Shown: piece by piece, positions 1 through 64,000 of the stretch | Position numbering within the stretch: the first letter of the stretch is position 1 | Layout: each line of letters begins with the position of its first letter | NCBI GenBank assembly: GCA_019240525.1 | Contig: JAFAYE010000001.1 | Coordinates: 1,151,300-1,215,299, forward strand | From: Candidatus Eremiobacterota bacterium | GTDB lineage: Bacteria > Vulcanimicrobiota > Vulcanimicrobiia > Vulcanimicrobiales > Vulcanimicrobiaceae | Direction: 5' to 3' | DNA: 64,000 nt | Translations under genes and position numbers: made by a program | The notes under the pieces: model-generated | What the model was told of the DNA's origin: nothing | The model's input: only the letters and a program-made list of their open reading frames with translations | Database searches by the model: none

Positions 1-925
<925 letters not shown>

Positions 926-1020
926 TTGAGCGGCGCCCGGCAATGGAACCAACCATCCGTCGGATTGGATGGGGCCATTTGGAAGAAACGTACCCCGCCG
1001 ACTCAAATGATGCGCGATAC

Positions 1021-3696
1021 ATGACGGTTTTTGCTCCCGATCCCGATCCGCAAGAAACGCGCGAGTGGGTTGACGCGATGCGCAGCGTGCTCGAGGTGGA
1101 AGGGCACGAACGCGCGCGTCAAATTATTGCGCACCTCGTCGACGAAGCCCAAACGCGCGGCGCACTAATTTCGCTCGGACTCACGACGCCCTACGTCAAC
1201 ACGATTTCTGCCGATCGTCAGCCGCAGATGCCGGGCGATCGCGAGTTGGAAGCCCGGTTGCGGCATTACGTTCGCTGGAACGCGCTCGCGATGGTCGTGC
1301 GCGCCAACAGAATCAGTTCGGAGCTCGGCGGCCACGTCGCAAGCTTCGCGTCGGCCGCCACGCTGTACGACGTGGGGTTCAACCATTTTTTCCGCGCAGC
1401 GAGCGAAACGTTCGGTGGCGACCTGGTTTTTTTTCAGGGACACTCCTCACCGGGCGTGTATGCCCGCGCCTTTCTCGAAGGGCGAATCAGCGAGGACCAA
1501 CTCGAACGTTTTCGTCAGGAGGTTGACGGCAAAGGGCTCTCATCGTATCCGCATCCCTGGCTCATGCCGGGCTTGTGGCAGTTTCCCACCGTCTCGATGG
1601 GGCTCGGACCGATTACGTCGATCTATCAAGCGCGCTTCATGCGCTATCTGCACGATCGCGGCCTCGCCGACACGAGCGGGCGCAAAGTGTGGGCCTTCGT
1701 CGGTGACGGCGAAATGGACGAGCCCGAGTCGCTCGGCGCAATCTCTCTTGCAGGACGGGAAAAGCTCGACGATCTCATCTGGGTCATCAACTGCAATCTC
1801 CAGCGTCTCGATGGGCCGGTGAGAGGCAACGGTAAGATCGTCCAAGAGCTCGAGGGCGTCTTCAAAGGCGCCGGCTGGAACGTCATCAAGGTGATCTGGG
1901 GGAGCCGCTGGGATCCTTTGCTTGCCGCCGACACGAGCGGCCGCCTCGCGCAGCTGATGAACGAATGCGTCGACGGCGACTACCAAACGTTCAAGTCGCG
2001 CGACGGCAAGTACGTGCGCGATGAATTTTTCGGCCGCTATCCCGAGACCAAGTCGCTCGTCGAGGATTGGAGCGACGACGAAATTTGGGCGTTGCAGCGC
2101 GGTGGTCACGATTCGACCAAGGTGTACGCGGCGTACAAGGCCGCCAGCGGGCATCGCGGTCAGCCGACCGTCGTGCTCGCAAAGACGATCAAAGGCTACG
2201 GCATGGGCGGGGCCGGAGAGGCTCAGAACATCGCTCACCAGGCCAAGAAAATGGAGCTGGAGGCGCTGCGGCTTTTCCGCGATCGCTTCAATCTCCCGAT
2301 CTCAAACGACGCGATTTCGGGCGACAGCGTTCCCTTCTACAAGCCGGCCGACGACGCTGCGGAGATGCAGTATCTTCGCGAGCGTTTAGCGGTCCTTGGC
2401 AGCGTCCCGCAACGCCGAAAGAAATCGGCGTCGCTGACGGTGCCGGAGCTTTCGACCTTTGAAGGACAGCTGCAAAGCAGCGGCGATCGCCACATCTCCA
2501 CGACGATGGCGTTCGTACGGATTCTCAATGCAATCGCGCGCGACCGCGAAATCGGCCCGCGCGTCGTCCCGATCGTCGCCGACGAATCGCGCACCTTCGG
2601 CATGGAAGGCATGTTTCGTCAACTCGGCATTTACTCGTCGGTCGGACAACTCTATCATCCGCAAGATGCCGAGCAGCTCATGTGGTATCGCGAAGACAAG
2701 CTGGGGCAGATTCTTCAAGAGGGCATTAACGAAGCCGGCGCCATCTCTTCTTGGATTGCGGCGGGGACGTCGTACTCGAACCACAATCTGCCGATGATCC
2801 CCTTTTACATCTTCTACTCGATGTTCGGCTTTCAACGCGTCGGCGATCTCGCGTGGGCGGCAGGCGACAGTCGAACTCGCGGTTTTCTCCTCGGCGCGAC
2901 CTCAGGCCGCACGACCCTCAACGGCGAAGGCCTGCAGCACGAGGACGGTAGCAGCCAAGTCGCAGCGTCCTTCATTCCCAACTGCCGCAGCTACGACCCT
3001 ACTTTTGCCTACGAGCTGGCCGTCATCATTCAAGATGGCTTGCGGCGCATGCTCGCCGAACAGGAAGACGTCTATTACTACATCACGCTGATGAACGAAA
3101 ACTATCAGCATCCGGCGATGCCGGAGGGCGCCCGCGATGGAATTTTGCGTGGCATGTATCTCTTCCGTTCTTCCGAAAGCTCATCGACGGCGGCCAAGGC
3201 GCCGCGCGTGCAGCTCTTCGGTTCTGGTGCCATACTTCGCGAGGTGATTGCCGGCGCGGATCTTCTCGCAAGCGATTGGAAGGTGGGCGCCGACATCTGG
3301 AGCGTGACCAGCTTCAACGAAGTGCAGCGCGACGGCGTCGCAACCCAACGCTGGAACATGCTCCATCCGCAAGAAAAACCTCGCAGCTCGTGGGTCGAGC
3401 AATGCTTAGCGGACAAGCCGGGTCCCGGCATCGCCGCAACGGATTACATCCGTACGTTCGCCGAGCAGATCCATCCGTTCGTGGGGCGACGTTACGTCGC
3501 GCTCGGAACCGACGGCTATGGGCGCAGCGATTTCCGCCGCAAGCTGCGCGAGTTTTTTGAAGTGGACCGGCATTTCGTCGCGGTCGCGGCTTTAAAGGCG
3601 CTCGCCGATGAAGGCACAATCCCTTCAGAGACCGTGCAGAAGGCGCTCAAAAAGTATGGCATCGATCCGGACAAGCCGAATCCCATCAACGCATAG
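1021..3696 (+). CDS. aceE: Pyruvate dehydrogenase E1 component, homodimeric type
   Basis: E1p decarboxylates pyruvate with thiamin diphosphate and reductively acetylates the lipoyl group of AceF. The 891-residue product follows E. coli AceE (887 aa) along its whole length. The TPP motif GDGEMDEPES lies near residue 228 with its partner INCNLQRLDGP downstream, and GLSSYPHP, DGDYQTFKS, SGRTTLNGEGLQHEDG and LGTDGYGRSD are all present. I chose the ATG at 1021 because MTVFAPDPDPQETREW lines up with the E. coli N-terminus; an in-frame ATG at 943 would add 26 residues but sits only 18 bases from the divergent thiC riboswitch. aceF follows after 16 bases. No E3 (lpd) gene is linked. Confidence 0.95.
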   Translation: MTVFAPDPDPQETREWVDAMRSVLEVEGHERARQIIAHLVDEAQTRGALISLGLTTPYVNTISADRQPQMPGDRELEARLRHYVRWNALAMVVRANRISSELGGHVASFASAATLYDVGFNHFFRAASETFGGDLVFFQGHSSPGVYARAFLEGRISEDQLERFRQEVDGKGLSSYPHPWLMPGLWQFPTVSMGLGPITSIYQARFMRYLHDRGLADTSGRKVWAFVGDGEMDEPESLGAISLAGREKLDDLIWVINCNLQRLDGPVRGNGKIVQELEGVFKGAGWNVIKVIWGSRWDPLLAADTSGRLAQLMNECVDGDYQTFKSRDGKYVRDEFFGRYPETKSLVEDWSDDEIWALQRGGHDSTKVYAAYKAASGHRGQPTVVLAKTIKGYGMGGAGEAQNIAHQAKKMELEALRLFRDRFNLPISNDAISGDSVPFYKPADDAAEMQYLRERLAVLGSVPQRRKKSASLTVPELSTFEGQLQSSGDRHISTTMAFVRILNAIARDREIGPRVVPIVADESRTFGMEGMFRQLGIYSSVGQLYHPQDAEQLMWYREDKLGQILQEGINEAGAISSWIAAGTSYSNHNLPMIPFYIFYSMFGFQRVGDLAWAAGDSRTRGFLLGATSGRTTLNGEGLQHEDGSSQVAASFIPNCRSYDPTFAYELAVIIQDGLRRMLAEQEDVYYYITLMNENYQHPAMPEGARDGILRGMYLFRSSESSSTAAKAPRVQLFGSGAILREVIAGADLLASDWKVGADIWSVTSFNEVQRDGVATQRWNMLHPQEKPRSSWVEQCLADKPGPGIAATDYIRTFAEQIHPFVGRRYVALGTDGYGRSDFRRKLREFFEVDRHFVAVAALKALADEGTIPSETVQKALKKYGIDPDKPNPINA

Positions 3697-3712
3697 CCAA
3701 AGGTAGAATCAG

Positions 3713-4981
3713 ATGAGTCAAACGATTGAGGTTCGGGTCCCCGACATCGGCGATTTCAAAGACGTTCCGGTTATCGAGGTTTTGGTGAAGTCGGGCGATC
3801 GCGTCAAGAAGAACGAATCGCTGATCACCCTCGAAAGCGAGAAGGCCTCGATGGAGGTTCCCGCCGAGACCGACGGCGTCGTCGAAGACGTCAGAGTCAA
3901 AGTCGGCGATCGTGTCTCGCAAGGGGCGACGATTCTAACCTTGAGTTCGCAAGCGGCGCCGCCCGCCGCGCCGCAACAAGCAGCACCCCCTGCCGCGCCG
4001 CAACAAGCAGCACCCTCTCCCGCGCCGCAACAAGCGAGCGCGCCGGCGGCCGCCACGCCGGAACCGCCGCGCCCGCAAGCCGCCGGCGACGGCGTCGTGC
4101 ACGCCAGTCCGGGCATTCGGCGCTTTGCGCGCGAGCTCGGCGTCGAGTTGCGCGACGTGAAGGGCAGCGGTCCGAACGGGCGCGTCACTCGCGAGGACGT
4201 GGAGAGTTTCGTCAAGGAAGCGCTCAAGCGAAAGGATGGCGCAGCGACGCCTTTCGCGTTACCGCCGTGGCCGAAGGTCGATTTTTCACAATACGGCGAG
4301 ACCGAGCGCCGCTCGCTTTCGCGAATCAAGCGACTCTCCGGTCCAAATCTGCATCGTAACTGGCTGCAGATTCCACACATCACCAACCAAGACGAAGCCG
4401 ACGTGACGGCGCTCGAAGAGTTCCGAAATCAAGTCAACGCCGAAGGAGGCTCGGCATCGAAGTTGACCTTGCTGGCGTTCCTGGTCAAGGCCTCGGTCGC
4501 GGCGCTGAAGCGCTTTCCCGAATTCAATGCGTCGCTCGACGGCGAAGAGATCGTCTATAAGCGGTACTACAATATTGGATTTGCCGCCGATACTCCCGAC
4601 GGCCTCGTCGTTCCCGTGATCAAGAACGCCGACGCCAAAGGATTGCGCGAAATCGCCGGCGTGGCCGCAGAACTCGCTGGAAAGGCGCGCGACGGAAAGT
4701 TGAGCCTCGGCGACATGCAGGGCGGCACATTCACCGTATCGTCGATCGGCGGGATCGGTGGAACGGCGTTCACACAAATCGTCAACGCACCCGAAGTCGC
4801 CATCCTCGGAGCGACTCGAACGGCGATGCGCCCAATCTGGAATGGCGAGCAGTTCGAACCACGCCTCATGCTACCGATTAGCGTCAGCTACGATCACCGG
4901 GTTGTGGATGGCGCCGCAGCGGCACGGTTCTTGAGCTACGTTGCAAGTCTGCTGAAAGATTTCAAGCGGGTGAGTCTCTAA
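3713..4981 (+). CDS. aceF: Dihydrolipoyllysine-residue acetyltransferase (PDH E2)
   Basis: This is the E2 core of the pyruvate dehydrogenase complex, passing acetyl groups from the lipoyl arm to CoA. The 422 residues hold one lipoyl domain (about 1-78, lipoylated lysine in ESEKASME near residue 44), an Ala/Pro/Gln-rich swinging linker (80-129), a peripheral-subunit-binding domain (about 130-168, HASPGIRRFARELGV), a second linker, and the catalytic domain ending in SYDHRVVDG with the active-site His near 395. E. coli AceF has three lipoyl domains; one is present here. It follows aceE after 16 bases with AAAGG upstream of its ATG, so the two are co-transcribed. Confidence 0.95.
   Translation: MSQTIEVRVPDIGDFKDVPVIEVLVKSGDRVKKNESLITLESEKASMEVPAETDGVVEDVRVKVGDRVSQGATILTLSSQAAPPAAPQQAAPPAAPQQAAPSPAPQQASAPAAATPEPPRPQAAGDGVVHASPGIRRFARELGVELRDVKGSGPNGRVTREDVESFVKEALKRKDGAATPFALPPWPKVDFSQYGETERRSLSRIKRLSGPNLHRNWLQIPHITNQDEADVTALEEFRNQVNAEGGSASKLTLLAFLVKASVAALKRFPEFNASLDGEEIVYKRYYNIGFAADTPDGLVVPVIKNADAKGLREIAGVAAELAGKARDGKLSLGDMQGGTFTVSSIGGIGGTAFTQIVNAPEVAILGATRTAMRPIWNGEQFEPRLMLPISVSYDHRVVDGAAAARFLSYVASLLKDFKRVSL
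3953..4033 (+). repeat. 27-bp tandem repeat (three units) in the aceF linker
   Basis: Three consecutive 27-bp units encode AAPPAAPQQ, AAPPAAPQQ and AAPSPAPQQ between the lipoyl and subunit-binding domains. The DNA units are nearly identical, so copy number could vary by slippage. The repeat only lengthens a flexible linker that allows the lipoyl domain to swing. Confidence 0.85.
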
Positions 4982-4996
4982 CACTCGGAGGTAATC

Positions 4997-6061
4997 ATGA
5001 TCGAGCGAATCCGTGTCGCGGTAACGCTTTGCTTCTTTGTGGTGGTAAGTTCCGCTTGTCGCAGCGGCGTCGGTACGATGCCGACTCTCCAAACCTCAGC
5101 ATCAATGGGCACCGGGCCATCGAAAGAACATGCGAGGATCGCCATCTTCTCCGACCTGCCGCGAAGCCGGTATTATTTTCCGACGGCACTTGCCGCGGGT
5201 CCGGATTCGGCTATTTGGGTCGCCGACGACATCGATCAAGATGCCGGCGCGAGTGCCATCGTGCGCGTCACACTCTCCGGGAAGCGCAGTCGAACCTTCT
5301 ACTATCAAAACTCGGCCAGCCCGGCCTTCACCGACATCGTCACCGGTCCCGACGGTGCTCTCTGGCTCGCCGATTCCGGCGACTACCAAATCGTTCGGGT
5401 GACGACGGCCGGCGCGATACACGTCTTTTCAACCGGCTACCAGAACAGTCTCTCTGCAATCACGAGCGGGCCCGACAAGGCGTTGTGGTTTACGGACGGC
5501 GATTCAATCGGACGCATCACAACCCAAGGGCGCATCACGACCTACAGTAACGGGATTTCGCCGGGAGTTTATATTCAAGATATTACAGCCGGCCCCGACG
5601 GCGCGCTGTGGTTTACCGAATCGGCCGGCGACCGCATTGGACGCATTACGGTCCGCGGAAAGGTCACTGAGTACTCAAAAGGCCTATCGCCAAGTGCCAA
5701 ACCGTATTCCATTGCACCCGGCCCCGATGGCGCGCTGTGGTTCACCGAACAAGCCGGACGCATTGGCCGCATCACAACGGGCGGAAAGATCAGCGAATAT
5801 TCCCGTGGCATTACGCCAACCGAGGCGCCGGTTGATCTCGCCGCTGGACCCGACAACGCGATGTGGTTTACCGAGTACGAAACGTACGATTCCTATGAAG
5901 TGCGCTACTCGAAAATCGGTAGGATCACCATGGATGGCCGCATCACCGAGCACTCAAACCTCGCCTCGCGGGCGGCGCCGACGGGAATCGTGCAAGGCGC
6001 CGACGGCAACATGTGGTTCGTCGAAACCAATGCGAACAAGCTGGGTCGCGTTAACCTGTAA
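4997..6061 (+). CDS. Secreted seven-bladed beta-propeller lipoprotein, virginiamycin B lyase-like
   Basis: The 354-residue protein starts with a signal peptide ending in a probable lipobox (VSSAC, Cys about 21). It then carries seven repeats of the form GPDxAxW(F/V/L)xx(D/E), for example [10 protein letters not shown], followed by RI(T/G) segments. Seven copies fit one complete propeller of the streptogramin-lyase (Vgb) fold. Known Vgb enzymes linearise streptogramin B, but many environmental members are unlinked to resistance, and I would not infer a lyase from the fold. A GGAGG site (4987-4991) precedes the ATG, 15 bases after aceF. The 3' end overlaps the convergent aconitase gene by 11 bases. 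Confidence 0.8.
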
Positions 6062-8795
6062 TAGCGCGCAAGCTCCGCAGGACGTACTGCAAAATGCCGC
6101 CGTGACGATAGTACTCCGCTTCGTTGGGCGTGTCGATGCGCAGGCGCACGTGGAAGTCGATAGCCCGTCCGCTGGACGGATCGGTGGCAGTCACGCGCAG
6201 GCGCATCCGCGGTTCGAATCCCGAAGTCAAACCGCTGATGTCGTAGATCTCCTCACCTTCGAGTCCGTAGGTCGAGCGGTCCGCGCCATCGAGGTATTCC
6301 AGCGGCAGCACACCCATTCCGATCAAGTTGCTGCGATGAATTCGTTCGAACGATTCCGCGAGCACGGCCTTGATGCCGAGCAGGTAGGGTCCCTTCGCGG
6401 CCCAATCGCGCGACGAACCTGAACCGTATTCCTTGCCGGCAAGCACGATGAGCGGCGTGCCATCCGCCGCATACTTCCGCGACGCGTCGAAAATCGAGAG
6501 CTGCTCGTTGGTTGGAAGATAGCGCGTCACTCCGCCCTCGATTTCAGGAACGAGCGCGTTGCGCAGTCGCACATTGGCGAACGTGCCCCGAACCATGACC
6601 TCGTGATTGCCTCGGCGCGCGCCGTATGAGTTGAAATCGCGCGGCTCGATGCCACGCTCCATCAGGTATTTCCCGGCGGGGCTGTTGCGCGCAATGCTGC
6701 CGGCGGGAGAAATATGATCGGTGGTGACCGAATCGCCGAGCACGGCGATGGCGCGTGCGCCGCGAATATCGTGCAATGCCGTCGGCAGGTCGGGCATTCC
6801 GTCGAAGTAGGGCGGCTGCTTCACGTACTCGGACGCAACGTCCCACGAATAGCGCTCACTTGCCGCCACCCGTAACTCCCGCCAGTTCTCGTCGCCTTCG
6901 AAGACGTCGGCGTATTGACGTTCGAACATCTCTCCACTGATGCAGCCTGCCATCGTCGTCGCGATCGCGTCGTTGCTCGGCCACAGGTCGCGAAGAAAAA
7001 CCGGTTTGCCCGCGCGATCGGAGCCGAGCGGCTCAGTGGTAAGATCGATGTCGATACGTCCGGCAAGCGCATAGGCGACGACCAACGGCGGCGAGGCGAG
7101 GTAGTTCGCGCGAACCTGCGGGTGGATGCGCCCTTCGAAGTTTCGATTTCCCGAAAGCACGGCCGCGACGTTCAAATCACCGTCGGCGACCGCTTCGGCC
7201 ACGTCGCTTGGGAGCGGGCCCGAGTTTCCGATGCACGTCGTGCAGCCATAGCCCACGAGGTTGAACCCAAGCCGATCGAGGTACTCTTGCAGTCCAGCCC
7301 TCGCGAGATAATCCGTCACGACTTTGGAGCCGGGTGCGAGCGAGGTTTTAACCCACGATTTGGTCTGCAGACCGCGCTCGACGGCGTTGCGCGCAAGCAG
7401 TCCCGCGCCGATCAGGACCGATGGATTCGAAGTATTCGTGCAGCTGGTAATGGCCGCGATCACCACCGAGCCGTCATCCACCTGGTCGAGCGTTTGCGCG
7501 ATCGTCGCCGTTCCGCCACCGCCCTCGTCTTCGAACCGCGAAACGGCAGCGTTCTTGCGATCGCGCGCGGCACTCCACCCGTGCTGCGCGTTTTCGAACG
7601 ATTGCTTCACTTCGCCCAACGGTACGCGATCCTGCGGCCGCCGCGGTCCCGCTAGGCTGGGAACGACGGTCGACAAATCGAGGGTCAACGAATCGGCGAA
7701 CTCCGGTTCGGGGCTCGCATCGGTGCGAAAGAGTCCCTGCGCCTTGGTATAAGCTTCGACCAACGCGATGTGTTCGGCGGAACGGCCCGTCAGCCGCAGA
7801 TACTCCAAGGTTCGGTCATCGATCGGAAAGATTGCAACGGTCGATCCGAACTCGGGCGACATGTTGCTGATCGTGGTGCGATCCACGACCGGGAGCGCCG
7901 AGAGACCCTCGCCGTAAAACTCAACGAATTTTCCGACGACGCCTTTACGTCGCAACATCTCCGCTACCGTCAGCACCAGATCGGTTGCCGTAACGCCTTC
8001 GCCGAGCGCGCCATGCAAACAAAATCCAACGACCTCGGGAATGAGCATCGTCACGGGCTGGCCAAGCATCGCCGCCTCGGCTTCAATGCCGCCGACTCCC
8101 CACGCCAGCACGCCCAGCCCATTGACCATCGTCGTATGCGAATCGGTTCCGACGACCGTATCCGGATATGCAAGCGGAGTGCCGGCTGCGTCACCAGGAG
8201 CTTGTGGTAAGGCAAAGACCACGCGTGCAAGGTGTTCGATATTCACCTGATGCACGATGCCGGTCCCGGGCGGCACGACTCGAAGTCCCGAAAGTGCCGA
8301 TTGTCCCCATTTGAGAAACGCGTAACGTTCCCGATTGCGCTCGAACTCGAGATCGGTATTCTTGGCAAGCGCATCGCTCGAGCCGAAATAATCGGCCTGA
8401 ACCGAATGGTCGATAACGAGTTCGACTGGTTGCAGCGGGTTGATGGCCGCGGGGTCGCCGCCCATTGCCGCCATCGCGTCGCGCATCGCCGCCAAATCGA
8501 CGACGGCCGGGACGCCGGTAAAATCTTGGAGCAAGACGCGTGCCGGCGTGAATGCGATTTCGCGTTCGGAACGCGCGCGAGAGGAACGAGCGAGCGCTTC
8601 GATATCGTCGGCCTTGACGCTGCGTCCATCCTCAAAACGCAAGAGATTTTCAAGCAAGATTTTGAGCGAAAACGGCAGCCGTTGCAACGAAGCGGTTCCG
8701 GATTCTTCGAGAACGCCGAGGCGAAAATAGCGGTACGTACGGTCGCCAACGCGTAGCGTATCGAGCGCTTCGAAGCTATTGGGATGTGAATTCAT
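6051..8795 (-). CDS. acnA: Aconitate hydratase A (citrate/isocitrate isomerase)
   Basis: This TCA-cycle [4Fe-4S] enzyme is 914 residues long, close to AcnA/IRP-type aconitases. Cluster ligands are in [10 protein letters not shown] and [24 protein letters not shown], the swivel-domain [13 protein letters not shown] and a C-terminal [11 protein letters not shown] are also intact. The start is set at the ATG at 8795 ([14 protein letters not shown]...); the frame stays open 183 bases further, but that part is an antisense-like Arg/Ser-rich extension inside rnd. It overlaps the upstream rnd stop by 20 bases, so rnd and acnA are probably translated from one message. The 3' end overlaps the convergent propeller gene. 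Confidence 0.95.
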
Positions 8796-9966
8796 GGGAT
8801 ACACGTACTTTCGGATTGCCTTGCGCGTAGCCTTCGATCTTGAGCTGAGCTTCGCCGGTGAGAAGCCTCCAAAGCGGGTCGCCGACGAGTGCGAGCCGCC
8901 ACGGCTGCAGCGCGAGGGTCCGATCGAACGTCGCGCGATCGGGCGGAATTTCGCGTGCGATGCGCTCGAGTGCGGCACGCGGTACCAAGAGACTCGAGGG
9001 CAGGTCGGCGTCGCGCGCGATCTCCGCGATGGCGGCGTTCAACAGCGAAACGAGCGCGTCGCGGGCGGGTGCCGCCGGGCGGTTCGGCCGTTGCGGTAGC
9101 GCGGATTCGTCGAGCGATAGACCGCGCGCCACCGCCGCGAGAATCTCCTCGCCGAGCTGGCGTTTCATGGCGCCGTCCAGCCGGCGAAGCTGCGCCAGGT
9201 CGTGCAACTGCGCCGGCTTCAATACGGCAAGCCCCGCAACCACGTCATCCGGAAGAACGAACCGTACCGGAAGATCGCGCTCGCGCGCGACGCCATCGCG
9301 CAATCGCACCAGTTCGTTGAGAATCCCCAGCTCGCGGCGGCTCATTCGCATCGCACCGGGTATGCGCAAATAGGCGCGCCGTTCGTCGATGCGGTATCGC
9401 TCGATATCGCCCAGCTCGGCGCACTCCTCGTAAACCCATTCGTAGCGTCCCCGCCGTTCGAGACGGGGACGCAAGGCGTCGAAGAGTGGAAGCAAATAGG
9501 CGACGTCGCCGACGAGATAGTCGATCTGGCGCTCGGAGAGCGGCCGGGACGACCAATCGCTGACGGTCTGCGATTTCGCGAGCCGCACGTCGCAGATGTT
9601 GCGCACCAAGTCGGCAAGCGACACTTGCATTCCGTAGCCCAGAAATGCGGCCGCGACTTGCGTATCAAAGACGCGAGGCGGCACAATTTCGAAGCGGTCG
9701 GCGAAAATCTTCAAGTCGGCGGAGAGCGCGTGACCGACCACCGTCGTATGCGTAAGCGCGAGGGCTAGCCGGCGCAGGTCGCGCAGCGCCAGCGCGTCGA
9801 CAATCGCCGCGCCGTCGTCAAAGGCGAGTTGTACCACCATAAGGCGCGGCGTATACGTGCGCTCGGCGTGGAACTCCGTATCGAGCCCAACGCGATCGGC
9901 GATCGCAACCCGAGCGCAGAGCTGCGCGAAAGCATCGTGGTCCGCAACGATCTGCGGTGACGTCAC
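8776..9966 (-). CDS. rnd: Ribonuclease D
   Basis: RNase D is a 3'-5' exoribonuclease that trims tRNA precursors. The 396-residue product (E. coli 375) has the DEDDy exonuclease motifs in order: [12 protein letters not shown] (Exo I), [15 protein letters not shown] (Exo II) and [14 protein letters not shown] (Exo III, Tyr and Asp). An HRDC-type helical domain follows (about residues 205-285, [15 protein letters not shown]) and then a second HRDC-like region. The GTG at 9966 overlaps the TGA of the upstream VTT gene in a GTGA junction. The frame is open up to 10335, but that extension is antisense to the real VTT reading frame. Confidence 0.9.
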
Positions 9967-10613
9967 GGCGACGGTGAAACCGTTTGCGTTCGGCGGAAAT
10001 GAAAATGCGGACAGCGATGGGTGAGGCAGTAATGGCGCGCGTAGCGGCTGGCGCGCGATTCGTAGCCATGCAGCGCTACGGTGACGCGATCGCCAAAAAT
10101 CGTAAGCAGCGCGCAGATCGGCACGGCGATCACGCACATCGTCCAAACGTGCACCCACACCGGGACGCGAAAGGCTGCTGCGCTGGCCGTGGCAACGGTT
10201 CCACCGAAGCCCGGGATGATCCGGACTGCGAGCAAGAAGGCCGGCGAGCCGACCGGGAAGCGCTTGACCCACGCGGGCAATCGGTGCAGATACTCCTCCA
10301 GGCGCCAGAGCCGCGTGGCATGCCGATTGAGCCAATAACCTAGCAGCGCAGCACCGATGAGTCCAAAGACGTCGACCAGGGTACCCTTCAAAGGTCCAAA
10401 GATGGCGCCGTTCATGATCGCCAACGCATCGGTTACCGAAAACGGCGCCGAGGCGACCAGGATAAAGACCGCGACGGCAAGCGGATAGGCGAACGGCCCA
10501 ATCGATCGGATCTCGTGCTCGACTCGCGGCTGATGGCGAATCACCAAGTACGCCAACACAAAAGAAGCGACGAGCAGCGCGAGCGCAGCGCTCTTACGAA
10601 GGAGAGAATTCAA
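9963..10613 (-). CDS. VTT-domain (TVP38/TMEM64, DedA-like) membrane protein
   Basis: The 216-residue integral membrane protein has a first helix at about residues 8-25, then the VTT signature: GAIFGPLKGTLVDVFGLIGAALLG and, further on, RIIPGFGGTVATASAAAFRVP. Members are thought to act as lipid scramblases or in membrane homeostasis. No ATG exists near the first helix; TTG at 10613 is the best start but has no clear ribosome binding site and lies three bases from the divergent VKOR start at 10617. It forms an operon with rnd and acnA through the GTGA overlap. Confidence 0.75.
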   Translation of the reverse strand: MNSLLRKSAALALLVASFVLAYLVIRHQPRVEHEIRSIGPFAYPLAVAVFILVASAPFSVTDALAIMNGAIFGPLKGTLVDVFGLIGAALLGYWLNRHATRLWRLEEYLHRLPAWVKRFPVGSPAFLLAVRIIPGFGGTVATASAAAFRVPVWVHVWTMCVIAVPICALLTIFGDRVTVALHGYESRASRYARHYCLTHRCPHFHFRRTQTVSPSP

Positions 10614-10616
10614 GCG

Positions 10617-11021
10617 GTGATTATTCGGGCGGTCGTCACGTTGCTCTGCGGTGTTGCGCTCTACGCCTCCCTTTTCATGCTGAACAAGACGCGCCGCGCG
10701 GCACGCGGCGAGGTCAAGGGCCCGAGCGTCGTTAAGACCCCGAGGGCGCACCTCTTCGGCGTTCCTAACTCGCTGCTTGGTGTACTTTACTATCCGGCCG
10801 TTGCGATCGCCGTCTGGTTTCTGCACGGCAGGATTGGCGCGATCGCCCTACTCGTGGCGGTGGCCGGCGCCGCGGCGACCTCGGCCTACCTGGCCTACTC
10901 GCTCATCTATATCACCCGTCGGGAATGTCCCTATTGCTGGACATCCCACGTGGTGAATTGGTGCCTGCTGCTGCTCTGCTGCTGGTTATTTCTTCCCAAC
11001 GTATTGAATCGGGCTATCTGA
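10617..11021 (+). CDS. Vitamin K epoxide reductase (VKOR) family membrane oxidoreductase
   Basis: The 134-residue, four-helix protein shows VKOR features: HLFGVPNSLLGVLYY at the second helix and the redox motif CPYCW (Cys104, Cys107) at the start of the fourth helix. In bacteria VKOR recycles DsbA-like thiol oxidases using quinone. The usual loop cysteine pair between helix 1 and the FGVPNS segment is missing, the loop reading KTRRAARGEVKGPSVVKTPRA. It may depend on a partner thioredoxin-fold protein not seen here. The start is GTG, with AAGGAGAG (10598-10605) about 11 bases upstream. Confidence 0.8.
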   Translation: MIIRAVVTLLCGVALYASLFMLNKTRRAARGEVKGPSVVKTPRAHLFGVPNSLLGVLYYPAVAIAVWFLHGRIGAIALLVAVAGAAATSAYLAYSLIYITRRECPYCWTSHVVNWCLLLLCCWLFLPNVLNRAI

Positions 11022-11137
11022 TTTTGTTAGAATCGGCCTCTCGGGTCAGGACGGCACATACTGTCGCCGAAGCCGCCGTGAGAGAGGGCCGGACGCGAAG
11101 CGTTAGTTCTACGCTCCGGTGAACGGCAGATTGATAG

Positions 11138-11161
11138 GGGGCCGCGCGAGTGCGCGGCCCC
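11138..11161. terminator. Perfect 10-bp GC hairpin between convergent genes
   Basis: GGGGCCGCGC and GCGCGGCCCC form a perfect 10-bp stem with a GAGT loop. It lies between the stop of the VKOR gene and the stop of the convergent rpiB gene. There is no U-tract on either side, so it may act as a bidirectional pause/terminator or a 3'-end protecting hairpin. Confidence 0.55.
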
Positions 11162-11166
11162 TCTGC

Positions 11167-11595
11167 TCATTCGAGTTGGGCGATCATCGCGCGATAGGTT
11201 GGATCGCGTGTCGGGACGCCGGCGAACCATGCCTCGAGCATCTCCTCGGCCACCGGAATCGAGGTCGCCCGCAGGCTGATGCAGAGCACGTTTGCATCGT
11301 TCCACTCGCGCGCGCCGGCCGCGGTCGTCGCGTCCGCGCAGAGCGCCGCCCGAGCGCCGGCGACCTTATTGGCCGCAATGCTCACGCCGGTGCCGGTCCA
11401 GCAGCACAGAACGCCATACTCCGCGTCGCGACGCGCGACGCTTTGGGCGACCTCGCGCCCAACGGAGGGCCACGCATCGTTCTCACCCGGCGCCAGCGCG
11501 CCGAAGCGAGCGACGTCGTGACCGTGCGCGCGCAACCACGCGTCGATCGCCTCCGGGAGTTCGCCGGCCATGTCGCTTCCGAGAGCTATCCGCAT
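11167..11595 (-). CDS. rpiB: Ribose-5-phosphate isomerase B / LacAB-type sugar-phosphate isomerase
   Basis: RpiB interconverts ribose-5-phosphate and ribulose-5-phosphate. The 142-residue protein has the N-terminal phosphate/substrate loop IALGSDMAGE, the segment CCWTGTGVSIAANKVAGARAAL, and WNDANVLCISLRAT. In E. coli RpiB the segment reads CGTGVG with a catalytic Cys; here the cysteine pair is followed by Trp, a variant I believe occurs in related isomerases, so substrate specificity is not certain. The ATG at 11595 is 41 bases from the divergent Nudix gene. Confidence 0.85.
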   Translation of the reverse strand: MRIALGSDMAGELPEAIDAWLRAHGHDVARFGALAPGENDAWPSVGREVAQSVARRDAEYGVLCCWTGTGVSIAANKVAGARAALCADATTAAGAREWNDANVLCISLRATSIPVAEEMLEAWFAGVPTRDPTYRAMIAQLE

Positions 11596-11636
11596 CGAGG
11601 AGGTTTCGGCGCGACTCGGCGGGAGACTAGCCCTCG

Positions 11637-12437
11637 GTGAGCGAGCCGCGTTTGGCCGCGACGGTGATCCTCGCGCGGCCGCCCTTCGAAGTCTATTTAG
11701 CGCGCCGAAGTGCAAACGCGGCCTTCGCGCCCGATGCCTTCGTCTTTCCAGGCGGAACGATCGAGGCGCAGGACGGAGCCGAAGCGACGCGCGCGCGGAC
11801 CCTCGGCCTCGACCGGCAACGGGTGCAGCGCGAATTCCGCGCCGCCGTTCCGGCGAACCTTCCCTGCGACCTAGCCGCGGTCGAGCTCGACGATGCGGCG
11901 GCGCTCTTCATAACCGCGTTGCGCGAGCTCTTCGAAGAAGCCGGCGTGCTCTTCGTTCGCACCGCCGAAGGCTTGCCGATCGACCCTGCGCGCACGGATT
12001 GGACAAGCCTGGAACGCGAACGCATCGCGGTCCGCAATGGAGCGCTCTCATTCGCCGACTTCTTGAGCGCGCACGATTGGTACGCGGACGCGGCGGCGCT
12101 CACGCTCTTCTCGCACTGGATCACGCCGGCGAGCGAGTCGCGCCGGTACAATACGCACTTCTTCTTCGCCGTCGCACCCGTCGATCAGGCGGCCCTTGCG
12201 GACGCCTTTGAAACGCACGACGGGTTCTGGATCTCGCCGGCGACGGCGCTGCAACGCATGCGCGAAGGCTCGTTGCATTTGGTCTATCCAACCATCAAAC
12301 ATCTCGAGCGCCTTGCTACGTTCGACTCGGTGAACGCGGCACTCGAGTATGCGCGCAGCAAACCGGTGTTGACCATCCTGCCGAGAGCAACATCGGACGA
12401 CTTCGAGATGCCCCCGGAGCTCGAGAGCGCATGGTAA
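11637..12437 (+). CDS. Nudix hydrolase, NUDT19/CoA-diphosphatase-like
   Basis: The 266-residue protein begins at a GTG. It has FVFPGGTIEAQD near residue 36 and the Nudix helix RELFEEAGVLF near 97, separated by a roughly 45-residue insertion like that of NUDT19-type enzymes, which hydrolyse CoA and acyl-CoA diesters. The C-terminal half (SHWITPASESRRYNTHFFFA) is also typical of that branch. It overlaps the following MBL-fold hydrolase by 7 bases, so both are made from one message. Substrate is inferred from family only. Confidence 0.8.
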   Translation: MSEPRLAATVILARPPFEVYLARRSANAAFAPDAFVFPGGTIEAQDGAEATRARTLGLDRQRVQREFRAAVPANLPCDLAAVELDDAAALFITALRELFEEAGVLFVRTAEGLPIDPARTDWTSLERERIAVRNGALSFADFLSAHDWYADAAALTLFSHWITPASESRRYNTHFFFAVAPVDQAALADAFETHDGFWISPATALQRMREGSLHLVYPTIKHLERLATFDSVNAALEYARSKPVLTILPRATSDDFEMPPELESAW

Positions 12438-13339
12438 TCCTCGTCCGCGCTCCCAATGCATCGGCCATGACCCTGCAGGGGACAAACTCGTACATCCTCG
12501 TTTGCGGAAACGGCGAAGGTCTCGTGATCGACCCCGGCCCGGCGATCGAGAGCCATGCGCGCGCACTCCTCGACGCTGCGCGGGCGAACGGATTGACGCT
12601 GCGCACGATCGTGCTTACGCACGGTCACCCCGACCATGCGGCTGGTGCGCAACGGCTCGTCGCACTGACGGGAGCGACGCTCCACGCACACCCGGCAAGC
12701 CGCGTTCCGCACGATCTCGATCTCCCGCTGGAAGAGAAGCTGCGCGCGGGAGAAATCGAACTGCACACGATCGATGCGCCCGGCCACACCTTTGACCACG
12801 CAATTTTTTATCTTCCGCACGAGCGCGCGCTTTTCACCGGCGACACGATCCTGGGCGAGGGCACGACGGTAATCGCGCCGCCAGGAGGTGCGATGCGCCC
12901 GTACCAACGGACGCTGCAACGGCTCGCCGATGAGTTCGGCGACGCACGCATCATTTACGGCGGTCACGGCCCGGTCCTCAACGATCCGCGCGCCACGATC
13001 GCCGAGTACATCGCCCACCGGCAGATGCGCGAGCAACAGATCCTCGATGCGTTGCGCGACGAACCGTTGACGATACCCGATCTCGTGCAGCGCATCTACT
13101 CCCGGCAACGGCAAGTGCTATGGCCGGCGATGGCCCGGCAAATTCTCGCTCATCTCAACGCACTCGAAAGCGAGGGGCGCGTTCGGTCCCAACCGCTCGC
13201 ACGCGCGATGTCGGCGCAAGAGATGGCGATCCTCAATCCACGCATCGAAGAAGTCGTCGGGCCCGAGGACGCAGCGGTCATCGTTGCCGAGTTGGGAACG
13301 GAGTTGCGGCTGGAAACGCTGAACGTCTACTCACTATGA
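12431..13339 (+). CDS. MBL-fold metallo-hydrolase, LACTB2-like
   Basis: A 302-residue metallo-beta-lactamase-fold protein with the zinc motif THGHPDHAAG near residue 60, the later ligands in DAPGHTFDH, FTGDTILGEG and GGHGP, and a C-terminal winged-helix-like region (about 215-265). This layout matches LACTB2 and related RNases or thioesterase-like hydrolases. The fusion-like coupling with a Nudix hydrolase (7-base overlap) and the downstream lipoprotein (ATGA) suggests one operon. The actual substrate cannot be read from sequence. Confidence 0.8.
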   Translation: MVILVRAPNASAMTLQGTNSYILVCGNGEGLVIDPGPAIESHARALLDAARANGLTLRTIVLTHGHPDHAAGAQRLVALTGATLHAHPASRVPHDLDLPLEEKLRAGEIELHTIDAPGHTFDHAIFYLPHERALFTGDTILGEGTTVIAPPGGAMRPYQRTLQRLADEFGDARIIYGGHGPVLNDPRATIAEYIAHRQMREQQILDALRDEPLTIPDLVQRIYSRQRQVLWPAMARQILAHLNALESEGRVRSQPLARAMSAQEMAILNPRIEEVVGPEDAAVIVAELGTELRLETLNVYSL

Positions 13340-13941
13340 AAACCCGCCTGGGTGCACTCGCAGCATTGCTCTTGCTCGCAGCCTGCATGCAATCGAGCGG
13401 GCCGGCGCTGCCACCCGCGAGCAATGCGGCGGCGAGTTCGAGCTCGTGTTACGTCGCCAAGCAAAATCCAACCAATGCCGTCGCAACGATCACGTTCTAC
13501 GGCTGGCCGGACAATTCGCCGCCCGGAAATCAGATCGCGCATCCGGTGATCCACAAGCACGCCGGCGGCCAAGGCACGTATTGCGATCCGACGACCTTTG
13601 CGACCGAACGCGCCAACGACCAACAAATTCCGTACGGCATCAAGATCTACGTGCCGTTTATCAAGCAGTATTTTATTCGCGAGGATCTCTGCGCTTCGTC
13701 GGGTCCGAAACGAGGCAGCGGTAGCAACGGCTGCCACAAACTCTGGTTCGATTTATGGATCGGCGGAACGGGCGCGTCAAAACCCGATGCGGTGATCGAC
13801 TGCGAGCTGAAGCTCACGCCCGGAAAGAAGGTGCCGGTGATCCTATGGCCGCGAAACGGCTTGCCGGTGGCGCATCGGGGCCCGATTTACGGTAACTCGC
13901 CACCGCCGAACGGCAGCTGCGACGGAAAATCCTCAACGTAG
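13336..13941 (+). CDS. Lipoprotein with expansin/barwin-like (DPBB) features
   Basis: 201 residues; signal peptide with lipobox LLAAC (Cys 17) followed by a Ser/Ala-rich tether. The mature part contains ITFYGWPDN, GTYCDPTTFATE, IPYGIKIYVPFIKQYFI, EDLCA and LWFDLWIGG, with four or more cysteines. This pattern resembles small double-psi beta-barrel secreted proteins, but I cannot confirm the family. Its ATG overlaps the MBL gene stop (ATGA). A hairpin (13939-13960) ends the operon. Confidence 0.7.
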   Translation: MKTRLGALAALLLLAACMQSSGPALPPASNAAASSSSCYVAKQNPTNAVATITFYGWPDNSPPGNQIAHPVIHKHAGGQGTYCDPTTFATERANDQQIPYGIKIYVPFIKQYFIREDLCASSGPKRGSGSNGCHKLWFDLWIGGTGASKPDAVIDCELKLTPGKKVPVILWPRNGLPVAHRGPIYGNSPPPNGSCDGKSST

Positions 13942-13960
13942 CGCACCTTACGGTGCGCTA
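13939..13960. terminator. 9-bp perfect hairpin between convergent genes
   Basis: TAGCGCACC and GGTGCGCTA pair perfectly around a TTAC loop, spanning the stop codon of the plus-strand lipoprotein and the 3' end of the minus-strand MDR gene. No clear U-tract follows. Likely a shared bidirectional terminator. Confidence 0.6.
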
Positions 13961-14949
13961 AGAACGACCTTGCCGAATTGACGCGCGCTTTGTAAGCGCT
14001 CAAAGGCCGCCACGGCATCGGTCAGCGGGAAAACGCGGTCGACAACCGGTTTCAACCCGCCGTCGAAGAGCTGGAGCATCGCGGCGAAATCGCGTGGGCT
14101 TCCCATTGACGTCCCCAAGATCGTCACGTGCTTCCAGAAGAGCGGAAACATTTTGATCGTTGCGTCGCCCTGGGTTCCACCGTAGATGACGATGCGGCCG
14201 CCCGGGCGAACGACGTCGAGCGCTTTGCGCAGTGTGTCGCCGCCCGACGAATCCACGACGAGGTCGATCGGACCGTTCGACCGGAGCTGCTTGGGCCAAT
14301 CCGGGTTGCGTAGGTAGTTGATCGCGAGATCCGCGCCGAGGGAGCGCGCTCGCTCGAGTTTCTCGTCATCGCTCGACGTTACGATTGCGCGCGCCCCGGC
14401 CTGTTTTGCAAAGAGCAGCACGAAGGTCTGCACGCCTCCGCCAACCCCGGTGATCAAGACCGTCTCGCCGCGCTGCAATGCGCCGCGCGTCAACAACGCG
14501 CGATACGCGGTCAAACCGGCGAGCGGAACTGCGGCAGCTTCTTCCATCGACAGGACGGCTGGTTTTCGATAGAGATTGCCGAGCGGCACGACAACGTATT
14601 GCGCGAACGTTCCGTCGCGCGGCATTCCCAGGATGCTCGCGTGTTCCGGATCCCAAACGCGCAGGTCATCGCCCCACCCCAGCATCGGATCGATGACAAC
14701 CTCGTCGCCAACCGCGAGGTCCGAAACCATGGCTCCCAGCGACGCGATCTCGCCTGCTCCATCGGCGCCGAGGGTGATGGGCAGTCGGATATTGGGATAG
14801 AGACCTTGCGTAATGAACAAATCTCGATGATTGAGCGCGGCGGCGCGCACGCGCACGAGCGCTTGGTCCTCTCGAACCGGCGGGATCGCGAGCTCATCAA
14901 TGCAAAGATTCTGCGGTCCGCCCACCTCATGCAAGCGAACCGCCCGCAT
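13948..14949 (-). CDS. Zinc-type/quinone oxidoreductase of the MDR (alcohol dehydrogenase-like) superfamily
   Basis: About 333 residues from the ATG at 14949 (MRAVRLHEVGGP...). It has the MDR layout: a GroES-like N-terminal half with ALNHRDLFITQG and LGADGAGEIASLG, a Rossmann half with VLITGVGGGVQTFVLLFAKQ, then SLGADLAINY and the C-terminal ARQFGKVVL. The structural-zinc cysteine cluster is absent, which argues for an NADPH:quinone or enoyl reductase activity. Nearby in-frame ATGs at 14958 and 14961 are alternative starts. Confidence 0.82.
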   Translation of the reverse strand: MRAVRLHEVGGPQNLCIDELAIPPVREDQALVRVRAAALNHRDLFITQGLYPNIRLPITLGADGAGEIASLGAMVSDLAVGDEVVIDPMLGWGDDLRVWDPEHASILGMPRDGTFAQYVVVPLGNLYRKPAVLSMEEAAAVPLAGLTAYRALLTRGALQRGETVLITGVGGGVQTFVLLFAKQAGARAIVTSSDDEKLERARSLGADLAINYLRNPDWPKQLRSNGPIDLVVDSSGGDTLRKALDVVRPGGRIVIYGGTQGDATIKMFPLFWKHVTILGTSMGSPRDFAAMLQLFDGGLKPVVDRVFPLTDAVAAFERLQSARQFGKVVLSAP

Positions 14950-15038
14950 GTGCGCCATCATTCCGGCCATCGGCCAAGCGGGGTTCGCGGACATATCCGC
15001 CCCAGGCCTTCCGTTATGGTGCGACGTACCAACCGGCG

Positions 15039-15293
15039 ATGAACAACCGAGGCCAGAGTCTGCGCGCTTTCTTTCGCGGGGTCGCGCGCCTGCAGCGAAC
15101 GTTCACGCTCGAGATAGGCCCGCTGAAGGCACGCGGCGTCCCCGCCGTTCTCATCGGCGTTACCGGGATCGTGCTTGCGAGCGGTGTCACCGCGGCGCTG
15201 GCAAAGAGTGCGATGCGACTGCCCGAAGCTCTCGGCGAGGCGCGCGGAATCGCGGAGGCGCTCAATTCCGGCTCGCCGCGACTGCGATCGTGA
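15039..15293 (+). CDS. Small single-pass membrane protein upstream of bolA
   Basis: 84 residues with a basic N-terminus (MNNRGQSLRAFFRG) and one hydrophobic segment at about residues 35-57. I recognise no family. Its TGA overlaps the GTG of bolA in a GTGA junction, which supports it as a real, co-translated gene rather than a chance frame. Confidence 0.55.
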   Translation: MNNRGQSLRAFFRGVARLQRTFTLEIGPLKARGVPAVLIGVTGIVLASGVTAALAKSAMRLPEALGEARGIAEALNSGSPRLRS

Positions 15294-15526
15294 TCGATGA
15301 CGAGTCGCTGCGCGCACTCATTCGTGGCGAGCTGCCCGACGCGCAGGTCAGCATCGTCGACCGTACGGGCACGATGGATCACTTCAACGTTACCGTCCGC
15401 TCGAAAGCGTTCGCAGGGAAGACGCTCATCGACCAACACAAACTCATTTACGCCGCGCTGCGCGCGGCGCTCAACGACGGCCGCATTCACGCGGTCGAAC
15501 TCACGACCATCGTCGCGGAAGGCTAA
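15290..15526 (+). CDS. bolA: BolA family protein
   Basis: 78 residues starting at GTG, with the BolA core: VSIVDRTGTMDHFNVTVRSKAFAGK, then HKLIYAALRAALNDG and IHAVELTT. The conserved C-terminal-helix His (IHAVEL) used in [2Fe-2S] sharing with monothiol glutaredoxins is present. BolA proteins form heterodimers with CGFS-type glutaredoxins and take part in Fe-S trafficking. The next gene, nine bases on, is exactly such a glutaredoxin. Confidence 0.9.
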   Translation: MIDDESLRALIRGELPDAQVSIVDRTGTMDHFNVTVRSKAFAGKTLIDQHKLIYAALRAALNDGRIHAVELTTIVAEG

Positions 15527-15534
15527 GGTGCTCA

Positions 15535-15891
15535 GTGGATTACAAAGAAGAGATCGAACGAGAGATCGCCGAGAATACCATCCTGGTCTATGGAAAAGGA
15601 ACCAAGACGGCGCCACGCTGCGGTTTCACCCTCGAAACGATTGAATTCTTCGATCGCTTCGGCTATCCATTCGAAGTGATCGACGTCCTGGAGAACGTGC
15701 CTAAACGCGAGGCATTGGCGACGATGACCGACTGGCCGACCTTGCCAAAGGTTTTCATCAAGGGCAAGTTTTATGGAGATACCGACATTCTCGGCCCGAT
15801 GGCCGCGAATGGCGAGCTGCAGACGACACTGCAGGATGCCTTTGCCGGCGCGCCGCCGGCGGCGAAGCAAACCATCGACATTCGACGGTGA
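15535..15891 (+). CDS. grxD: Monothiol glutaredoxin, Grx4/GrxD type, with CGFT motif
   Basis: 118 residues, GTG start with AAGGTG upstream. It matches the Grx4 pattern: KGTKTAPRCGFTLETIEFF (active Cys 29), a DVLEN turn and WPTLPKVFIKGKFYGDTDIL. The active site reads CGFT instead of CGFS, a conservative Ser-to-Thr change. The glutathione-site GG-CD motif is GD-TD. The role would be [2Fe-2S] cluster carriage with BolA. Its stop overlaps the start of the downstream sulfurtransferase. Confidence 0.9.
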   Translation: MDYKEEIEREIAENTILVYGKGTKTAPRCGFTLETIEFFDRFGYPFEVIDVLENVPKREALATMTDWPTLPKVFIKGKFYGDTDILGPMAANGELQTTLQDAFAGAPPAAKQTIDIRR

Positions 15892-16733
15892 GCTTCACCA
15901 CGATCATTTCCTCGCAAGCGTTGCGCGAGCGGCTCGGCGATCCACACCTCGCAATTTTCGATTGCCGCCATGCCCTCGCCGATTTTTCGCTCGGACGGCG
16001 CCTCTACGACGAATCGCATATTCCGGGCGCGTTCTTCGCCGGCGTCGAGGAGGATCTCGCGGGAGCGAAGAGTGGAACGAACGGCCGTCATCCACTTCCG
16101 GAGCCGGATACGTTCGCACGCTTCTTGCGCGCTTGCGGCGTGAACGACTCGACGCAGCTCGTCGCCTACGACGCCGGCGGCGATATGTTTGCGCCACGGT
16201 TCTGGTTCCTCTCGCGCTGGATCGGCCACGACGCCGTGGCCGTTCTCGACGGCGGTTTTGCCGCCTGGACCGCAGCCGGCTACCCGGTCAACGCGGATCC
16301 CGTGCCAGCTGCGTGCGAGGGAAATCTGACGGTTCGACTTGCGCCCGATCTGCTCGTTGATGCGCAGTTCGTGCTCGAACATCTCGGCGCGGACGATATG
16401 CATTTGCTCGATGCGCGCGCCGCCGAGCGCTACAGCGGCGAAACCGAGCCGATCGATCCCGTTGCCGGCCACATTCCCGGGGCAAAAAACCGCTGGTTTA
16501 AAGAGAACTTTCGCGCCGACGGAACCCTGAAATCACCCGAAGAGCTGCGTGCCGAATACGCGCGCGCCGGCGTTGATCCCAAGCGCACGGTGCATCAATG
16601 CGGCTCCGGAGTCTCCGCGGCGGTTGCCCACTTCTCGATGCATCACGCGGGACTGCTAGGGTCGCGTATTTACAACGGCAGCTGGAGCGAGTGGGTTGCC
16701 GATCCAAAGCGTCCGGTCGAAACCGGATCGTAG
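15888..16733 (+). CDS. Sulfurtransferase (thiosulfate / 3-mercaptopyruvate, two rhodanese domains)
   Basis: 281 residues, tandem rhodanese domains. The first is inactive-like (FDCRHALADFSLG..., ending DGGFAAW). The second carries the catalytic loop HQCGSGVSA with Cys near 241. CGSGVxA is the signature of 3-mercaptopyruvate sulfurtransferases more than of thiosulfate sulfurtransferases. The GTG start overlaps the grx stop (GTGA), tying sulfur transfer to the BolA-Grx pair. Ends one base before a convergent cupin gene. Confidence 0.9.
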   Translation: MSFTTIISSQALRERLGDPHLAIFDCRHALADFSLGRRLYDESHIPGAFFAGVEEDLAGAKSGTNGRHPLPEPDTFARFLRACGVNDSTQLVAYDAGGDMFAPRFWFLSRWIGHDAVAVLDGGFAAWTAAGYPVNADPVPAACEGNLTVRLAPDLLVDAQFVLEHLGADDMHLLDARAAERYSGETEPIDPVAGHIPGAKNRWFKENFRADGTLKSPEELRAEYARAGVDPKRTVHQCGSGVSAAVAHFSMHHAGLLGSRIYNGSWSEWVADPKRPVETGS

Positions 16734-17216
16734 CTACCGCTTCGACGGCGGCGGGACGGCAAATGGCTTCGCCACCGCGCCCGCGGGCGATGCTTCGAGC
16801 CGAGCGAGTTCGCCGGCGGTCGGCGCTTGCGAAAAGTCGCGGCACGTGTCTACGAAGCAATAGAAGCCAAACGGCTCGTCGCCGCGATTGACGAACTGGT
16901 GCAACTCGAGCGGTGCGACGTAGACGACATCGTCGGGGCCGATCTCGGTTGCGTCGTCGCCGAGCACCGCGTATCCGAGACCGCGTCGTACGATGACGTA
17001 ATGCTCGTGTTCGTGCTTCTCTAGTCGCGATGCGGCGCCGGGCTGAACTTCGAAGTAGCGAAGTTCCATTCGCGGGCCCGGCGCACTTGGATCGCTCTTT
17101 CTCGTACCGACCAGCGTATGGCGCGCGACGCCGGTTCCGGGAACATCGGGCGCATATCCCGCCCGCTCGACGTTTTCCCATCCACCGTTGCTGGCGTGAA
17201 TAATGCGATTGCGCAT
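16734..17216 (-). CDS. Cupin-domain protein
   Basis: 160 residues forming one cupin barrel: metal motif 1 in KHEHEHYVIVRRG (His residues near 67-71), the intermotif strand DDVVYVAPLELHQFVNRG with the motif 2 His, and FGFYCFVDT. A single-domain cupin of this kind may be a dioxygenase, isomerase or binding protein; nothing here fixes the substrate. Convergent with, and abutting, the sulfurtransferase gene. Confidence 0.78.
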   Translation of the reverse strand: MRNRIIHASNGGWENVERAGYAPDVPGTGVARHTLVGTRKSDPSAPGPRMELRYFEVQPGAASRLEKHEHEHYVIVRRGLGYAVLGDDATEIGPDDVVYVAPLELHQFVNRGDEPFGFYCFVDTCRDFSQAPTAGELARLEASPAGAVAKPFAVPPPSKR

Positions 17217-17306
17217 GCCGCATCACGATAGCACATCACGACAATGCATGCCAGGCCGCATCGCAGGCCGCTTCGAAAGACGCCGCATGACCGAGCGCGG
17301 ACGGCA

Positions 17307-17780
17307 GTGAGCCGGTACTGGCTGCTCAAGACCGAGCCGAGCGGCTATTCCTTCGAACGATTACGCGCCGAGGGTACGACGCCGTGGACCGGTGTTCGCA
17401 ACTTCCAAGCGCGCAACAACATGATGGAGATGCGCCTGGGCGATCTGGCGCTCTTCTATCACTCGAGCGTCGCCAAGCCGGCCGCGGTGGGGATCTGCAG
17501 AGTCGTCAGAGAGGCGCACGCGGACTTTACGCAGTTCGATCGCGAGAGCGAATATTTCGACGGGCGCGCGAAACCGTCCAAGCCGATTTGGTTCATGGTG
17601 GACGTCGCGTACGTCGAGGCGCTCGCCAATCCGGTGACCCTCGCGCAGATGCGCGCCGAGCCGCGGCTGCTGGGAATGGCGCTGCTGCGGCGCGGTCAAC
17701 GCCTCTCGGTGCAGCCCGTGATGCCGCACGAATGGAAGATCGTGCTCGAGTTGTCGCGCCTTACGCCTGCGCCTGCGTGA
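17307..17780 (+). CDS. EVE domain-containing protein
   Basis: 157 residues from GTG 17307 (SRYWLLKTEPSGYSFERL...). Typical EVE (PUA-like) landmarks are W-LLKTEP, WTGVRNFQARN, GDLALFYHSS, GICRVVREA and the final VMPHEWKIVL. EVE domains bind modified nucleobases in DNA or RNA. The stand-alone form is common in bacteria and its exact role is not established. The 3' end overlaps the convergent ppk by 20 bases. Confidence 0.88.
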   Translation: MSRYWLLKTEPSGYSFERLRAEGTTPWTGVRNFQARNNMMEMRLGDLALFYHSSVAKPAAVGICRVVREAHADFTQFDRESEYFDGRAKPSKPIWFMVDVAYVEALANPVTLAQMRAEPRLLGMALLRRGQRLSVQPVMPHEWKIVLELSRLTPAPA

Positions 17781-19866
17781 GAAAGACGCGCTGCGCGTCG
17801 ATCGGCATGGTCCCTACGCCCGCCGAGAGGCGGCGGTAGCTTCCATCTTCGTGAAGCTCCCGACTCTTCACATTGTCGGCGAGCAACACGCTGAGGATCT
17901 GCGATGCGAGCGTTTCGGCCATAACCGGATCGAGGACCGGCACCGCCAGCTCCACACGACGGTCGAGATTGCGGCCCATCCAATCGGCGCTCGCGATGTG
18001 TGTCTCGGGATCGCCGCCATTCTCGAAGACGTACATGCGTGAGTGCTCGAGGAAGCGACCGACGATGCTGCGTACGCGAATGTTCTCGCTCACGCCGGGA
18101 ACGCCCGGGCGCAGCACGCACATGCCGCGGACGAGCAGATCGATGGGAACGCCGGCCTGCGAGGCCCGATAGAGCGCGCGCACCACTTCGATCTCCGTCA
18201 ACGCGTTGATCTTCGCGCGAATTCCTGCGGGCCGTCCGGCGCGCGCGTGCTCGGTCTCTCGCTCGATGCTCGAAAGCAATTCGCGATGAAACGTGACGGG
18301 CGCGACCCAGAGATCTTCGTAATCGGTCACCTTTGAGAAGCCGGTGAGCGCGTTGAAGAGTTGCGCGTCGTCGTTTCCAAGCTCCGCGCGACATGTGAAC
18401 AGACTCAAGTCAGTGTAGAGCAACGCCGTCTTCTCGTTATAGTTGCCCGTGCCGAAATGCATGTAGCGGCGTAATCCGTCTTCGTCTTCTCGGACGACGA
18501 GCAATGTCTTCGCGTGAACTTTCTGGTTGGCAAAGCCGTAGACCACGTGCGCGCCGGCGCGCTCGAGCCGTTTCGCCCACTCGATATTGTTCTCTTCGTC
18601 GAAGCGTGCCTTGAGCTCGATGACGACGGCGACTTGCTTCTCGTTCTCGGCCGCCGTTAGCAGCGCGCGAACGATCGGCGAGTTTTTTCCCGACGTTCGA
18701 TAGAGGGTGGCTTTGATCGCGAGCACCTTCGGGTCTTCGGCTGCCTGCCGCAAGAAGTGGACGACCGGATCGAACGAATCGTATGGATGATGGAGCATGA
18801 TGTCGCCGTCGCGAACCTGAGCAAAAATGTCGGCGGCGCCGATGAGCCGCTTTGGAATCGCCGGCATGAACGGCTTATCGCGCAGCTGTTCGTATCCGCG
18901 CAAGTTCACGATCTGCCACAAGTCGCTCAGGGCCATCAATCCTTCAATCTCGTAGCAATCCACCGGCCGTAGCTCGAGCGAACTGCAGAGAAAGTCGCGC
19001 ATGTACTCGGGCATCCCGCGCTCGAGCTCGAGACGGACCGGCTCACCGAAGCGACGCTTGCGCAGCTCGGACTCAATCGCGCGCAAGAGGTCGTCGGCTT
19101 CGTCTTCCTGCAAATCGAGATCGGCGTCGCGGGTAACCCGAAACAGGTATGAATCGCGTACGTGCATGCCGGGGAAGAGCCCCTCGAGATGGTGCGCGAT
19201 CAAATCTTCGAGCAGGACGAAACGCCGCTCGTTGATTTTTCCATCGTCGACCGGTACGAAACGCGAAAGTGTCGGCGGGATTTTTACCCGTGCGAAGTGC
19301 AGCTCGACCCCCTCGCGCGTGGTCTCCTCGAGCTCTACGGCGAGGGAGAGTGATAGGTTCGAGATGTACGGAAAGGGGTGGCCGCTGTCGACGGCGAGCG
19401 GCGTCAGTACCGGAAAAACGCTCTCGTCGAACGTCCTTTCGAGCGCGGCTTGGGTGCTTTCCTCAAGCTCCTCGACGCGCATCACGCGGATGCCTTCCCG
19501 CTCGAGCGCCGGGAGCAGCTCGTCGTTGAGGACGCGCATCTGCTTGGGCAACGACGAACGCAGCCGCGCCGAGATCGCTTCAAGGTGTTCGGTCGGCGTT
19601 CGACCGTCCTCGGAGCGGCGTACGACCTGCGCCTCGATTTGCTGTTTGATCGCCGCGACGCGGATCATGAAGAACTCGTCAAGATTCGTCCCGTAGATCG
19701 CGACGAATTTCAAGCGCTCCATCAACGGGTTTCGCTCGTCGAGCGCCTCTTCGAGAACCCGGTCATTGAACTCGAGCCACGACAGCTCGCGGCTGATGTA
19801 CAGCGAGGGATCGTCAAGCGTTACAACGGGAATCGTTGCCGGCGTCGAATGCGCCTCAATAACCAC
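17761..19866 (-). CDS. ppk1: Polyphosphate kinase 1
   Basis: PPK1 polymerises the gamma phosphate of ATP into polyphosphate. The product of about 701 residues has the N-terminal LYISRELSWLEFNDRVLEEA, the catalytic LAIKATLYRTSGKNSPIV, the phospho-acceptor histidine in NQKVHAKT (about residue 451) and HFGTGNYNEKTALLYTD, then the second PLD-like His region HIASADWMGRNLDRR. The start is uncertain: GTG at 19866 abuts the divergent osmoprotectant permease start at 19867, while GTG at 19899 would overlap it. Confidence 0.93.
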   Translation of the reverse strand: MVIEAHSTPATIPVVTLDDPSLYISRELSWLEFNDRVLEEALDERNPLMERLKFVAIYGTNLDEFFMIRVAAIKQQIEAQVVRRSEDGRTPTEHLEAISARLRSSLPKQMRVLNDELLPALEREGIRVMRVEELEESTQAALERTFDESVFPVLTPLAVDSGHPFPYISNLSLSLAVELEETTREGVELHFARVKIPPTLSRFVPVDDGKINERRFVLLEDLIAHHLEGLFPGMHVRDSYLFRVTRDADLDLQEDEADDLLRAIESELRKRRFGEPVRLELERGMPEYMRDFLCSSLELRPVDCYEIEGLMALSDLWQIVNLRGYEQLRDKPFMPAIPKRLIGAADIFAQVRDGDIMLHHPYDSFDPVVHFLRQAAEDPKVLAIKATLYRTSGKNSPIVRALLTAAENEKQVAVVIELKARFDEENNIEWAKRLERAGAHVVYGFANQKVHAKTLLVVREDEDGLRRYMHFGTGNYNEKTALLYTDLSLFTCRAELGNDDAQLFNALTGFSKVTDYEDLWVAPVTFHRELLSSIERETEHARAGRPAGIRAKINALTEIEVVRALYRASQAGVPIDLLVRGMCVLRPGVPGVSENIRVRSIVGRFLEHSRMYVFENGGDPETHIASADWMGRNLDRRVELAVPVLDPVMAETLASQILSVLLADNVKSRELHEDGSYRRLSAGVGTMPIDAQRVFLTQAQA

Positions 19867-20463
19867 ATGGCAGATTTCACCGCGCACGTCGTCGAGCACC
19901 TCGTCCTTTCGCTCTCAGCGCTCATGCTGGCGCTCGCCGTCGGCCTACCCCTGGGGATTCTCGCCGCAGAGGCGCCGCGACTTCGCGGCGCGGTCGTCGC
20001 ATTGGCGGGGGTTGGGCGCACGCTACCCAGCCTGGCCGTCTTGATGCTCCTCCTGCCGTGGCTGGGCGTCGGCGCGACACCGGCAATCGTGGCACTCGCA
20101 CTGCTGGCGATTCCTCCGCTCGTCATCAGCGTCGATATCGGGATCCGCAGCGTACCGCTTGCGACACTCGATGCGGCCGCCGGAATGGGCATGACCTCGG
20201 TGCAGCGCTTTTCGCGCGTTGTGATTCCGTTTGCGCTGCCCGTTTCGTTCGCCGGCTTGCGCACGGCCGCGACCGAAACGATCGCCAGTGCAACCCTAGC
20301 GACGTTCATCGGCGCGGGGGGTCTCGGTGATGAGATCGTGCGCGGTCTCCAAACCGACGATCCGCCGCTGCTCTTCGCCGCCGCGGCAACGGTTGCCGGG
20401 CTCGCATTGGCCGCGGATCTCGTGTTGGGAGCGGCGCAGCGCCTTACCGCCGTACGCGAATGA
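19867..20463 (+). CDS. Osmoprotectant (glycine betaine/choline-type) ABC transporter permease
   Basis: 198 residues starting MADFTAHVVEHLVLS, with five to six hydrophobic helices and the cytoplasmic EAA loop of OpuC/YehW permeases (AGMGMTSVQRFSRVVIPFALP). The C-terminus shows GAGGLGDEIVRGLQTDD, typical of the OpuCB/OpuCD group. It is first in a four-gene transporter operon (permease, binding protein, ATPase, permease) linked by 4-base overlaps. An ATG at 19849 would add six residues. The start abuts the divergent ppk1 start. Confidence 0.88.
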   Translation: MADFTAHVVEHLVLSLSALMLALAVGLPLGILAAEAPRLRGAVVALAGVGRTLPSLAVLMLLLPWLGVGATPAIVALALLAIPPLVISVDIGIRSVPLATLDAAAGMGMTSVQRFSRVVIPFALPVSFAGLRTAATETIASATLATFIGAGGLGDEIVRGLQTDDPPLLFAAAATVAGLALAADLVLGAAQRLTAVRE

Positions 20464-21365
20464 TCGAGAAGGCTCTCTCTCGCCGGCGCGCACTGGCGCT
20501 ACTCGGCGTCGCGCCGTTGCTGGCGCGCTGCGCGTTCGACCCCTCGGCGATTCACGTGGGATCGAAGAACTTCACCGAATCCTTTGTGATCGCCGAAATC
20601 TACGCGCAGTCGCTCGAAGCCGCGGGATTCCACGTCGAGCGGCTCTTCAATTTGGGCTCGACCCAAATCGCGATAGCGGCGATGGAGCGCGGCAATATCG
20701 ATCTTTATCCCGAATACACCGGCACCGCGCTGCTCGACGTGCTGCATCTGCCGCCGATCGCAAACTCTCGAGCGGCGTACGAGGTCGTGCGACGTTCCTT
20801 CGCGCGCCGATACTCACTCGTTTGGCTGCCACCATCGCCGATGAACGATTCTCAGGCGCTGGCAACGACGCGCGCAATCGCGCGGCAATATCGTCTGGCG
20901 AACCTTTCCGACGTCGCGCGCGCCGCGCCCAACCTTCGCTTCGCGACCATTCAAGAGTTCCTGGCGCGGCCCGACGGATTGCCGGGGTTGCAGCATTTCT
21001 ACGGCGGCTTTCGCTTTCGAGAGATCCGCACGTACGACATCGCCCTCAAATACCGCGCGCTGCTCGAAAACCGGGCCGACGTCGCCAGCGCGTTTTCGAC
21101 CGATGGCGCGATCGCGACCGACGATTTGGTCGTCCTGCGCGACGATCGCCATTTTTGGTCGGCGTACAACGTTGCCCCGCTCGTTCGAGCGGCGACCCTC
21201 GCGGCGCACCCGCGGGTCGCTACGGCGCTCAACGCGGTCTCACCGGGTATCACCGACCGCACCGCGCAGAGCATGAATGCCGCCGTCGAAAGCGCCCAAG
21301 CCGACCCCGCCGACGTCGCCGCCAGTTTTCTGCGAAACGCCGGCGTTCGGAGGTTACAGCACTGA
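20460..21365 (+). CDS. Osmoprotectant ABC transporter substrate-binding lipoprotein (OpuBC/YehZ type)
   Basis: 301 residues with a signal peptide ending in LLARC (Cys about 24). The mature part begins IHVGSKNFTESFVIAEIYAQ, the hallmark of the OpuAC/ProX-like family that binds quaternary amines, followed by GSTQIAIAAMERGNIDLYPEYTGTAL and NRADVASAFSTDGAIATDDLVVL. The ATG overlaps the permease stop. Ligand (betaine, choline, carnitine or similar) is not determinable here. Confidence 0.88.
   Translation: MIEKALSRRRALALLGVAPLLARCAFDPSAIHVGSKNFTESFVIAEIYAQSLEAAGFHVERLFNLGSTQIAIAAMERGNIDLYPEYTGTALLDVLHLPPIANSRAAYEVVRRSFARRYSLVWLPPSPMNDSQALATTRAIARQYRLANLSDVARAAPNLRFATIQEFLARPDGLPGLQHFYGGFRFREIRTYDIALKYRALLENRADVASAFSTDGAIATDDLVVLRDDRHFWSAYNVAPLVRAATLAAHPRVATALNAVSPGITDRTAQSMNAAVESAQADPADVAASFLRNAGVRRLQH
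21349..21364 (+). promoter_or_regulatory. GGAGG ribosome binding site deciding a CTG start for the ABC ATPase
   Basis: A full GGAGG lies at about 21349-21353, followed by eight bases and then CTG at 21362-21364. The CTG is in frame with the ATPase and overlaps the TGA of the binding-protein gene (CTGA), exactly as the GTGA/ATGA junctions of neighbouring genes do. No ATG, GTG or TTG occurs in frame between here and the Walker A motif that would keep the N-terminal beta strand. Confidence 0.6.
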
Positions 21366-22180
21366 GCGGCGCCGAGCAGGGCAACATCGACGCAAAGGCA
21401 GCGATTCGCTTCGATCGAGTCACGGTTCGCTATACGGACGCGGCACGGAACGCGGTCGACGGCGTCACCCTCAGTGTTGGCAGCGGCGAACTCGTCGTCG
21501 TGCTTGGTCCGTCGGGTTGCGGAAAGTCAACCTTGTTGCGCACGGTCAATCGGCTCGTTACGCCGGACTCAGGACGAGTTCTCGTGGACGAGACCGACGT
21601 TACTCAGCTCGACGCGGTGCAGTTGCGACGAAGCATCGGATACGTCATCCAGGCCGTCGGTCTGTTCGCGAACATGACGGTTGCGCAAAACGTCGGCGTC
21701 GTTCCGTCGCTGCTGGGTTGGAACCGCCGCGACGTCGACGCGCGGGTCGACGAGCTCTTACAACTCGTCGGCCTCGATCCCACAACCTATCGCGCGCGGC
21801 GCCCCAGTGCGCTCTCCGGCGGCGAAGCGCAGCGCATCGGGGTTGCCCGCGCCATCGCCGCGCGGCCCCGCGCGCTGCTCATGGACGAGCCGTTCGGCGC
21901 GGTCGACGTGGTTGTGCGCAGCGCCCTGCAGCGAGAACTCGTGCGCATCGTCGGAGAACTGCACACGACGACCATGTTCGTCACCCACGATGTTGACGAA
22001 GCTTTTCGGCTAGCCGACCGAATCGTCGTGATGCGCCAAGGACAAGTCGAGCAATCGGGCACGCCGTTCGAACTCTTCGACTCGCCCGCCACGCCGTACG
22101 TTCGCGACCTCGTCCACGCCGGCGATAACGTCTTCCGCCGATACTTCTTGCGCGGTCGCGAGCTGTTGCGAACGCCGTGA
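21362..22180 (+). CDS. Osmoprotectant ABC transporter ATP-binding protein
   Basis: 272 residues if started at the CTG at 21362 (see the adjacent ribosome binding site). All ABC motifs are intact: Walker A GPSGCGKST, Q-loop YVIQAVGLFANMT, signature LSGGEAQRIG, Walker B ALLMDEPFGAVD, H-loop FVTHDVDEA. QAVGLFANMTVAQN and the short C-terminus without CBS domains match OpuCA-like ATPases lacking the regulatory tail. Sandwiched between binding protein and second permease. Confidence 0.9.
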   Translation: MSGAEQGNIDAKAAIRFDRVTVRYTDAARNAVDGVTLSVGSGELVVVLGPSGCGKSTLLRTVNRLVTPDSGRVLVDETDVTQLDAVQLRRSIGYVIQAVGLFANMTVAQNVGVVPSLLGWNRRDVDARVDELLQLVGLDPTTYRARRPSALSGGEAQRIGVARAIAARPRALLMDEPFGAVDVVVRSALQRELVRIVGELHTTTMFVTHDVDEAFRLADRIVVMRQGQVEQSGTPFELFDSPATPYVRDLVHAGDNVFRRYFLRGRELLRTP

Positions 22181-22788
22181 AGTATCTCGTCACCCACCCT
22201 TGGCGCGTTGCAGCCCTGACCGCAAGTCACGTGGAGCTCGTCGCCGCCGCATTGGCGGTCGCGTTGCTCGTTGCCGTTCCGCTAGGAGTCGTCGCGGCGC
22301 GTAATCCCCGGATCGCGCCGTGGCTCTTGGGGGCCCTTGGCGCGATCTACACGATCCCGAGCCTGGCGCTGTTGGCAATGCTCGTGCAGGCCTTCGGCTT
22401 GGGCTTTACGCCGATCTTTGTCGCGCTCGTCGTCTACGCGCAGTTCATGCTGGCGCGCAACGTTGCCGCCGGTATCGCCGAGGTCGACCCCGCGCAAGTC
22501 GATGCAGCGCGCGGTCTCGGTATGTCGCCGGCGCAGATCTTAGCACGAATCGAGTTTCCTCAAGCGCTCCCCGTGGTGATCGGCGGCGTGCGTATCGCCG
22601 CGATTGCGATGATCGCAATCGCTACGCTCGGCGGCTATGTCGGCGGAGTTGGTTTAGGCGTCCTCATCTTCAACGGCTTGACGCTGCATCAGCTGCCGAT
22701 GATTCTCGCCGGCAGCATCGCCGCGTCGGCGCTCGCAATTGCCGTCGATGCGGCGTTGCGTCTCGCGGAGCGGCAAGCTCGCGGCTAA
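22177..22788 (+). CDS. Osmoprotectant ABC transporter permease (second)
   Basis: 203 residues, GTG start overlapping the ATPase stop. Transmembrane helices surround the conserved loop ARGLGMSPAQILARIEFPQALP, and GAIYTIPSLALLAMLV near the N-terminus matches the GxxxTIPSLAL motif of OpuCB-type permeases. With the 19867 permease it makes the heterodimeric membrane domain. Last gene of the operon. Confidence 0.88.
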   Translation: MKYLVTHPWRVAALTASHVELVAAALAVALLVAVPLGVVAARNPRIAPWLLGALGAIYTIPSLALLAMLVQAFGLGFTPIFVALVVYAQFMLARNVAAGIAEVDPAQVDAARGLGMSPAQILARIEFPQALPVVIGGVRIAAIAMIAIATLGGYVGGVGLGVLIFNGLTLHQLPMILAGSIAASALAIAVDAALRLAERQARG

Positions 22789-22799
22789 GAGCCGTGGAT

Positions 22800-23798
22800 T
22801 TACTTTCGAACTAATAAGTGCAAGCTAAATCGATTTGACCGGTCGTGCCACGCCGATACTGCTTCGAAACCGGCGGCGCGGCCGAGGTTCGCGATCTGTT
22901 CGTCGCTGAACTTATAGGACGACTCGGTGTGAATACGTTCGCCGGCCGCGACCGTAACGCGAATGCCGGCTCGCCGAATGGTAACGGTCGCCGCGTCGCG
23001 CGCCTGCAAGAACGAATCGACCGAGCCGCGCGCATCGTCGTAACGCGCAACGTGGTCGAAGTTGCGTGGATCGAAGTCGGCGTCAAGTTCCCGGTTGATC
23101 CGCGAGAGGAGGTTGCGATCGAAAGCCGCGGTAACCCCCGCGGGATCGTCGTAAGCGAGCTCCAACGTCGCGCGGTCTTTTTTGAGATCGGCGCCCAATA
23201 ACAGGCCGTCGCCCGGATGAAGGGCGTTACCGAGCAGGCGCAACAACTCCAAACCGTCCTCGGGCTCGTAATTGCCGATGTTCGAACCCATCAGCATCGC
23301 TAACATCTTGCGCTCGAAGCGCACAGCGTGGGACTCGAGCACGTCGAAATAATCGCCGGCGTAGGCGCGCACGCGTAAGCCCGGATACGCTTCGACAAGG
23401 GCGAGCGACGACGCGTGCAGCGCTTCGGTCGAAATATCAATCGGGCTGTAACAGAGCGTCGTTTGAACGCGCAGCGCTTCGCCGATCAGCAGCCGTGTTT
23501 TGACCGCACTGCCGCTGCCGAGTTCGAGAAAGTCGACCGGCGCGTCGAGCAGGCGCACGATCTGCCATCCCCAATCCGCCAGGATTTCGGTTTCGGCTGC
23601 GGTCAGATAGTACTCGGGCACGCGCGTAATTGCATCGAAGAGCGCCGAGCCGACGTCGTCGTAGAAATACTTGCAGGGAATACGTTTGGGCTGCGAACCG
23701 AGTCCGCGCGCGACCTCATCGGCAAACGAAGGCACCCCTCGCAATCGCGGCACCGTGATGAGTTCGAAGCGGTCCGAGACCGCGGTGTGAAGAGCCAC
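22800..23798 (-). CDS. egtD: L-histidine N-alpha-methyltransferase, EgtD-like
   Basis: 332 residues of the histidine-specific SAM-methyltransferase family. It has IPCKYFYDDVGSALFDAITRVPEYYLTAAETEIL, the SAM loop DFLELGSGSAVKTRLL, MLMGSNIGNYEPEDG and a C-terminal IHTESSYKFSD. EgtD trimethylates histidine to hercynine, the first step of ergothioneine synthesis. EgtB is not in this window, so the pathway beyond hercynine is unproven. GTG start with GAGAGG upstream. Confidence 0.88.
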   Translation of the reverse strand: MALHTAVSDRFELITVPRLRGVPSFADEVARGLGSQPKRIPCKYFYDDVGSALFDAITRVPEYYLTAAETEILADWGWQIVRLLDAPVDFLELGSGSAVKTRLLIGEALRVQTTLCYSPIDISTEALHASSLALVEAYPGLRVRAYAGDYFDVLESHAVRFERKMLAMLMGSNIGNYEPEDGLELLRLLGNALHPGDGLLLGADLKKDRATLELAYDDPAGVTAAFDRNLLSRINRELDADFDPRNFDHVARYDDARGSVDSFLQARDAATVTIRRAGIRVTVAAGERIHTESSYKFSDEQIANLGRAAGFEAVSAWHDRSNRFSLHLLVRK

Positions 23799-23837
23799 CA
23801 GGCTGCCTCTCTGCCCTAGGTCCGGGCGAAACCCCTC

Positions 23838-25241
23838 CTACGTGCGAAGGCGCGAGTTTCGAAAGCCGTAGAATGCATACACCAGGATACCCACGAGGAA
23901 CCATATCCCATAGCGAACCCACGTTGCGACCTGCAAGCCCGTGATCAAGTAGAGGCACGATGCTGCCCCCGCGATGGAAAAGAGTGGTAAGAGTGGCGCG
24001 CGGAACGGGCGGCTGGCGTCGGGGTTCACGATCCGCAAAACGAGCACACCCGCGCAGACGATCGCAAAAGCCGCGAGCGTGCCGATGTTGACCAACGTGA
24101 GCAGTTCGGTCAAGGGCAACGCCGCCGCGAACACCGCGACGATCGCGCCGGTAATCATGGTCATTCGCGCCGGGGTTCGAAAGACGTGATGAATCTGTGC
24201 TACGGCGGGCGGAAGCATGCGATCGCGGGCCATGACGTAAAAGATTCGCACCTGGCCGAGCAACGACGTGAGCATCACGGTCGCGTTGCCGGCAAGGCCG
24301 CCGAGCGCGACGATCCAATAGAGCGTATGACTTTTGGTCACCGCACCAAGCGCATCGAGCATCGCAGCGCCGTCGGACAAGCGATCGAACCGCAAAACGC
24401 CGACCGTGCAGAGCGTAAGTCCGACGTAGAGAACGCCGCCGAGCGCGAGCGCGACGATGATGCCGATCGGTACCTCGCGCTCGGGATGCTGAGCTTCCTC
24501 CGACGCGACGGTAACCGTATCGAAGCCGATGTATGCGAAAAATACCAGAGCCGTGCTGGCGAGGACGCCGTGGTATCCGAATGGCGCGAGCGGCTGGAGA
24601 TTCCCGGGACGAATCGCGTGAGCGACGGCAACGATGAAGACGATCATCGAAAGAACCTGCACCACGACGAGGGCGCTGTTGACGCCGGCCGATTCCCGGA
24701 TTCCGATTGCAACGAGAACGGCGATTGCCAAGGTGACGATCGCAGCAAAGAGGTCGACTTGGGGATGCGTGCCACCCAAATGAGCGGTTTGCGCCCAGGC
24801 CGGAAAGATGATTCCCACGTTCGCAAGCATGTGCTGAAAATAGTCGGAGAGCGACGATGCCGTCGGTGCCAGCGAAAGCCCGTATTCCAGTATCAAATCC
24901 CAGCCGATCACCCAGGCGACCAACTCACCGAGCGTGGCATAGGCATACGTGTAGGCGCTTCCGGCGACGGGCACCATCGACGCAAACTCCGCGTAGCACA
25001 GGGCGACGCAGAGACTCACTAGGCCCGAAAGCACGTAGGCGAGGATGACCGCGGGGCCGGCCGCGTGCGCGCCCGCGCCGATCGTTGGAAAGATGCCGCC
25101 GAGCATCGTTCCCAAGCCGATCGCGGTTAACGCCGGCCATCGCAAGATGCGCCGAAGTTTCGGGCCCTCCGCTTCATCGGCGGTCCATCCCAGCGGCTGA
25201 CGCGCAATCAGCTGCTTGAGGGGACTTAGGGCTTCGCGCAA
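23838..25241 (-). CDS. APC-family amino acid permease
   Basis: About 467 residues with roughly twelve hydrophobic helices. The APC signature at helix 1 is TAIGLGTMLGGIFPTIGAGAHAAGPA, then CYAEFASMVPVAGSAYTYAYATLGE, and FFAYIGFDTVTVASEEAQHPERE at helix 6. This matches YfnA/CAT-like cationic or broad amino acid transporters. TTG start at 25241, overlapping the upstream lipoprotein stop by 16 bases. A related permease is encoded at 51101. Confidence 0.88.
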   Translation of the reverse strand: MREALSPLKQLIARQPLGWTADEAEGPKLRRILRWPALTAIGLGTMLGGIFPTIGAGAHAAGPAVILAYVLSGLVSLCVALCYAEFASMVPVAGSAYTYAYATLGELVAWVIGWDLILEYGLSLAPTASSLSDYFQHMLANVGIIFPAWAQTAHLGGTHPQVDLFAAIVTLAIAVLVAIGIRESAGVNSALVVVQVLSMIVFIVAVAHAIRPGNLQPLAPFGYHGVLASTALVFFAYIGFDTVTVASEEAQHPEREVPIGIIVALALGGVLYVGLTLCTVGVLRFDRLSDGAAMLDALGAVTKSHTLYWIVALGGLAGNATVMLTSLLGQVRIFYVMARDRMLPPAVAQIHHVFRTPARMTMITGAIVAVFAAALPLTELLTLVNIGTLAAFAIVCAGVLVLRIVNPDASRPFRAPLLPLFSIAGAASCLYLITGLQVATWVRYGIWFLVGILVYAFYGFRNSRLRT

Positions 25242-25705
25242 AGTTCTCGAAGCGCGGCGCGAGCCACCTCGTTGGTTCGTGACGTCAGCGGGCGAACGTA
25301 CATCGCAAAATACGTCGTACCGCCAACGTTGGTGGAAACGATCTCCACGCGATCGTCTTCTCCGCGTTTGGATCGTCCCACCGCTTCGATATACTCGGCG
25401 GGTTGACGGTCGCAGATTTCAATCGCCTCGCGCCGCTCGATCGTCGCATCTTGCAACGTGGAGTCAAGCCTCGCCTTACTGAAGACGTCGTCCGAGTGCA
25501 GTTGTTGCGGTGATTTGAAAAGGAACAGAACTTCGCGATCGTCGGTCGGCGAACGCCAAAACTGCATGAATCCCATGATCCCGGGCGAGGAGCGCCAGCC
25601 CGGCGGCGGCTGGAAGACCAGGCCCGCCGTGGGGCTCGCGTGAAACGCGCAGCCGGCTCCGATCATTGCAACGAGCATCGCGACCATCGGGCGAGAAGGC
25701 TTCAT
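25226..25705 (-). CDS. Lipoprotein of unknown function
   Basis: 159 residues; signal peptide with lipobox IGAGC (Cys 19). The mature part has FQPPPGWRSSPGIMGFMQFWRSPTDDREVLFLFKSP, reminiscent of small exported proteins with a PsbP-like or DUF-type beta sheet, but I recognise no family. Its ATG overlaps the lytic transglycosylase stop (ATGA), suggesting a shared envelope role. Confidence 0.6.
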   Translation of the reverse strand: MKPSRPMVAMLVAMIGAGCAFHASPTAGLVFQPPPGWRSSPGIMGFMQFWRSPTDDREVLFLFKSPQQLHSDDVFSKARLDSTLQDATIERREAIEICDRQPAEYIEAVGRSKRGEDDRVEIVSTNVGGTTYFAMYVRPLTSRTNEVARAALRELCAKP

Positions 25706-26403
25706 TCGAGCGTGTTCTTCCGGTTTCGAACGACCTCATGCTGATAAGCGACGATGCGAGCCCAACGAACGAAGATGAGGTCGACGTACTCGCGCGTCTC
25801 CGGATATGGCGGCACGCCGCGATACTCTGCCACCGCTACTGGGCCGGCGTTATAAGCCGCCAGTGCCGCGGCGTACGGATCGGCGTAGCGAGGTTCGTAC
25901 GCTGCAACGTAATCGCCTAAGAGCGCCGCGGCGCCGCGGATCGAATCGAGCGGATCGTACGGATCCACGCCGGCGCCGGCCGCGGTCTCGGGCATGAACT
26001 GGGCGATCCCAATAGCGCCTGCCGACGAAAACGCACGGGGATCGTATGCCGATTCTTGCAACAAGGTCGCGGCCAGAAACTCGGGCGAGAGCGCGTGCAG
26101 GCGCGCGGCGTCGGCCGTGGCACCCGCAAAGAGGAGCGCGGCACTGGCCGAGACCTGCGGATTCGTGCGAAGTATCGCGCGGGCAATCGCCAGCTCGGCT
26201 TGGGGCAGCGGCGGTCCATCGCGAATCAGAACCGCGCCCTTGAGGGCATCGAGGGCGCCGGGCATCGGCCAGCTCAATGCGACGTTGAGGGCCCTCGCGA
26301 GACGGGCAGAAGGGCTAAGATGAGCGTTCTCGTGGTATATGGTATGCGTCGTGCAGCCACACAGCGAGATCACCGTCACAATTTTCTTCGCTATCGCTCT
26401 CAT
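25702..26403 (-). CDS. Lytic transglycosylase (SLT domain)
   Basis: 233 residues. A short signal peptide (MRAIAKKIVTVISLCGC) carries a lipobox-like end. The SLT catalytic domain occupies the C-terminal half: the catalytic Glu in LLQESAYDPRAFSSAGAIGIAQFMPETA, then YDPLDSIRGAAALLGDY and AALAAYNAGPVAVAEY. It cleaves peptidoglycan glycan strands with anhydro-ring formation. If the signal peptide is real the 5' end overlaps the divergent hydroxylase gene by 65 bases. Confidence 0.82.
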   Translation of the reverse strand: MRAIAKKIVTVISLCGCTTHTIYHENAHLSPSARLARALNVALSWPMPGALDALKGAVLIRDGPPLPQAELAIARAILRTNPQVSASAALLFAGATADAARLHALSPEFLAATLLQESAYDPRAFSSAGAIGIAQFMPETAAGAGVDPYDPLDSIRGAAALLGDYVAAYEPRYADPYAAALAAYNAGPVAVAEYRGVPPYPETREYVDLIFVRWARIVAYQHEVVRNRKNTLE

Positions 26404-26908
26404 CGTTACGCTCGTCGCCGGAGACTTTGCGTCGACGTTTTTCTATCACGTCCCGCAACATCTTTGGTTTACGCTGCATCTGCGCACGCACCACGATCGC
26501 CGGCGCTCCTATTTCGATCATGCGGTACTATCGACGAGCCCCGCGGTTTTGCTCGACGGCTTTCTGGGCGCGGTACCGTATCTTGTGGTCGCGGCGCTCT
26601 GCTGGCGGATTTCCTGGCCGGGAACGGTCGCTGGTCTCACGCTCGGCCAGCTTCACGTCTGGTGGCGCCACACCGCGCAGCTCGGATGGCGAACGCCGCG
26701 GTGGGCGCGCACGATTCTGCGACCCCTGGCAATCGTGCTTCCCGAGGACCACGATGGCCACCACCGAAATCCGGATATCGAGTTCGGCGATATTTTTCGT
26801 TTTTACGATGCGCCGGCTCGAGCGCTTTTGACGGCACTAGCCCACACAGGCCGCAGAGCGCGTAACGCCGGGAGGCGCGCCACGAGGAGGGTGCCTGCCA
26901 GGGCCTAA
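26339..26908 (+). CDS. Fatty acid hydroxylase / sterol desaturase-like membrane protein
   Basis: 189 residues with hydrophobic helices at about 12-34 and 70-95. Histidine clusters expected of the di-iron hydroxylase superfamily are visible: HLRTHHDRRRSYFDH, a central HVWWRH, and DHDGHHRNPDIEFGDIFRFYD near residue 139. Likely acts on a lipid in the cytoplasmic membrane. The start at ATG 26339 overlaps the 5' end of the minus-strand lytic transglycosylase. Confidence 0.7.
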   Translation: MVCVVQPHSEITVTIFFAIALIVTLVAGDFASTFFYHVPQHLWFTLHLRTHHDRRRSYFDHAVLSTSPAVLLDGFLGAVPYLVVAALCWRISWPGTVAGLTLGQLHVWWRHTAQLGWRTPRWARTILRPLAIVLPEDHDGHHRNPDIEFGDIFRFYDAPARALLTALAHTGRRARNAGRRATRRVPARA

Positions 26909-26920
26909 TCGGGAGATTTC

Positions 26921-28111
26921 ATGACCAAACGGGCGCTACTGCTTATTTCCGACACCGGCGGAGGCCATCGCAGCGCGGCCAATGCCATCGCCGCCGCCCT
27001 GGAAGAGGCGAGATCGCCCCATGCCTATGAGACCCGGATCGAGGACGTCGCCGCACATTGCGCCTTCCCGCTCACCCAACTCGGCTTGGGCTACAGCATG
27101 GCGCTTCGGTACGCTCCCCCCATCTACGGCGCCCTGTACCATGCCACCAATGGACGACGCCGATATCGCGCGCTCGTGCGTTTCTGCGAACCGCTCTATC
27201 GTGAGCGCCTGCGCGACCTCTTCATCAGCTATCGGCCCGACGTCATTGTTTCGGTCCATCCGTTGCTCAATCACGCGGCGTTGCGCGCACGCGACGATGC
27301 GCAGATGCGTCACGTTCCGGTGGTCACCGTTGTCACCGACCTCGGTAAAGTTCACGAATCGTGGCTCGTGCCCGAAGCCGACGCCGTCGTCGTACCGGCG
27401 CGCGAAGTCTATACCCGTGCGCTCTCGCGCGGCGTTCCGCCATCGAGGCTGCGGCTTCTGGGTCATCCCATCCATCCCAAGTTCGATGATGTTACCGGAA
27501 CCAAAGCGGATCTTCGCGCGCAACTGAACCTCTCGCCGAGTCGGCCGGTCGTCATGCTAATGGCCGGCGGCGAAGGTGGGGGCAAACTTCTTTCGACGAC
27601 GCTCGCTCTTGCGCGCGCGCGTCTGCCGATCGAGCTGGTCGTTGTCTGCGGCCGGAACGAGCCGCTCGAGCAGCGACTCCGCGAGCTCGCAGCGACGCTC
27701 TCAACCCCCATGCACGTACTCGGCTTCACCGATAAGATTCCCGAGTATTTTCGGGCCGTCGACCTTCTCGTCACCAAAGCGGGACCCGGCACGCTCGCCG
27801 AAGCGAACGCCGCTCAGCTGCCTGTCGTGGTCTACGATTTCGTCCCAGGGCAAGAGCGCGGGAACGTCGATTTCGTGCGCAGCAACGGTTTGGGCATGAT
27901 CGCTTTGCACGGCGCGTCCGAAGTCGTTTCGGCGGTGCGCGCCCTCATCAGCGCGCCCGAGCGATTAGCCGAAATTCGCCACAATCAGGAGATGGTCGCA
28001 CCGCGGCGCAGCTCCCGCCGTATCGCCGCTCTCATCACGTCGATTACCGAAACCGGAAGGATCCCGCTCTCCGACGATGCGCCGGTGCTCATCACCGCTG
28101 CCGCCGTCTAA
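26921..28111 (+). CDS. Glycosyltransferase of the MGDG synthase / diacylglycerol glucosyltransferase family
   Basis: 396 residues, GT28-like GT-B fold. The N-terminal domain opens [23 protein letters not shown], the signature of MGD1/UgtP enzymes that put hexoses on diacylglycerol. The C-terminal nucleotide-sugar site is [20 protein letters not shown] with [17 protein letters not shown] before it. GGGAG lies just upstream of the ATG and the gene follows the hydroxylase after 12 bases, so both may modify membrane lipids. The acceptor is inferred from family. Confidence 0.85.
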
Positions 28112-29502
28112 TGGCCGTTCCAATATATCGCGCCCGGTAGAATCTCGGGCGCGCGCGGCTTCTGCGTGAAGTCGAAATCCCGGCGAAGATCGCCGAGAAT
28201 CGCGACGTTTTCCCGTACTGTCGGGCGGTGGTCCGGGCGCCCGTCGGTGCGCGGATCGATGCGCGCGCCGTCGAGAAAATCGTCCTCGATAAATTTCACA
28301 TATGCGTCGTGACTGAGCGTTTGGTGATCGATAAAGCCGCGTCGAGCGTACGGACCGATCACGATACCGGGGACGCGCAGGCCGTAACCGTTCTCATCCA
28401 CGCGCGGCGGCGCCACGTGATCGTAAAAGCCGCCCCAGTCGTCCCACGTCAAGAAGATTGCGGTGCTTTTCCAGTCGGGCCCGCGCATGATGGCATCGAT
28501 CAAACCGGTGACGTAGGCCTGCCCACGACTGACCAGCGCGGGTGGATGCTCGCTGTACGGGCCTGCCGGACAGAGCCAAACGACCGATGGCAGCGTACCC
28601 GCCGCGGCGGCGGAGTAAAAGTCGCGAAGGTCGCGGATATTTCCAAGCTCGCCGTCGCGTTTGACCGTATCGAAGTACGGCAGCGGATTCCAAATGCCCG
28701 GGGTCCTGGCTTTTTGCATCACCGGTTCGCAATTTTGTTCGTCGTTCGCGCAATCGGGCTGCGCGCCGGCCATGACGTAGTAGGCCCAACTCACGTGGTG
28801 CGCGTGCAGCAGATAGGTGAGATCGGTCCAAGCGTAGTCGGGGCGTCCAGCCGGCGGCGGTTGGAAGCGCGGATTGCGCGATCGGAAATCCGGAGGATAA
28901 TCCGGCTCCTGCAACTCGTTGATACAGCTTCCCGGATCGCCAATGTGCTTGCACCACGCCGACCATTCCGATACCAAGAACAAGTGCTGCGGCAAGCTCC
29001 ACGATGCGTTGGGTTCGAAGAGCCGATCCTGCAGCACGAAATCGCGCGCATAGCGCCAATAATTCGGCAGTTCGCGGCCATCATGGAAACCCATGACGTC
29101 GGCAGCACCGACACAGTTTGGCGAGTTTTCGTCGCGGCACTGACGCCGTCCGCGATGCGCGGCTTCGATGAAGCCGTCCATTCGGCCGCCGTCGATCGCC
29201 GTTTTTGCCGCCTTGACATTATGGGGGCCGCCGCGATTGCGATCGTTGGGGTCGTGGTATGGGCGCACGCACGTGTTTCCATTGAGGTTTGGAAGGCAGA
29301 CGGCGAAAACGCCGTCGCGTACCGGAATTCCGTCGGCGCCGGGAAACGTCCCAAAGTAAGAATCGAACGAGCGATTCTCTTGCATGATGATGACGACGTG
29401 ACGAATTCGGTGGATTGGATCGTCGCCGGCCGAACGCACCGGCAGCGCGGCCAGCGCGACCAAAACCGCGGCGAAGAAAACGTTATACCGCAATCGGCGC
29501 AC
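28108..29502 (-). CDS. Secreted phosphoesterase (phospholipase C / acid phosphatase family)
   Basis: 464 residues, GTG start, signal peptide to about residue 24 ([12 protein letters not shown]). The PF04185-type core begins [25 protein letters not shown] and later shows the metal-site segments [22 protein letters not shown] and DYALDH-like equivalents. Members hydrolyse phospholipids or phosphomonoesters outside the cytoplasm, which suggests phosphate scavenging. Overlaps the ROK kinase stop by 20 bases upstream and the glycosyltransferase 3' end by four bases. Confidence 0.85.
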
Positions 29503-30442
29503 CGGTCAGGCCTCCGCGAAACGCCATCGTCGCCGCGCCGACTTGCCCAGCGTTGTTGCCCAGTGCGGCGACGACGATCTGCGTCGTTCCCTTCGGGACC
29601 ATTGTCGTCAGCGCGTCGACCTTCGGTCGCAACGCATCGAGCATGAAATCGCCGGCGGTCGAGACGCCGCCGCCCAGCGCGATCATCTCGGGATTGACGA
29701 AGGCGATGATATTGGCTAGGCCAATCGCCAAGTCGCCGATGAAGTTTCTCCACGCCGCCAGCGCGTGATTATCACCGGCTTGCGCGGCCTTGCGAATTTT
29801 TTTCGAACTAAGCTTGTCGCGCGTAACATCGAGTAGGGTGCTTCGCGGAAACGACGGCGCGACCGCAAAGGCATGTCGGATCAATCCGGTGCCGGAGGCC
29901 TGCGCCTCGAAGCAACCAATCTTCGAACAGGCGCAGACAAAGCCGTCATTCGGGCGAATTTGATGATGGCCGACCTCGCCCGCGCCCCAACGATTGCCGA
30001 GAAGAAGTTCCCCGCGCCCGACGATGCCGCCGCCAATCCCGGTACCGAGCGTCAGCAGCGCAAAGTCCTTCGTCTTTTTGCCGATTCCGAACGTGTACTC
30101 GCCGAGCGTCGCGCAGCGCGCGTCATTGGCGACGAAGACCGGAACTCCGAACTTCTTGCGAAGCGTCTCCCCAAGCGGGACGTCGTGCCAGCCGAAGTTT
30201 GGACTGTAGAGGACCGCGCCGGTCGCCGCGTCGATATTTCCCGGCGACCCGATCCCGATCCCGATCACCTGTCCGGCATCCTTGAGCGCCATGCCGATCG
30301 TCGCGTCGAGCGCGGCGATGACGGCCTCGAACCGTAAGTCCTCGAGGTCCTCCTCGTGGGAACGCCGGATCGTTCCGTCTTCGCTGACGACTGCGGCGGT
30401 GACATGAGAACCGCCAAGATCGACGCCGATGGCCGTTTGCAT
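29483..30442 (-). CDS. ROK-family sugar kinase (glucokinase-like)
   Basis: 319 residues with the ATP-binding [12 protein letters not shown] at the N-terminus, [37 protein letters not shown], and the ROK zinc/consensus region GHHQIRP...[15 protein letters not shown]. Likely phosphorylates glucose or N-acetyl sugars in the cytosol; specificity is open. Divergent from the YkgJ gene. Confidence 0.88.
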
Positions 30443-30504
30443 GGGCGCTATCTTTTGCTCCCAGCGAAGGCCGTACCCGCAAGGGCGGGAAACGATGCTT
30501 CGTT

Positions 30505-31188
30505 ATGGAGACGATCGACCTCATCAATTTAAAAAACTACACGCGACGCACCGGACAGCCAACGCATCCGGAGCTGCTCGACGCGCGCGCGCTCGAGCAC
30601 GTCAACCGAATCGAGATCGACGAAGAGCACATCACGATCGAGTTCGACGAACAGACTTCGCGCTATTACAATGCCAACGAAATTACCCGCCGCGAATGGG
30701 TCTATAAGTATAACGACGATCCGGCATTCGTCGGTGCCATTGGGCGCGTGATCGATCTCGCGCGCGCGCACCTGACGGATCTTCCGGAGAACGTCGCCTG
30801 CCCGCCCGGTTGCGCGAGCTGCTGCAGCGGCTACGAGCCGTTCGTGAGCAAAGCGGACGTGCAGCGCATCGCCGACCACCTGGGCATCAGCTACGAGCAG
30901 ACGCTGCGCGAATACGTGGTGCAGCGGACTTCCGCCGACGGATATCACCTTGGCTACCTGCGCAAAGTAACCGACGACGTGGCCGATCAATGCGTCTTCC
31001 TCATGGGATCGCGCAGCGGTCACTATTACTGCGGGATCTATCCGGCGCGGCCCAACGACTGTCGAGACTTTACCCCGATCGGCTGCGACGACGTCGACAC
31101 CTCGCTTCCGCGTAAGAGCTCGTTCAAAGTGGGCGCGCCTTTTGCGCCCAAGCGCCGCGGCTCGCCGCGCAACGGAAGCCGCCGTTGA
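30505..31188 (+). CDS. YkgJ-family cysteine cluster protein
   Basis: 227 residues. A metal-binding cysteine cluster begins CPPGCASCCSGY (about 102-113) and continues with DQCVFL and CGIYPARPNDCRDFTPIGCDD, the YkgJ pattern thought to hold zinc or Fe-S. The N-terminal 95 residues are unlike typical YkgJ and hold a helical acidic region. The TGA overlaps the TTG start of the large Asp-box protein, so the two are coupled. Confidence 0.85.
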   Translation: METIDLINLKNYTRRTGQPTHPELLDARALEHVNRIEIDEEHITIEFDEQTSRYYNANEITRREWVYKYNDDPAFVGAIGRVIDLARAHLTDLPENVACPPGCASCCSGYEPFVSKADVQRIADHLGISYEQTLREYVVQRTSADGYHLGYLRKVTDDVADQCVFLMGSRSGHYYCGIYPARPNDCRDFTPIGCDDVDTSLPRKSSFKVGAPFAPKRRGSPRNGSRR

Positions 31189-34094
31189 AGCGCGTCCTCG
31201 TCGCGATTGCCGTCGTCGTTTTGGCCGGCGCGGCGCCGGAGGCAGGCGCGCAGCAGCCGAGCATCTCGCCGTCGCTCTATCAAGCGATGCACTGGCGATT
31301 CGTTGGTCCATTGCGCGGCGGGCGGACGGTCGCGCTCGACGGCGTAGCGGTGCAGCCGAATCTTTTTTATATGGCGGCCGTCAACGGTGGCATTTGGAAA
31401 ACGCAAGACGCCGGCCGGACGTGGATGCCGATCTTCGACGGCCTCGAGATCGGCTCGGTTGGCGCCCTCGCCGTCGCCCCGAGCAATCCTCAAATCGTCT
31501 ATGCTGGCAGCGGCGAAGGTTTACAGCGTCCGGATCTCTCCGTGGGTGACGGCGTTTATAAATCCGCAGACGGCGGGTCGACGTGGACGCATCTGGGGCT
31601 GCGCGACGGCCAGCAAATCGGTTCGATGGCCGTCGATCCGGCGAATCCGGACCGGCTCTTCGTTGCGGTGCTCGGCCATCCGTATGGACCCAACACCGAA
31701 CGCGGCATCTATCGTTCGCTCGACGGCGGCGCGAGCTTTGCGCGCGTGCTCTACCAAAACGAGAACGTCGGCGGTTTCGACGTCGAGCTCGATCCCAACA
31801 ATCCGCAAGTCGTCTATGCCACGCTATGGGCGGCGCGGCAGGCGCCATGGGAAATCGGGGCCTCGTTCGAGATTCCGGGCAGCGGCATTTTCAAATCGAG
31901 CGATGGCGGCACGACTTGGAGCCGTTTGGCGAACGGCCTGCCGGAGCGAGTCGGCCGGTGTGAAGTCGCGGTTGCCCCGAGTAACTCCAACGTCGTCTAC
32001 GCGTACGCCGACGTCGAAGCGAACGGCGACGATCAAGGCGCGGTCTACCGAAGCGATGACGCCGGCGCGCACTTTGCGCGCGTCAACGATGCGGACGAAA
32101 TCGCGGAGCGCGGCGACGATCTCGTATCGCTAGGGGTCGACCCCCGCGATCCGCAGACCCTCTACTTGACCAATACGTCGACCTACCGTTCTACCGACGG
32201 CGGTCGAACGTTCGTCGCGATCAAGGGGGCTCCGGGCGGCGACGACTATCACAATGTATGGATCAATCCGCGCGATCCAAAAATCATCGCGCTGGCCAGC
32301 GATCAAGGCGCCACGATTTCGGTTGACGCCGGCAGAACGTGGAGCTCGTGGTACAACCAGCCCACCGCGCAGATGTTTCACGTCAACGCGGACGATCGTT
32401 TTCCATATTGGATCTGCGGAGGACAACAGGAGAGCGGTTCGGCCTGCGTGCGAAGCCGCGGCGATTGGGGCCAGACGACCGAACGCGATTGGCATCCCGT
32501 CGGCGCGCAAGAGTATGGCTACGTGGTTTCCGATCCATTGCACCCGGGCGTCTTTTTCGGGGGCAAGGTTGCGAAGTTCGACGAGCGGACCGGACAAACG
32601 CAAGAGGTTTCGCCGATTGCGCTGCCATCGAAACGATATCGCATGGTTCGAACCGAGCCATTGGCGTTCGATCCGCTCGACCGGCGGCGGCTCTATTTCG
32701 GCAGCAACGTCGTCTTTGAGACGGTCGATGGCGGCCAGAACTGGCGCGCCGTCAGTCCCGATCTCACACGTACGCATCCCGGCGTGCCGCCGGTCCTCGG
32801 TCCCTTCGCAAGCGACGATCCACAGCACGGCGCGCATCGGGGCGTGGTATACGCACTTGCGCCGTCATTGACGCATCGCGGGACGCTCTGGGCCGGAACG
32901 GACGACGGTTTTCTTTGGCTGACGCGTGACGCCGCGATGGGCTCCGCGCCGGCTCATTGGAAAAACATCACGCCCCCCGGATTAACGCCGTGGAGCAAGG
33001 TCGCGCAGATCGATGCGTCGCGCTTCGACGACAACACCGCCTTCGTGGCGGTGAACCGCTTTCGGCTCGACGATTTGCGCCCATACGTTTACGTGACCCA
33101 CGATGCCGGCGCGACCTGGCAGCTTGCCGTGAACGGATTGCCGAACTGGCCGGTGAACGCCGTGCGTCAGGACCCGGTCGAGCGGCGGCTGCTCTACGCC
33201 GCGACCGAGAACGGCGTTGCCGTCTCCTTCGACGGCGGCGCACGTTGGCAATCGCTCCAGCTGAACTTGCCGCACACATCGGTTCGCGATGTTATCGTTC
33301 ACCGCAACGACCTCGTCGTTGCGACGCATGGACGCGGCTTCTGGATACTCGACGATGTGGAACCGCTGCGCGAGCTGGCGAGAGGTGCGGTCCTTCGACA
33401 AGCTCACCTCTTTGCGCCGGCGCTGACATATCGCGTGCGCCGCAGCACGAACACCGACACGCCATTGCCTCCGGAAGAACCGAACGGCGAGAATCCGCCC
33501 GACGGTGCGATCATCGACTACGCGCTCGCTGCCTCCGCGCAACGCGTTGCAATCACGATCGAGGATGCCGCGGGCCGCGTCGTGCGCCGTTACTCGAGCG
33601 ACGATGTTGCGCCCCCGCCAATCCCGCACCTCGACAAACCCGCTTATTGGGAGCGCGCGTTTTCGCGGCCTTCGGCAAGCGCGGGCATGCATCGGTTCGT
33701 CTGGGACTTGCGGTCGGCTCCGCCGCGCGCGTTTACGCAGGACTTGCCGATATCAGCCGTCGCTCACGATACCCCGCGCGTGCCTGAGGGTCCGCTGGTG
33801 GTTCCCGGAAACTACGCGGTCGTGCTCTCGGTTGACGCGGCAACCTATCGCGAACCGCTGCGCGTGGTCATGGACCCGCGAGTCACGATCTCACGAGGTG
33901 CGCTGGAGGCCCAGTACGCAGCGGCAACTCGACTCGTCGCGATGATGAATAGCAGTTTCGCCCGCGGCCAGCACGCTCGCAACGACGCGGCCGCATCATT
34001 GCTGGATACACTTGAAAGCGCCGACGCGCCGCCGACGAGCCAAGCGCTTCGGGCGGTGCAAGTCCTCGAGGACTCGAATGGGTCCCAGCCCTAG
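31185..34094 (+). CDS. Secreted Asp-box (BNR/sortilin-like) beta-propeller protein
   Basis: 969 residues with a signal peptide to about 22 (ends AGAQQ). At least ten Asp-box motifs of the S/T-x-D-x-G-x-x-W type are visible, including SADGGSTW, SSDGGTTW, SVDAGRTW, TVDGGQNW and THDAGATW. These form one or two propellers over roughly residues 35-740. A C-terminal beta domain follows, with MHRFVWDLRSAPP and VPGNYAVVLSVD, the arrangement of bacterial VPS10/sortilin-like 'glycosyl hydrolase' entries. Enzyme activity is unproven. TTG start coupled to the YkgJ gene. Confidence 0.85.
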   Translation: MKRVLVAIAVVVLAGAAPEAGAQQPSISPSLYQAMHWRFVGPLRGGRTVALDGVAVQPNLFYMAAVNGGIWKTQDAGRTWMPIFDGLEIGSVGALAVAPSNPQIVYAGSGEGLQRPDLSVGDGVYKSADGGSTWTHLGLRDGQQIGSMAVDPANPDRLFVAVLGHPYGPNTERGIYRSLDGGASFARVLYQNENVGGFDVELDPNNPQVVYATLWAARQAPWEIGASFEIPGSGIFKSSDGGTTWSRLANGLPERVGRCEVAVAPSNSNVVYAYADVEANGDDQGAVYRSDDAGAHFARVNDADEIAERGDDLVSLGVDPRDPQTLYLTNTSTYRSTDGGRTFVAIKGAPGGDDYHNVWINPRDPKIIALASDQGATISVDAGRTWSSWYNQPTAQMFHVNADDRFPYWICGGQQESGSACVRSRGDWGQTTERDWHPVGAQEYGYVVSDPLHPGVFFGGKVAKFDERTGQTQEVSPIALPSKRYRMVRTEPLAFDPLDRRRLYFGSNVVFETVDGGQNWRAVSPDLTRTHPGVPPVLGPFASDDPQHGAHRGVVYALAPSLTHRGTLWAGTDDGFLWLTRDAAMGSAPAHWKNITPPGLTPWSKVAQIDASRFDDNTAFVAVNRFRLDDLRPYVYVTHDAGATWQLAVNGLPNWPVNAVRQDPVERRLLYAATENGVAVSFDGGARWQSLQLNLPHTSVRDVIVHRNDLVVATHGRGFWILDDVEPLRELARGAVLRQAHLFAPALTYRVRRSTNTDTPLPPEEPNGENPPDGAIIDYALAASAQRVAITIEDAAGRVVRRYSSDDVAPPPIPHLDKPAYWERAFSRPSASAGMHRFVWDLRSAPPRAFTQDLPISAVAHDTPRVPEGPLVVPGNYAVVLSVDAATYREPLRVVMDPRVTISRGALEAQYAAATRLVAMMNSSFARGQHARNDAAASLLDTLESADAPPTSQALRAVQVLEDSNGSQP

Positions 34095-34121
34095 AACTTC
34101 ATCTTTTGAAAGGAGCACGAG

Positions 34122-34526
34122 TTGAAAAACCTTACTATGCTACTCGCATCCTCAGCCTTCGTTTTACTCTCCCAGCTTTCGGCCGCCGCGGCGACGTCTT
34201 CTCTTACGGTTCTCCTCCAGGCACAAAACGGATCCGGCGAAAACGGCTTGGCAACCCTGACGCAGATGGGCGCCGACGTGAAGGTGGCGATCGCGATCAA
34301 GGGCGCGCCCGCGACCACGCCCCAACCCGCGCACATTCACAACGGGACCTGTGCCAATCTCAAAGGCGTCGCCTATCCGCTCACGAGCATCGTCGACGGC
34401 AAGTCGACGACGTTGGTGAAAGGCGTCACCATCGATACGCTGCTCGGCGCCTCGTACGCCATCAACGTGCACGAAAGCACGGCAAACTTAGGAAAGTACG
34501 TCGCCTGCGGTAACGTCGCGAAGTAA
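34122..34526 (+). CDS. Small secreted CHRD-like protein
   Basis: 134 residues, signal peptide ending about residue 24 (LSAAAATS). The mature part has NGSGENGLATLTQMG, AHIHNGTCAN and YAINVHES, the short beta-strand pattern of CHRD (chordin-like) domains. TTG start with a strong AAAGGAG site (34108-34114). The 3' end overlaps the convergent dehydratase by 39 bases. Confidence 0.72.
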   Translation: MKNLTMLLASSAFVLLSQLSAAAATSSLTVLLQAQNGSGENGLATLTQMGADVKVAIAIKGAPATTPQPAHIHNGTCANLKGVAYPLTSIVDGKSTTLVKGVTIDTLLGASYAINVHESTANLGKYVACGNVAK

Positions 34527-35501
34527 CTCGCCGTAACGAGCGGGGTCGATGTTGCCGCCGCTGATTATTGCGCCAACGCGTTTGCCCGCAAGGCTGGGAA
34601 TGCGTTGCTGCAGGAGGGCGGCGAGTGCCGCGGCCCCGCTCGGTTCGACGACGAGCTTCATCCGTTCGAAGGCAAATCGCATTGCCTCGCGCAGCTCCGC
34701 GTCGCTTACGGTAACGATGCCGCTGACGTGCCCTCGCGCAATTTCAAAGGTCAGCACGCCCGGCGCGGTCGTCTGTAAACCGTCGGCGATGGTCTGGGGA
34801 ACGTCGATGGTGATGCGTTCGCCGCGCGCCAGCGAACGCGCGAAATCGTCGCCCGTTTGCGGCTCCACGCCATAGATTGAAATAGCGGCGTTGCGAGCGT
34901 GCGCGGCAATTGCGGTGCCGCTCAGCAATCCGCCCCCTCCCAGGGGAACGACGATGGCATCGAATGGCCCGGCATCGTCGAGCAGTTCGAGCGCCGCAGT
35001 TCCGGCGCCGGCGACGATGCGCGGGTCGTCGAACGGCGGCACGACCGTCGCGCCTTTCTCGGCGGCGATCTGGGCCGCAATCTCTTCCCGATGCGAGCGC
35101 TTCCGCTCGTAGAGCACGATCTCGGCCCCGTACGCTCGCGTTGCGGCGAGCTTCACGGACGGCGCGTCGGCCGGCATAACGATCGTTGCCGGCGTCCCGA
35201 AGAGGCGCGCGGCAAGGGCCACGCCTTGCGCGTGATTGCCGCTGGAGAAGGCCACGACCCCGCGCTGCCGCGCTTGCGGTGAAAGAGAGGCTAATAAATT
35301 GTACGCCCCTCGAAACTTGAACGCGCCCATCCGCTGAAAACTCTCGCACTTGAGAACGATCTGCATGCCGCTGAGGGCGTCAAGCGTCTGCGACGTAAGA
35401 ACGGGCGTGCGGTGCGCGACGCCCGCCAGTCGCGACGCGGCGGTGCGAACGTCGTCGAAGCTTACGAGCCGGTCGATTGGGGCGCCATGTGGAAGCTCCA
35501 G
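34488..35501 (-). CDS. Threonine/serine dehydratase (PLP fold II), start codon uncertain
   Basis: PLP-dependent deaminase of threonine or serine. The PLP lysine lies in GAFKFRGAYN, with SSGNHAQGVA, the glycine loop PLGGGGLLSG and SGGNIDP. The first canonical start is the ATG at 35366, but the same frame upstream continues with clear family homology (SFDDVRTAASRLAGVAHRTPVLTSQTLDALSG), so the real start is before about 35465, where no ATG, GTG or TTG exists. A CTG at 35501 with AAAGG seven bases upstream is the best candidate; ATC at 35477 is another. An assembly error is also possible. Confidence 0.85.
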   Translation of the reverse strand: MELPHGAPIDRLVSFDDVRTAASRLAGVAHRTPVLTSQTLDALSGMQIVLKCESFQRMGAFKFRGAYNLLASLSPQARQRGVVAFSSGNHAQGVALAARLFGTPATIVMPADAPSVKLAATRAYGAEIVLYERKRSHREEIAAQIAAEKGATVVPPFDDPRIVAGAGTAALELLDDAGPFDAIVVPLGGGGLLSGTAIAAHARNAAISIYGVEPQTGDDFARSLARGERITIDVPQTIADGLQTTAPGVLTFEIARGHVSGIVTVSDAELREAMRFAFERMKLVVEPSGAAALAALLQQRIPSLAGKRVGAIISGGNIDPARYGELLRDVTAGDVLS

Positions 35502-35839
35502 TTCACGACCTTTCCGTTCTCGTCGAATCGCATGAGCTCGACGTATTCCCGCTTCTGAAATTTCAGGTCAAAGCAGTGCCAACCCGGCGTGCAATTTGCG
35601 GGCGTCTCCTTGAGCGAAAGCAGCTTACCCTGCGCGTTGAGCTCGTCGGACCACTGCGCCACCTGAACGCGTGTGATCGTTATTCCGCTGCCGATGTCAT
35701 TTTGGACTGGTCGAAAGTCGTTGGCAATGACGGCGTTCGTAATACGCTCGGCTTCGCGTTCGTTTCTGTTTTGAAACGAACAACCGGTAAGAACCGACAA
35801 CGCGACGAAGCTTGCCGCGCACCTCTGCCACCACCGCAT
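35462..35839 (-). CDS. Small lipoprotein of unknown function
   Basis: 125 residues with lipobox LTGC (Cys 20). The mature part (ERITNAVIANDFRPVQNDIG, then WHCFDLKFQKREYVELMRFDENGKVVNW) looks like a small alpha/beta NTF2-like or periplasmic fold, but I do not recognise the family. Its start overlaps the RF3 stop by one base (TAATG). Confidence 0.6.
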   Translation of the reverse strand: MRWWQRCAASFVALSVLTGCSFQNRNEREAERITNAVIANDFRPVQNDIGSGITITRVQVAQWSDELNAQGKLLSLKETPANCTPGWHCFDLKFQKREYVELMRFDENGKVVNWSFHMAPQSTGS

Positions 35840-37431
35840 TACGCGACGGCCTCCTCATCGAGGCGGGCCGAAAACGGCACGAACTTCAGTTGCGGATTCC
35901 ACTCCATAGCGAGCCGCACGCTCCATTCGCTTTCAAAGAGCACGATCGGGCGGCCATGCCAGTCTTCCACGAGTCTTGCGTTCGATGGCAAATGCGCACC
36001 CGCGATATTCGCATGCTCGCCCTCGACGGCGAGTGCGAGCGAGTATGCCAACGAGTCGAAGCGCGTTTCCACGTTGTACTCCGACTCGAGGCGATACTTG
36101 GCGACTTCGAATTGGAGCTCGCCGACGGCCCCCAGAATAGGCTCCGTTCGCGGCGTGCCCCACGGATAGAAGACTTGCACGGCGCCCTCCTCACGCAACT
36201 GGGCGATCCCCTTTCCAAACGACTTGTAACCCGAGACGTCGATACTTCGTACCGACGCAAAATGTTCCGGAGCGAACGACGGGATCGGAGGAAAGCGCAC
36301 CGGTTTGCCTTCGTAGAGCGTATCTCCAATGGCAAATGCGCCCGGATTAGCCAAACCGACGACATCGCCCGCATACGCCGTCTCCAGCGACTCGCGGTCG
36401 TCGGCGAAAAGCCGCATCGCCCGCGAAAGCCGCAGAGCCGCGCCGCTGCGTCCGTTGCGCACCGTCATGTCGCGCGAAAATTCGCCCGAGCAGACGCGCA
36501 CAAAAGCAACACGGTCCCGATGACGCGGATCCATGTTTGCTTGGATCTTGAAAACAAAACCCGTAAACGCCTCGTCGGCCGGTTCGACGCCCGAGCGCGG
36601 TGACGGCGACGGCGCAATCTGCACGAATTCGTCCAAAAAGAGCTGCACGCCGAAGTTCGTGACCGCGCTTCCAAAGAAGACCGGCGTCGTGTCGCCTCGC
36701 AGCATCGCGGCCCGGTCGAATTGCTCGCCCGCGCCATCGAGCAGTTCGATTTCGTCGCGAAACCGCGCGTACACCGAGTCGCCGGCGAGCGCTCGCAGCT
36801 GCGAATCGCCGATATCGGTTACCGAGACGGCCGCGCGCGTCGCTCCGTGCGCGGCGCGCTCGAAACAATGCACCGCGTGCGATCGGCGGTCGTAGACGCC
36901 TTTGAAATCTTCGCCGTTTCCGAGCGGCCAATTCATCGGAAAAGCGCCGATGCCCAGCACGCTTTCCAGCTCGTCGAGCAATTCGAGCGGATCGCGACTC
37001 GGCCGGTCGAGCTTGTTCATGAACGTGAAGAGCGGAATGCCGCGGTCGCGGCAAATCGCAAACAGCTTTTTCGTTTGCGGCTCGACGCCCTTCGCGGCGT
37101 CGATAAGCATGACCGCGCTGTCGGCGGCGAGCAGCGTGCGATACGTATCTTCGCCGAAATCCTGGTGCCCGGGCGTGTCGAGCAGATTCATCGTATGACC
37201 GGCGTATGGAAACTGCAGCACCGTCGAGGTAATTGAAATACCGCGTTCGCGCTCGAGCGCCATCCAGTCGCTCGTCGCCTGTCGTTGCCGCTTGCGAGCC
37301 GAGACCTGTCCGGCGACGTGAATCGCGCCACCGTAGAGCAGTAACTTCTCGGTCAAGGTCGTCTTGCCGGCGTCCGGATGCGAAATGATCGCGAACGTCC
37401 GCCGCTTACGAACTTCTTCTCGTATGCTCAC
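35839..37431 (-). CDS. prfC: Peptide chain release factor 3
   Basis: RF3 is a GTPase that recycles RF1/RF2 from the ribosome. The 530 residues match the E. coli length (529). G-motifs: G1 SHPDAGKTT, G2 ERERGISITSTV, G3 DTPGHQDF, G4 NKLDR. The C-terminal RF3-specific part (AQLREEGAVQVFYPWG, LGAVGELQFEV) is intact. Located upstream of a lipoprotein in one direction of transcription. Confidence 0.95.
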   Translation of the reverse strand: MSIREEVRKRRTFAIISHPDAGKTTLTEKLLLYGGAIHVAGQVSARKRQRQATSDWMALERERGISITSTVLQFPYAGHTMNLLDTPGHQDFGEDTYRTLLAADSAVMLIDAAKGVEPQTKKLFAICRDRGIPLFTFMNKLDRPSRDPLELLDELESVLGIGAFPMNWPLGNGEDFKGVYDRRSHAVHCFERAAHGATRAAVSVTDIGDSQLRALAGDSVYARFRDEIELLDGAGEQFDRAAMLRGDTTPVFFGSAVTNFGVQLFLDEFVQIAPSPSPRSGVEPADEAFTGFVFKIQANMDPRHRDRVAFVRVCSGEFSRDMTVRNGRSGAALRLSRAMRLFADDRESLETAYAGDVVGLANPGAFAIGDTLYEGKPVRFPPIPSFAPEHFASVRSIDVSGYKSFGKGIAQLREEGAVQVFYPWGTPRTEPILGAVGELQFEVAKYRLESEYNVETRFDSLAYSLALAVEGEHANIAGAHLPSNARLVEDWHGRPIVLFESEWSVRLAMEWNPQLKFVPFSARLDEEAVA

Positions 37432-37450
37432 TCGAAAAAATTATACCCCA

Positions 37451-37933
37451 TCATTGCTTCGCCGGCTGATAGATTCGTAACTCGTCGCCCTCCGGCGACA
37501 CGCGAATCAAGGCAAGCGACGCAGCCGCTCGGTAGAACCGCGCGCGCGGCGGTATCCGCAGGCGGTCGGCACCTCGCCGCACGTAAGCTTCATCGCCCGC
37601 GATCGAAATGCTGCAATCGCCATAGACCAACGTCGCAGGCGGCAGAATCGGGACCGCGCCCGCCGGCAAGTGGCCGCGCAGATATGCCAACGGGCCGTGG
37701 GATTCCGACGTTTGCAACAAACACTCGGGCAACGCCGAGAGCGCCCAGGGCGCGTCGCCCCGCAAAGGTGCCGCGACCTTGCGTATCGGTTCCCCTCCGT
37801 CGCCGGTTTTTGCGGGCACCCGCGCATAGACCGACGCAAGTTTTACGCGGATCAGATCGCGATTCGTCCACCCCGCGACTACCACGGCAACTCCGAGGAC
37901 GATGAGCGTCGATAGCAGCAAGTACTTGATCAT
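37451..37933 (-). CDS. Hypothetical membrane-anchored protein
   Basis: 160 residues, one N-terminal transmembrane helix (about 3-22), then a soluble part that includes two cysteines (LPECLLQ and YGDCSIS) which might form a disulfide. No family recognised. It lies between RF3 and a 169-bp inverted-repeat element that occupies its upstream region. Confidence 0.55.
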   Translation of the reverse strand: MIKYLLLSTLIVLGVAVVVAGWTNRDLIRVKLASVYARVPAKTGDGGEPIRKVAAPLRGDAPWALSALPECLLQTSESHGPLAYLRGHLPAGAVPILPPATLVYGDCSISIAGDEAYVRRGADRLRIPPRARFYRAAASLALIRVSPEGDELRIYQPAKQ

Positions 37934-37942
37934 CCGCGCGAA

Positions 37943-38111
37943 TGATGTCTGATCGGGTCCCTATACCCCACAGCGAGGCCTCCAACTTTTCCGCAAAAGA
38001 CAGGAGGTCGTACTTCTGTTGGTGTTGCGGAAAAGTGGCGGAGCAGGAGCGCGCATGGATGCGCGCGACGAGCGTCCGAGTCGTGGGGCATAGGGACCCG
38101 TTCAGACATCA
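37943..38111. repeat. 169-bp element bounded by 29-bp inverted repeats with internal hairpins
   Basis: The left arm (37943-37971) and right arm (38083-38111) are reverse complements with two mismatches in 29. Inside lie a second perfect 12-bp inverted repeat, ACTTTTCCGCAA (about 37985-37996) with TTGCGGAAAAGT (38025-38036), and a GCGCGCAT/ATGCGCGC hairpin (about 38050-38067). The whole could fold as a long stem carrying two hairpin arms. The right arm overlaps the last codons and stop of the GH130 gene. No transposase or reverse transcriptase is near. A MITE-like mobile element or a structured RNA are both possible. Confidence 0.7.
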
Positions 38112-39202
38112 ACGCGCAGACGCGCGGCACCGATGGAATAGTCGCCCATGCCGTAGTAGACATCGTACGTGCGCTCGCCCAAGTCGGGACGCGGGTCGAT
38201 GCCGCTTGGGAAAACGACGTTGTCGACGATGCCGCGCCGCTCGCGCCGCGATTCGGGCGCCAAAATCGGTTCGGGCGAGCGATAGAGAATGTTGTCGGGC
38301 CGTTCCAGATCGTGTATCACGATGCCGGCGCTGTACCGCAACGCTGGTTTGCGCGGGCGCCCCGGAAGCAAGTCGACGCCGTGAAAGACGGAGAGCCACG
38401 CGTCCATGCCGGCAAGCGAGACCTGCACTGGCGGAGTGCCGGCGCCGATTTTAATCGATCCCCAGCGCGCGTCGGGGGAAAGGACTTGCACGCTCTCGGC
38501 GACGTTGCAGAGGTTGCTGCGATTCTTGAGCACGGGGTTGAGCGGCACGTACGCGATGCGAATCGATTCGCGATCTTCAAAGGGCATTCGCTCGATCATT
38601 GGAATCGAGGCGCGTCCGTCGACACTCGAGAGATGCAGCATTGGGCGATGATAAAAGGCTAAGCTTCGCCGCCCTTTGGGCGAAAGCACGGGTTCGGGAA
38701 AGAACGCGGCGTCCTTGTCGTCGCCGTCGACATTCGCAGTACCGGCGAAATGAACCAAGCCGAGTCGCTCCCAATGGAACGCGTCTTCCGAGATTGCAAG
38801 GGCGATGCGCGGCCCGGAGGGCCCGAATGCCGTATACGCCATCACGTACGCTTTGAGGACCGCAAGATACGTTACGCGAGGGTCTTCGCAGCCGTATCCT
38901 GCAGTGGGGCGCAGTTCGTACGGAGCTTCGGGTTGCAGTGCGAAGCCCAGACGCTCGAGTGACATTCGCCGCTCGGTGCACGATGCGCGGATAGTGCCCA
39001 CACGCGAGATGTTTTCGGGCTCGACGCAGCGGGGATAGAGCACGAGCTCGCCTCCGGGAGCGCGTGTCGCGGCAGGATTCAAGATGCCGCCGGCTTCGGT
39101 GATATCGCCGTTGGGTTCGAGTACCAATCCAAGTCGCTCGACGCGCGCTTCGAGCTGCTCGATGCGCTCGAACGTGCGGGGGATTTTGCGCGGAGATATC
39201 AC
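38102..39202 (-). CDS. Glycoside hydrolase family 130-type phosphorylase
   Basis: 366 residues with the five-bladed propeller signatures of GH130: NPAATRAPGGELVLYPR, GCEDPRVTYL (catalytic Asp near residue 108), FPEPV, WLSVFHGVD and the closing DVYYGMGDYSIGAARL. GH130 enzymes phosphorolyse beta-mannosides. The neighbours give no further substrate clue. The 3' end runs into a large inverted repeat. Confidence 0.85.
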   Translation of the reverse strand: MISPRKIPRTFERIEQLEARVERLGLVLEPNGDITEAGGILNPAATRAPGGELVLYPRCVEPENISRVGTIRASCTERRMSLERLGFALQPEAPYELRPTAGYGCEDPRVTYLAVLKAYVMAYTAFGPSGPRIALAISEDAFHWERLGLVHFAGTANVDGDDKDAAFFPEPVLSPKGRRSLAFYHRPMLHLSSVDGRASIPMIERMPFEDRESIRIAYVPLNPVLKNRSNLCNVAESVQVLSPDARWGSIKIGAGTPPVQVSLAGMDAWLSVFHGVDLLPGRPRKPALRYSAGIVIHDLERPDNILYRSPEPILAPESRRERRGIVDNVVFPSGIDPRPDLGERTYDVYYGMGDYSIGAARLRVDV

Positions 39203-39209
39203 GGCGTCT

Positions 39210-39674
39210 CTATGGCAGATACGTCGACGCGATCGGTTCGTTGCTCGGCGTCACGACTTCGACGCGAACGCCTCGCCGATAGACGCTATTGGGAACGATC
39301 CATAACGTGTAGGTGCGATATTGGGGTGAAGGTTCGCCGCCGTCGGCCGGTTCCTGTTCGAAGGCCACGACGCGAACGCGCTGATCGTTGGCGCGGATGG
39401 ACTCGACGATCTGCTTGTAGCCGGTACGCCCGTGCGGCCCCATAAGCAGGACGGCGCCGAATTCGCCCTTATAATGCACGGGTGCGTGAATACCCAGCTT
39501 GCTCAGGGCCGCCGCGTCGCGTACGATGGTGATTTGGTTGCCCCCAAGAACGGTGGTTGTGCCCGCTGCAAGCGTCTGGACGCGAATCTCGCGACATCCG
39601 ATCAGCAGGACGAGCCCCAGGGCTAGACCCGCCAGGGCCGACCAGCGCTTCACGGCCGACCGCTTCGCCCGCAC
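39210..39674 (-). CDS. Lipoprotein, PrcB-like C-terminal domain
   Basis: 154 residues, signal peptide with lipobox LIGC (Cys 27). The C-terminal half, GPHGRTGYKQIVESIRAND to YTLWIVPNS, resembles the PrcB domain found in lipoproteins that partner envelope proteases, but the match is by eye. Ends eight bases upstream of the GH130 start, so they may be co-transcribed. Confidence 0.6.
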   Translation of the reverse strand: MRAKRSAVKRWSALAGLALGLVLLIGCREIRVQTLAAGTTTVLGGNQITIVRDAAALSKLGIHAPVHYKGEFGAVLLMGPHGRTGYKQIVESIRANDQRVRVVAFEQEPADGGEPSPQYRTYTLWIVPNSVYRRGVRVEVVTPSNEPIASTYLP

Positions 39675-39761
39675 CTACGGGCGGCCTCCAAGGCATAACA
39701 AATTTTTATCTCCCAAATGTCATTGCCGGCGCGGTTGGAGCGACGTTACGCTGATACTCGC

Positions 39762-40700
39762 ATGAAACTGCTCCTGCGGCTCGCGCTTGCCGCGAACGCC
39801 GCTGCCCTAATCACCTTGATGCTGGGAAGCTGGACGAGGATCAACGGCGCTGGGCTCACCTGCCCGGACTGGCCGCTCTGCCGAGGCCGCCTCATCCCCG
39901 CACTGGGCGACGGCACGATCTGGGAATGGTCGCATCGCTTGTTGGCGTTTCCCGTAGCGGCGCTCGTCCTCGCAGTAATCTTGGTTGCTTGGCAGCAACG
40001 GCGCCGCTCCCCCTTCATCGCTCCGGCGACGGCGGTCGTTGCCGCGCTCTTCGTGACTCAAGTCTTTCTCGGAGCGCAGACGGTTCGGCTTGCCAATATG
40101 CCGCTCTCCGTCGCGTTGCACTGGGCCACGGCAATGGCGCTCATTGCGTCGCTCAGCGCGCTCGCCGTCTTTGCCGCCGCATTCGAAGAAGATGCGCGGC
40201 CAAACCGGCGCCGCACTCCTGGGGGCGGCTCGTACGTCGTGCCCATTGCGCTCGGCGCAACCGCCGCGCTTGCGTTTGCCACGATGTTCGTCGGTGCGTA
40301 CGTGAGCTCGAGCGGCGCGGGCCTCGCTTGCCTAACGATTCCAGGCTGTGCCGGGAACGTCGTAGTTTATACGTCTGGGCAAACCGTGCAGATGCTGCAT
40401 CGCTTCGCCGCCGGCACGACGCTCGTCGTCGCCGCAGCATCGCTCGCGCTCGTTTGGACGTACGCGACATCAGCCCGGGTTCGCTTCACCGTGCTGCTCG
40501 GTGCCGCGCTGGTCGCGATGCAAATCGTGCTCGGACTGCTCAACGTTGCATTGCGGTTGCCGACCGGTCTTCGTGAAGCGCACGCGGTCAATGCGGCGCT
40601 CGTCTTCCTCGCCTTCTTCGTCGCGACGGCGTTTGCCATTTTTGAGGCGGCCCCCCATAGCCGCTCGTTGCCAGTCGCCGATGATAGCGCGCAACGATGA
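39762..40700 (+). CDS. ctaA: Heme A synthase (COX15/CtaA)
   Basis: Heme A synthase oxidises heme O to heme A for cytochrome oxidase. The 312-residue product has about eight helices, with GSWTRINGAGLTCPDWPLCRG near the N-terminus, EWSHRLLAF, the second half with SSSGAGLACLTIPGC, and HRFAAGTT and HAVNAAL histidines as heme ligands. The start is set at ATG 39762 (MKLLLRLAL); an upstream in-frame ATG at 39717 is possible. Stop overlaps ctaB (ATGA). Confidence 0.92.
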   Translation: MKLLLRLALAANAAALITLMLGSWTRINGAGLTCPDWPLCRGRLIPALGDGTIWEWSHRLLAFPVAALVLAVILVAWQQRRRSPFIAPATAVVAALFVTQVFLGAQTVRLANMPLSVALHWATAMALIASLSALAVFAAAFEEDARPNRRRTPGGGSYVVPIALGATAALAFATMFVGAYVSSSGAGLACLTIPGCAGNVVVYTSGQTVQMLHRFAAGTTLVVAAASLALVWTYATSARVRFTVLLGAALVAMQIVLGLLNVALRLPTGLREAHAVNAALVFLAFFVATAFAIFEAAPHSRSLPVADDSAQR

Positions 40701-41569
40701 CGCCTTTCGCGCGAATTCGGAGTTTTTACGAACTGTCGAAGCCGCGAATTATCGTCTTGCTCTTGATCACGACCGCCGCTTCGATGATCATGGCCGCGCG
40801 CGGCGTTCCGCCATGGCCGCTGCTCGGGTGGACGTTGCTCGGGGGCGCCCTTGCCGCCGCTTCCGCAGGCGCGTTGAACTGCGTCTGGGATGCCGACATC
40901 GATCGCTTGATGAAACGAACGCAATCGCGGCCCATTCCCACCGGCCGGATCACGCCGCGTGACGCCACGATCTTTGCGGCCATCTGCGCGGCGATCTCGT
41001 TTGCAATTTTCTATCTCTTGGTCGATCCGCTTGCGGCCTGGCTATCGCTGGCGGGAAATTGCTATTACGTCGTCGTTTACACGATGTGGCTCAAGCGCGT
41101 GACGCCACTGAACATCGTCGTCGGCGGTGCGGCAGGGTCGGTGCCGCCGCTGGTCGGCTGGGCTGCTGTCACGCACACGATCGGCGCACCGGCGCTCGGG
41201 CTCTTTGCCCTCATCTTCCTCTGGACTCCGCCGCATTTTTGGTCGCTGGCACTGATGACCGAAACCGAGTACGGTAAAGCGAAGATTCCGATGTTTCCCA
41301 ACGTTTACGGTAAGGATCGCACCAAGCGCGAGATCGTATACTACAGCATCTTGCTCGTCGCCGCGTCGCTGCTTCTCTACCCGATGCACGTTATGGGAGC
41401 GTTCTATTTTGCGGCCGCGGCGGTGCTGGGCGGTCTTTTCGTGCTCGATGCGCTGCGAACGCTTTGGGAAAAAACCGGCACACTGCAGGCGCGCAAACTC
41501 TTTCGCTACTCGCTTCTCTACCTCGCGCTGATGTGCGCGGTGATGGTGATCGACCGAATCGTCTCGTGA
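40697..41569 (+). CDS. ctaB: Protoheme IX farnesyltransferase (heme O synthase)
   Basis: CtaB adds a farnesyl group to heme B to give heme O. 290 residues of the UbiA prenyltransferase family with the Asp motif NCVWDADIDRLMKRTQSRP and the second motif YGKDRTKRE, and MTETEYGKAKIPMFPNVYG between. About nine helices. Lies between ctaA and an MFS gene with 4-base overlaps on both sides, converging on the oxidase operon. Confidence 0.95.
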   Translation: MTPFARIRSFYELSKPRIIVLLLITTAASMIMAARGVPPWPLLGWTLLGGALAAASAGALNCVWDADIDRLMKRTQSRPIPTGRITPRDATIFAAICAAISFAIFYLLVDPLAAWLSLAGNCYYVVVYTMWLKRVTPLNIVVGGAAGSVPPLVGWAAVTHTIGAPALGLFALIFLWTPPHFWSLALMTETEYGKAKIPMFPNVYGKDRTKREIVYYSILLVAASLLLYPMHVMGAFYFAAAAVLGGLFVLDALRTLWEKTGTLQARKLFRYSLLYLALMCAVMVIDRIVS

Positions 41570-42918
41570 ACCGGCTGCTCGTAACGCTTTCGCTTGGCGT
41601 TTTTGCCGGTGCGCTCGACCTTGGCGTGCTCTCGCCGGCATTGCCGGCTCTCGGCCGCGACTTCAACGTTCAGGTCGGCGATCTGGCGTGGGTTTTTACG
41701 ATCTATCTGCTCGTCACGGTGCTGTCGATCGCGCTGGCAAGCACGCTGGCGGACCGGTACGGGCGGAGATACGTCTATCTTGCCTGCCTCGCACTTTTTG
41801 CGGCAGGGAGCGTCCTCGCGATCGTCGCGCCGAACTATAGCGTCTTCTTGACGGCGCGGGCGATTCAGGCGCTCGGCGCCGGCGGAATTTTTCCCGTAGC
41901 TACCGCCGCCATCGCCGATGCCGTTCCCCCCGGGCGGCGTGGCGCCGCGCTCGGCATCGTCGCCGCAACGTGGGGTCTGGCCGCCGTCGTCGGTCCGAGC
42001 ATAGGCGGTCTCATCACTAACTTCATCTCATGGCGCTGGATCTTCGCTGCGAACGTGCCGCTGGCGGCCGTCGTCTTCGCGCTGGCCCTGCGCGACATTC
42101 CGCTTCGCGCGCCGCGCCAGCGCGATTCGCTCGACGTGCTGGGGCTCGCGCTTCTCTGCGTGGGGCTGCTCGGGCTTACCGACGGGTTGATCGCGATGCG
42201 TCCGATCGTTGGAGTGATCGGGGCTTTCGTTCTCGCGGCCTTCGCGCTATGGGAAGGCATGATTGACGCGCCCATCGTGCCGCTCGAGCTCTTGCGCACA
42301 CCGCAGCTCATCAAAACGTATTCACTGGAGATCCTCATCGGCGTCTTGGAGGGCTCGCTCTTTTTTGTGCCGACGGTGTTGATCGGCGCGCAGGGGCTTT
42401 CGTATGCCGCTGCCGGCTTCATCGCTGCGCTCGGCGCGCTGACCTTCGTCGCGATCATTCCGGGCTCCGGACGCGCGCTCGATCGCATCGGCAGTCGCAA
42501 CGTGCTGCTTGCCGGCGCGATCCTCACCGAGATCGGGCTTGCGATTTTCGCGCTCGCCTTTGCATCGTTGCCGCTCGCCGTCATTGCCGTCGTCGTCGCG
42601 GGCGCGGGTTTTGGCGCCTTGCTTGGCGCACCGACGCGCTACATCGTCACGAATGAAACGCCGGCGAACGTTCGTGCGACGGCGGTCGGCCTGTTGAGTC
42701 AGGCGCTTATCGTCGGCCAGATCGTGGGAAGCTCGCTGGCGGGCGCGCTTTTTGCACTCGCGCACAGCGAAACGATTGGCTACCGCAACGCCTACCTCGC
42801 CTTCTCCGGCGTCGCATTTCTCGCGCTCGTTCTCGCCGCGACGCTCAAACCCGCGGGAGAAGAACGCCGCCGCCCATTCGACGACGCGCCGGCTCGAGCA
42901 GCAGCCGGAGCGCGGTAG
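41566..42918 (+). CDS. MFS transporter, DHA2-like
   Basis: 450 residues from GTG 41566, with twelve or more hydrophobic helices. MFS motif A is LASTLADRYGRRYVYL, motif B region is ARAIQALGAGGIFPVATAAIAD, and motif C-like GLAAVVGPSIGGLI follows. This suggests a drug:H+ antiporter. It is coupled to ctaB by GTGA, so it may serve the oxidase locus (for example metal or heme intermediate export), but that is a guess. Confidence 0.85.
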   Translation: MNRLLVTLSLGVFAGALDLGVLSPALPALGRDFNVQVGDLAWVFTIYLLVTVLSIALASTLADRYGRRYVYLACLALFAAGSVLAIVAPNYSVFLTARAIQALGAGGIFPVATAAIADAVPPGRRGAALGIVAATWGLAAVVGPSIGGLITNFISWRWIFAANVPLAAVVFALALRDIPLRAPRQRDSLDVLGLALLCVGLLGLTDGLIAMRPIVGVIGAFVLAAFALWEGMIDAPIVPLELLRTPQLIKTYSLEILIGVLEGSLFFVPTVLIGAQGLSYAAAGFIAALGALTFVAIIPGSGRALDRIGSRNVLLAGAILTEIGLAIFALAFASLPLAVIAVVVAGAGFGALLGAPTRYIVTNETPANVRATAVGLLSQALIVGQIVGSSLAGALFALAHSETIGYRNAYLAFSGVAFLALVLAATLKPAGEERRRPFDDAPARAAAGAR

Positions 42919-42951
42919 GGCGAAATAACGGCTCGGGTAACATTCACAACG

Positions 42952-43548
42952 ATGAGCAGCAACGGGGCCGGCATCCATTGGCGCGCCTTAGCGCGGCGTC
43001 AATGGACGCCGAAGGAACGCTCGATCGTTTGGCGCGGATTGACCGGGCGTTTCGCCCTTGCAATCGAGCCGCTGATTGGAATGGTCTTTATGGGCCTGCT
43101 GACGTGGGGCATCGTCTATCGCGCGCAGCACGTACCCTCCGATGCCACGCTTGTGAAGATCGCCTGGATCTTCGCGGTGGGCGCCATTGCCTTCGCCGGC
43201 TACTTTATCGCGGTGCTCGTCGCGCCGTTCGTCGCCTACCTCCAAACGTTTCGCCCCATCTACGTTCTCGACGGCTACGTTCGCTATCGGGAGCCCGACG
43301 CGCACTCGCGTGTCGATGGATGCGGCTACGCCGCCGCGCTCTTTGCCGATCGCACGCTCGCGTATGAGTGGGAGTGGGTCGGGCAAAAGCCTTTGCCCAA
43401 CGCAACGATACCCGCGCTCCTCGAGTTCTCGACGTACGCCGGAATCCACAAGATCGACGGCAATCCGACGGGGTTGCTGCCCGAGGGCGAGCTACCCTTG
43501 CTCGCCATCGGCATCGCCACCCGGCACGGCCGCCGCGCCGATTTATAG
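42952..43548 (+). CDS. Hypothetical membrane protein
   Basis: 198 residues with two hydrophobic helices at about 37-58 and 67-95, followed by a soluble region with DGYVRYREPDAHSRVDG. No recognised family. It ends the plus-strand ctaA-ctaB-MFS group and faces the minus-strand oxidase genes. Confidence 0.6.
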   Translation: MSSNGAGIHWRALARRQWTPKERSIVWRGLTGRFALAIEPLIGMVFMGLLTWGIVYRAQHVPSDATLVKIAWIFAVGAIAFAGYFIAVLVAPFVAYLQTFRPIYVLDGYVRYREPDAHSRVDGCGYAAALFADRTLAYEWEWVGQKPLPNATIPALLEFSTYAGIHKIDGNPTGLLPEGELPLLAIGIATRHGRRADL

Positions 43549-43570
43549 GCTTACTGCCAGGATTCTCTGT

Positions 43571-43774
43571 TTACGGCGCGGCGTTGTTGAGCGGGACGCG
43601 AAGGGTGGTGGTCGCGGGCCAATGGTGGCCATAACCCGAGAGCAGACAAACGGCTCCGCCGATCGCGAAGATGATCAGCAGTCCGACGATCGCAAACCAA
43701 TGCAGCGCGGCCGGAATGCCCCGGCTCTCGGGAATCCGGCTGTAATCGAGATATTCGTCGTCGCGAACGATCAT
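43571..43774 (-). CDS. Small membrane protein in the cytochrome oxidase operon (67 aa)
   Basis: 67 residues with one transmembrane helix (about 25-47, WFAIVGLLIIFAIGGAVCLLSGY) and polar ends. It follows the 71-aa protein by four bases and ends the oxidase operon. It could be a small accessory oxidase subunit; no family recognised. Confidence 0.55.
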   Translation of the reverse strand: MIVRDDEYLDYSRIPESRGIPAALHWFAIVGLLIIFAIGGAVCLLSGYGHHWPATTTLRVPLNNAAP

Positions 43775-43777
43775 GAA

Positions 43778-43993
43778 TCACGCTCCCTTCGCCGGCGGGG
43801 CAAAGCCGATGACGTTGAGACCAGCGAGCAGCGCCAGAATTGCGCCCAGACCGAGCAAGAAGAGCATCAACTTGAAAACGTTGTTCTCGATGCCCGTCGT
43901 CTTCCAATCTTTATAGAGCGAGTAGAATGAAACGACGGCAACGACGATGCCGGCGACCACGGCTCCCAACCGTTCGACGATAGCCGCGTTCAC
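43778..43993 (-). CDS. Small membrane protein in the cytochrome oxidase operon (71 aa)
   Basis: 71 residues, two transmembrane helices (about 9-27 and 40-62). Placed 13 bases after ctaE, in the usual position of subunit IV (CtaF) genes, though the sequence lacks features I could assign to that family. Confidence 0.55.
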   Translation of the reverse strand: MNAAIVERLGAVVAGIVVAVVSFYSLYKDWKTTGIENNVFKLMLFLLGLGAILALLAGLNVIGFAPPAKGA

Positions 43994-44006
43994 AAACGTG
44001 CGCTCC

Positions 44007-44621
44007 TCACAGTAGATAGAAGATCGAAAACAAGACGACCCAAATCACGTCGACGAAGTGCCAGTACAACGTCCCCGCGGTGATCCCGAAGAATCTTCCG
44101 CGCGTGTAGACGCCCGCGGCCGACTGCAACAGCAAGGTGGTCAGATAGCAGACGCCGACGAAGACGTGGAATCCGTGCATGCCCGTCAAGGTGAAGAACG
44201 AGGCGCCGAAGATGCCGCTGCCCGCCCAGGTGACGTGCTCGCCGAAGATGAGATGCGTGTATTCATAGCCTTGGCCGCCGAGGAATGCGGCGCCCAAAAC
44301 GATCGTCGCCAGCAGAAACCACATGTACCGCATCCAGTGGCCGTGCTTGAAGTTCTCGAGCGCGTAATGCATCGTGGCCCCGGATCCGAAGAGCACGACC
44401 GAGTTCCAGGCGGCGAAGGCAACGTCGAGGTGCTGAATTCCCGGCGGCGGCCAGCCCTGGCCGCTATTGCGCATGTAGAGATAGGCAAAAATGAACGATG
44501 CGAAGAGCACGCAGTCGCTGATGAGGAAGAGCAGGAAGCCTTGCAGGCGCAGCTCACGGGTCTCGATGTAGAGCTGGTCGACTTCCCCGTGCGCGTCGCG
44601 CGCCAGCGATGCGACCGACAT
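44007..44621 (-). CDS. ctaE: Cytochrome c oxidase subunit III
   Basis: 204 residues and five predicted helices, the short CyoC/CtaE form. Landmarks are LQGFLLFLISDCVLFASFIFAYLYMR, HYALENFKHG, GQGYEYTHLIFGEHVTW, FFTLTGMHGFHVFVG and the closing YWHFVDVIWVVLFSIFYL. The ATG overlaps the ctaD stop by one base (TGATG). A longer open frame extends upstream inside ctaD but is a shadow. Confidence 0.94.
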   Translation of the reverse strand: MSVASLARDAHGEVDQLYIETRELRLQGFLLFLISDCVLFASFIFAYLYMRNSGQGWPPPGIQHLDVAFAAWNSVVLFGSGATMHYALENFKHGHWMRYMWFLLATIVLGAAFLGGQGYEYTHLIFGEHVTWAGSGIFGASFFTLTGMHGFHVFVGVCYLTTLLLQSAAGVYTRGRFFGITAGTLYWHFVDVIWVVLFSIFYLL

Positions 44622-46294
44622 CAGTGCGTTCCGGCCGGCACCGGCGGCGAGTCGGTGAGCTCGTCGTCGAGCCCTTGATACGGAAGCGGCTGCGAGAAGT
44701 CGTATGGCAGGCCGTAGACCGTCGGAATGTGCTTGAAGTTGTAGTAATTCGGCGGCGATGGAATCTGCCATTCCAGCGTGCGCGCGCCCCACGGATTGGG
44801 ACCCGAGCGCTTCCCGTTACGGATGCTCCAGAGCAGGTTAACGAAGAAGAGCAGGATCGAAAACGCCATCAAATAGGACGCAATCGATTCGAAGCGGTTC
44901 CAAAACTCGAACTGCGGATCGTAGGTCGCGACCTCACGGGGCATACCGAGCATTCCCAGCCAATGCATTGGGATGAACGTACCGTTGAAGCCGATGAAAA
45001 AGAGCCAGAAATGCCAGTGCCCGAGCTTCTCGTTCAGCAAGCGCCCCGACATCTTTGGGAACCAATAGTACATACCCGCGAACACGGCCATCATGCTGCC
45101 GCCCACCAGGACGTAGTGGAGATGCCCGACGATAAAGTACGTGCCGTGGACGTGCAGATCGAAGGGTATTGCGGCCAAGAAGATGCCGGTGATGCCGCCG
45201 ATCGTAAAGAGTGCGATGAACCCGAGCGCAAAGAGCATCGACGACGTGTAGTGGATCTTTCCACCGAAGAGCGTTGCCGTCCAGGAGAAGATCTTGATTC
45301 CGGTCGGCACGCCGATGACGAACGTCAAAAGCATAAACGGCAGCTGCAAGAACGGCGCGAGACCCGACGTGAACATATGGTGCGCCCAGACCATAAAGCC
45401 CAAGAGCGCGATCGCCATCGACGAAAATGCAATCAGCTTATAGCCGAAGATCGGCTTGCGCGAAAACGTGGGCAGCACTTCGGAGATAATGCCGAAGGCC
45501 GGTAAGACCATAATGTAGACGGCCGGATGCGAGTAGAACCAGAACATGTGCTGCCACATGACCGGGCTACCGCCTTTGGTCGGATCGTAGAACGGCACGC
45601 CGAACTGACGCTCGATAAAGAGGGCGGCGAGTGCGGCCGCGAGCGCCGTCGTCGCGATCATCAGCAGCGGCGCGGTCGCAAACTGCCCCCAGCAAAAGAG
45701 CGGCATGCGTGTAAAGGTCATTCCCGGCGCGCGCATCTTGAGGATCGTCACGACGAAGTTAATGCCGGTCATGGTCGAGCTCACGCCCACCAGAAAGATC
45801 GCGGCGCACCACATCGACGTCCCCGCGGCGCCTTGTAACGAGACCGGCGGATACTCCATCCAGCCGGCGGTCGGCGCACCCATCAAGAAGGACGAAAAGA
45901 GCATCAGGCCCGAGACCGGAAAGATCCAGAAGCTCAGCATGTTCAGCCAGGGAAAGGCAACGTCGCGCGCGCCGATCTGCAGCGGAAAGACGAGATTACC
46001 GAAACCGCCGGTTAACAACGGAATGATGACGAGCCATACCATGGCGCTCCCGTGCACGCTATAGACTTCATTGTAGGTATCCGGTGCAATGAAGCCGCCG
46101 TTTGCATTGAGGAGCTGCGTCCGTATCGCCTCGGCCAGTAACCCGGAGAGCATGAAGAAGACGAACGCCGTAATGATGTACTGAATCCCGATAATCTTGT
46201 GATCGAGCGAAAAGACGTACCGTTTGACGAAGCCTTGAGGCTCCGGATGGATATGGCCGGCGATGCCGCCCTGATGTACCGTTGCTACTGCCAT
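44621..46294 (-). CDS. ctaD: Cytochrome c oxidase subunit I (A2-type heme-copper oxidase)
   Basis: 557 residues, catalytic subunit. Heme/copper ligands: His81 in SVHGSAM, the CuB His256 and cross-linked Tyr260 in YSHPAVY, His305-His306 in VWAHHMF, and His391/His393 in GHLHYVL. The glutamate of the usual HPEVY is Ala and the preceding pair is YS, the hallmark of A2-type oxidases such as the Thermus caa3 enzyme, so proton entry uses the YS variant of the D channel. In an operon with ctaC and ctaE. Confidence 0.96.
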   Translation of the reverse strand: MAVATVHQGGIAGHIHPEPQGFVKRYVFSLDHKIIGIQYIITAFVFFMLSGLLAEAIRTQLLNANGGFIAPDTYNEVYSVHGSAMVWLVIIPLLTGGFGNLVFPLQIGARDVAFPWLNMLSFWIFPVSGLMLFSSFLMGAPTAGWMEYPPVSLQGAAGTSMWCAAIFLVGVSSTMTGINFVVTILKMRAPGMTFTRMPLFCWGQFATAPLLMIATTALAAALAALFIERQFGVPFYDPTKGGSPVMWQHMFWFYSHPAVYIMVLPAFGIISEVLPTFSRKPIFGYKLIAFSSMAIALLGFMVWAHHMFTSGLAPFLQLPFMLLTFVIGVPTGIKIFSWTATLFGGKIHYTSSMLFALGFIALFTIGGITGIFLAAIPFDLHVHGTYFIVGHLHYVLVGGSMMAVFAGMYYWFPKMSGRLLNEKLGHWHFWLFFIGFNGTFIPMHWLGMLGMPREVATYDPQFEFWNRFESIASYLMAFSILLFFVNLLWSIRNGKRSGPNPWGARTLEWQIPSPPNYYNFKHIPTVYGLPYDFSQPLPYQGLDDELTDSPPVPAGTH

Positions 46295-46310
46295 GATGCT
46301 TTCGATTGTC

Positions 46311-47396
46311 TCACTTTAGCGTTTCCAAATAAGCCACTAAGTTCGCAATGTCGCCGGGCGAAAGCCCGTTCGCCGTCGCACTGGGCATCGTACCCATGCT
46401 GCCGGTGTAGCCATTCTGCAGAATTGAGGCAACGTTCTGCGGCGTTGCGGGATTGCCGTTCACGAGGTTGGGATGTGCCGGGTCGTGCAGGACGCCTGCC
46501 AAGCCGGGCCCCACGAGCACTTGGCTGAACGGAGCGATTTTGTGGCAGGCCGTGCATTTCTGGGCGAAAAGCGCCTTACCGGCCGTAGCATTGCCGTTCG
46601 CGAGGGAGATCTCAACGCCGCCGGCGGCGGGGAGTGCATTGCTGACGTGCGCGTTCTTCTGCTGCCACGTCTTATACCACTTGTCGAAGGCGGCTTTTGG
46701 CTCGATCACAAGGGCTTGCTTGTCCATCTCGCTGTGCAGCACGCCGCAGAACTGCGTGCAAATGATCGGGTACCGGCCGGGCAAGCGAGGAGTGAACTTG
46801 ATCGTCGTCACCAGGCCGGGAACGGTGTCGTTCTTGAGTCGCATTGCCGGTACCCAGAAGCCGTGAAGGACGTCGGCAGAGGTCAGATTGAGCGTGACGG
46901 GCTCGTTCAACGGAAGGTGCATCTCGTCGGTGACTTCGCCGTTGATCTGCGGGTAGCGGAACGAAAAGTAGAACTGATGACCGATCGCCTCGACGACCAA
47001 GCCGTTCTGCGGTTCTAGCATGATTTCGTACCAGATGCGGACGCTAACGACCGACAACAGGATGACGAAGAGAAACGGAATGACCGTCCACCAGAACTCG
47101 AGCCGGTGATTGTCGTGTATCTGCAGGCCGATGGCGTCGGGCGGGTCGGTCGCCCGCGCTCGAAAGGCGATCGCGAAATAGAGCAGATAGCCTGCGACAA
47201 ATATCCAAAGCGCGCTGCCGCTCGCGGCCATGAAGCGGAAGAGATGATCGACCTGCCGGGCCGTCACGATTGCGGCCGGTAGATAGGTTTCCAACGGGAA
47301 GACCGACCAGAAGACGATTGCCGCGATGGAGAGTAGCGTTAAGATGGCCGTAACCGCCCAGAAGCCGCGGCCGAGCTCGACGCGTTGCGCTATCAC
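46311..47396 (-). CDS. ctaC: Cytochrome c oxidase subunit II fused to cytochrome c (caa3 type)
   Basis: 361 residues. Two N-terminal helices (about 13-33 and 60-80), a CuA cupredoxin domain with ligands His178 (DVLHGFWVPAM), Cys213 and Cys217 (CTQFCGV) and His221, then a C-terminal class I cytochrome c domain with CTACH at 281-285 and the axial Met in MGTMPSA. The fusion supplies the electron donor directly, as in caa3 oxidases. GTG start. Leads ctaD, ctaE and two small genes. Confidence 0.95.
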   Translation of the reverse strand: MIAQRVELGRGFWAVTAILTLLSIAAIVFWSVFPLETYLPAAIVTARQVDHLFRFMAASGSALWIFVAGYLLYFAIAFRARATDPPDAIGLQIHDNHRLEFWWTVIPFLFVILLSVVSVRIWYEIMLEPQNGLVVEAIGHQFYFSFRYPQINGEVTDEMHLPLNEPVTLNLTSADVLHGFWVPAMRLKNDTVPGLVTTIKFTPRLPGRYPIICTQFCGVLHSEMDKQALVIEPKAAFDKWYKTWQQKNAHVSNALPAAGGVEISLANGNATAGKALFAQKCTACHKIAPFSQVLVGPGLAGVLHDPAHPNLVNGNPATPQNVASILQNGYTGSMGTMPSATANGLSPGDIANLVAYLETLK

Positions 47397-47405
47397 GAGC
47401 CGCTC

Positions 47406-48083
47406 TTAAGAAATTCTATCGGCGGCCCCTGCAAACTCACGCACGAGCCAGTCAACGTTGGTGATTGCGCTGCCCACGCAGACCGCGTCGGCCCCGGCAT
47501 CGAGCGCGGCGCGCAGATCCGCCGGAGAACGAACGCCGCCCTCACACACCGTAAAATGTCGCAGCGCGGCGAACTCGGCGACGAGCTCGAGTGCGGGAAG
47601 GGTTCGCCCTGCGGTTTCCCGCGTATATCCGCAGAGCGTCGTCGCCAGGATCTCCGCCCCGGCGTGAGCCGCGCGAACTGCATCGGTCGCGGTCGCACAA
47701 TCGGCGAGCGCGAGACGTCCGTGCGAGTGAATTTCGGTGACGATATCGCGCATCGAGGTTTCGTGCGGCCGCGACCGCGGGGTTGCGTCGAACGCGACGA
47801 TCTCCGCGCCCGCATCGATAACGGCACGCACCTCATCGAGAGTCGGCGTGATGTATGGTTCGAAGCCGCGGTACTCGCGCTTGATGAGGCCGACGATGGG
47901 AAGCGCCACTCGGGGTCGCACCGCTCGCAAATGATCCTCGCCCGCGATGCGAACGGCAACGGCGCCGCTCTCCTCGGCGGCGCGCGCCATCGCTGCAATT
48001 ACGCCGGGATCGTTTAGTGCCGAGCCCGGCCACGCCTGAACGGAGACAATCAAGCCGCCGCGCAGCGAATCGAGGAGCGTCAC
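47406..48083 (-). CDS. nanE: N-acylglucosamine-6-phosphate 2-epimerase
   Basis: NanE converts ManNAc-6-phosphate to GlcNAc-6-phosphate. 225 residues, TIM-barrel, with LIVSVQAWPGSALNDPGVI, LPIVGLIKREY, VAFDATPRSRP, LADCATATDAVRA, LATTLCGYT and VCEGGVRSPADLRAALDAGADAVCVGSAIT. The ATG overlaps the upstream kinase stop (ATGA), giving a kinase-then-epimerase amino-sugar pair. Confidence 0.93.
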   Translation of the reverse strand: MTLLDSLRGGLIVSVQAWPGSALNDPGVIAAMARAAEESGAVAVRIAGEDHLRAVRPRVALPIVGLIKREYRGFEPYITPTLDEVRAVIDAGAEIVAFDATPRSRPHETSMRDIVTEIHSHGRLALADCATATDAVRAAHAGAEILATTLCGYTRETAGRTLPALELVAEFAALRHFTVCEGGVRSPADLRAALDAGADAVCVGSAITNVDWLVREFAGAADRIS

Positions 48084-48988
48084 TGCTGCAGCTCGGTGAC
48101 CGCGCTGCCACCCTCGCGATACGCGAGCAGCAACGCGCCGTATGCTGGTTCGTAACGCGCGTCGACGATCTGCGCCCCGTTGCGCTCACGCCGAATACCG
48201 GCAGCTACGCGCTCGCGGAAGTACGCATTGGAAAAAACGCCACCGACCAACGCGACGCGCGCCGCGGCGACGCGCGCAATCGCGACACACGCGAGCGCGG
48301 CGAGCCGATCGGCGCCCGCGTCGGCGATCGGGCGAAAGACCTCGAGCCCAAGCGCTGTGGACGCAAACGACGCGAGCCGGTCGCGCGTGATTCCTCCTTT
48401 ATAAAAGGCGTGCGCGAGCACGCGAAGCGAGCTTGCGCCAAAGAACCCGCACGCTTCGCGCGCAGGAAGGTCGAGCGATGAATCGCCCTCGTCTCGCGCG
48501 CGCATCAGCATCGCCAATGCATCACGCACAATCGCGAAGGCGCTTCCCTCGTCGCCAAAGAGAAATCCCCAGCCCCCGAGCGTGCAGCTGTGCCCAGAAT
48601 CGTCGCGCCCGTAAACCACCGAACCCGTGCCGGCGATCACGACGACGCCCGCAGCTCCGCCGAGTGCGCCGGCATGGGCGATCGGTGTGTCGTGAAGCAG
48701 CAGCATGCGGGCCGAGGGCAGGTCGGGTGCGCGCCCGTAGACGCGCCCGTCGTAACCGCTGATTCCCGCGACGATCGCCTCAAAGCGACGTACCGGCGCG
48801 AGGTTCGCGCTGCGGCCTGCGCGTTCGAGCGAATCGTGGAGCGCATCAGCCAAGCGCGTCGATTCGCGACCGGCACCGATTTCATCGGCGGCGCCGGCCA
48901 CGCCGCGTCCGAGCACGCGGCCGTTTTCGTCGCCGATCACGGCAACCGTCGAGCTTTGACCGCCGTCGATTCCGGCGAAGAGTTTCAC
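48080..48988 (-). CDS. N-acetylglucosamine kinase-like ATPase (BadF/BadG family)
   Basis: 302 residues of the ASKHA superfamily. DGGQSSTVAVIGDENGRVLGRGVAG at the start is the phosphate-1 motif, with VVIAGTGSVVYGRD and GGWGFLFGDEGSAF following, the layout of human NAGK-like kinases. Operon linkage to nanE makes N-acetylglucosamine or N-acetylmannosamine the likely substrate. ATGA overlaps on both sides (ImmA-like gene upstream, nanE downstream). Confidence 0.85.
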   Translation of the reverse strand: MKLFAGIDGGQSSTVAVIGDENGRVLGRGVAGAADEIGAGRESTRLADALHDSLERAGRSANLAPVRRFEAIVAGISGYDGRVYGRAPDLPSARMLLLHDTPIAHAGALGGAAGVVVIAGTGSVVYGRDDSGHSCTLGGWGFLFGDEGSAFAIVRDALAMLMRARDEGDSSLDLPAREACGFFGASSLRVLAHAFYKGGITRDRLASFASTALGLEVFRPIADAGADRLAALACVAIARVAAARVALVGGVFSNAYFRERVAAGIRRERNGAQIVDARYEPAYGALLLAYREGGSAVTELQQ

Positions 48989-49287
48989 GCCCGGCCATCC
49001 AGCAGCTCGCGCGCGAATGCCCCCGCCGCGGCTTCACGCTCGCGCCGATTGGTAAGAACGGCAACTTCGCCGATTCGTTCGCGATGATGGTAGAGTTCGT
49101 GCCCGACCGCAAGCGCAATGAATTCGCCAAGGTCCGCCACGGATAGTGCCTCGGCTACGCGCGTGTTGATTCGGATCTGCGGAATCGCCGGATCGTACTC
49201 GGCGCGCAGTTGCGCGCCTCCCCAATCGCCGAGATCGGCGAAGCAGACCCTGACTCCGTACCGGCGCGCCTGCGCAAGCGCGCTCAC
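48985..49287 (-). CDS. Minimal ImmA/IrrE-like metallopeptidase
   Basis: 100 residues from GTG 49287. It has the zinc site GHELYHHRE near residue 62, preceded by PQIRINTRVAEAL and followed by EREAAAGAFARELLD, the order of an ImmA/IrrE zincin (HExxH, then Glu in a helix with FAxxLL). ImmA/IrrE proteins often cleave repressors, but this copy is short and sits, coupled by GTGA/ATGA overlaps, in an amino-sugar operon rather than beside a repressor. Call made by motif only. Confidence 0.6.
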   Translation of the reverse strand: MSALAQARRYGVRVCFADLGDWGGAQLRAEYDPAIPQIRINTRVAEALSVADLGEFIALAVGHELYHHRERIGEVAVLTNRREREAAAGAFARELLDGRA

Positions 49288-50630
49288 AGGAAAACTCCGT
49301 CGCCGGCGAGCTGCGCTCGAAGCTCGCTCACGTCGATATCGGCGGGAGCAATGCCGCGCGCGCACGCCAGCGCCGCCGCCGTCCCGGCGCCCTGGCCGAG
49401 TGTCATGACCGTGGGCGTGAGACGCGTCGAAGCCAGCGCCTCGTGGGTCGTCGAAATGCAGCGTCCGGCCACGAGCAACTGTTCGCGATTGACCGGCACC
49501 AGGCAGCGATAAGGAATCTCATAGCTTTCGCCGGGCGGCAGACGTTCGGTTTTCGTTCCGCTGCCGGCGGGATTGTGCAAGTCGATCGGATAGGCGCTGC
49601 GTGCGATCGCGTCGTCGAACTTACGCCCCGCCAGCACATCGTCACGCGTGAGCGTATACCGGCCGACGATTCGCCGCGACTCGCGTATGCCCACTTGCGT
49701 GCCGGTCGCCGCGATTCGAGCCGACTCGAATCCCGGCACGCGCCGGCGAAAGAACTCGAAGAGCTGCATTGCTTGCAGGCGTGATTCCACTTCGGCGCGA
49801 GTCAAATCGTCGGGATCGAGCGGATCGATCTCGATGACGCGCGTCATATTGACCGTCACTTCGTCGGGATACGGCGAAATAAAGAACGAAACGACTTCGC
49901 GCGGCACATCGACGAGCCCGTCGTCACGCGCCGCTTGCCAGAGCGAATAGAGTCCGGCGACCGCGGTGAGCGTCTCGGGCGAGCGCTCTTCGACGGGCAA
50001 CGACGTGCGTATCTCGCCGGGATGCTCACGCACGTAACGCGCGAGCTTGGAAAGATCAACATGACTCAATCGAAAGAGCAAGGTCGCCGGTTGAACGCGG
50101 CCGCGTTCGTCGCCTTGCTGCGTCGGCACACCCGCCGATGCGGCGACGAGCGCATCTGCGGTTGCGTCCACAACGATCGCTGCGCGATACGTGCGCGTCC
50201 CGCCGATCGTTGCAAACGTGGCGCCGACGACGGCCGCGCTCTCGACCATGGCGTCCAAGAAATATGCATGTAGCAGCAAGGTGACGCCGGCTTCGCGAGT
50301 CATCTCGAAGAGCAGCGCTTTGTGAACCTCCGGATCGAACGGCGTGATCGTCGCGACGTAGTCGGAAGAATCGCGAATATGACCCGGCGAGGCGCCCAGG
50401 TGGATCAACCGCTCGACGATCTCCTGTGCGATCCCGCCGACGATGCGCTCGTTACCGGAATGAAACGTCATCCAGGGACCGACCATCGCGGCGGTTGCCG
50501 TACCGCCGAGAAAGCCGTAGCGCTCCACCAGCAGCGTGCGCGCGCCGTGCCGCGCCGCCGCGATCGCGGCGGCACATCCGGCATTACCGCCGCCGACGAC
50601 CACTACGTCGAAGTCGCTCATGCAGGCCAT
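49284..50630 (-). CDS. FAD-dependent oxidoreductase (FAD_oxidored family)
   Basis: 448 residues. The dinucleotide fold is VVVVGGGNAGCAAAIAAARHGARTLLVERYGFLGGTAT, followed by the family segments AMVGPWMTFHSG, VVDATADALVAASAGV and near the C-terminus LLVAGRCISTTHEALASTR with GQGAGTAAALA. Such enzymes occur often in carbohydrate operons but their substrates are seldom known. GGAAG lies eight bases before the ATG at 50630 (ATG 50621 is an alternative). It heads the NAG kinase/nanE operon. Confidence 0.85.
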   Translation of the reverse strand: MACMSDFDVVVVGGGNAGCAAAIAAARHGARTLLVERYGFLGGTATAAMVGPWMTFHSGNERIVGGIAQEIVERLIHLGASPGHIRDSSDYVATITPFDPEVHKALLFEMTREAGVTLLLHAYFLDAMVESAAVVGATFATIGGTRTYRAAIVVDATADALVAASAGVPTQQGDERGRVQPATLLFRLSHVDLSKLARYVREHPGEIRTSLPVEERSPETLTAVAGLYSLWQAARDDGLVDVPREVVSFFISPYPDEVTVNMTRVIEIDPLDPDDLTRAEVESRLQAMQLFEFFRRRVPGFESARIAATGTQVGIRESRRIVGRYTLTRDDVLAGRKFDDAIARSAYPIDLHNPAGSGTKTERLPPGESYEIPYRCLVPVNREQLLVAGRCISTTHEALASTRLTPTVMTLGQGAGTAAALACARGIAPADIDVSELRAQLAGDGVFL

Positions 50631-50656
50631 TTCCGCGTCTTCCAAAATAAACCGCC

Positions 50657-51088
50657 ATGCAAGTTCAACTCTCTGCTCAGGAACGAAATTGGGCAATGGC
50701 AGCGCATTTGAGCGCGCTCGTTGCTGTCGCAGGGTTGCCCTTCGGTCACGTGCTCGGTCCGCTCGTCGTCTATTTGGTCAAAGGCCATGAATCGGAGTTC
50801 GTCGGCGAGCATGCGCGGGCGTCGCTGAACTATCAGATTACGATCTCCATTTTCGCCATCGTCGCCGCGATCGTGGGCGTCGCCGCGACGCTCAGCTTCG
50901 CCATTCCGTTAAGCTCGTCGTCCGATTCGACGTTTACCGGATTCAACGTTGCGGCGTTGTGGATTGCTTTCGGCGTCGGCGTCTTGCTCGTGCTCTTGGC
51001 ATCGATCGTATTCATTATTCTCGGAACGCTCGCCGCAAGCGAAGGACGTCCGTACCACTACCCGTTCGCCATTCGCTTCTTGCGCTAA
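50657..51088 (+). CDS. DUF4870-type membrane protein
   Basis: 143 residues with three or four helices. NWAMAAHLSALVAVAGLPFGHVLGPLVVYLVKGHESEFVGEHARASLNYQI is the characteristic core of DUF4870/Tic20-like proteins, followed by hydrophobic segments and a terminal PYHYPFAIRFLR. Its job is unknown. Starts 26 bases from the divergent FAD oxidoreductase and precedes an amino acid permease by 12 bases. Confidence 0.8.
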   Translation: MQVQLSAQERNWAMAAHLSALVAVAGLPFGHVLGPLVVYLVKGHESEFVGEHARASLNYQITISIFAIVAAIVGVAATLSFAIPLSSSSDSTFTGFNVAALWIAFGVGVLLVLLASIVFIILGTLAASEGRPYHYPFAIRFLR

Positions 51089-51100
51089 GGAGCCGCAACG

Positions 51101-52591
51101 ATGATGCAACGCGTTAAACCTCTCTCGCGCATCCTGGCCGAGGGTAGCGACGAGAAGCGCGGTCTGAAACGATCGCTCGGTCCGTGGGCGCTGACGGCCA
51201 TGGGAATCGGAGCAATTATCGGCACCGGCATTTTCGTGCTCACGGGGGTTGGCTCGGCGACGCGAGCCGGCCCGGCGCTGACCATCTCGTTCGTTATTGC
51301 CGGCATCGTGAGCGGACTTGCGGCGCTCTGTTATGCGGAAGTTTCGAGCAAGGTTCCGATTTCGGGAAGCGCCTACACCTACACATACGCGACGCTCGGC
51401 GAGTTCTTCGCATGGATCGTCGGCTGGGCGCTGGTGCTCGAGTACGCACTCGGCGCGTCGACGGTCAGCGTCGGCTGGTCAGGCTACTTCACCTACATTC
51501 TGCACACGCTCCATATCTGGGATATACCGCAAGCGTGGCAGCATAGCCACTGGGATCCCACGCCGGGTATTGCCAACCTTCCGGCCGCGGCAATCATCTT
51601 GGCCGTTACGGCATTGCTGGTCAAAGGCACGCGTGAATCCGGGAATGTCAACGCGATCATCGTGGCGGTCAAGGTCACGATCGTACTCTTCTTCATCGCC
51701 ATCGGCGTCGGTCACATCGATCCGGCGAACTATCATTTGCCAGCCGGCCCGGCTACCGGCGCCGGTGGTTTCTTTCCGTTCGGCTGGGGAGGCGTACTTG
51801 GCGGGGCCGCCTTCATGTTCTTTGCCTACATCGGTTTCGACGCCGTCTCGACGACCGCTGAAGAGGCGAAGAATCCCGGCAAAGACTTGCCCTTCGGCAT
51901 TCTCATGAGTTTGGCGGTCTGCACGGTCCTCTACATCATCGTCGTGATCATTCTCAATGGAATGGTGCCGTTCAATCACCTCAACGTCGCCTATCCAGTT
52001 GCCTTTGCGGTGGATAGCGTGGGTCTCGCGTGGGCCGGCATCGTCATCTCCTTTGGCGCGATCGCCGGGCTGACGACGGTACTGCTGGTCATGATGTTCG
52101 GTCAGACGCGGATCTTCTATGCAATGTCGCGCGATGGACTGATTCCGCCGCTCTTCGTTCGGCTTCATCCGGTTTGGCGGACGCCATGGGTCTCGCAGAT
52201 CATCTTCGGCCTCTTGATCGCCGCCGCCGGCGCGCTCTTCCCCATTGGCGTTCTTGGATCGTTGACCAACATGGGAACGTTCGTCGCTTTCGTTCTCGTT
52301 GCGTGCTCGGTGCCGCTCCTGCGAAACCGTCACCCCGAACTCAAAGGCTCGTTTAAGATTCCCTTCGGTCCATACGTCATTCCAACGTTAGCGGCGCTCA
52401 GTGCGCTTGGAATGATGTACTATCTCAAGTTCGGTAACCCCGTTGTCTGGGGCTTCCCGATTGCATGGTTGGGCTTCCTCATCTGGCTGACCGTCGGCTT
52501 ACTCTTCTATTTCGCATACGGCCGCCACAAGAGCACGGTTGCGCTCGAGCAGGTCGAGCATTTGGCCATTCGGCAACCGCCCGTGAATTAG
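51101..52591 (+). CDS. APC-family (cationic amino acid-type) permease
   Basis: 496 residues with about twelve helices; APC landmarks are ALTAMGIGAIIGTGIFVLTGVGSATRAGPA, YAEVSSKVPISGSAYTYTYATLGEFFAW and FMFFAYIGFDAVSTTAEEAKNPGKDLPFG. Close in layout to the 23838 permease and to the YfnA/CAT group. Preceded by an AAGGAG site just upstream of the ATG. Convergent with the HyuA-like gene, overlapping by four bases. Confidence 0.9.
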   Translation: MMQRVKPLSRILAEGSDEKRGLKRSLGPWALTAMGIGAIIGTGIFVLTGVGSATRAGPALTISFVIAGIVSGLAALCYAEVSSKVPISGSAYTYTYATLGEFFAWIVGWALVLEYALGASTVSVGWSGYFTYILHTLHIWDIPQAWQHSHWDPTPGIANLPAAAIILAVTALLVKGTRESGNVNAIIVAVKVTIVLFFIAIGVGHIDPANYHLPAGPATGAGGFFPFGWGGVLGGAAFMFFAYIGFDAVSTTAEEAKNPGKDLPFGILMSLAVCTVLYIIVVIILNGMVPFNHLNVAYPVAFAVDSVGLAWAGIVISFGAIAGLTTVLLVMMFGQTRIFYAMSRDGLIPPLFVRLHPVWRTPWVSQIIFGLLIAAAGALFPIGVLGSLTNMGTFVAFVLVACSVPLLRNRHPELKGSFKIPFGPYVIPTLAALSALGMMYYLKFGNPVVWGFPIAWLGFLIWLTVGLLFYFAYGRHKSTVALEQVEHLAIRQPPVN

Positions 52592-54690
52592 GCGTCGCGC
52601 GGGACGACCAACAGCGCGACGCTCTGCTCGGCCGCAGCGCCGTCGCACTCTTCTACCGCGAGCGCCGCGCCTTGCTCGGCGCTCGTTAAACCTTCGAAGG
52701 CCGCAATGCGCGCACCGCGCAGCACGTAGAGGGCCGGCACCGCGCGGCCAACGTCGCCGAACGTCGTAGCGCCTTCGACGATGTCGCGTACACAGCGAGC
52801 AAGATCGGCAACCCGAGTTACACTTACCTTGGCATCGCGCAGCGCGAGCCGCACGACGCCGCGTTCGTCGACAATGCGCAGGCGGCGATCGCGGCGATAG
52901 CCTCGCAGGAGCGGCGTGAGTTCAATGGCCTCGAGATCGCTCGGTTCGCAGCGCATCGAATCGGCGGCGACCGCGCGCCGCTCGGCCTCGTCGCAGAGCG
53001 AGAGCACCGCCGATTCAACCAGCGCGGTTGCACCCGATGCGGTCGCCCGAACGCGGTTGCGCTGCGGATCGATTTCAATTTCCACTTCGACACGATCGGG
53101 TGCCGCGCCGGCTGCGATCGCACGGTCGGCGGCCTCGCGGCGAATCCGAGCGATGTCATGCGGAGTCGGCGCGACGATCGTTCGTTCCAGCGAGTCGCGT
53201 ACGAGTGCGAGCGCGACGCCGATCGGCGCGATAACTTCGGCGTCGCGGGCGACGCGATAAGGAAGGCGCATCAGCTCCGCCAGTGACGGAATTAGCGCGC
53301 CCGCGCCTCCGCCGCCGCCGACGAGCGTCAGAGTTTGCCGATCGAGCGAATACTCGGCGATCAGCCGATCGACCGTATCGCGAAGTTTCTCCGCGGCGAG
53401 CGAGAGCACCGCGCGCGCCAGCGACCGCGCATCCGCACCGAGCGCGTGCGCGAGAGTTTCAAATGCGCAACGTGCGGCCTCGGCATTTCCATTGGCGAAA
53501 GCTCCGGATGGAATCGTTCCAAGATAGTTCGCGGCGCAGGTGACCGTCGGCGCGATCCGCGTTCCATCGGGCGCGATCAAAACGGCATATTCGGCGCGAT
53601 CGCGCGGCGTGGGCGCGACTCGCTCGAATCGCGCTGCCCTCAGCGAGTCGGGGGGTGAGAAACACGCGTAGGCGCATCCCGCAATGTGCGCGCTGCGCGG
53701 ACCAACGTCGACGACGGCGCGATCGTCGACGCGCAGCATGCTTCCGCCGCCGATGCCGAGCGTCCGGACGTCGAGCGTGCGCAGCATCGTTCGATAGCCG
53801 CCGATGCGCGCGGCCTGCATCTGCGGGCGCCCTGCGCGAATCGCCGAACAATCGGAGCTCGTGCCGCCGACTTCGATGAAAATCCCCTCGCTCAATCGCT
53901 CGTAGAACAATGCGCCCGCGATGCCGGCGGCGGGCCCCGAGAGCAAGGTTAAAATCGGACGCCGTTCGATCTCGCCGACGCCCATGACACCGCCGTCGCT
54001 GCGCATAACCATCAGCGGCGCGGCAATGGCGGCGCCGGCAACTGCCGCTGCGGTGACGCGCGCCGTGCGCACCATCTTCGGCAAAATCGCGGCATTCAGC
54101 GCGGCCGTCCGCGTGCGCGCGCGCAGGCCGTACGCCGTGCTGACGTCGTGGCCGCTGGTCGCATCGACTCCGCGAGCCCGAGCGAACTCAACCGCGTTCG
54201 TTTCGGCCTCCGGCCGGTCGACGCCGAAGCTGCGGCTCACGGCGATTGCCTCGGCCCCGCGGCCGATGAGCGCATCGGTACCGGCCCGAACCAACGATTC
54301 ATCGTTCGCGGGCGCAAATGCGAAGTCGGGCGCAAACGTGTAGCCGCCCGGCAATGGAACGCCGGCGAAGCGCATTTGCCGCTTCGAAAGCCAGCCCATG
54401 CCATCGAGAAGGCCGAGCACGCCGACGCGCGCGAGATCGCCTTCGAGCAAAGCATTTGTCGCCTGCGTCGTCGAGTGCGCGATGAACGCCACCTGCGCGG
54501 CAGTGATTGCCGGATCGTCGAGCAATCGCGCGATGCCGGCAACGATGCCCCCGGCGACGCCCTCGATCGCATCGTGCGTGGTCGGCACTTTGACGAAGGC
54601 GATTGGCCGGCGCGTCGCCGCATCAACAGCGACGACATCGGTGAACGTGCCGCCGACGTCGATGCCGACGCGAATCCCGCGCGACTCCAT
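52588..54690 (-). CDS. Hydantoinase/oxoprolinase family protein, A-type
   Basis: 700 residues beginning IRVGIDVGGTFTDVVAVDAATRR, the phosphate-binding start of HyuA/OplA (ASKHA) enzymes, with VAFIAHSTTQATNALLEGD, MRSDGGVMGVGEIERRPILTLLSGPAAGIAGA, EVGGTSSDCSAI and LVGGGGGAGALIP following. HyuA proteins normally pair with a HyuB, which is absent here. The real start is ATG 54690; the frame is open to 55095, but that is antisense to the methyltransferase. Lies two bases after the methyltransferase stop. Confidence 0.82.
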   Translation of the reverse strand: MESRGIRVGIDVGGTFTDVVAVDAATRRPIAFVKVPTTHDAIEGVAGGIVAGIARLLDDPAITAAQVAFIAHSTTQATNALLEGDLARVGVLGLLDGMGWLSKRQMRFAGVPLPGGYTFAPDFAFAPANDESLVRAGTDALIGRGAEAIAVSRSFGVDRPEAETNAVEFARARGVDATSGHDVSTAYGLRARTRTAALNAAILPKMVRTARVTAAAVAGAAIAAPLMVMRSDGGVMGVGEIERRPILTLLSGPAAGIAGALFYERLSEGIFIEVGGTSSDCSAIRAGRPQMQAARIGGYRTMLRTLDVRTLGIGGGSMLRVDDRAVVDVGPRSAHIAGCAYACFSPPDSLRAARFERVAPTPRDRAEYAVLIAPDGTRIAPTVTCAANYLGTIPSGAFANGNAEAARCAFETLAHALGADARSLARAVLSLAAEKLRDTVDRLIAEYSLDRQTLTLVGGGGGAGALIPSLAELMRLPYRVARDAEVIAPIGVALALVRDSLERTIVAPTPHDIARIRREAADRAIAAGAAPDRVEVEIEIDPQRNRVRATASGATALVESAVLSLCDEAERRAVAADSMRCEPSDLEAIELTPLLRGYRRDRRLRIVDERGVVRLALRDAKVSVTRVADLARCVRDIVEGATTFGDVGRAVPALYVLRGARIAAFEGLTSAEQGAALAVEECDGAAAEQSVALLVVPRDA

Positions 54691-54692
54691 GG

Positions 54693-55418
54693 TTACCAGT
54701 CGGCAACGAGTGCGAAGGTGACCATGGCAAGCTCCACGACACCGTCCCGCTCGTATCGTTCGAAGAGCGCTTCGAGATCGGCGCGCAATCGTTGCGCCGG
54801 CGGCCCCACTGCGGGAAGATACGATGCCGAGGCGGCGCGACCGAGTAGACCCGGCCGATCGAGCCGCTGGGCCACGGGATGATCGGTGCGCCGCACGCGC
54901 GCGCCGGGAAATGCGGCGAACACCGCGAGTGCCTCTTGCCGAATCGCTTCGGTATCGTCGGTCGCATAAGAGCGCACGAGCTCGCCGTATGCCGCCGTAA
55001 ACGGATCGCGCTCGTCGCGTTCGTATTGTAAGAGCGCTGCGCGCTTTCGTGCAATGCGACGAAACTCTGCCATCGTCTCCATTGTGGCAAACCAATGAAA
55101 CGCCTCACACGCCAACGCCACGTCGACGCTCTGCGAGGCCAAGCCTGTCCGCTCGGCAGTACCGTGATGCCAAGTTACGGACGCATGCCCTTCTGCGGCG
55201 GCGCGCATCCGCGCGTTCGGTTCGATCGCGATGACTCGCGCGCCACGCTGGGCGATGAGGCGTGCCGATATGCCGGTTCCCGCGCCGACATCGGCGACGA
55301 TCAATGCATCCGGCTCACCCAACCCGGCGAGCACGGCATCGATCGCCGATGGTGGATACGAAGGCCGAAAGGCGGCGTACGCCTTCGCGCGCGGACCAAA
55401 ACGCGACGTCGATCTCAT
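54693..55418 (-). CDS. Class I SAM-dependent methyltransferase
   Basis: 241 residues starting RFGPRAKAYAAFRPSYP, with the SAM motif I VADVGAGTGISARLIAQRG, acidic motif IEPNARM, and DVALACEAFHWF. This is the UbiE/Tam-like Methyltransf_11 type, and the FHWF motif is common in trans-aconitate methyltransferase relatives. The acceptor is unknown. Coupled to the upstream transporter by ATGA and to the HyuA gene downstream. Confidence 0.82.
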   Translation of the reverse strand: MRSTSRFGPRAKAYAAFRPSYPPSAIDAVLAGLGEPDALIVADVGAGTGISARLIAQRGARVIAIEPNARMRAAAEGHASVTWHHGTAERTGLASQSVDVALACEAFHWFATMETMAEFRRIARKRAALLQYERDERDPFTAAYGELVRSYATDDTEAIRQEALAVFAAFPGARVRRTDHPVAQRLDRPGLLGRAASASYLPAVGPPAQRLRADLEALFERYERDGVVELAMVTFALVADW

Positions 55419-57412
55419 GCAAGAAATGGAGCGCCGAGGTCGATGACCAATGCATGGCCGGCGCGCATTACTTCGAACCGATGCGGTTTCCCATCGTAGG
55501 CTCGCCGCTCGGAAGCATACGTACCGTACCGCCACCATTCCAGCCCGTCGATCGTTTCGATTACGTCACCCGAGCGCAAACCGGCGGCATAGGCCGGACC
55601 GCCCGCGCGGGCGTAGGCTCGCAAATTGCCATCGGCAGTACGAAAGAATGCGTAGAAGTACGTTGGTTGGTCGCCGTGGCGCAGCGCGACGCCGTTCGCA
55701 AAAAGATTGGCGCTTCGAACGGGCTCGGACAGAGTCCACGCACGCAGTCGCTCCACGCCCTCCAACGCCAGCTCGCGTGCCTGCGCGGCGCCCGCCGGCG
55801 GCTTGGAGATCGCATGATCGTGCCACTCGGCGACGATCCAACCACCGCAATCCTGCAAGCGTAATCCGACATCGAGATCGTCGCCTTCGGTGAGCGCGAA
55901 AGTCGAAACCGAGACAAACAGATATGCAGCGTACTGCTTGTGCGAGCAGTCGGCGGCGTTGGGGTCGTCGTGCAGACGCATCGTCCGCCACGCGCCGCCG
56001 CCCAAAGCGCTCGAAACGGCCGCCGCCGCAGCGCCCGCGAGCGGCGTTCCGTCGTCGTCAATCGCAACGCGACCGCTCGAGCTTGCCGGCGCGTAGAATC
56101 CCGGCAGCAACTCGTCGGCACGCGCGACGTGCAGCGGCGATGCGAATGGTCGCGCCGCGAAGAGCGCCGGCGCAGCGACGACAACGGCAAGCGTCGCCAA
56201 AATTGCGACGCCGGTCTGGTACGCGAGCGTCCGGCGCGTGATGGTGGCGATCGGAACGCCGGTGAAATTTGCGATCCAGACGTTCGCGGTGTTGGTGGGA
56301 TCGCAAACGTTTTGCACTTGCACGACCGCCATGATCGCCGCCACGAGAATGACCGGCGGTAGAACGTGGGCCGCCAACAGCGCGGTAAAAATGGCAATGC
56401 CGACGCCAAAGGGATTGAGCGGGCCGCGGTAGAGCACGAGCGGGCTGGCAACGCCAAAGAGAAGCACGTACGCGATGGGATTGCGCAACCAGCCGCCGCC
56501 AACGAGCGGTTGGAGCGCGGCCGCGAACTGAGGCTGCTGCGTGGCAGCCAGCAGCATGCCGATGCCGATAAAAAGAACGATCGCGGGCGCAACGTCTTCG
56601 ACGCCGCGGATCGCCGCGGCGACGAGCCGCTGCACGGCCTGGCTCGGGCGCGTGGTGACGACGCCGAAGAGCGCGGCGGTCAGAAATGCCGGTGCCGCCT
56701 CCATTCGTAACGCGTAGTAGAGCAAGAGCGGCAGCACCGGCGTGAGCAATGCAACCGCCGGCACGCGATGGTTTGCGGGCGTTTCGGCCTGCGTCGCCCA
56801 GGTTGCATAGCCCCGCTCGCGACGAAACGAAATTGCCGCATAGAGCAGCAACGCCACGGCATCTATTGCCGCCAGCACGATCGCGTAGCGGATCAGCTCG
56901 TGCGCCGTCACGCCAAAGTATTTCGTGTAGAACGTCCAGTTCGCGATGTTGAAGATATAGCCGAGGGCGAAGCCCATTAAGAAGAGCGTCGCCGCAATCG
57001 TTCGCGGCACGCCGGCGGTCATCATGATCGGCAGCACGATCGAGCCGACCATGATGATCCCGCCCAGACCCGAGATCGACGTGAAGAGCACTGCGACGAT
57101 CGCGCAAAAACTCAGCGATACTGCGAGCGGCCGTTCGCCGCCGTATTCGGCGGCCAGATCGACGATCGTCCGCGCGATCCCGGTCTCAATCGTCACTCGC
57201 CCCAAGAGCGCGCCGAAGATTACCGCGACGTAAACGGGCGCCAGCTGGACGGCGCCACCGGTAATGATACCGCCAATCCGAGCGGAGGGCACGCCCGCAA
57301 CGAGCGACATCACCAGCGCCATCGCGGGAACCGCGACGAGCGCCGGAATCCAGCGGCGATACATCAGCACCGCGAAGAACGCGAAGACGATAAGGATGGC
57401 GAGCGCGCTCAT
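55415..57412 (-). CDS. IT-superfamily (GntP/DcuC-like) permease fused to a periplasmic PDZ-like domain
   Basis: 665 residues from ATG 57412. Residues about 1-425 are a ten- to twelve-helix permease with paired motifs (TSISGLGGIIMVGSIVLPIM and VCDPTNTANVWI). After the last helix comes about 240 residues of soluble sequence: a domain with paired cysteines (AADCSHK, LQDCGGW), then a PDZ-like end with ARAGGPAYAAGLRSGDVIETIDG near 615-640. Such a tail on a secondary transporter is unusual. It follows the GH20 gene by four bases, so a sugar or sugar-acid substrate is plausible but unproven. Confidence 0.75.
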   Translation of the reverse strand: MSALAILIVFAFFAVLMYRRWIPALVAVPAMALVMSLVAGVPSARIGGIITGGAVQLAPVYVAVIFGALLGRVTIETGIARTIVDLAAEYGGERPLAVSLSFCAIVAVLFTSISGLGGIIMVGSIVLPIMMTAGVPRTIAATLFLMGFALGYIFNIANWTFYTKYFGVTAHELIRYAIVLAAIDAVALLLYAAISFRRERGYATWATQAETPANHRVPAVALLTPVLPLLLYYALRMEAAPAFLTAALFGVVTTRPSQAVQRLVAAAIRGVEDVAPAIVLFIGIGMLLAATQQPQFAAALQPLVGGGWLRNPIAYVLLFGVASPLVLYRGPLNPFGVGIAIFTALLAAHVLPPVILVAAIMAVVQVQNVCDPTNTANVWIANFTGVPIATITRRTLAYQTGVAILATLAVVVAAPALFAARPFASPLHVARADELLPGFYAPASSSGRVAIDDDGTPLAGAAAAAVSSALGGGAWRTMRLHDDPNAADCSHKQYAAYLFVSVSTFALTEGDDLDVGLRLQDCGGWIVAEWHDHAISKPPAGAAQARELALEGVERLRAWTLSEPVRSANLFANGVALRHGDQPTYFYAFFRTADGNLRAYARAGGPAYAAGLRSGDVIETIDGLEWWRYGTYASERRAYDGKPHRFEVMRAGHALVIDLGAPFLA

Positions 57413-57416
57413 CAAC

Positions 57417-59366
57417 TCAGGGGAGCGCAAGGACGTTGTCCAACGTCGGCAGCGTTCCGCCGCTCAGATAGTTCTGCGTAACGCGAGAGAAGGCGTCGGC
57501 ACGCCGGATCGCCGTTTGAGCCGCCAGGTGGTATCGTTCGAGGTTGCTTGCCAGATGACCGTCGCGGCTCTCGTAGCGCCAGGCACGCGCGTAGAGCGGG
57601 GCGAGTTCTTCGAATGCATCGCGCAGCTCCCACATCCAATACCGGCACCAGCGCAGGTCGCGCTCGGCGCGGTTGCGATCCGAGGCGTGCGTGCGCGCGT
57701 CGTCATACATAGAGCGGACTTCGGCCGCGATTTGGAACTTGCGCGCCAGCGCGTCGTAGCGTCGCGCAGCCAAGAACATCACGAAGGCCGCGTTGGCATG
57801 GAGCGGCGGCTGCTTGAAGTAGAGATGCTCTTCGACGTCTTCGAGTTCCAACCGTATTTGTCGAAGATCGGCGTTTGCGACTTGAGCTGCCGCCGCCTCG
57901 TCGAACGGATCGGCCCAAAAAAGCGCGTTGGTTTGCCCGTACGTGAAACCAGTTGGCTCGAGCCGGCGCAGCGCCGCACCAAGTGCGATCGCGTCGCCGC
58001 TGTAGCGAGCATCGTCGCTGCCGAAGAACGCGCTGGCAAAGCTGTTCGCGAACTGGGTCTGCGGTAGATCGGCGGATTGCCATGCCTGGGCGGCCGCGTA
58101 CACGAGCGGATACCAGGTCGACTCGTAGAGCGTCTCCCCATCATCGTGCCAAACGGTTTGAAAGAGTCCGAGCACGCGCGCCGAGCGCCCTTCGCCAATG
58201 AACCGCTGCTCGTTGGCGAGCGCTATAGTTAGGTTGGGAAAGATCTCGTTCCAGTTACTCGCGCCCGGTGCCACCATCTGCTCGAAGCCGCCGCGTGCGA
58301 TCGTTTGGATGTAGGGTTCGAAGCTTGGCTCGTCGCCGTAGTGCCAGTTGACGACGACGGCGGAACGTGGAATCAATCTCATGATGTTCGGATCGTTTTC
58401 AATCCCGTCGTCCCACAGCATCAACCGCGCTCCCGACGGCTCGATCAGGCTATTCATCGCAACGATGTGGTCGGCATAGACTTGCGAGCGCCCGCGCTGC
58501 GTCACGTATGCTTGGGTCTGTCCAAGACCGAGAGTCGCCGTTTCATCCGAGCCGATATGGAAGAAAGGCGGACGTCCGACGGCGGCTAGTTCTTGTGAAA
58601 CGATGCGAGAAAGGTATGCCGCCGAGAGCGGCACGTTGGGCGAAAGCAAAAAACCATGTGGGAACTCTGCCGCGCCGGCATACCGCTCCACACGCAACGT
58701 GCCGTGCATGTGCGCGAACGTTTGCTGCTCGGGAATTAGAGCGACGTGGAAGCGCGCCGCGTACGCCGCTAGCGCTCGAAGTTCATTCGGCGTGATGCCA
58801 TCGAGCGGCGCCGGTAGCGGACCGGTTGGACTGAGGAACACGTGCTCCATATAGGGCGAGTAACCGTTCATTTTGAATGCCGCGATCGTTCGAATGCGTT
58901 CTTGGAAGTAACGCATCGTCGGCAGCGGTCCGCGCGACACGTCGTCGGAGAGAATCCGCCATCGAAGCGCGGGACGATCCTCGATGCGAACGCAGGGCAT
59001 CGTCCACGCTCCGTTGACGCGCACCGGAAGCTGCGCCAGGGTCATCGCCGCATAGAAGGCGCCGTTTGCGTCGGCGCTTTCGATCGTCGCGCGTTTTGGA
59101 TTAACCGTCAGGCGGTAGGCTTGCGATTCCAAACTTGCATCGCGTCGCACGACGATCGCCGCGGATCGCGCGGATGCCCTCTGCAGCGAGCCGATCCTAA
59201 GCGCCCGCCAGCGCTCGTCGATTTCCGCACGCGCCCCCGCGTCGAAATTCGCCGCGACGCTGCGGGGCACGCTCAAAGGATACGCCGGGCATCTCATGTC
59301 GTCGATTCGCGCGGGAACGGGCAGCAGATGCAGCGAGCTCGCCGCGATCGCAACGAGGAGAAGCAA
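57417..59366 (-). CDS. Secreted GH20 beta-N-acetylhexosaminidase
   Basis: 649 residues; hydrophobic signal-like N-terminus. An N-terminal GH20b-like domain leads to a TIM barrel with the catalytic Asp-Glu pair in FFHIGSDETATLG, preceded by WRILSDDVSRGPLPT and LIPEQQTF, and followed by LMLWDDGIEND. It releases terminal GlcNAc/GalNAc from chitin oligomers, glycans or cell wall. TTG start directly after the stop of the upstream gene. The C-terminal 200 residues are helical and of unknown role. Confidence 0.87.
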   Translation of the reverse strand: MLLLVAIAASSLHLLPVPARIDDMRCPAYPLSVPRSVAANFDAGARAEIDERWRALRIGSLQRASARSAAIVVRRDASLESQAYRLTVNPKRATIESADANGAFYAAMTLAQLPVRVNGAWTMPCVRIEDRPALRWRILSDDVSRGPLPTMRYFQERIRTIAAFKMNGYSPYMEHVFLSPTGPLPAPLDGITPNELRALAAYAARFHVALIPEQQTFAHMHGTLRVERYAGAAEFPHGFLLSPNVPLSAAYLSRIVSQELAAVGRPPFFHIGSDETATLGLGQTQAYVTQRGRSQVYADHIVAMNSLIEPSGARLMLWDDGIENDPNIMRLIPRSAVVVNWHYGDEPSFEPYIQTIARGGFEQMVAPGASNWNEIFPNLTIALANEQRFIGEGRSARVLGLFQTVWHDDGETLYESTWYPLVYAAAQAWQSADLPQTQFANSFASAFFGSDDARYSGDAIALGAALRRLEPTGFTYGQTNALFWADPFDEAAAAQVANADLRQIRLELEDVEEHLYFKQPPLHANAAFVMFLAARRYDALARKFQIAAEVRSMYDDARTHASDRNRAERDLRWCRYWMWELRDAFEELAPLYARAWRYESRDGHLASNLERYHLAAQTAIRRADAFSRVTQNYLSGGTLPTLDNVLALP

Positions 59367-59774
59367 CTACGTCATCTTGAGTGACGCTGCGCGGATCGCA
59401 GTTTCGCGCTCATCGAGCACCGCGACGACCTCGTCGAGATAGGATGCCGCGGCGACGGAATCGAGCGATGCAGCACGGTCGGCAAGCTCGACGGTTGCCA
59501 CGTCGGAAACTGCGACCGCACCGCCGTCGTTTGAAGCCGCTCCGGCGATGACGTGATGCACGGCAAAGGCTCGCGGATCGGCAAAACCGACGCGCACGAG
59601 CAAATCGTCGACCCGCGCTTGCTGCGCGTCGCTGAGTACGCCGCGCGACGCTAGCTCCGCCAACGCCTCGCCGAGATACGAACGGACGTACTCGTCGGAG
59701 CGGCGCCGTTCGAAATCGCCGTCGTAACCGGGAAAATTCGCGATCTTTGCCTGCAATCGTTCTAACGGCTCCAT
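59367..59774 (-). CDS. Hypothetical protein leading the GH20 operon
   Basis: 135 residues, soluble, mostly helical. It opens MEPLERLQAKIANFPGYDGDFERRRSDEYVRSYLGEAL and has VLSDAQQARVDDLLVRVGF. I recognise no family. The TAG is followed at once by the GH20 start, so it is translated in series with that operon. Confidence 0.65.
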   Translation of the reverse strand: MEPLERLQAKIANFPGYDGDFERRRSDEYVRSYLGEALAELASRGVLSDAQQARVDDLLVRVGFADPRAFAVHHVIAGAASNDGGAVAVSDVATVELADRAASLDSVAAASYLDEVVAVLDERETAIRAASLKMT

Positions 59775-59853
59775 GCGGGTGTGCTACGACAGACGCCGGC
59801 CGGAGGCCTCGAAGCTTCAAAGGGCATGCAGACCGGCGTGGGAAGATAGAAAT

Positions 59854-60363
59854 ATGAAGCGCGCAACGGCGTGGCCCGCATATATGGTCGCAGCGGCTTG
59901 CTTCGTCATTGCGATTATCTCATCGATTGCCAACATCTCGCTCATGGGGCAAATCAAGCAAGTGCAGCGTGAAAACGCAACATTGTCGGAGCGATCGACG
60001 GCGCTGGCGCGTACGCTCGTGAGCGAGCGTACGGTGCTCTTCGACATGCTCGATAGCCGTGCGAGGCACTATCAGATCGGCGATGGCGAAGTCATCACGC
60101 ATGGAGACCGCATTTATCTCGCCTTGCACGCACTCTCGGAGCCGCCGCGCGGAAAAGTCTATCAAGCATGGACGCTCGCGAAGGGAGCGTCACGGCCGGC
60201 GGCGTCGCCGACCTTCATTCCCGACGCGCGCGGCGTTGCGCTCATCGTGTTGACGGCCGACGCGCGCACCACTTCCGACGTCTCGGTTACGGTCGAACCC
60301 GAAGGGGGCAGCCGCGAGCCGACCGCTAAACCGTTGATCGACGTTCCATTCGACACTCAGTGA
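59854..60363 (+). CDS. Anti-sigma factor RskA C-terminal domain protein
   Basis: 169 residues from ATG 59854 with a GGAAG site upstream. One transmembrane helix (about 9-30), a short coiled coil (QIKQVQRENATLSERST) and a periplasmic RskA-type domain with LALHALSEPPRGKVYQAWTLAKG and VALIVLTADA...VTVEPEGGS. The N-terminal zinc-binding anti-sigma domain is missing and no sigma factor is adjacent. Coupled by GTGA to the GNAT gene. Confidence 0.75.
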   Translation: MKRATAWPAYMVAAACFVIAIISSIANISLMGQIKQVQRENATLSERSTALARTLVSERTVLFDMLDSRARHYQIGDGEVITHGDRIYLALHALSEPPRGKVYQAWTLAKGASRPAASPTFIPDARGVALIVLTADARTTSDVSVTVEPEGGSREPTAKPLIDVPFDTQ

Positions 60364-61172
60364 TCGAGCCGGTTTCGCGCGCGACGCAAGCGCCGGCGCT
60401 TCGCTATCTCTCCCGCTCACCGTATCTCAACGTTTTCTTGACACACGTGCTGCAGCACGACCCCGGACGTCCGTCGCGAAAAAATATCACGGTTGCATTG
60501 AACCGCGGCGACGTTGTGGGCGTCGGCTACTACGGCCGGCAGATTGTCGTGGCTTGCGAGCCTCCGGCCATTCCGGCATTCGCCGAATACGTCAAACAGC
60601 GGCGCGGTGAGCGCATGATCGTCGGGATGCGCGACACGGTTCGCGCCTTGTGGGAGGAGATGCGCGCGTGGCACGATGCTCCGCGCCTGGTGCGCGATCG
60701 CCAGCTCGTCCTCATGGTCGATCGTCAACGGTTACGGGCTTACGAGCCGCGCGTCGCCGTGCGCAACGCGCGGCCTTCGGAATGGAACGCCGTCGCCGAT
60801 AGTTCCGCCGAAATGGTCCGCCAAGAACTCGGGTACGATCCGCGACGCGGATCGCGCGAGTACGCTGACGGTGTCCGAGAGATGATCGAACGGCAGCTCT
60901 GGTGGGTCGGCGAAGCCGGGGGGCGCCTCTGCTTTTTCTGCAACATCGGTCCGTGGTGCGATCGGACGATCCAGCTTCAAGGAATTTGGACGCCGCCGCC
61001 TCTGCGCGGCCAAGGTTTCGCGACGGCGTCGCTCGCAGCGATCTGCGATCGGCTGCTCGAAGTGTCGCCGACGGTTTCGCTCTACGTGAATGACTTCAAC
61101 GACGCCGCAATCGCGCTCTATCGCCGAGTCGGCTTCGAACACGTCGGCGATTTTCAAACCCTCCTCTTTTAG
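60360..61172 (+). CDS. GNAT-family N-acetyltransferase
   Basis: 270 residues, GTG start. The C-terminal half is a GNAT fold: acetyl-CoA motif A in LRGQGFATASLAAICDRLLE, then SLYVNDFNDAAIALYRRVGFEHVGDF (motif B). The N-terminal half (about 1-130) resembles the DUF4081 extension found before GNAT domains in actinobacterial enzymes. Substrate unknown. Confidence 0.82.
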   Translation: MIEPVSRATQAPALRYLSRSPYLNVFLTHVLQHDPGRPSRKNITVALNRGDVVGVGYYGRQIVVACEPPAIPAFAEYVKQRRGERMIVGMRDTVRALWEEMRAWHDAPRLVRDRQLVLMVDRQRLRAYEPRVAVRNARPSEWNAVADSSAEMVRQELGYDPRRGSREYADGVREMIERQLWWVGEAGGRLCFFCNIGPWCDRTIQLQGIWTPPPLRGQGFATASLAAICDRLLEVSPTVSLYVNDFNDAAIALYRRVGFEHVGDFQTLLF

Positions 61173-61190
61173 TCGGCGCCTGAGAACTCA

Positions 61191-63770
61191 TTAGATCGTT
61201 CGCGTCACGACGAAGAGCACTTGCGCGCCCTGAAGGACGTAGGCGTCGGTTGGAATCACCGGCGCGCCGGGGATGCCACCGTAAACGAGGCCGCCTCCGA
61301 CGATCGTGAACGGAGTGGCGTACACATTGGTGAGATTCGTTCCGTAGAGCCCGTACTCGTAGCCGGCGCGGCGATACGCGACGTGCGCGTCGAGCGTAGC
61401 GTAGGGCGAGCGGTTCAGCTCGTTATACCAACCCTCGTAATCGAGTTCGGCACCGTAACGCAGCCCCAGCGGCGGTTCTTGTTCGAGCGCGAGGTAGGCC
61501 TTGTGCAACGGCTGCCCGAGCGATTGCTGGCCGGCGGCGAGCGTCCCATCTTGAACCAACACTGGAATTTCCGTGAGGAAGGAGCTGTCGACATCCCAAC
61601 CGGCACGTAAATGCAGGTCGCGGACTATTTGCTGATCGCCGTGGATATCGAACCCGCGATAGACGCCGTTGCCCGCGTTCACCGGCATCGCGATCGGGCA
61701 CGGCACCGGCTTGCGCTTCGTCTGACAGCCCGGGATCGCTATCGGATTGGTCTCGCTCGACGGTGCGCGCAGATTCGTTTGATAGAAATCCATTGACAAA
61801 TGAAACGGATGCCGGGAGAAGTTGAGTATTTGTTCCATCCCCAGGTCGTAGTCGGTCGCGTGATCGGGCCGCAAGTTCGGGTTTCCGATGTAGATCACAC
61901 CGCCGACCGGAACGCGATCCGCAGGCGGAGGTACGACCAGCTCCGAGAGCTGGGGCGTTTGAAATGTCGTACCGACTGAAGCACGCACGGCCGTATTACC
62001 GGTCGGCGTCCAGACGAAGCCGGCACGCGGATCGAAACTGTGCCCGAAGGTGCTGAAATCGCTATCGTAGGCAGCCAACGAATAGTGAATGTGACTCGTC
62101 GGATCGCCGTTGTAGCGAAGCACGGCCGAACGCTCCGTTTGCGCCAGCGGAAAGGTCTGTACCGGGGGGATCCCGTCAGGATTGAAAACGCCGTTCGAAA
62201 TCTGATCGGCAGGCATTGGAGTGTTGTTCGCACCAAACGGATTGCCGATTCGCCGAGCCTGCGCTGTGACCTGACTCTGAACGTAGTTTGTCGTGAGGTT
62301 CTCGGTCTCGACGTCGTACTTGAACGACAGCATTCCGCTCGTAAAGTGATGGTCGAGTTCGAGCCAATCGTCGCCGAGCAGGTCGCGTTGATTGTAGAGA
62401 TATGGCTGCGTTTCGGCCCCCGCGCCGGAGACCGACTGCGATGCGACGGTCGTCAAGTGACTGAATTGAAAGAGCGTCGCGGGCGCGCCGTTGACCAGTT
62501 CGCCGCCCAACGGCAACTGCGTGTCGAGCCCGAGGTTGGACTGATGCGAGCCCAGCAGCGTGCCTGCGAAACTTTGATAACCGCCGCTCGGATTCTGATC
62601 GAGCGGCGAGAGCGCGCCTCCCAGATGCACCGCGTCGTCTCCGCCACCGCCGGCGAAACCGGGCGGAGTGTAGTTGGTCAGCAACGAGGATTCGTCTTTG
62701 CTCACGGCCTGATTGCGAAAATCGAGCTGGACGTAACCGTATCCATCCGGACCGCCGAGCTGATAACGCAACTTGCCGAGAATCGACGAACCGTACGAAC
62801 CGCTGCCGACGTTTTGCGGCGTCTCGTCGTTGGCCGGCGGAGCAACGCCTGGCGGCGGTGCGAGGATCGTCTGGTTCACCGATCCGGCCGAGCTGGTGGC
62901 GTGAAGCGAGAACGCATAGCCGATTCGATCGTCGGTGCCCGTTGTTTGAATGGTCTCGCCGTACGTTCCATACGAACCCCCGAAGATGCGCAGCAACGAT
63001 TGGGGCGCGATCGTCGGCTGCAGTGTCAAGATGTTAATGCCGCCGCCGATCGTGTTCGGACCGATGAGCGACGACGGAGCGATGCCGTAAAGCACCTGCA
63101 CTTCTTGCAACGCGGCCGGGTCGAGCAGTGACAAATCGAAGTCACCGGTGTTTCCGTTGTTCATCTGATGACCATCGATGTCGACCAACGTCTCGGTGGG
63201 GTCGGGGCCGCGCACGGCAAAGGCCACCGTCGCATTACTGCCACCTCCCAGCGGGAGAACCGGCGTTACCGAAAGCTGTGGCCAAACCATCGAAGCGACA
63301 CTCGTGGTTCCGGCCGCCGCGGCGCTCTGCGCGCTCAGTGTCGTGCTCGGCGCCGATGCGGTCGAAACGGTTTCACCGGCCGACGCGCGCACTTGGCCGA
63401 TGACCGTCAGCGAGTTCGTCGTCGCCGGCGAGAGGCTGATCGTCAAAATCGAATTGTTCTGATCGACGGTCACCGTGCGCTGGGAGATCGCTTGATAGCC
63501 TGGGGCTGCGGCGTGCAGCGCGTAGGTACCGGCGCGAACCGACTGAATGATGAAGCGTCCGCGAGCGTCAGTGCGCGCGCTTTTCGACGCGCCGCCGGAG
63601 GAAAGCACCACCGAAGCTCCGGCGATCGGCGTGCCATCGTTGGCCGTGACGCTGCCGGTGACGTCGGGGGCGGTGTTCTGCGCGGTCGCAATTACCGTCG
63701 GCGGGATCGAGAACGCGAGTAGGAGCGCGAACGATACGCACGCGCGCACGCATGCGATACGATAGACCAT
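61191..63770 (-). CDS. TonB-dependent outer membrane receptor
   Basis: 859 residues with a signal peptide (about 1-30), a carboxypeptidase-regulatory-like domain (about 35-115, VTANDGTPIAGASVVLSSGG), a plug domain (about 150-260, FAVRGPDPTETLVDIDGHQMNNG, then NTIGGGINILT) and a 22-strand-type barrel ending LFVVTRTI. AGGAGG lies six bases before the ATG. The regulatory-like N-terminal domain is usual in SusC-like and related receptors. Substrate (siderophore, sugar or other) not determinable. Confidence 0.9.
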   Translation of the reverse strand: MVYRIACVRACVSFALLLAFSIPPTVIATAQNTAPDVTGSVTANDGTPIAGASVVLSSGGASKSARTDARGRFIIQSVRAGTYALHAAAPGYQAISQRTVTVDQNNSILTISLSPATTNSLTVIGQVRASAGETVSTASAPSTTLSAQSAAAAGTTSVASMVWPQLSVTPVLPLGGGSNATVAFAVRGPDPTETLVDIDGHQMNNGNTGDFDLSLLDPAALQEVQVLYGIAPSSLIGPNTIGGGINILTLQPTIAPQSLLRIFGGSYGTYGETIQTTGTDDRIGYAFSLHATSSAGSVNQTILAPPPGVAPPANDETPQNVGSGSYGSSILGKLRYQLGGPDGYGYVQLDFRNQAVSKDESSLLTNYTPPGFAGGGGDDAVHLGGALSPLDQNPSGGYQSFAGTLLGSHQSNLGLDTQLPLGGELVNGAPATLFQFSHLTTVASQSVSGAGAETQPYLYNQRDLLGDDWLELDHHFTSGMLSFKYDVETENLTTNYVQSQVTAQARRIGNPFGANNTPMPADQISNGVFNPDGIPPVQTFPLAQTERSAVLRYNGDPTSHIHYSLAAYDSDFSTFGHSFDPRAGFVWTPTGNTAVRASVGTTFQTPQLSELVVPPPADRVPVGGVIYIGNPNLRPDHATDYDLGMEQILNFSRHPFHLSMDFYQTNLRAPSSETNPIAIPGCQTKRKPVPCPIAMPVNAGNGVYRGFDIHGDQQIVRDLHLRAGWDVDSSFLTEIPVLVQDGTLAAGQQSLGQPLHKAYLALEQEPPLGLRYGAELDYEGWYNELNRSPYATLDAHVAYRRAGYEYGLYGTNLTNVYATPFTIVGGGLVYGGIPGAPVIPTDAYVLQGAQVLFVVTRTI

Positions 63771-63807
63771 GGAGAGCCTCCTGAAGACGAGCTAGGGTTA
63801 CGAGAAG

Positions 63808-64000
63808 CTAACCGAAGCTGTAAACAGGAGGTCCGCGTTTGGCGAGGCGCAGCGCGTTGGGCGTGCAACGACTGCGCAGAGTAAAGGTCTGCCGAAGATC
63901 GTGGTAGCGGCTCGCGCAAACCGCACTGCGCAAAGGACGCAGCAACGTCTCGACGATCGTTACGATCGAGTCGCGATAGGAAATGAGCCATCGGGCTACG
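63808..64000 (-). CDS. 3' end of an unrecognised gene (partial at window edge)
   Basis: On the minus strand one frame stays open from the window edge for 63 codons to a TAG at 63808-63810, encoding a tail with WLISYRDSIVTIVETLLRPL and ending RGPPVYSFG. It lies upstream of the TonB receptor in the same direction, 37 bases before its ATG. The predicted tail is hydrophobic then basic, and no family is recognised. The evidence is frame length only, so it may not be real. Confidence 0.4.
   Translation of the reverse strand, partial: VARWLISYRDSIVTIVETLLRPLRSAVCASRYHDLRQTFTLRSRCTPNALRLAKRGPPVYSFG

Follow-up and report, generated by a model that had tools for sequence, protein, structure and literature searches.

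A long hairpin at the end of a GH130 gene

The window, i.e., the whole 64,000-nucleotide stretch of Candidatus Eremiobacterota DNA analysed here, harbours a 169-base hairpin (37943-38111) at the junction of two genes encoded on the minus strand, a GH130 family gene and a 160-aa gene whose start lies 9 nt past the left arm of the hairpin. The features of the locus are as follows:

37451..37933, minus strand: 160-aa gene, which adjoins or overlaps the GH130 gene in relatives without the element
37933..37942, plus strand: outward continuation of the left arm with imperfect pairing, TCCGCGCGAA, which resembles inverted GH130 3' coding sequence
37943..37971, plus strand: left (5') arm of the outer stem, a copy-specific sequence found nowhere else in the host genome (G000)
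37972..38082, plus strand: core, conserved throughout the repeat family and folded as a three-way junction bearing two hairpins
37985..38036, plus strand: core hairpin 1, with a 12-bp stem ACTTTTCCGCAA/TTGCGGAAAAGT (37985-37996 / 38025-38036)
37999-38009, plus strand: tip hairpin on core hairpin 1, GACAGGAGGTC, with GGA at 38003-38005
38043..38074, plus strand: core hairpin 2, module GCAGGAGC-GCGCATGGATGCGC-GCGACGAGCG, with GGA at 38057-38059
38049-38056 / 38059-38066, plus strand: 8-bp GCGCGCAT hairpin
38083..38111, plus strand: right (3') arm of the outer stem, comprising the last two GH130 codons and the TGA stop (38102-38104)
38112..38120, plus strand: outward continuation of the right arm with imperfect pairing, made of GH130 codons homologous to the RLRVD/RMRIE of relatives
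38102..39202, minus strand: GH130 family gene (PF04041, Pfam match), adjoining the insertion

The first-pass annotation had described two 29-nt arms with two mismatches (93% complementary), a right arm covering the last codons and the stop of the GH130 gene, a perfect 12-bp internal repeat and a GCGCGCAT hairpin, all of which are present at these coordinates. The inverted repeat is real and not a product of chance. With up to two mismatches and a spacing of up to 300 nt, it is the longest of the window (29), compared with 16-23 in 20 first-order Markov versions of the window and 18 once the element is removed. Perfect runs within the arms are shorter than 12 nt; once the imperfect pairing further out is included, the arms reach about 39 nt (37933-37971 / 38083-38120). 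The RNA fold check recommended at the outset gives -106 kcal/mol for the plus strand (z -12.0) and -97.6 kcal/mol for the minus strand (z -11.2), both against 200 dinucleotide shuffles.

The GH130 gene and its neighbour abut or overlap in 13 congeners, none of which carries the element, and no copy occurs at this gene pair in more distant relatives; thus, the window copy is a lineage-specific gain by insertion. Because the copy is absent from the pair in 13/13 congeners, the earlier idea of an element regulating GH130 or the next gene is unsupported. On the GH130 side, the outer arm bases coincide with host codons (RLRVD, corresponding to RMRIE and similar in relatives), and the far side of the outer arm reads as an inverted copy of these codons. 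The simplest reading is that the arms of the window copy would have grown into host sequence.

A dispersed repeat family across Candidatus Eremiobacterota

The search for further copies had a divided outcome: the host genome returned a single copy, with no second one in the window, as already remarked, or elsewhere in the 2.8-Mb assembly (97% complete), whereas the relatives returned many. Specifically, the 169-bp query against 60 relatives yields many matches in the same genus and family, and most of the long ones end at the arm boundaries or close to them (query 30-138). A covariance model built from 24 copies and applied to 149 genomes of the phylum (cut-off E <= 0.001) matches the core (window 37972-38082) in 65 of them, with 1-21 copies per positive genome and often 5-21, and its matches extend to a second family within the order and to a further family within the class. 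All the named records bearing the core pattern belong to Candidatus Eremiobacterota; viral carriage was considered and discarded, the four viral pattern matches having failed confirmation by the covariance model. Rfam 15 contains no match to the element at gathering or relaxed thresholds, and no publication on this repeat family was found in the literature accessible without subscription. The element belongs to a dispersed repeat family, not listed before, that occurs across Candidatus Eremiobacterota.

Placement and empty sites

Among the 81 copies classifiable with the gene calls of a simple script, 42 have convergent, 33 unidirectional, and 6 divergent neighbours, and copies usually lie within 20 nt of a stop codon. 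At co-directional sites, both neighbours are transcribed from the minus strand of the element in 24 cases and from the plus strand in 9, i.e., copies are often antisense to the operon. A placement at gene 3' ends has also been published for REPs (PMC3733652). One gene carries a terminal copy in three different genera (L030 10087, L100 1501, L117 1908).

Presence and absence at the same site are documented beyond the window. The L023 site is filled in G015, while the 94%-identical site in G017 is empty and lacks both arms, so insertion into a pre-existing palindrome was rejected; the genomes of genus g7 are contiguous across this site. Conversely, the "empty" sites of L117 and L104 in G073 retain 15-18 nt of one arm and may therefore be deletions. 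Nine empty/filled comparisons reveal no consistent target-site duplication, and terminal repeats conserved among copies were not found, with the exception of a few small groups (G013; G014/G010).

A conserved and covarying core

All full copies share the same three-way-junction core, whose two hairpins carry CA(N)GGA(N)G at their tips. Hairpin 1 bears a small tip hairpin, and the sides of hairpin 2 are conserved as GYAGGAGC and GCGACGARCG; the G(C/T)AG preceding hairpin 2 and the CGTC of its complement, candidates for REP-type tags, are nearly invariant and lie inside the element, away from its ends. GGA occupies each of the two tips in 90/97 copies and is also seen in both tips in distant families. 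In the 97 aligned copies, 97.0% of the paired cells are complementary, compared with 64.5% after shuffling; both-sided changes occur at 39/43 pairs, and the covariation score is 0.814 versus 0.199 for shuffled data (0/500 shuffles). The alignment was fitted to the covariance model, so that the pairing counts lean towards the structure, and the raw extractions pair likewise. Shifting the partner by 1-3 columns destroys the covariation. G-U pairs make up about 1.7% of the core cells.

Variant cores carry a second hairpin-2 module in place of hairpin 1, or a single module. Modular variants are found in G014, G010, G003, and G016 (L183-L210), and several have common arms such as GGAACCTCTGATTAATCCGATGT. 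In genus g52 (L248, L249, L255, and others), the stem of hairpin 2 is A/T-rich (GGCAAAAAAACATGGACGTTTTTTTGCC) and the GGA tip is kept.

Mismatches within the element show a strand asymmetry. Read on the plus strand, the arms contain 90 G.T and 34 A.C mismatches (p = 5e-7, an optimistic value since orthologous copies are not independent) and the core 49 and 6, respectively; some copies at contig starts of G073, including L129, are possible assembly fold-backs and were excluded from these counts. The G.T excess is still seen (29:10) at copies whose two neighbours are transcribed from the minus strand only, and the fold of the plus strand thus matters, apparently outside the mRNA of the neighbouring genes. 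This behaviour favours a plus single strand that is independent of mRNA.

These features bear on the strongest of the alternatives, a structured non-coding RNA or 3'-UTR element spread by duplication, whose plus-strand transcript would bind a protein (candidate CsrA) through the two GGA-tipped hairpins, with the arms as a closing stem under pairing selection. CsrA favours GGA in hairpin loops, and CsrA-binding RNAs of the CsrB/RsmZ type consist of repeated hairpins with GGA in the loop. The covariation, the GGA tips retained in distant families, and the preference for pairing on the plus strand are all in keeping with this possibility, as is the presence of CsrA (PF02599) in the genome of the window and in most copy-bearing genomes. 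However, no conserved promoter or flank accompanies the copies, their frequent antisense orientation does not abolish the strand bias, G-U pairs are unusually rare, and Rfam offers no counterpart. Moreover, G026 (97% complete) and G086, from one genus, carry copies with no CsrA detected. In contrast to CsrB/RsmZ, the element has only two GGA hairpins and a unique long stem. An RNA of this kind is a minority prospect; the long-term pairing of the core at individual sites can equally reflect selection on an RNA.

Copy-specific arms

The conservation of the outer stem is the reverse of that of the core. In every full copy extracted, the interior is conserved and the arms are mutually complementary but mostly unrelated between copies. 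The outer stem spans about 18-46 bp (median 30), a range that excludes one copy not extended by the script and a handful of longer stems that are composite or suspect. A search of eight genomes with the arms of 17 copies places each arm at its own site alone, leaving aside orthologues and two single-arm matches elsewhere (contigs G023:C70 and G073:C215). Paralogues with 97-100% identical cores have an arm similarity at background level, while orthologues of comparable core identity retain most of their arms. Arms can nevertheless travel with the core, since four G013 copies combine cores 96-100% identical and similar inner arms with unrelated flanks, and some G014/G010 copies have arm sequence in common. 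No donor for the arms of young-looking copies was found in their own genome, and an origin by copying from elsewhere in the genome was rejected for want of a source; patching from nearby flanks was likewise dismissed, the longest shared word being 8.0 versus 7.7 in controls.

In nine orthologous pairs with a flank identity of about 88-96%, 29 arm pairs have changed on both sides and are still Watson-Crick, and 22 have changed on one side; many of the double changes are transversions, with no wobble intermediate. Furthermore, in four orthologous pairs (L105/L124, L103/L123, L147/L149, L036/L159) the core of one member is flipped with respect to the flanks. All sequences derive from short-read MAGs or drafts of uncertain quality, and part of the flips and of the contig-end palindromes (such as L129) could stem from assembly errors. 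Homogenised arms, inverted spacers, and newly created stems are known products of template switching (PMC8604942, PMC8794818), and both-sided stem changes and core inversions are as expected from such switching during replication.

Several further arrangements accompany the copies. L036 (G005), L042 (G011), and L159 (G007) share a gene neighbourhood with a copy in each of these three congeners, and their arms are unrelated and their core orientation differs, so that the neighbourhood is either a hot spot or a place of fast arm turnover. The palindromic repeat GTCATCCTGAGCCTGTCGAAGGA is inverted around or near copies (L026 3154-3402 and L027 in G013; L041; L160 about 7870-8139) and gives rise in G013 to composite palindromes with arms of about 70 nt. 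Some copies form oppositely oriented pairs separated by tens to about 150 nt, in which the second member is often degenerate (L154 1790-2105, L042 2705-3133, L040 2901-3266, L157 1997-2247, L136 1740-2114, and G090 contigs C153, C71, and C88). Lastly, on G073 contigs C118, C194, C253, C45, and C235, copies lie 220-300 nt from the contig start, and the L129 contig is a near-perfect palindrome of its own flank that looks like an assembly fold-back.

Nature of the element

The reading that best accommodates these data is that the family is probably a dispersed, non-autonomous REP/MITE-like mobile hairpin that acts from one strand as single-stranded DNA. The first-pass annotation had wavered between a MITE-like element and a structured RNA: the recurrence of the interior in relatives, its covariation, and the site empty in congeners bear out the general idea, while a classical MITE does not agree with copy-specific arms around a conserved interior. 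The part recognised would presumably be the conserved core of about 110 nt on one strand (the plus strand of the window), with its two GGA-tipped hairpins, and the outer arms would form the long stem that presents it once the strand is single. A putative enzyme would act in trans on the core. The sequence of the arms would be free, and their pairing may be preserved by a replication machinery that switches template between them; such switching would copy a change of one arm into the other, sometimes invert the core, and possibly draw neighbouring host sequence into the arms. Tolerance of new copies would be greatest immediately after stop codons, the places at which a long hairpin is likely least costly. 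A more tentative and rather improbable extension is that only the folded core is inherited and that each new copy gains a new long stem through fold-back synthesis of DNA on insertion or shortly afterwards, in which case the arms would record local template switching rather than the ends of the element.

The search for a mobiliser was negative within its scope. Y1/HUH transposase genes (PF01797) are absent from the 18 genomes of the genus and from G023 and G013, as well as from the copy-bearing genera g1, g7, and g19; the 30 Y1 loci retrieved from elsewhere in the phylum have no credible flanking copy (best E 0.57), and no shared neighbour protein was found beside copies. This bears directly on the possibility of a classical RAYT-mobilised REP/REPIN, in which the GYAGGAGC-hairpin-GCGACGARCG module would be a GTAG-type REP. 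The hairpin-2 module may resemble Pseudomonas REPs, and the palindromic modules occur one or two per element. As with REPs and REPINs (PMC3733652, PMC3116915), these are short dispersed non-coding palindromes, mostly past gene 3' ends or between convergent genes, with modules sometimes within larger palindromes; REP dimers inside palindromes are reported in A. variabilis and H. neapolitanus (PMC3733652), and the CGTC-tagged REP families have no dedicated transposase either (PMC3733652, PMC3116915). Conversely, the present family has a conserved 110-nt three-way-junction core with two different hairpins, carried on a copy-specific stem of some 30 bp; its genus lacks Y1/RAYT, and the genomes contain few copies each. 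RAYT mobilisation is unlikely.

Similarly, MITEs and Correia-type elements are small and non-autonomous, have inverted terminal arms, and are patchy among close relatives, but the defining marks of MITEs are target duplications and terminal repeats that conserve those of a parent transposon, whereas here the termini are variable and neither parent nor consistent duplication was found. The element works like a REP/MITE-type repeat; since searches for a cognate transposase and for conserved ends gave nothing, it is not classed as either. Hairpins maintained by template switching (PMC8794818, PMC8604942) are alike in their both-sided stem changes, spacer inversion, and growth of inverted repeats from adjacent sequence; they are known as a mutational process, while here a mobile family with a conserved core is involved.

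A non-mobile transcription terminator or mRNA 3'-end stabiliser placed by selection would suit the position of copies, which lie at the 3' ends of genes and between convergent ones, but is quite improbable, given that, on direct reading, neither arm of the window copy is followed by a T-run, the site is empty in 13 congeners, a conserved 110-nt core is superfluous for a terminator, and near-identical cores sit at unrelated sites. The one-off accidental repeat envisaged by the first-pass annotation, to which the single copy in the host genome might point, is practically refuted by the copies, conserved structure, and covariation in relatives and by the Markov comparison.

Implications

With the mobile single-stranded hairpin as the preferred reading, the phylum has a family of elements in which the usual conservation of mobile DNA is reversed: the middle is conserved and the ends are free but paired. 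Should the arms be made anew at insertion, the family would move by a mechanism for which REPs and MITEs offer no described precedent. The hundreds of hairpins, including orthologous pairs, are a natural data set for the maintenance of stems by template switching in bacteria, and they call for caution in that even strong covariation is by itself no proof of an RNA function where DNA replication can rewrite both arms together.
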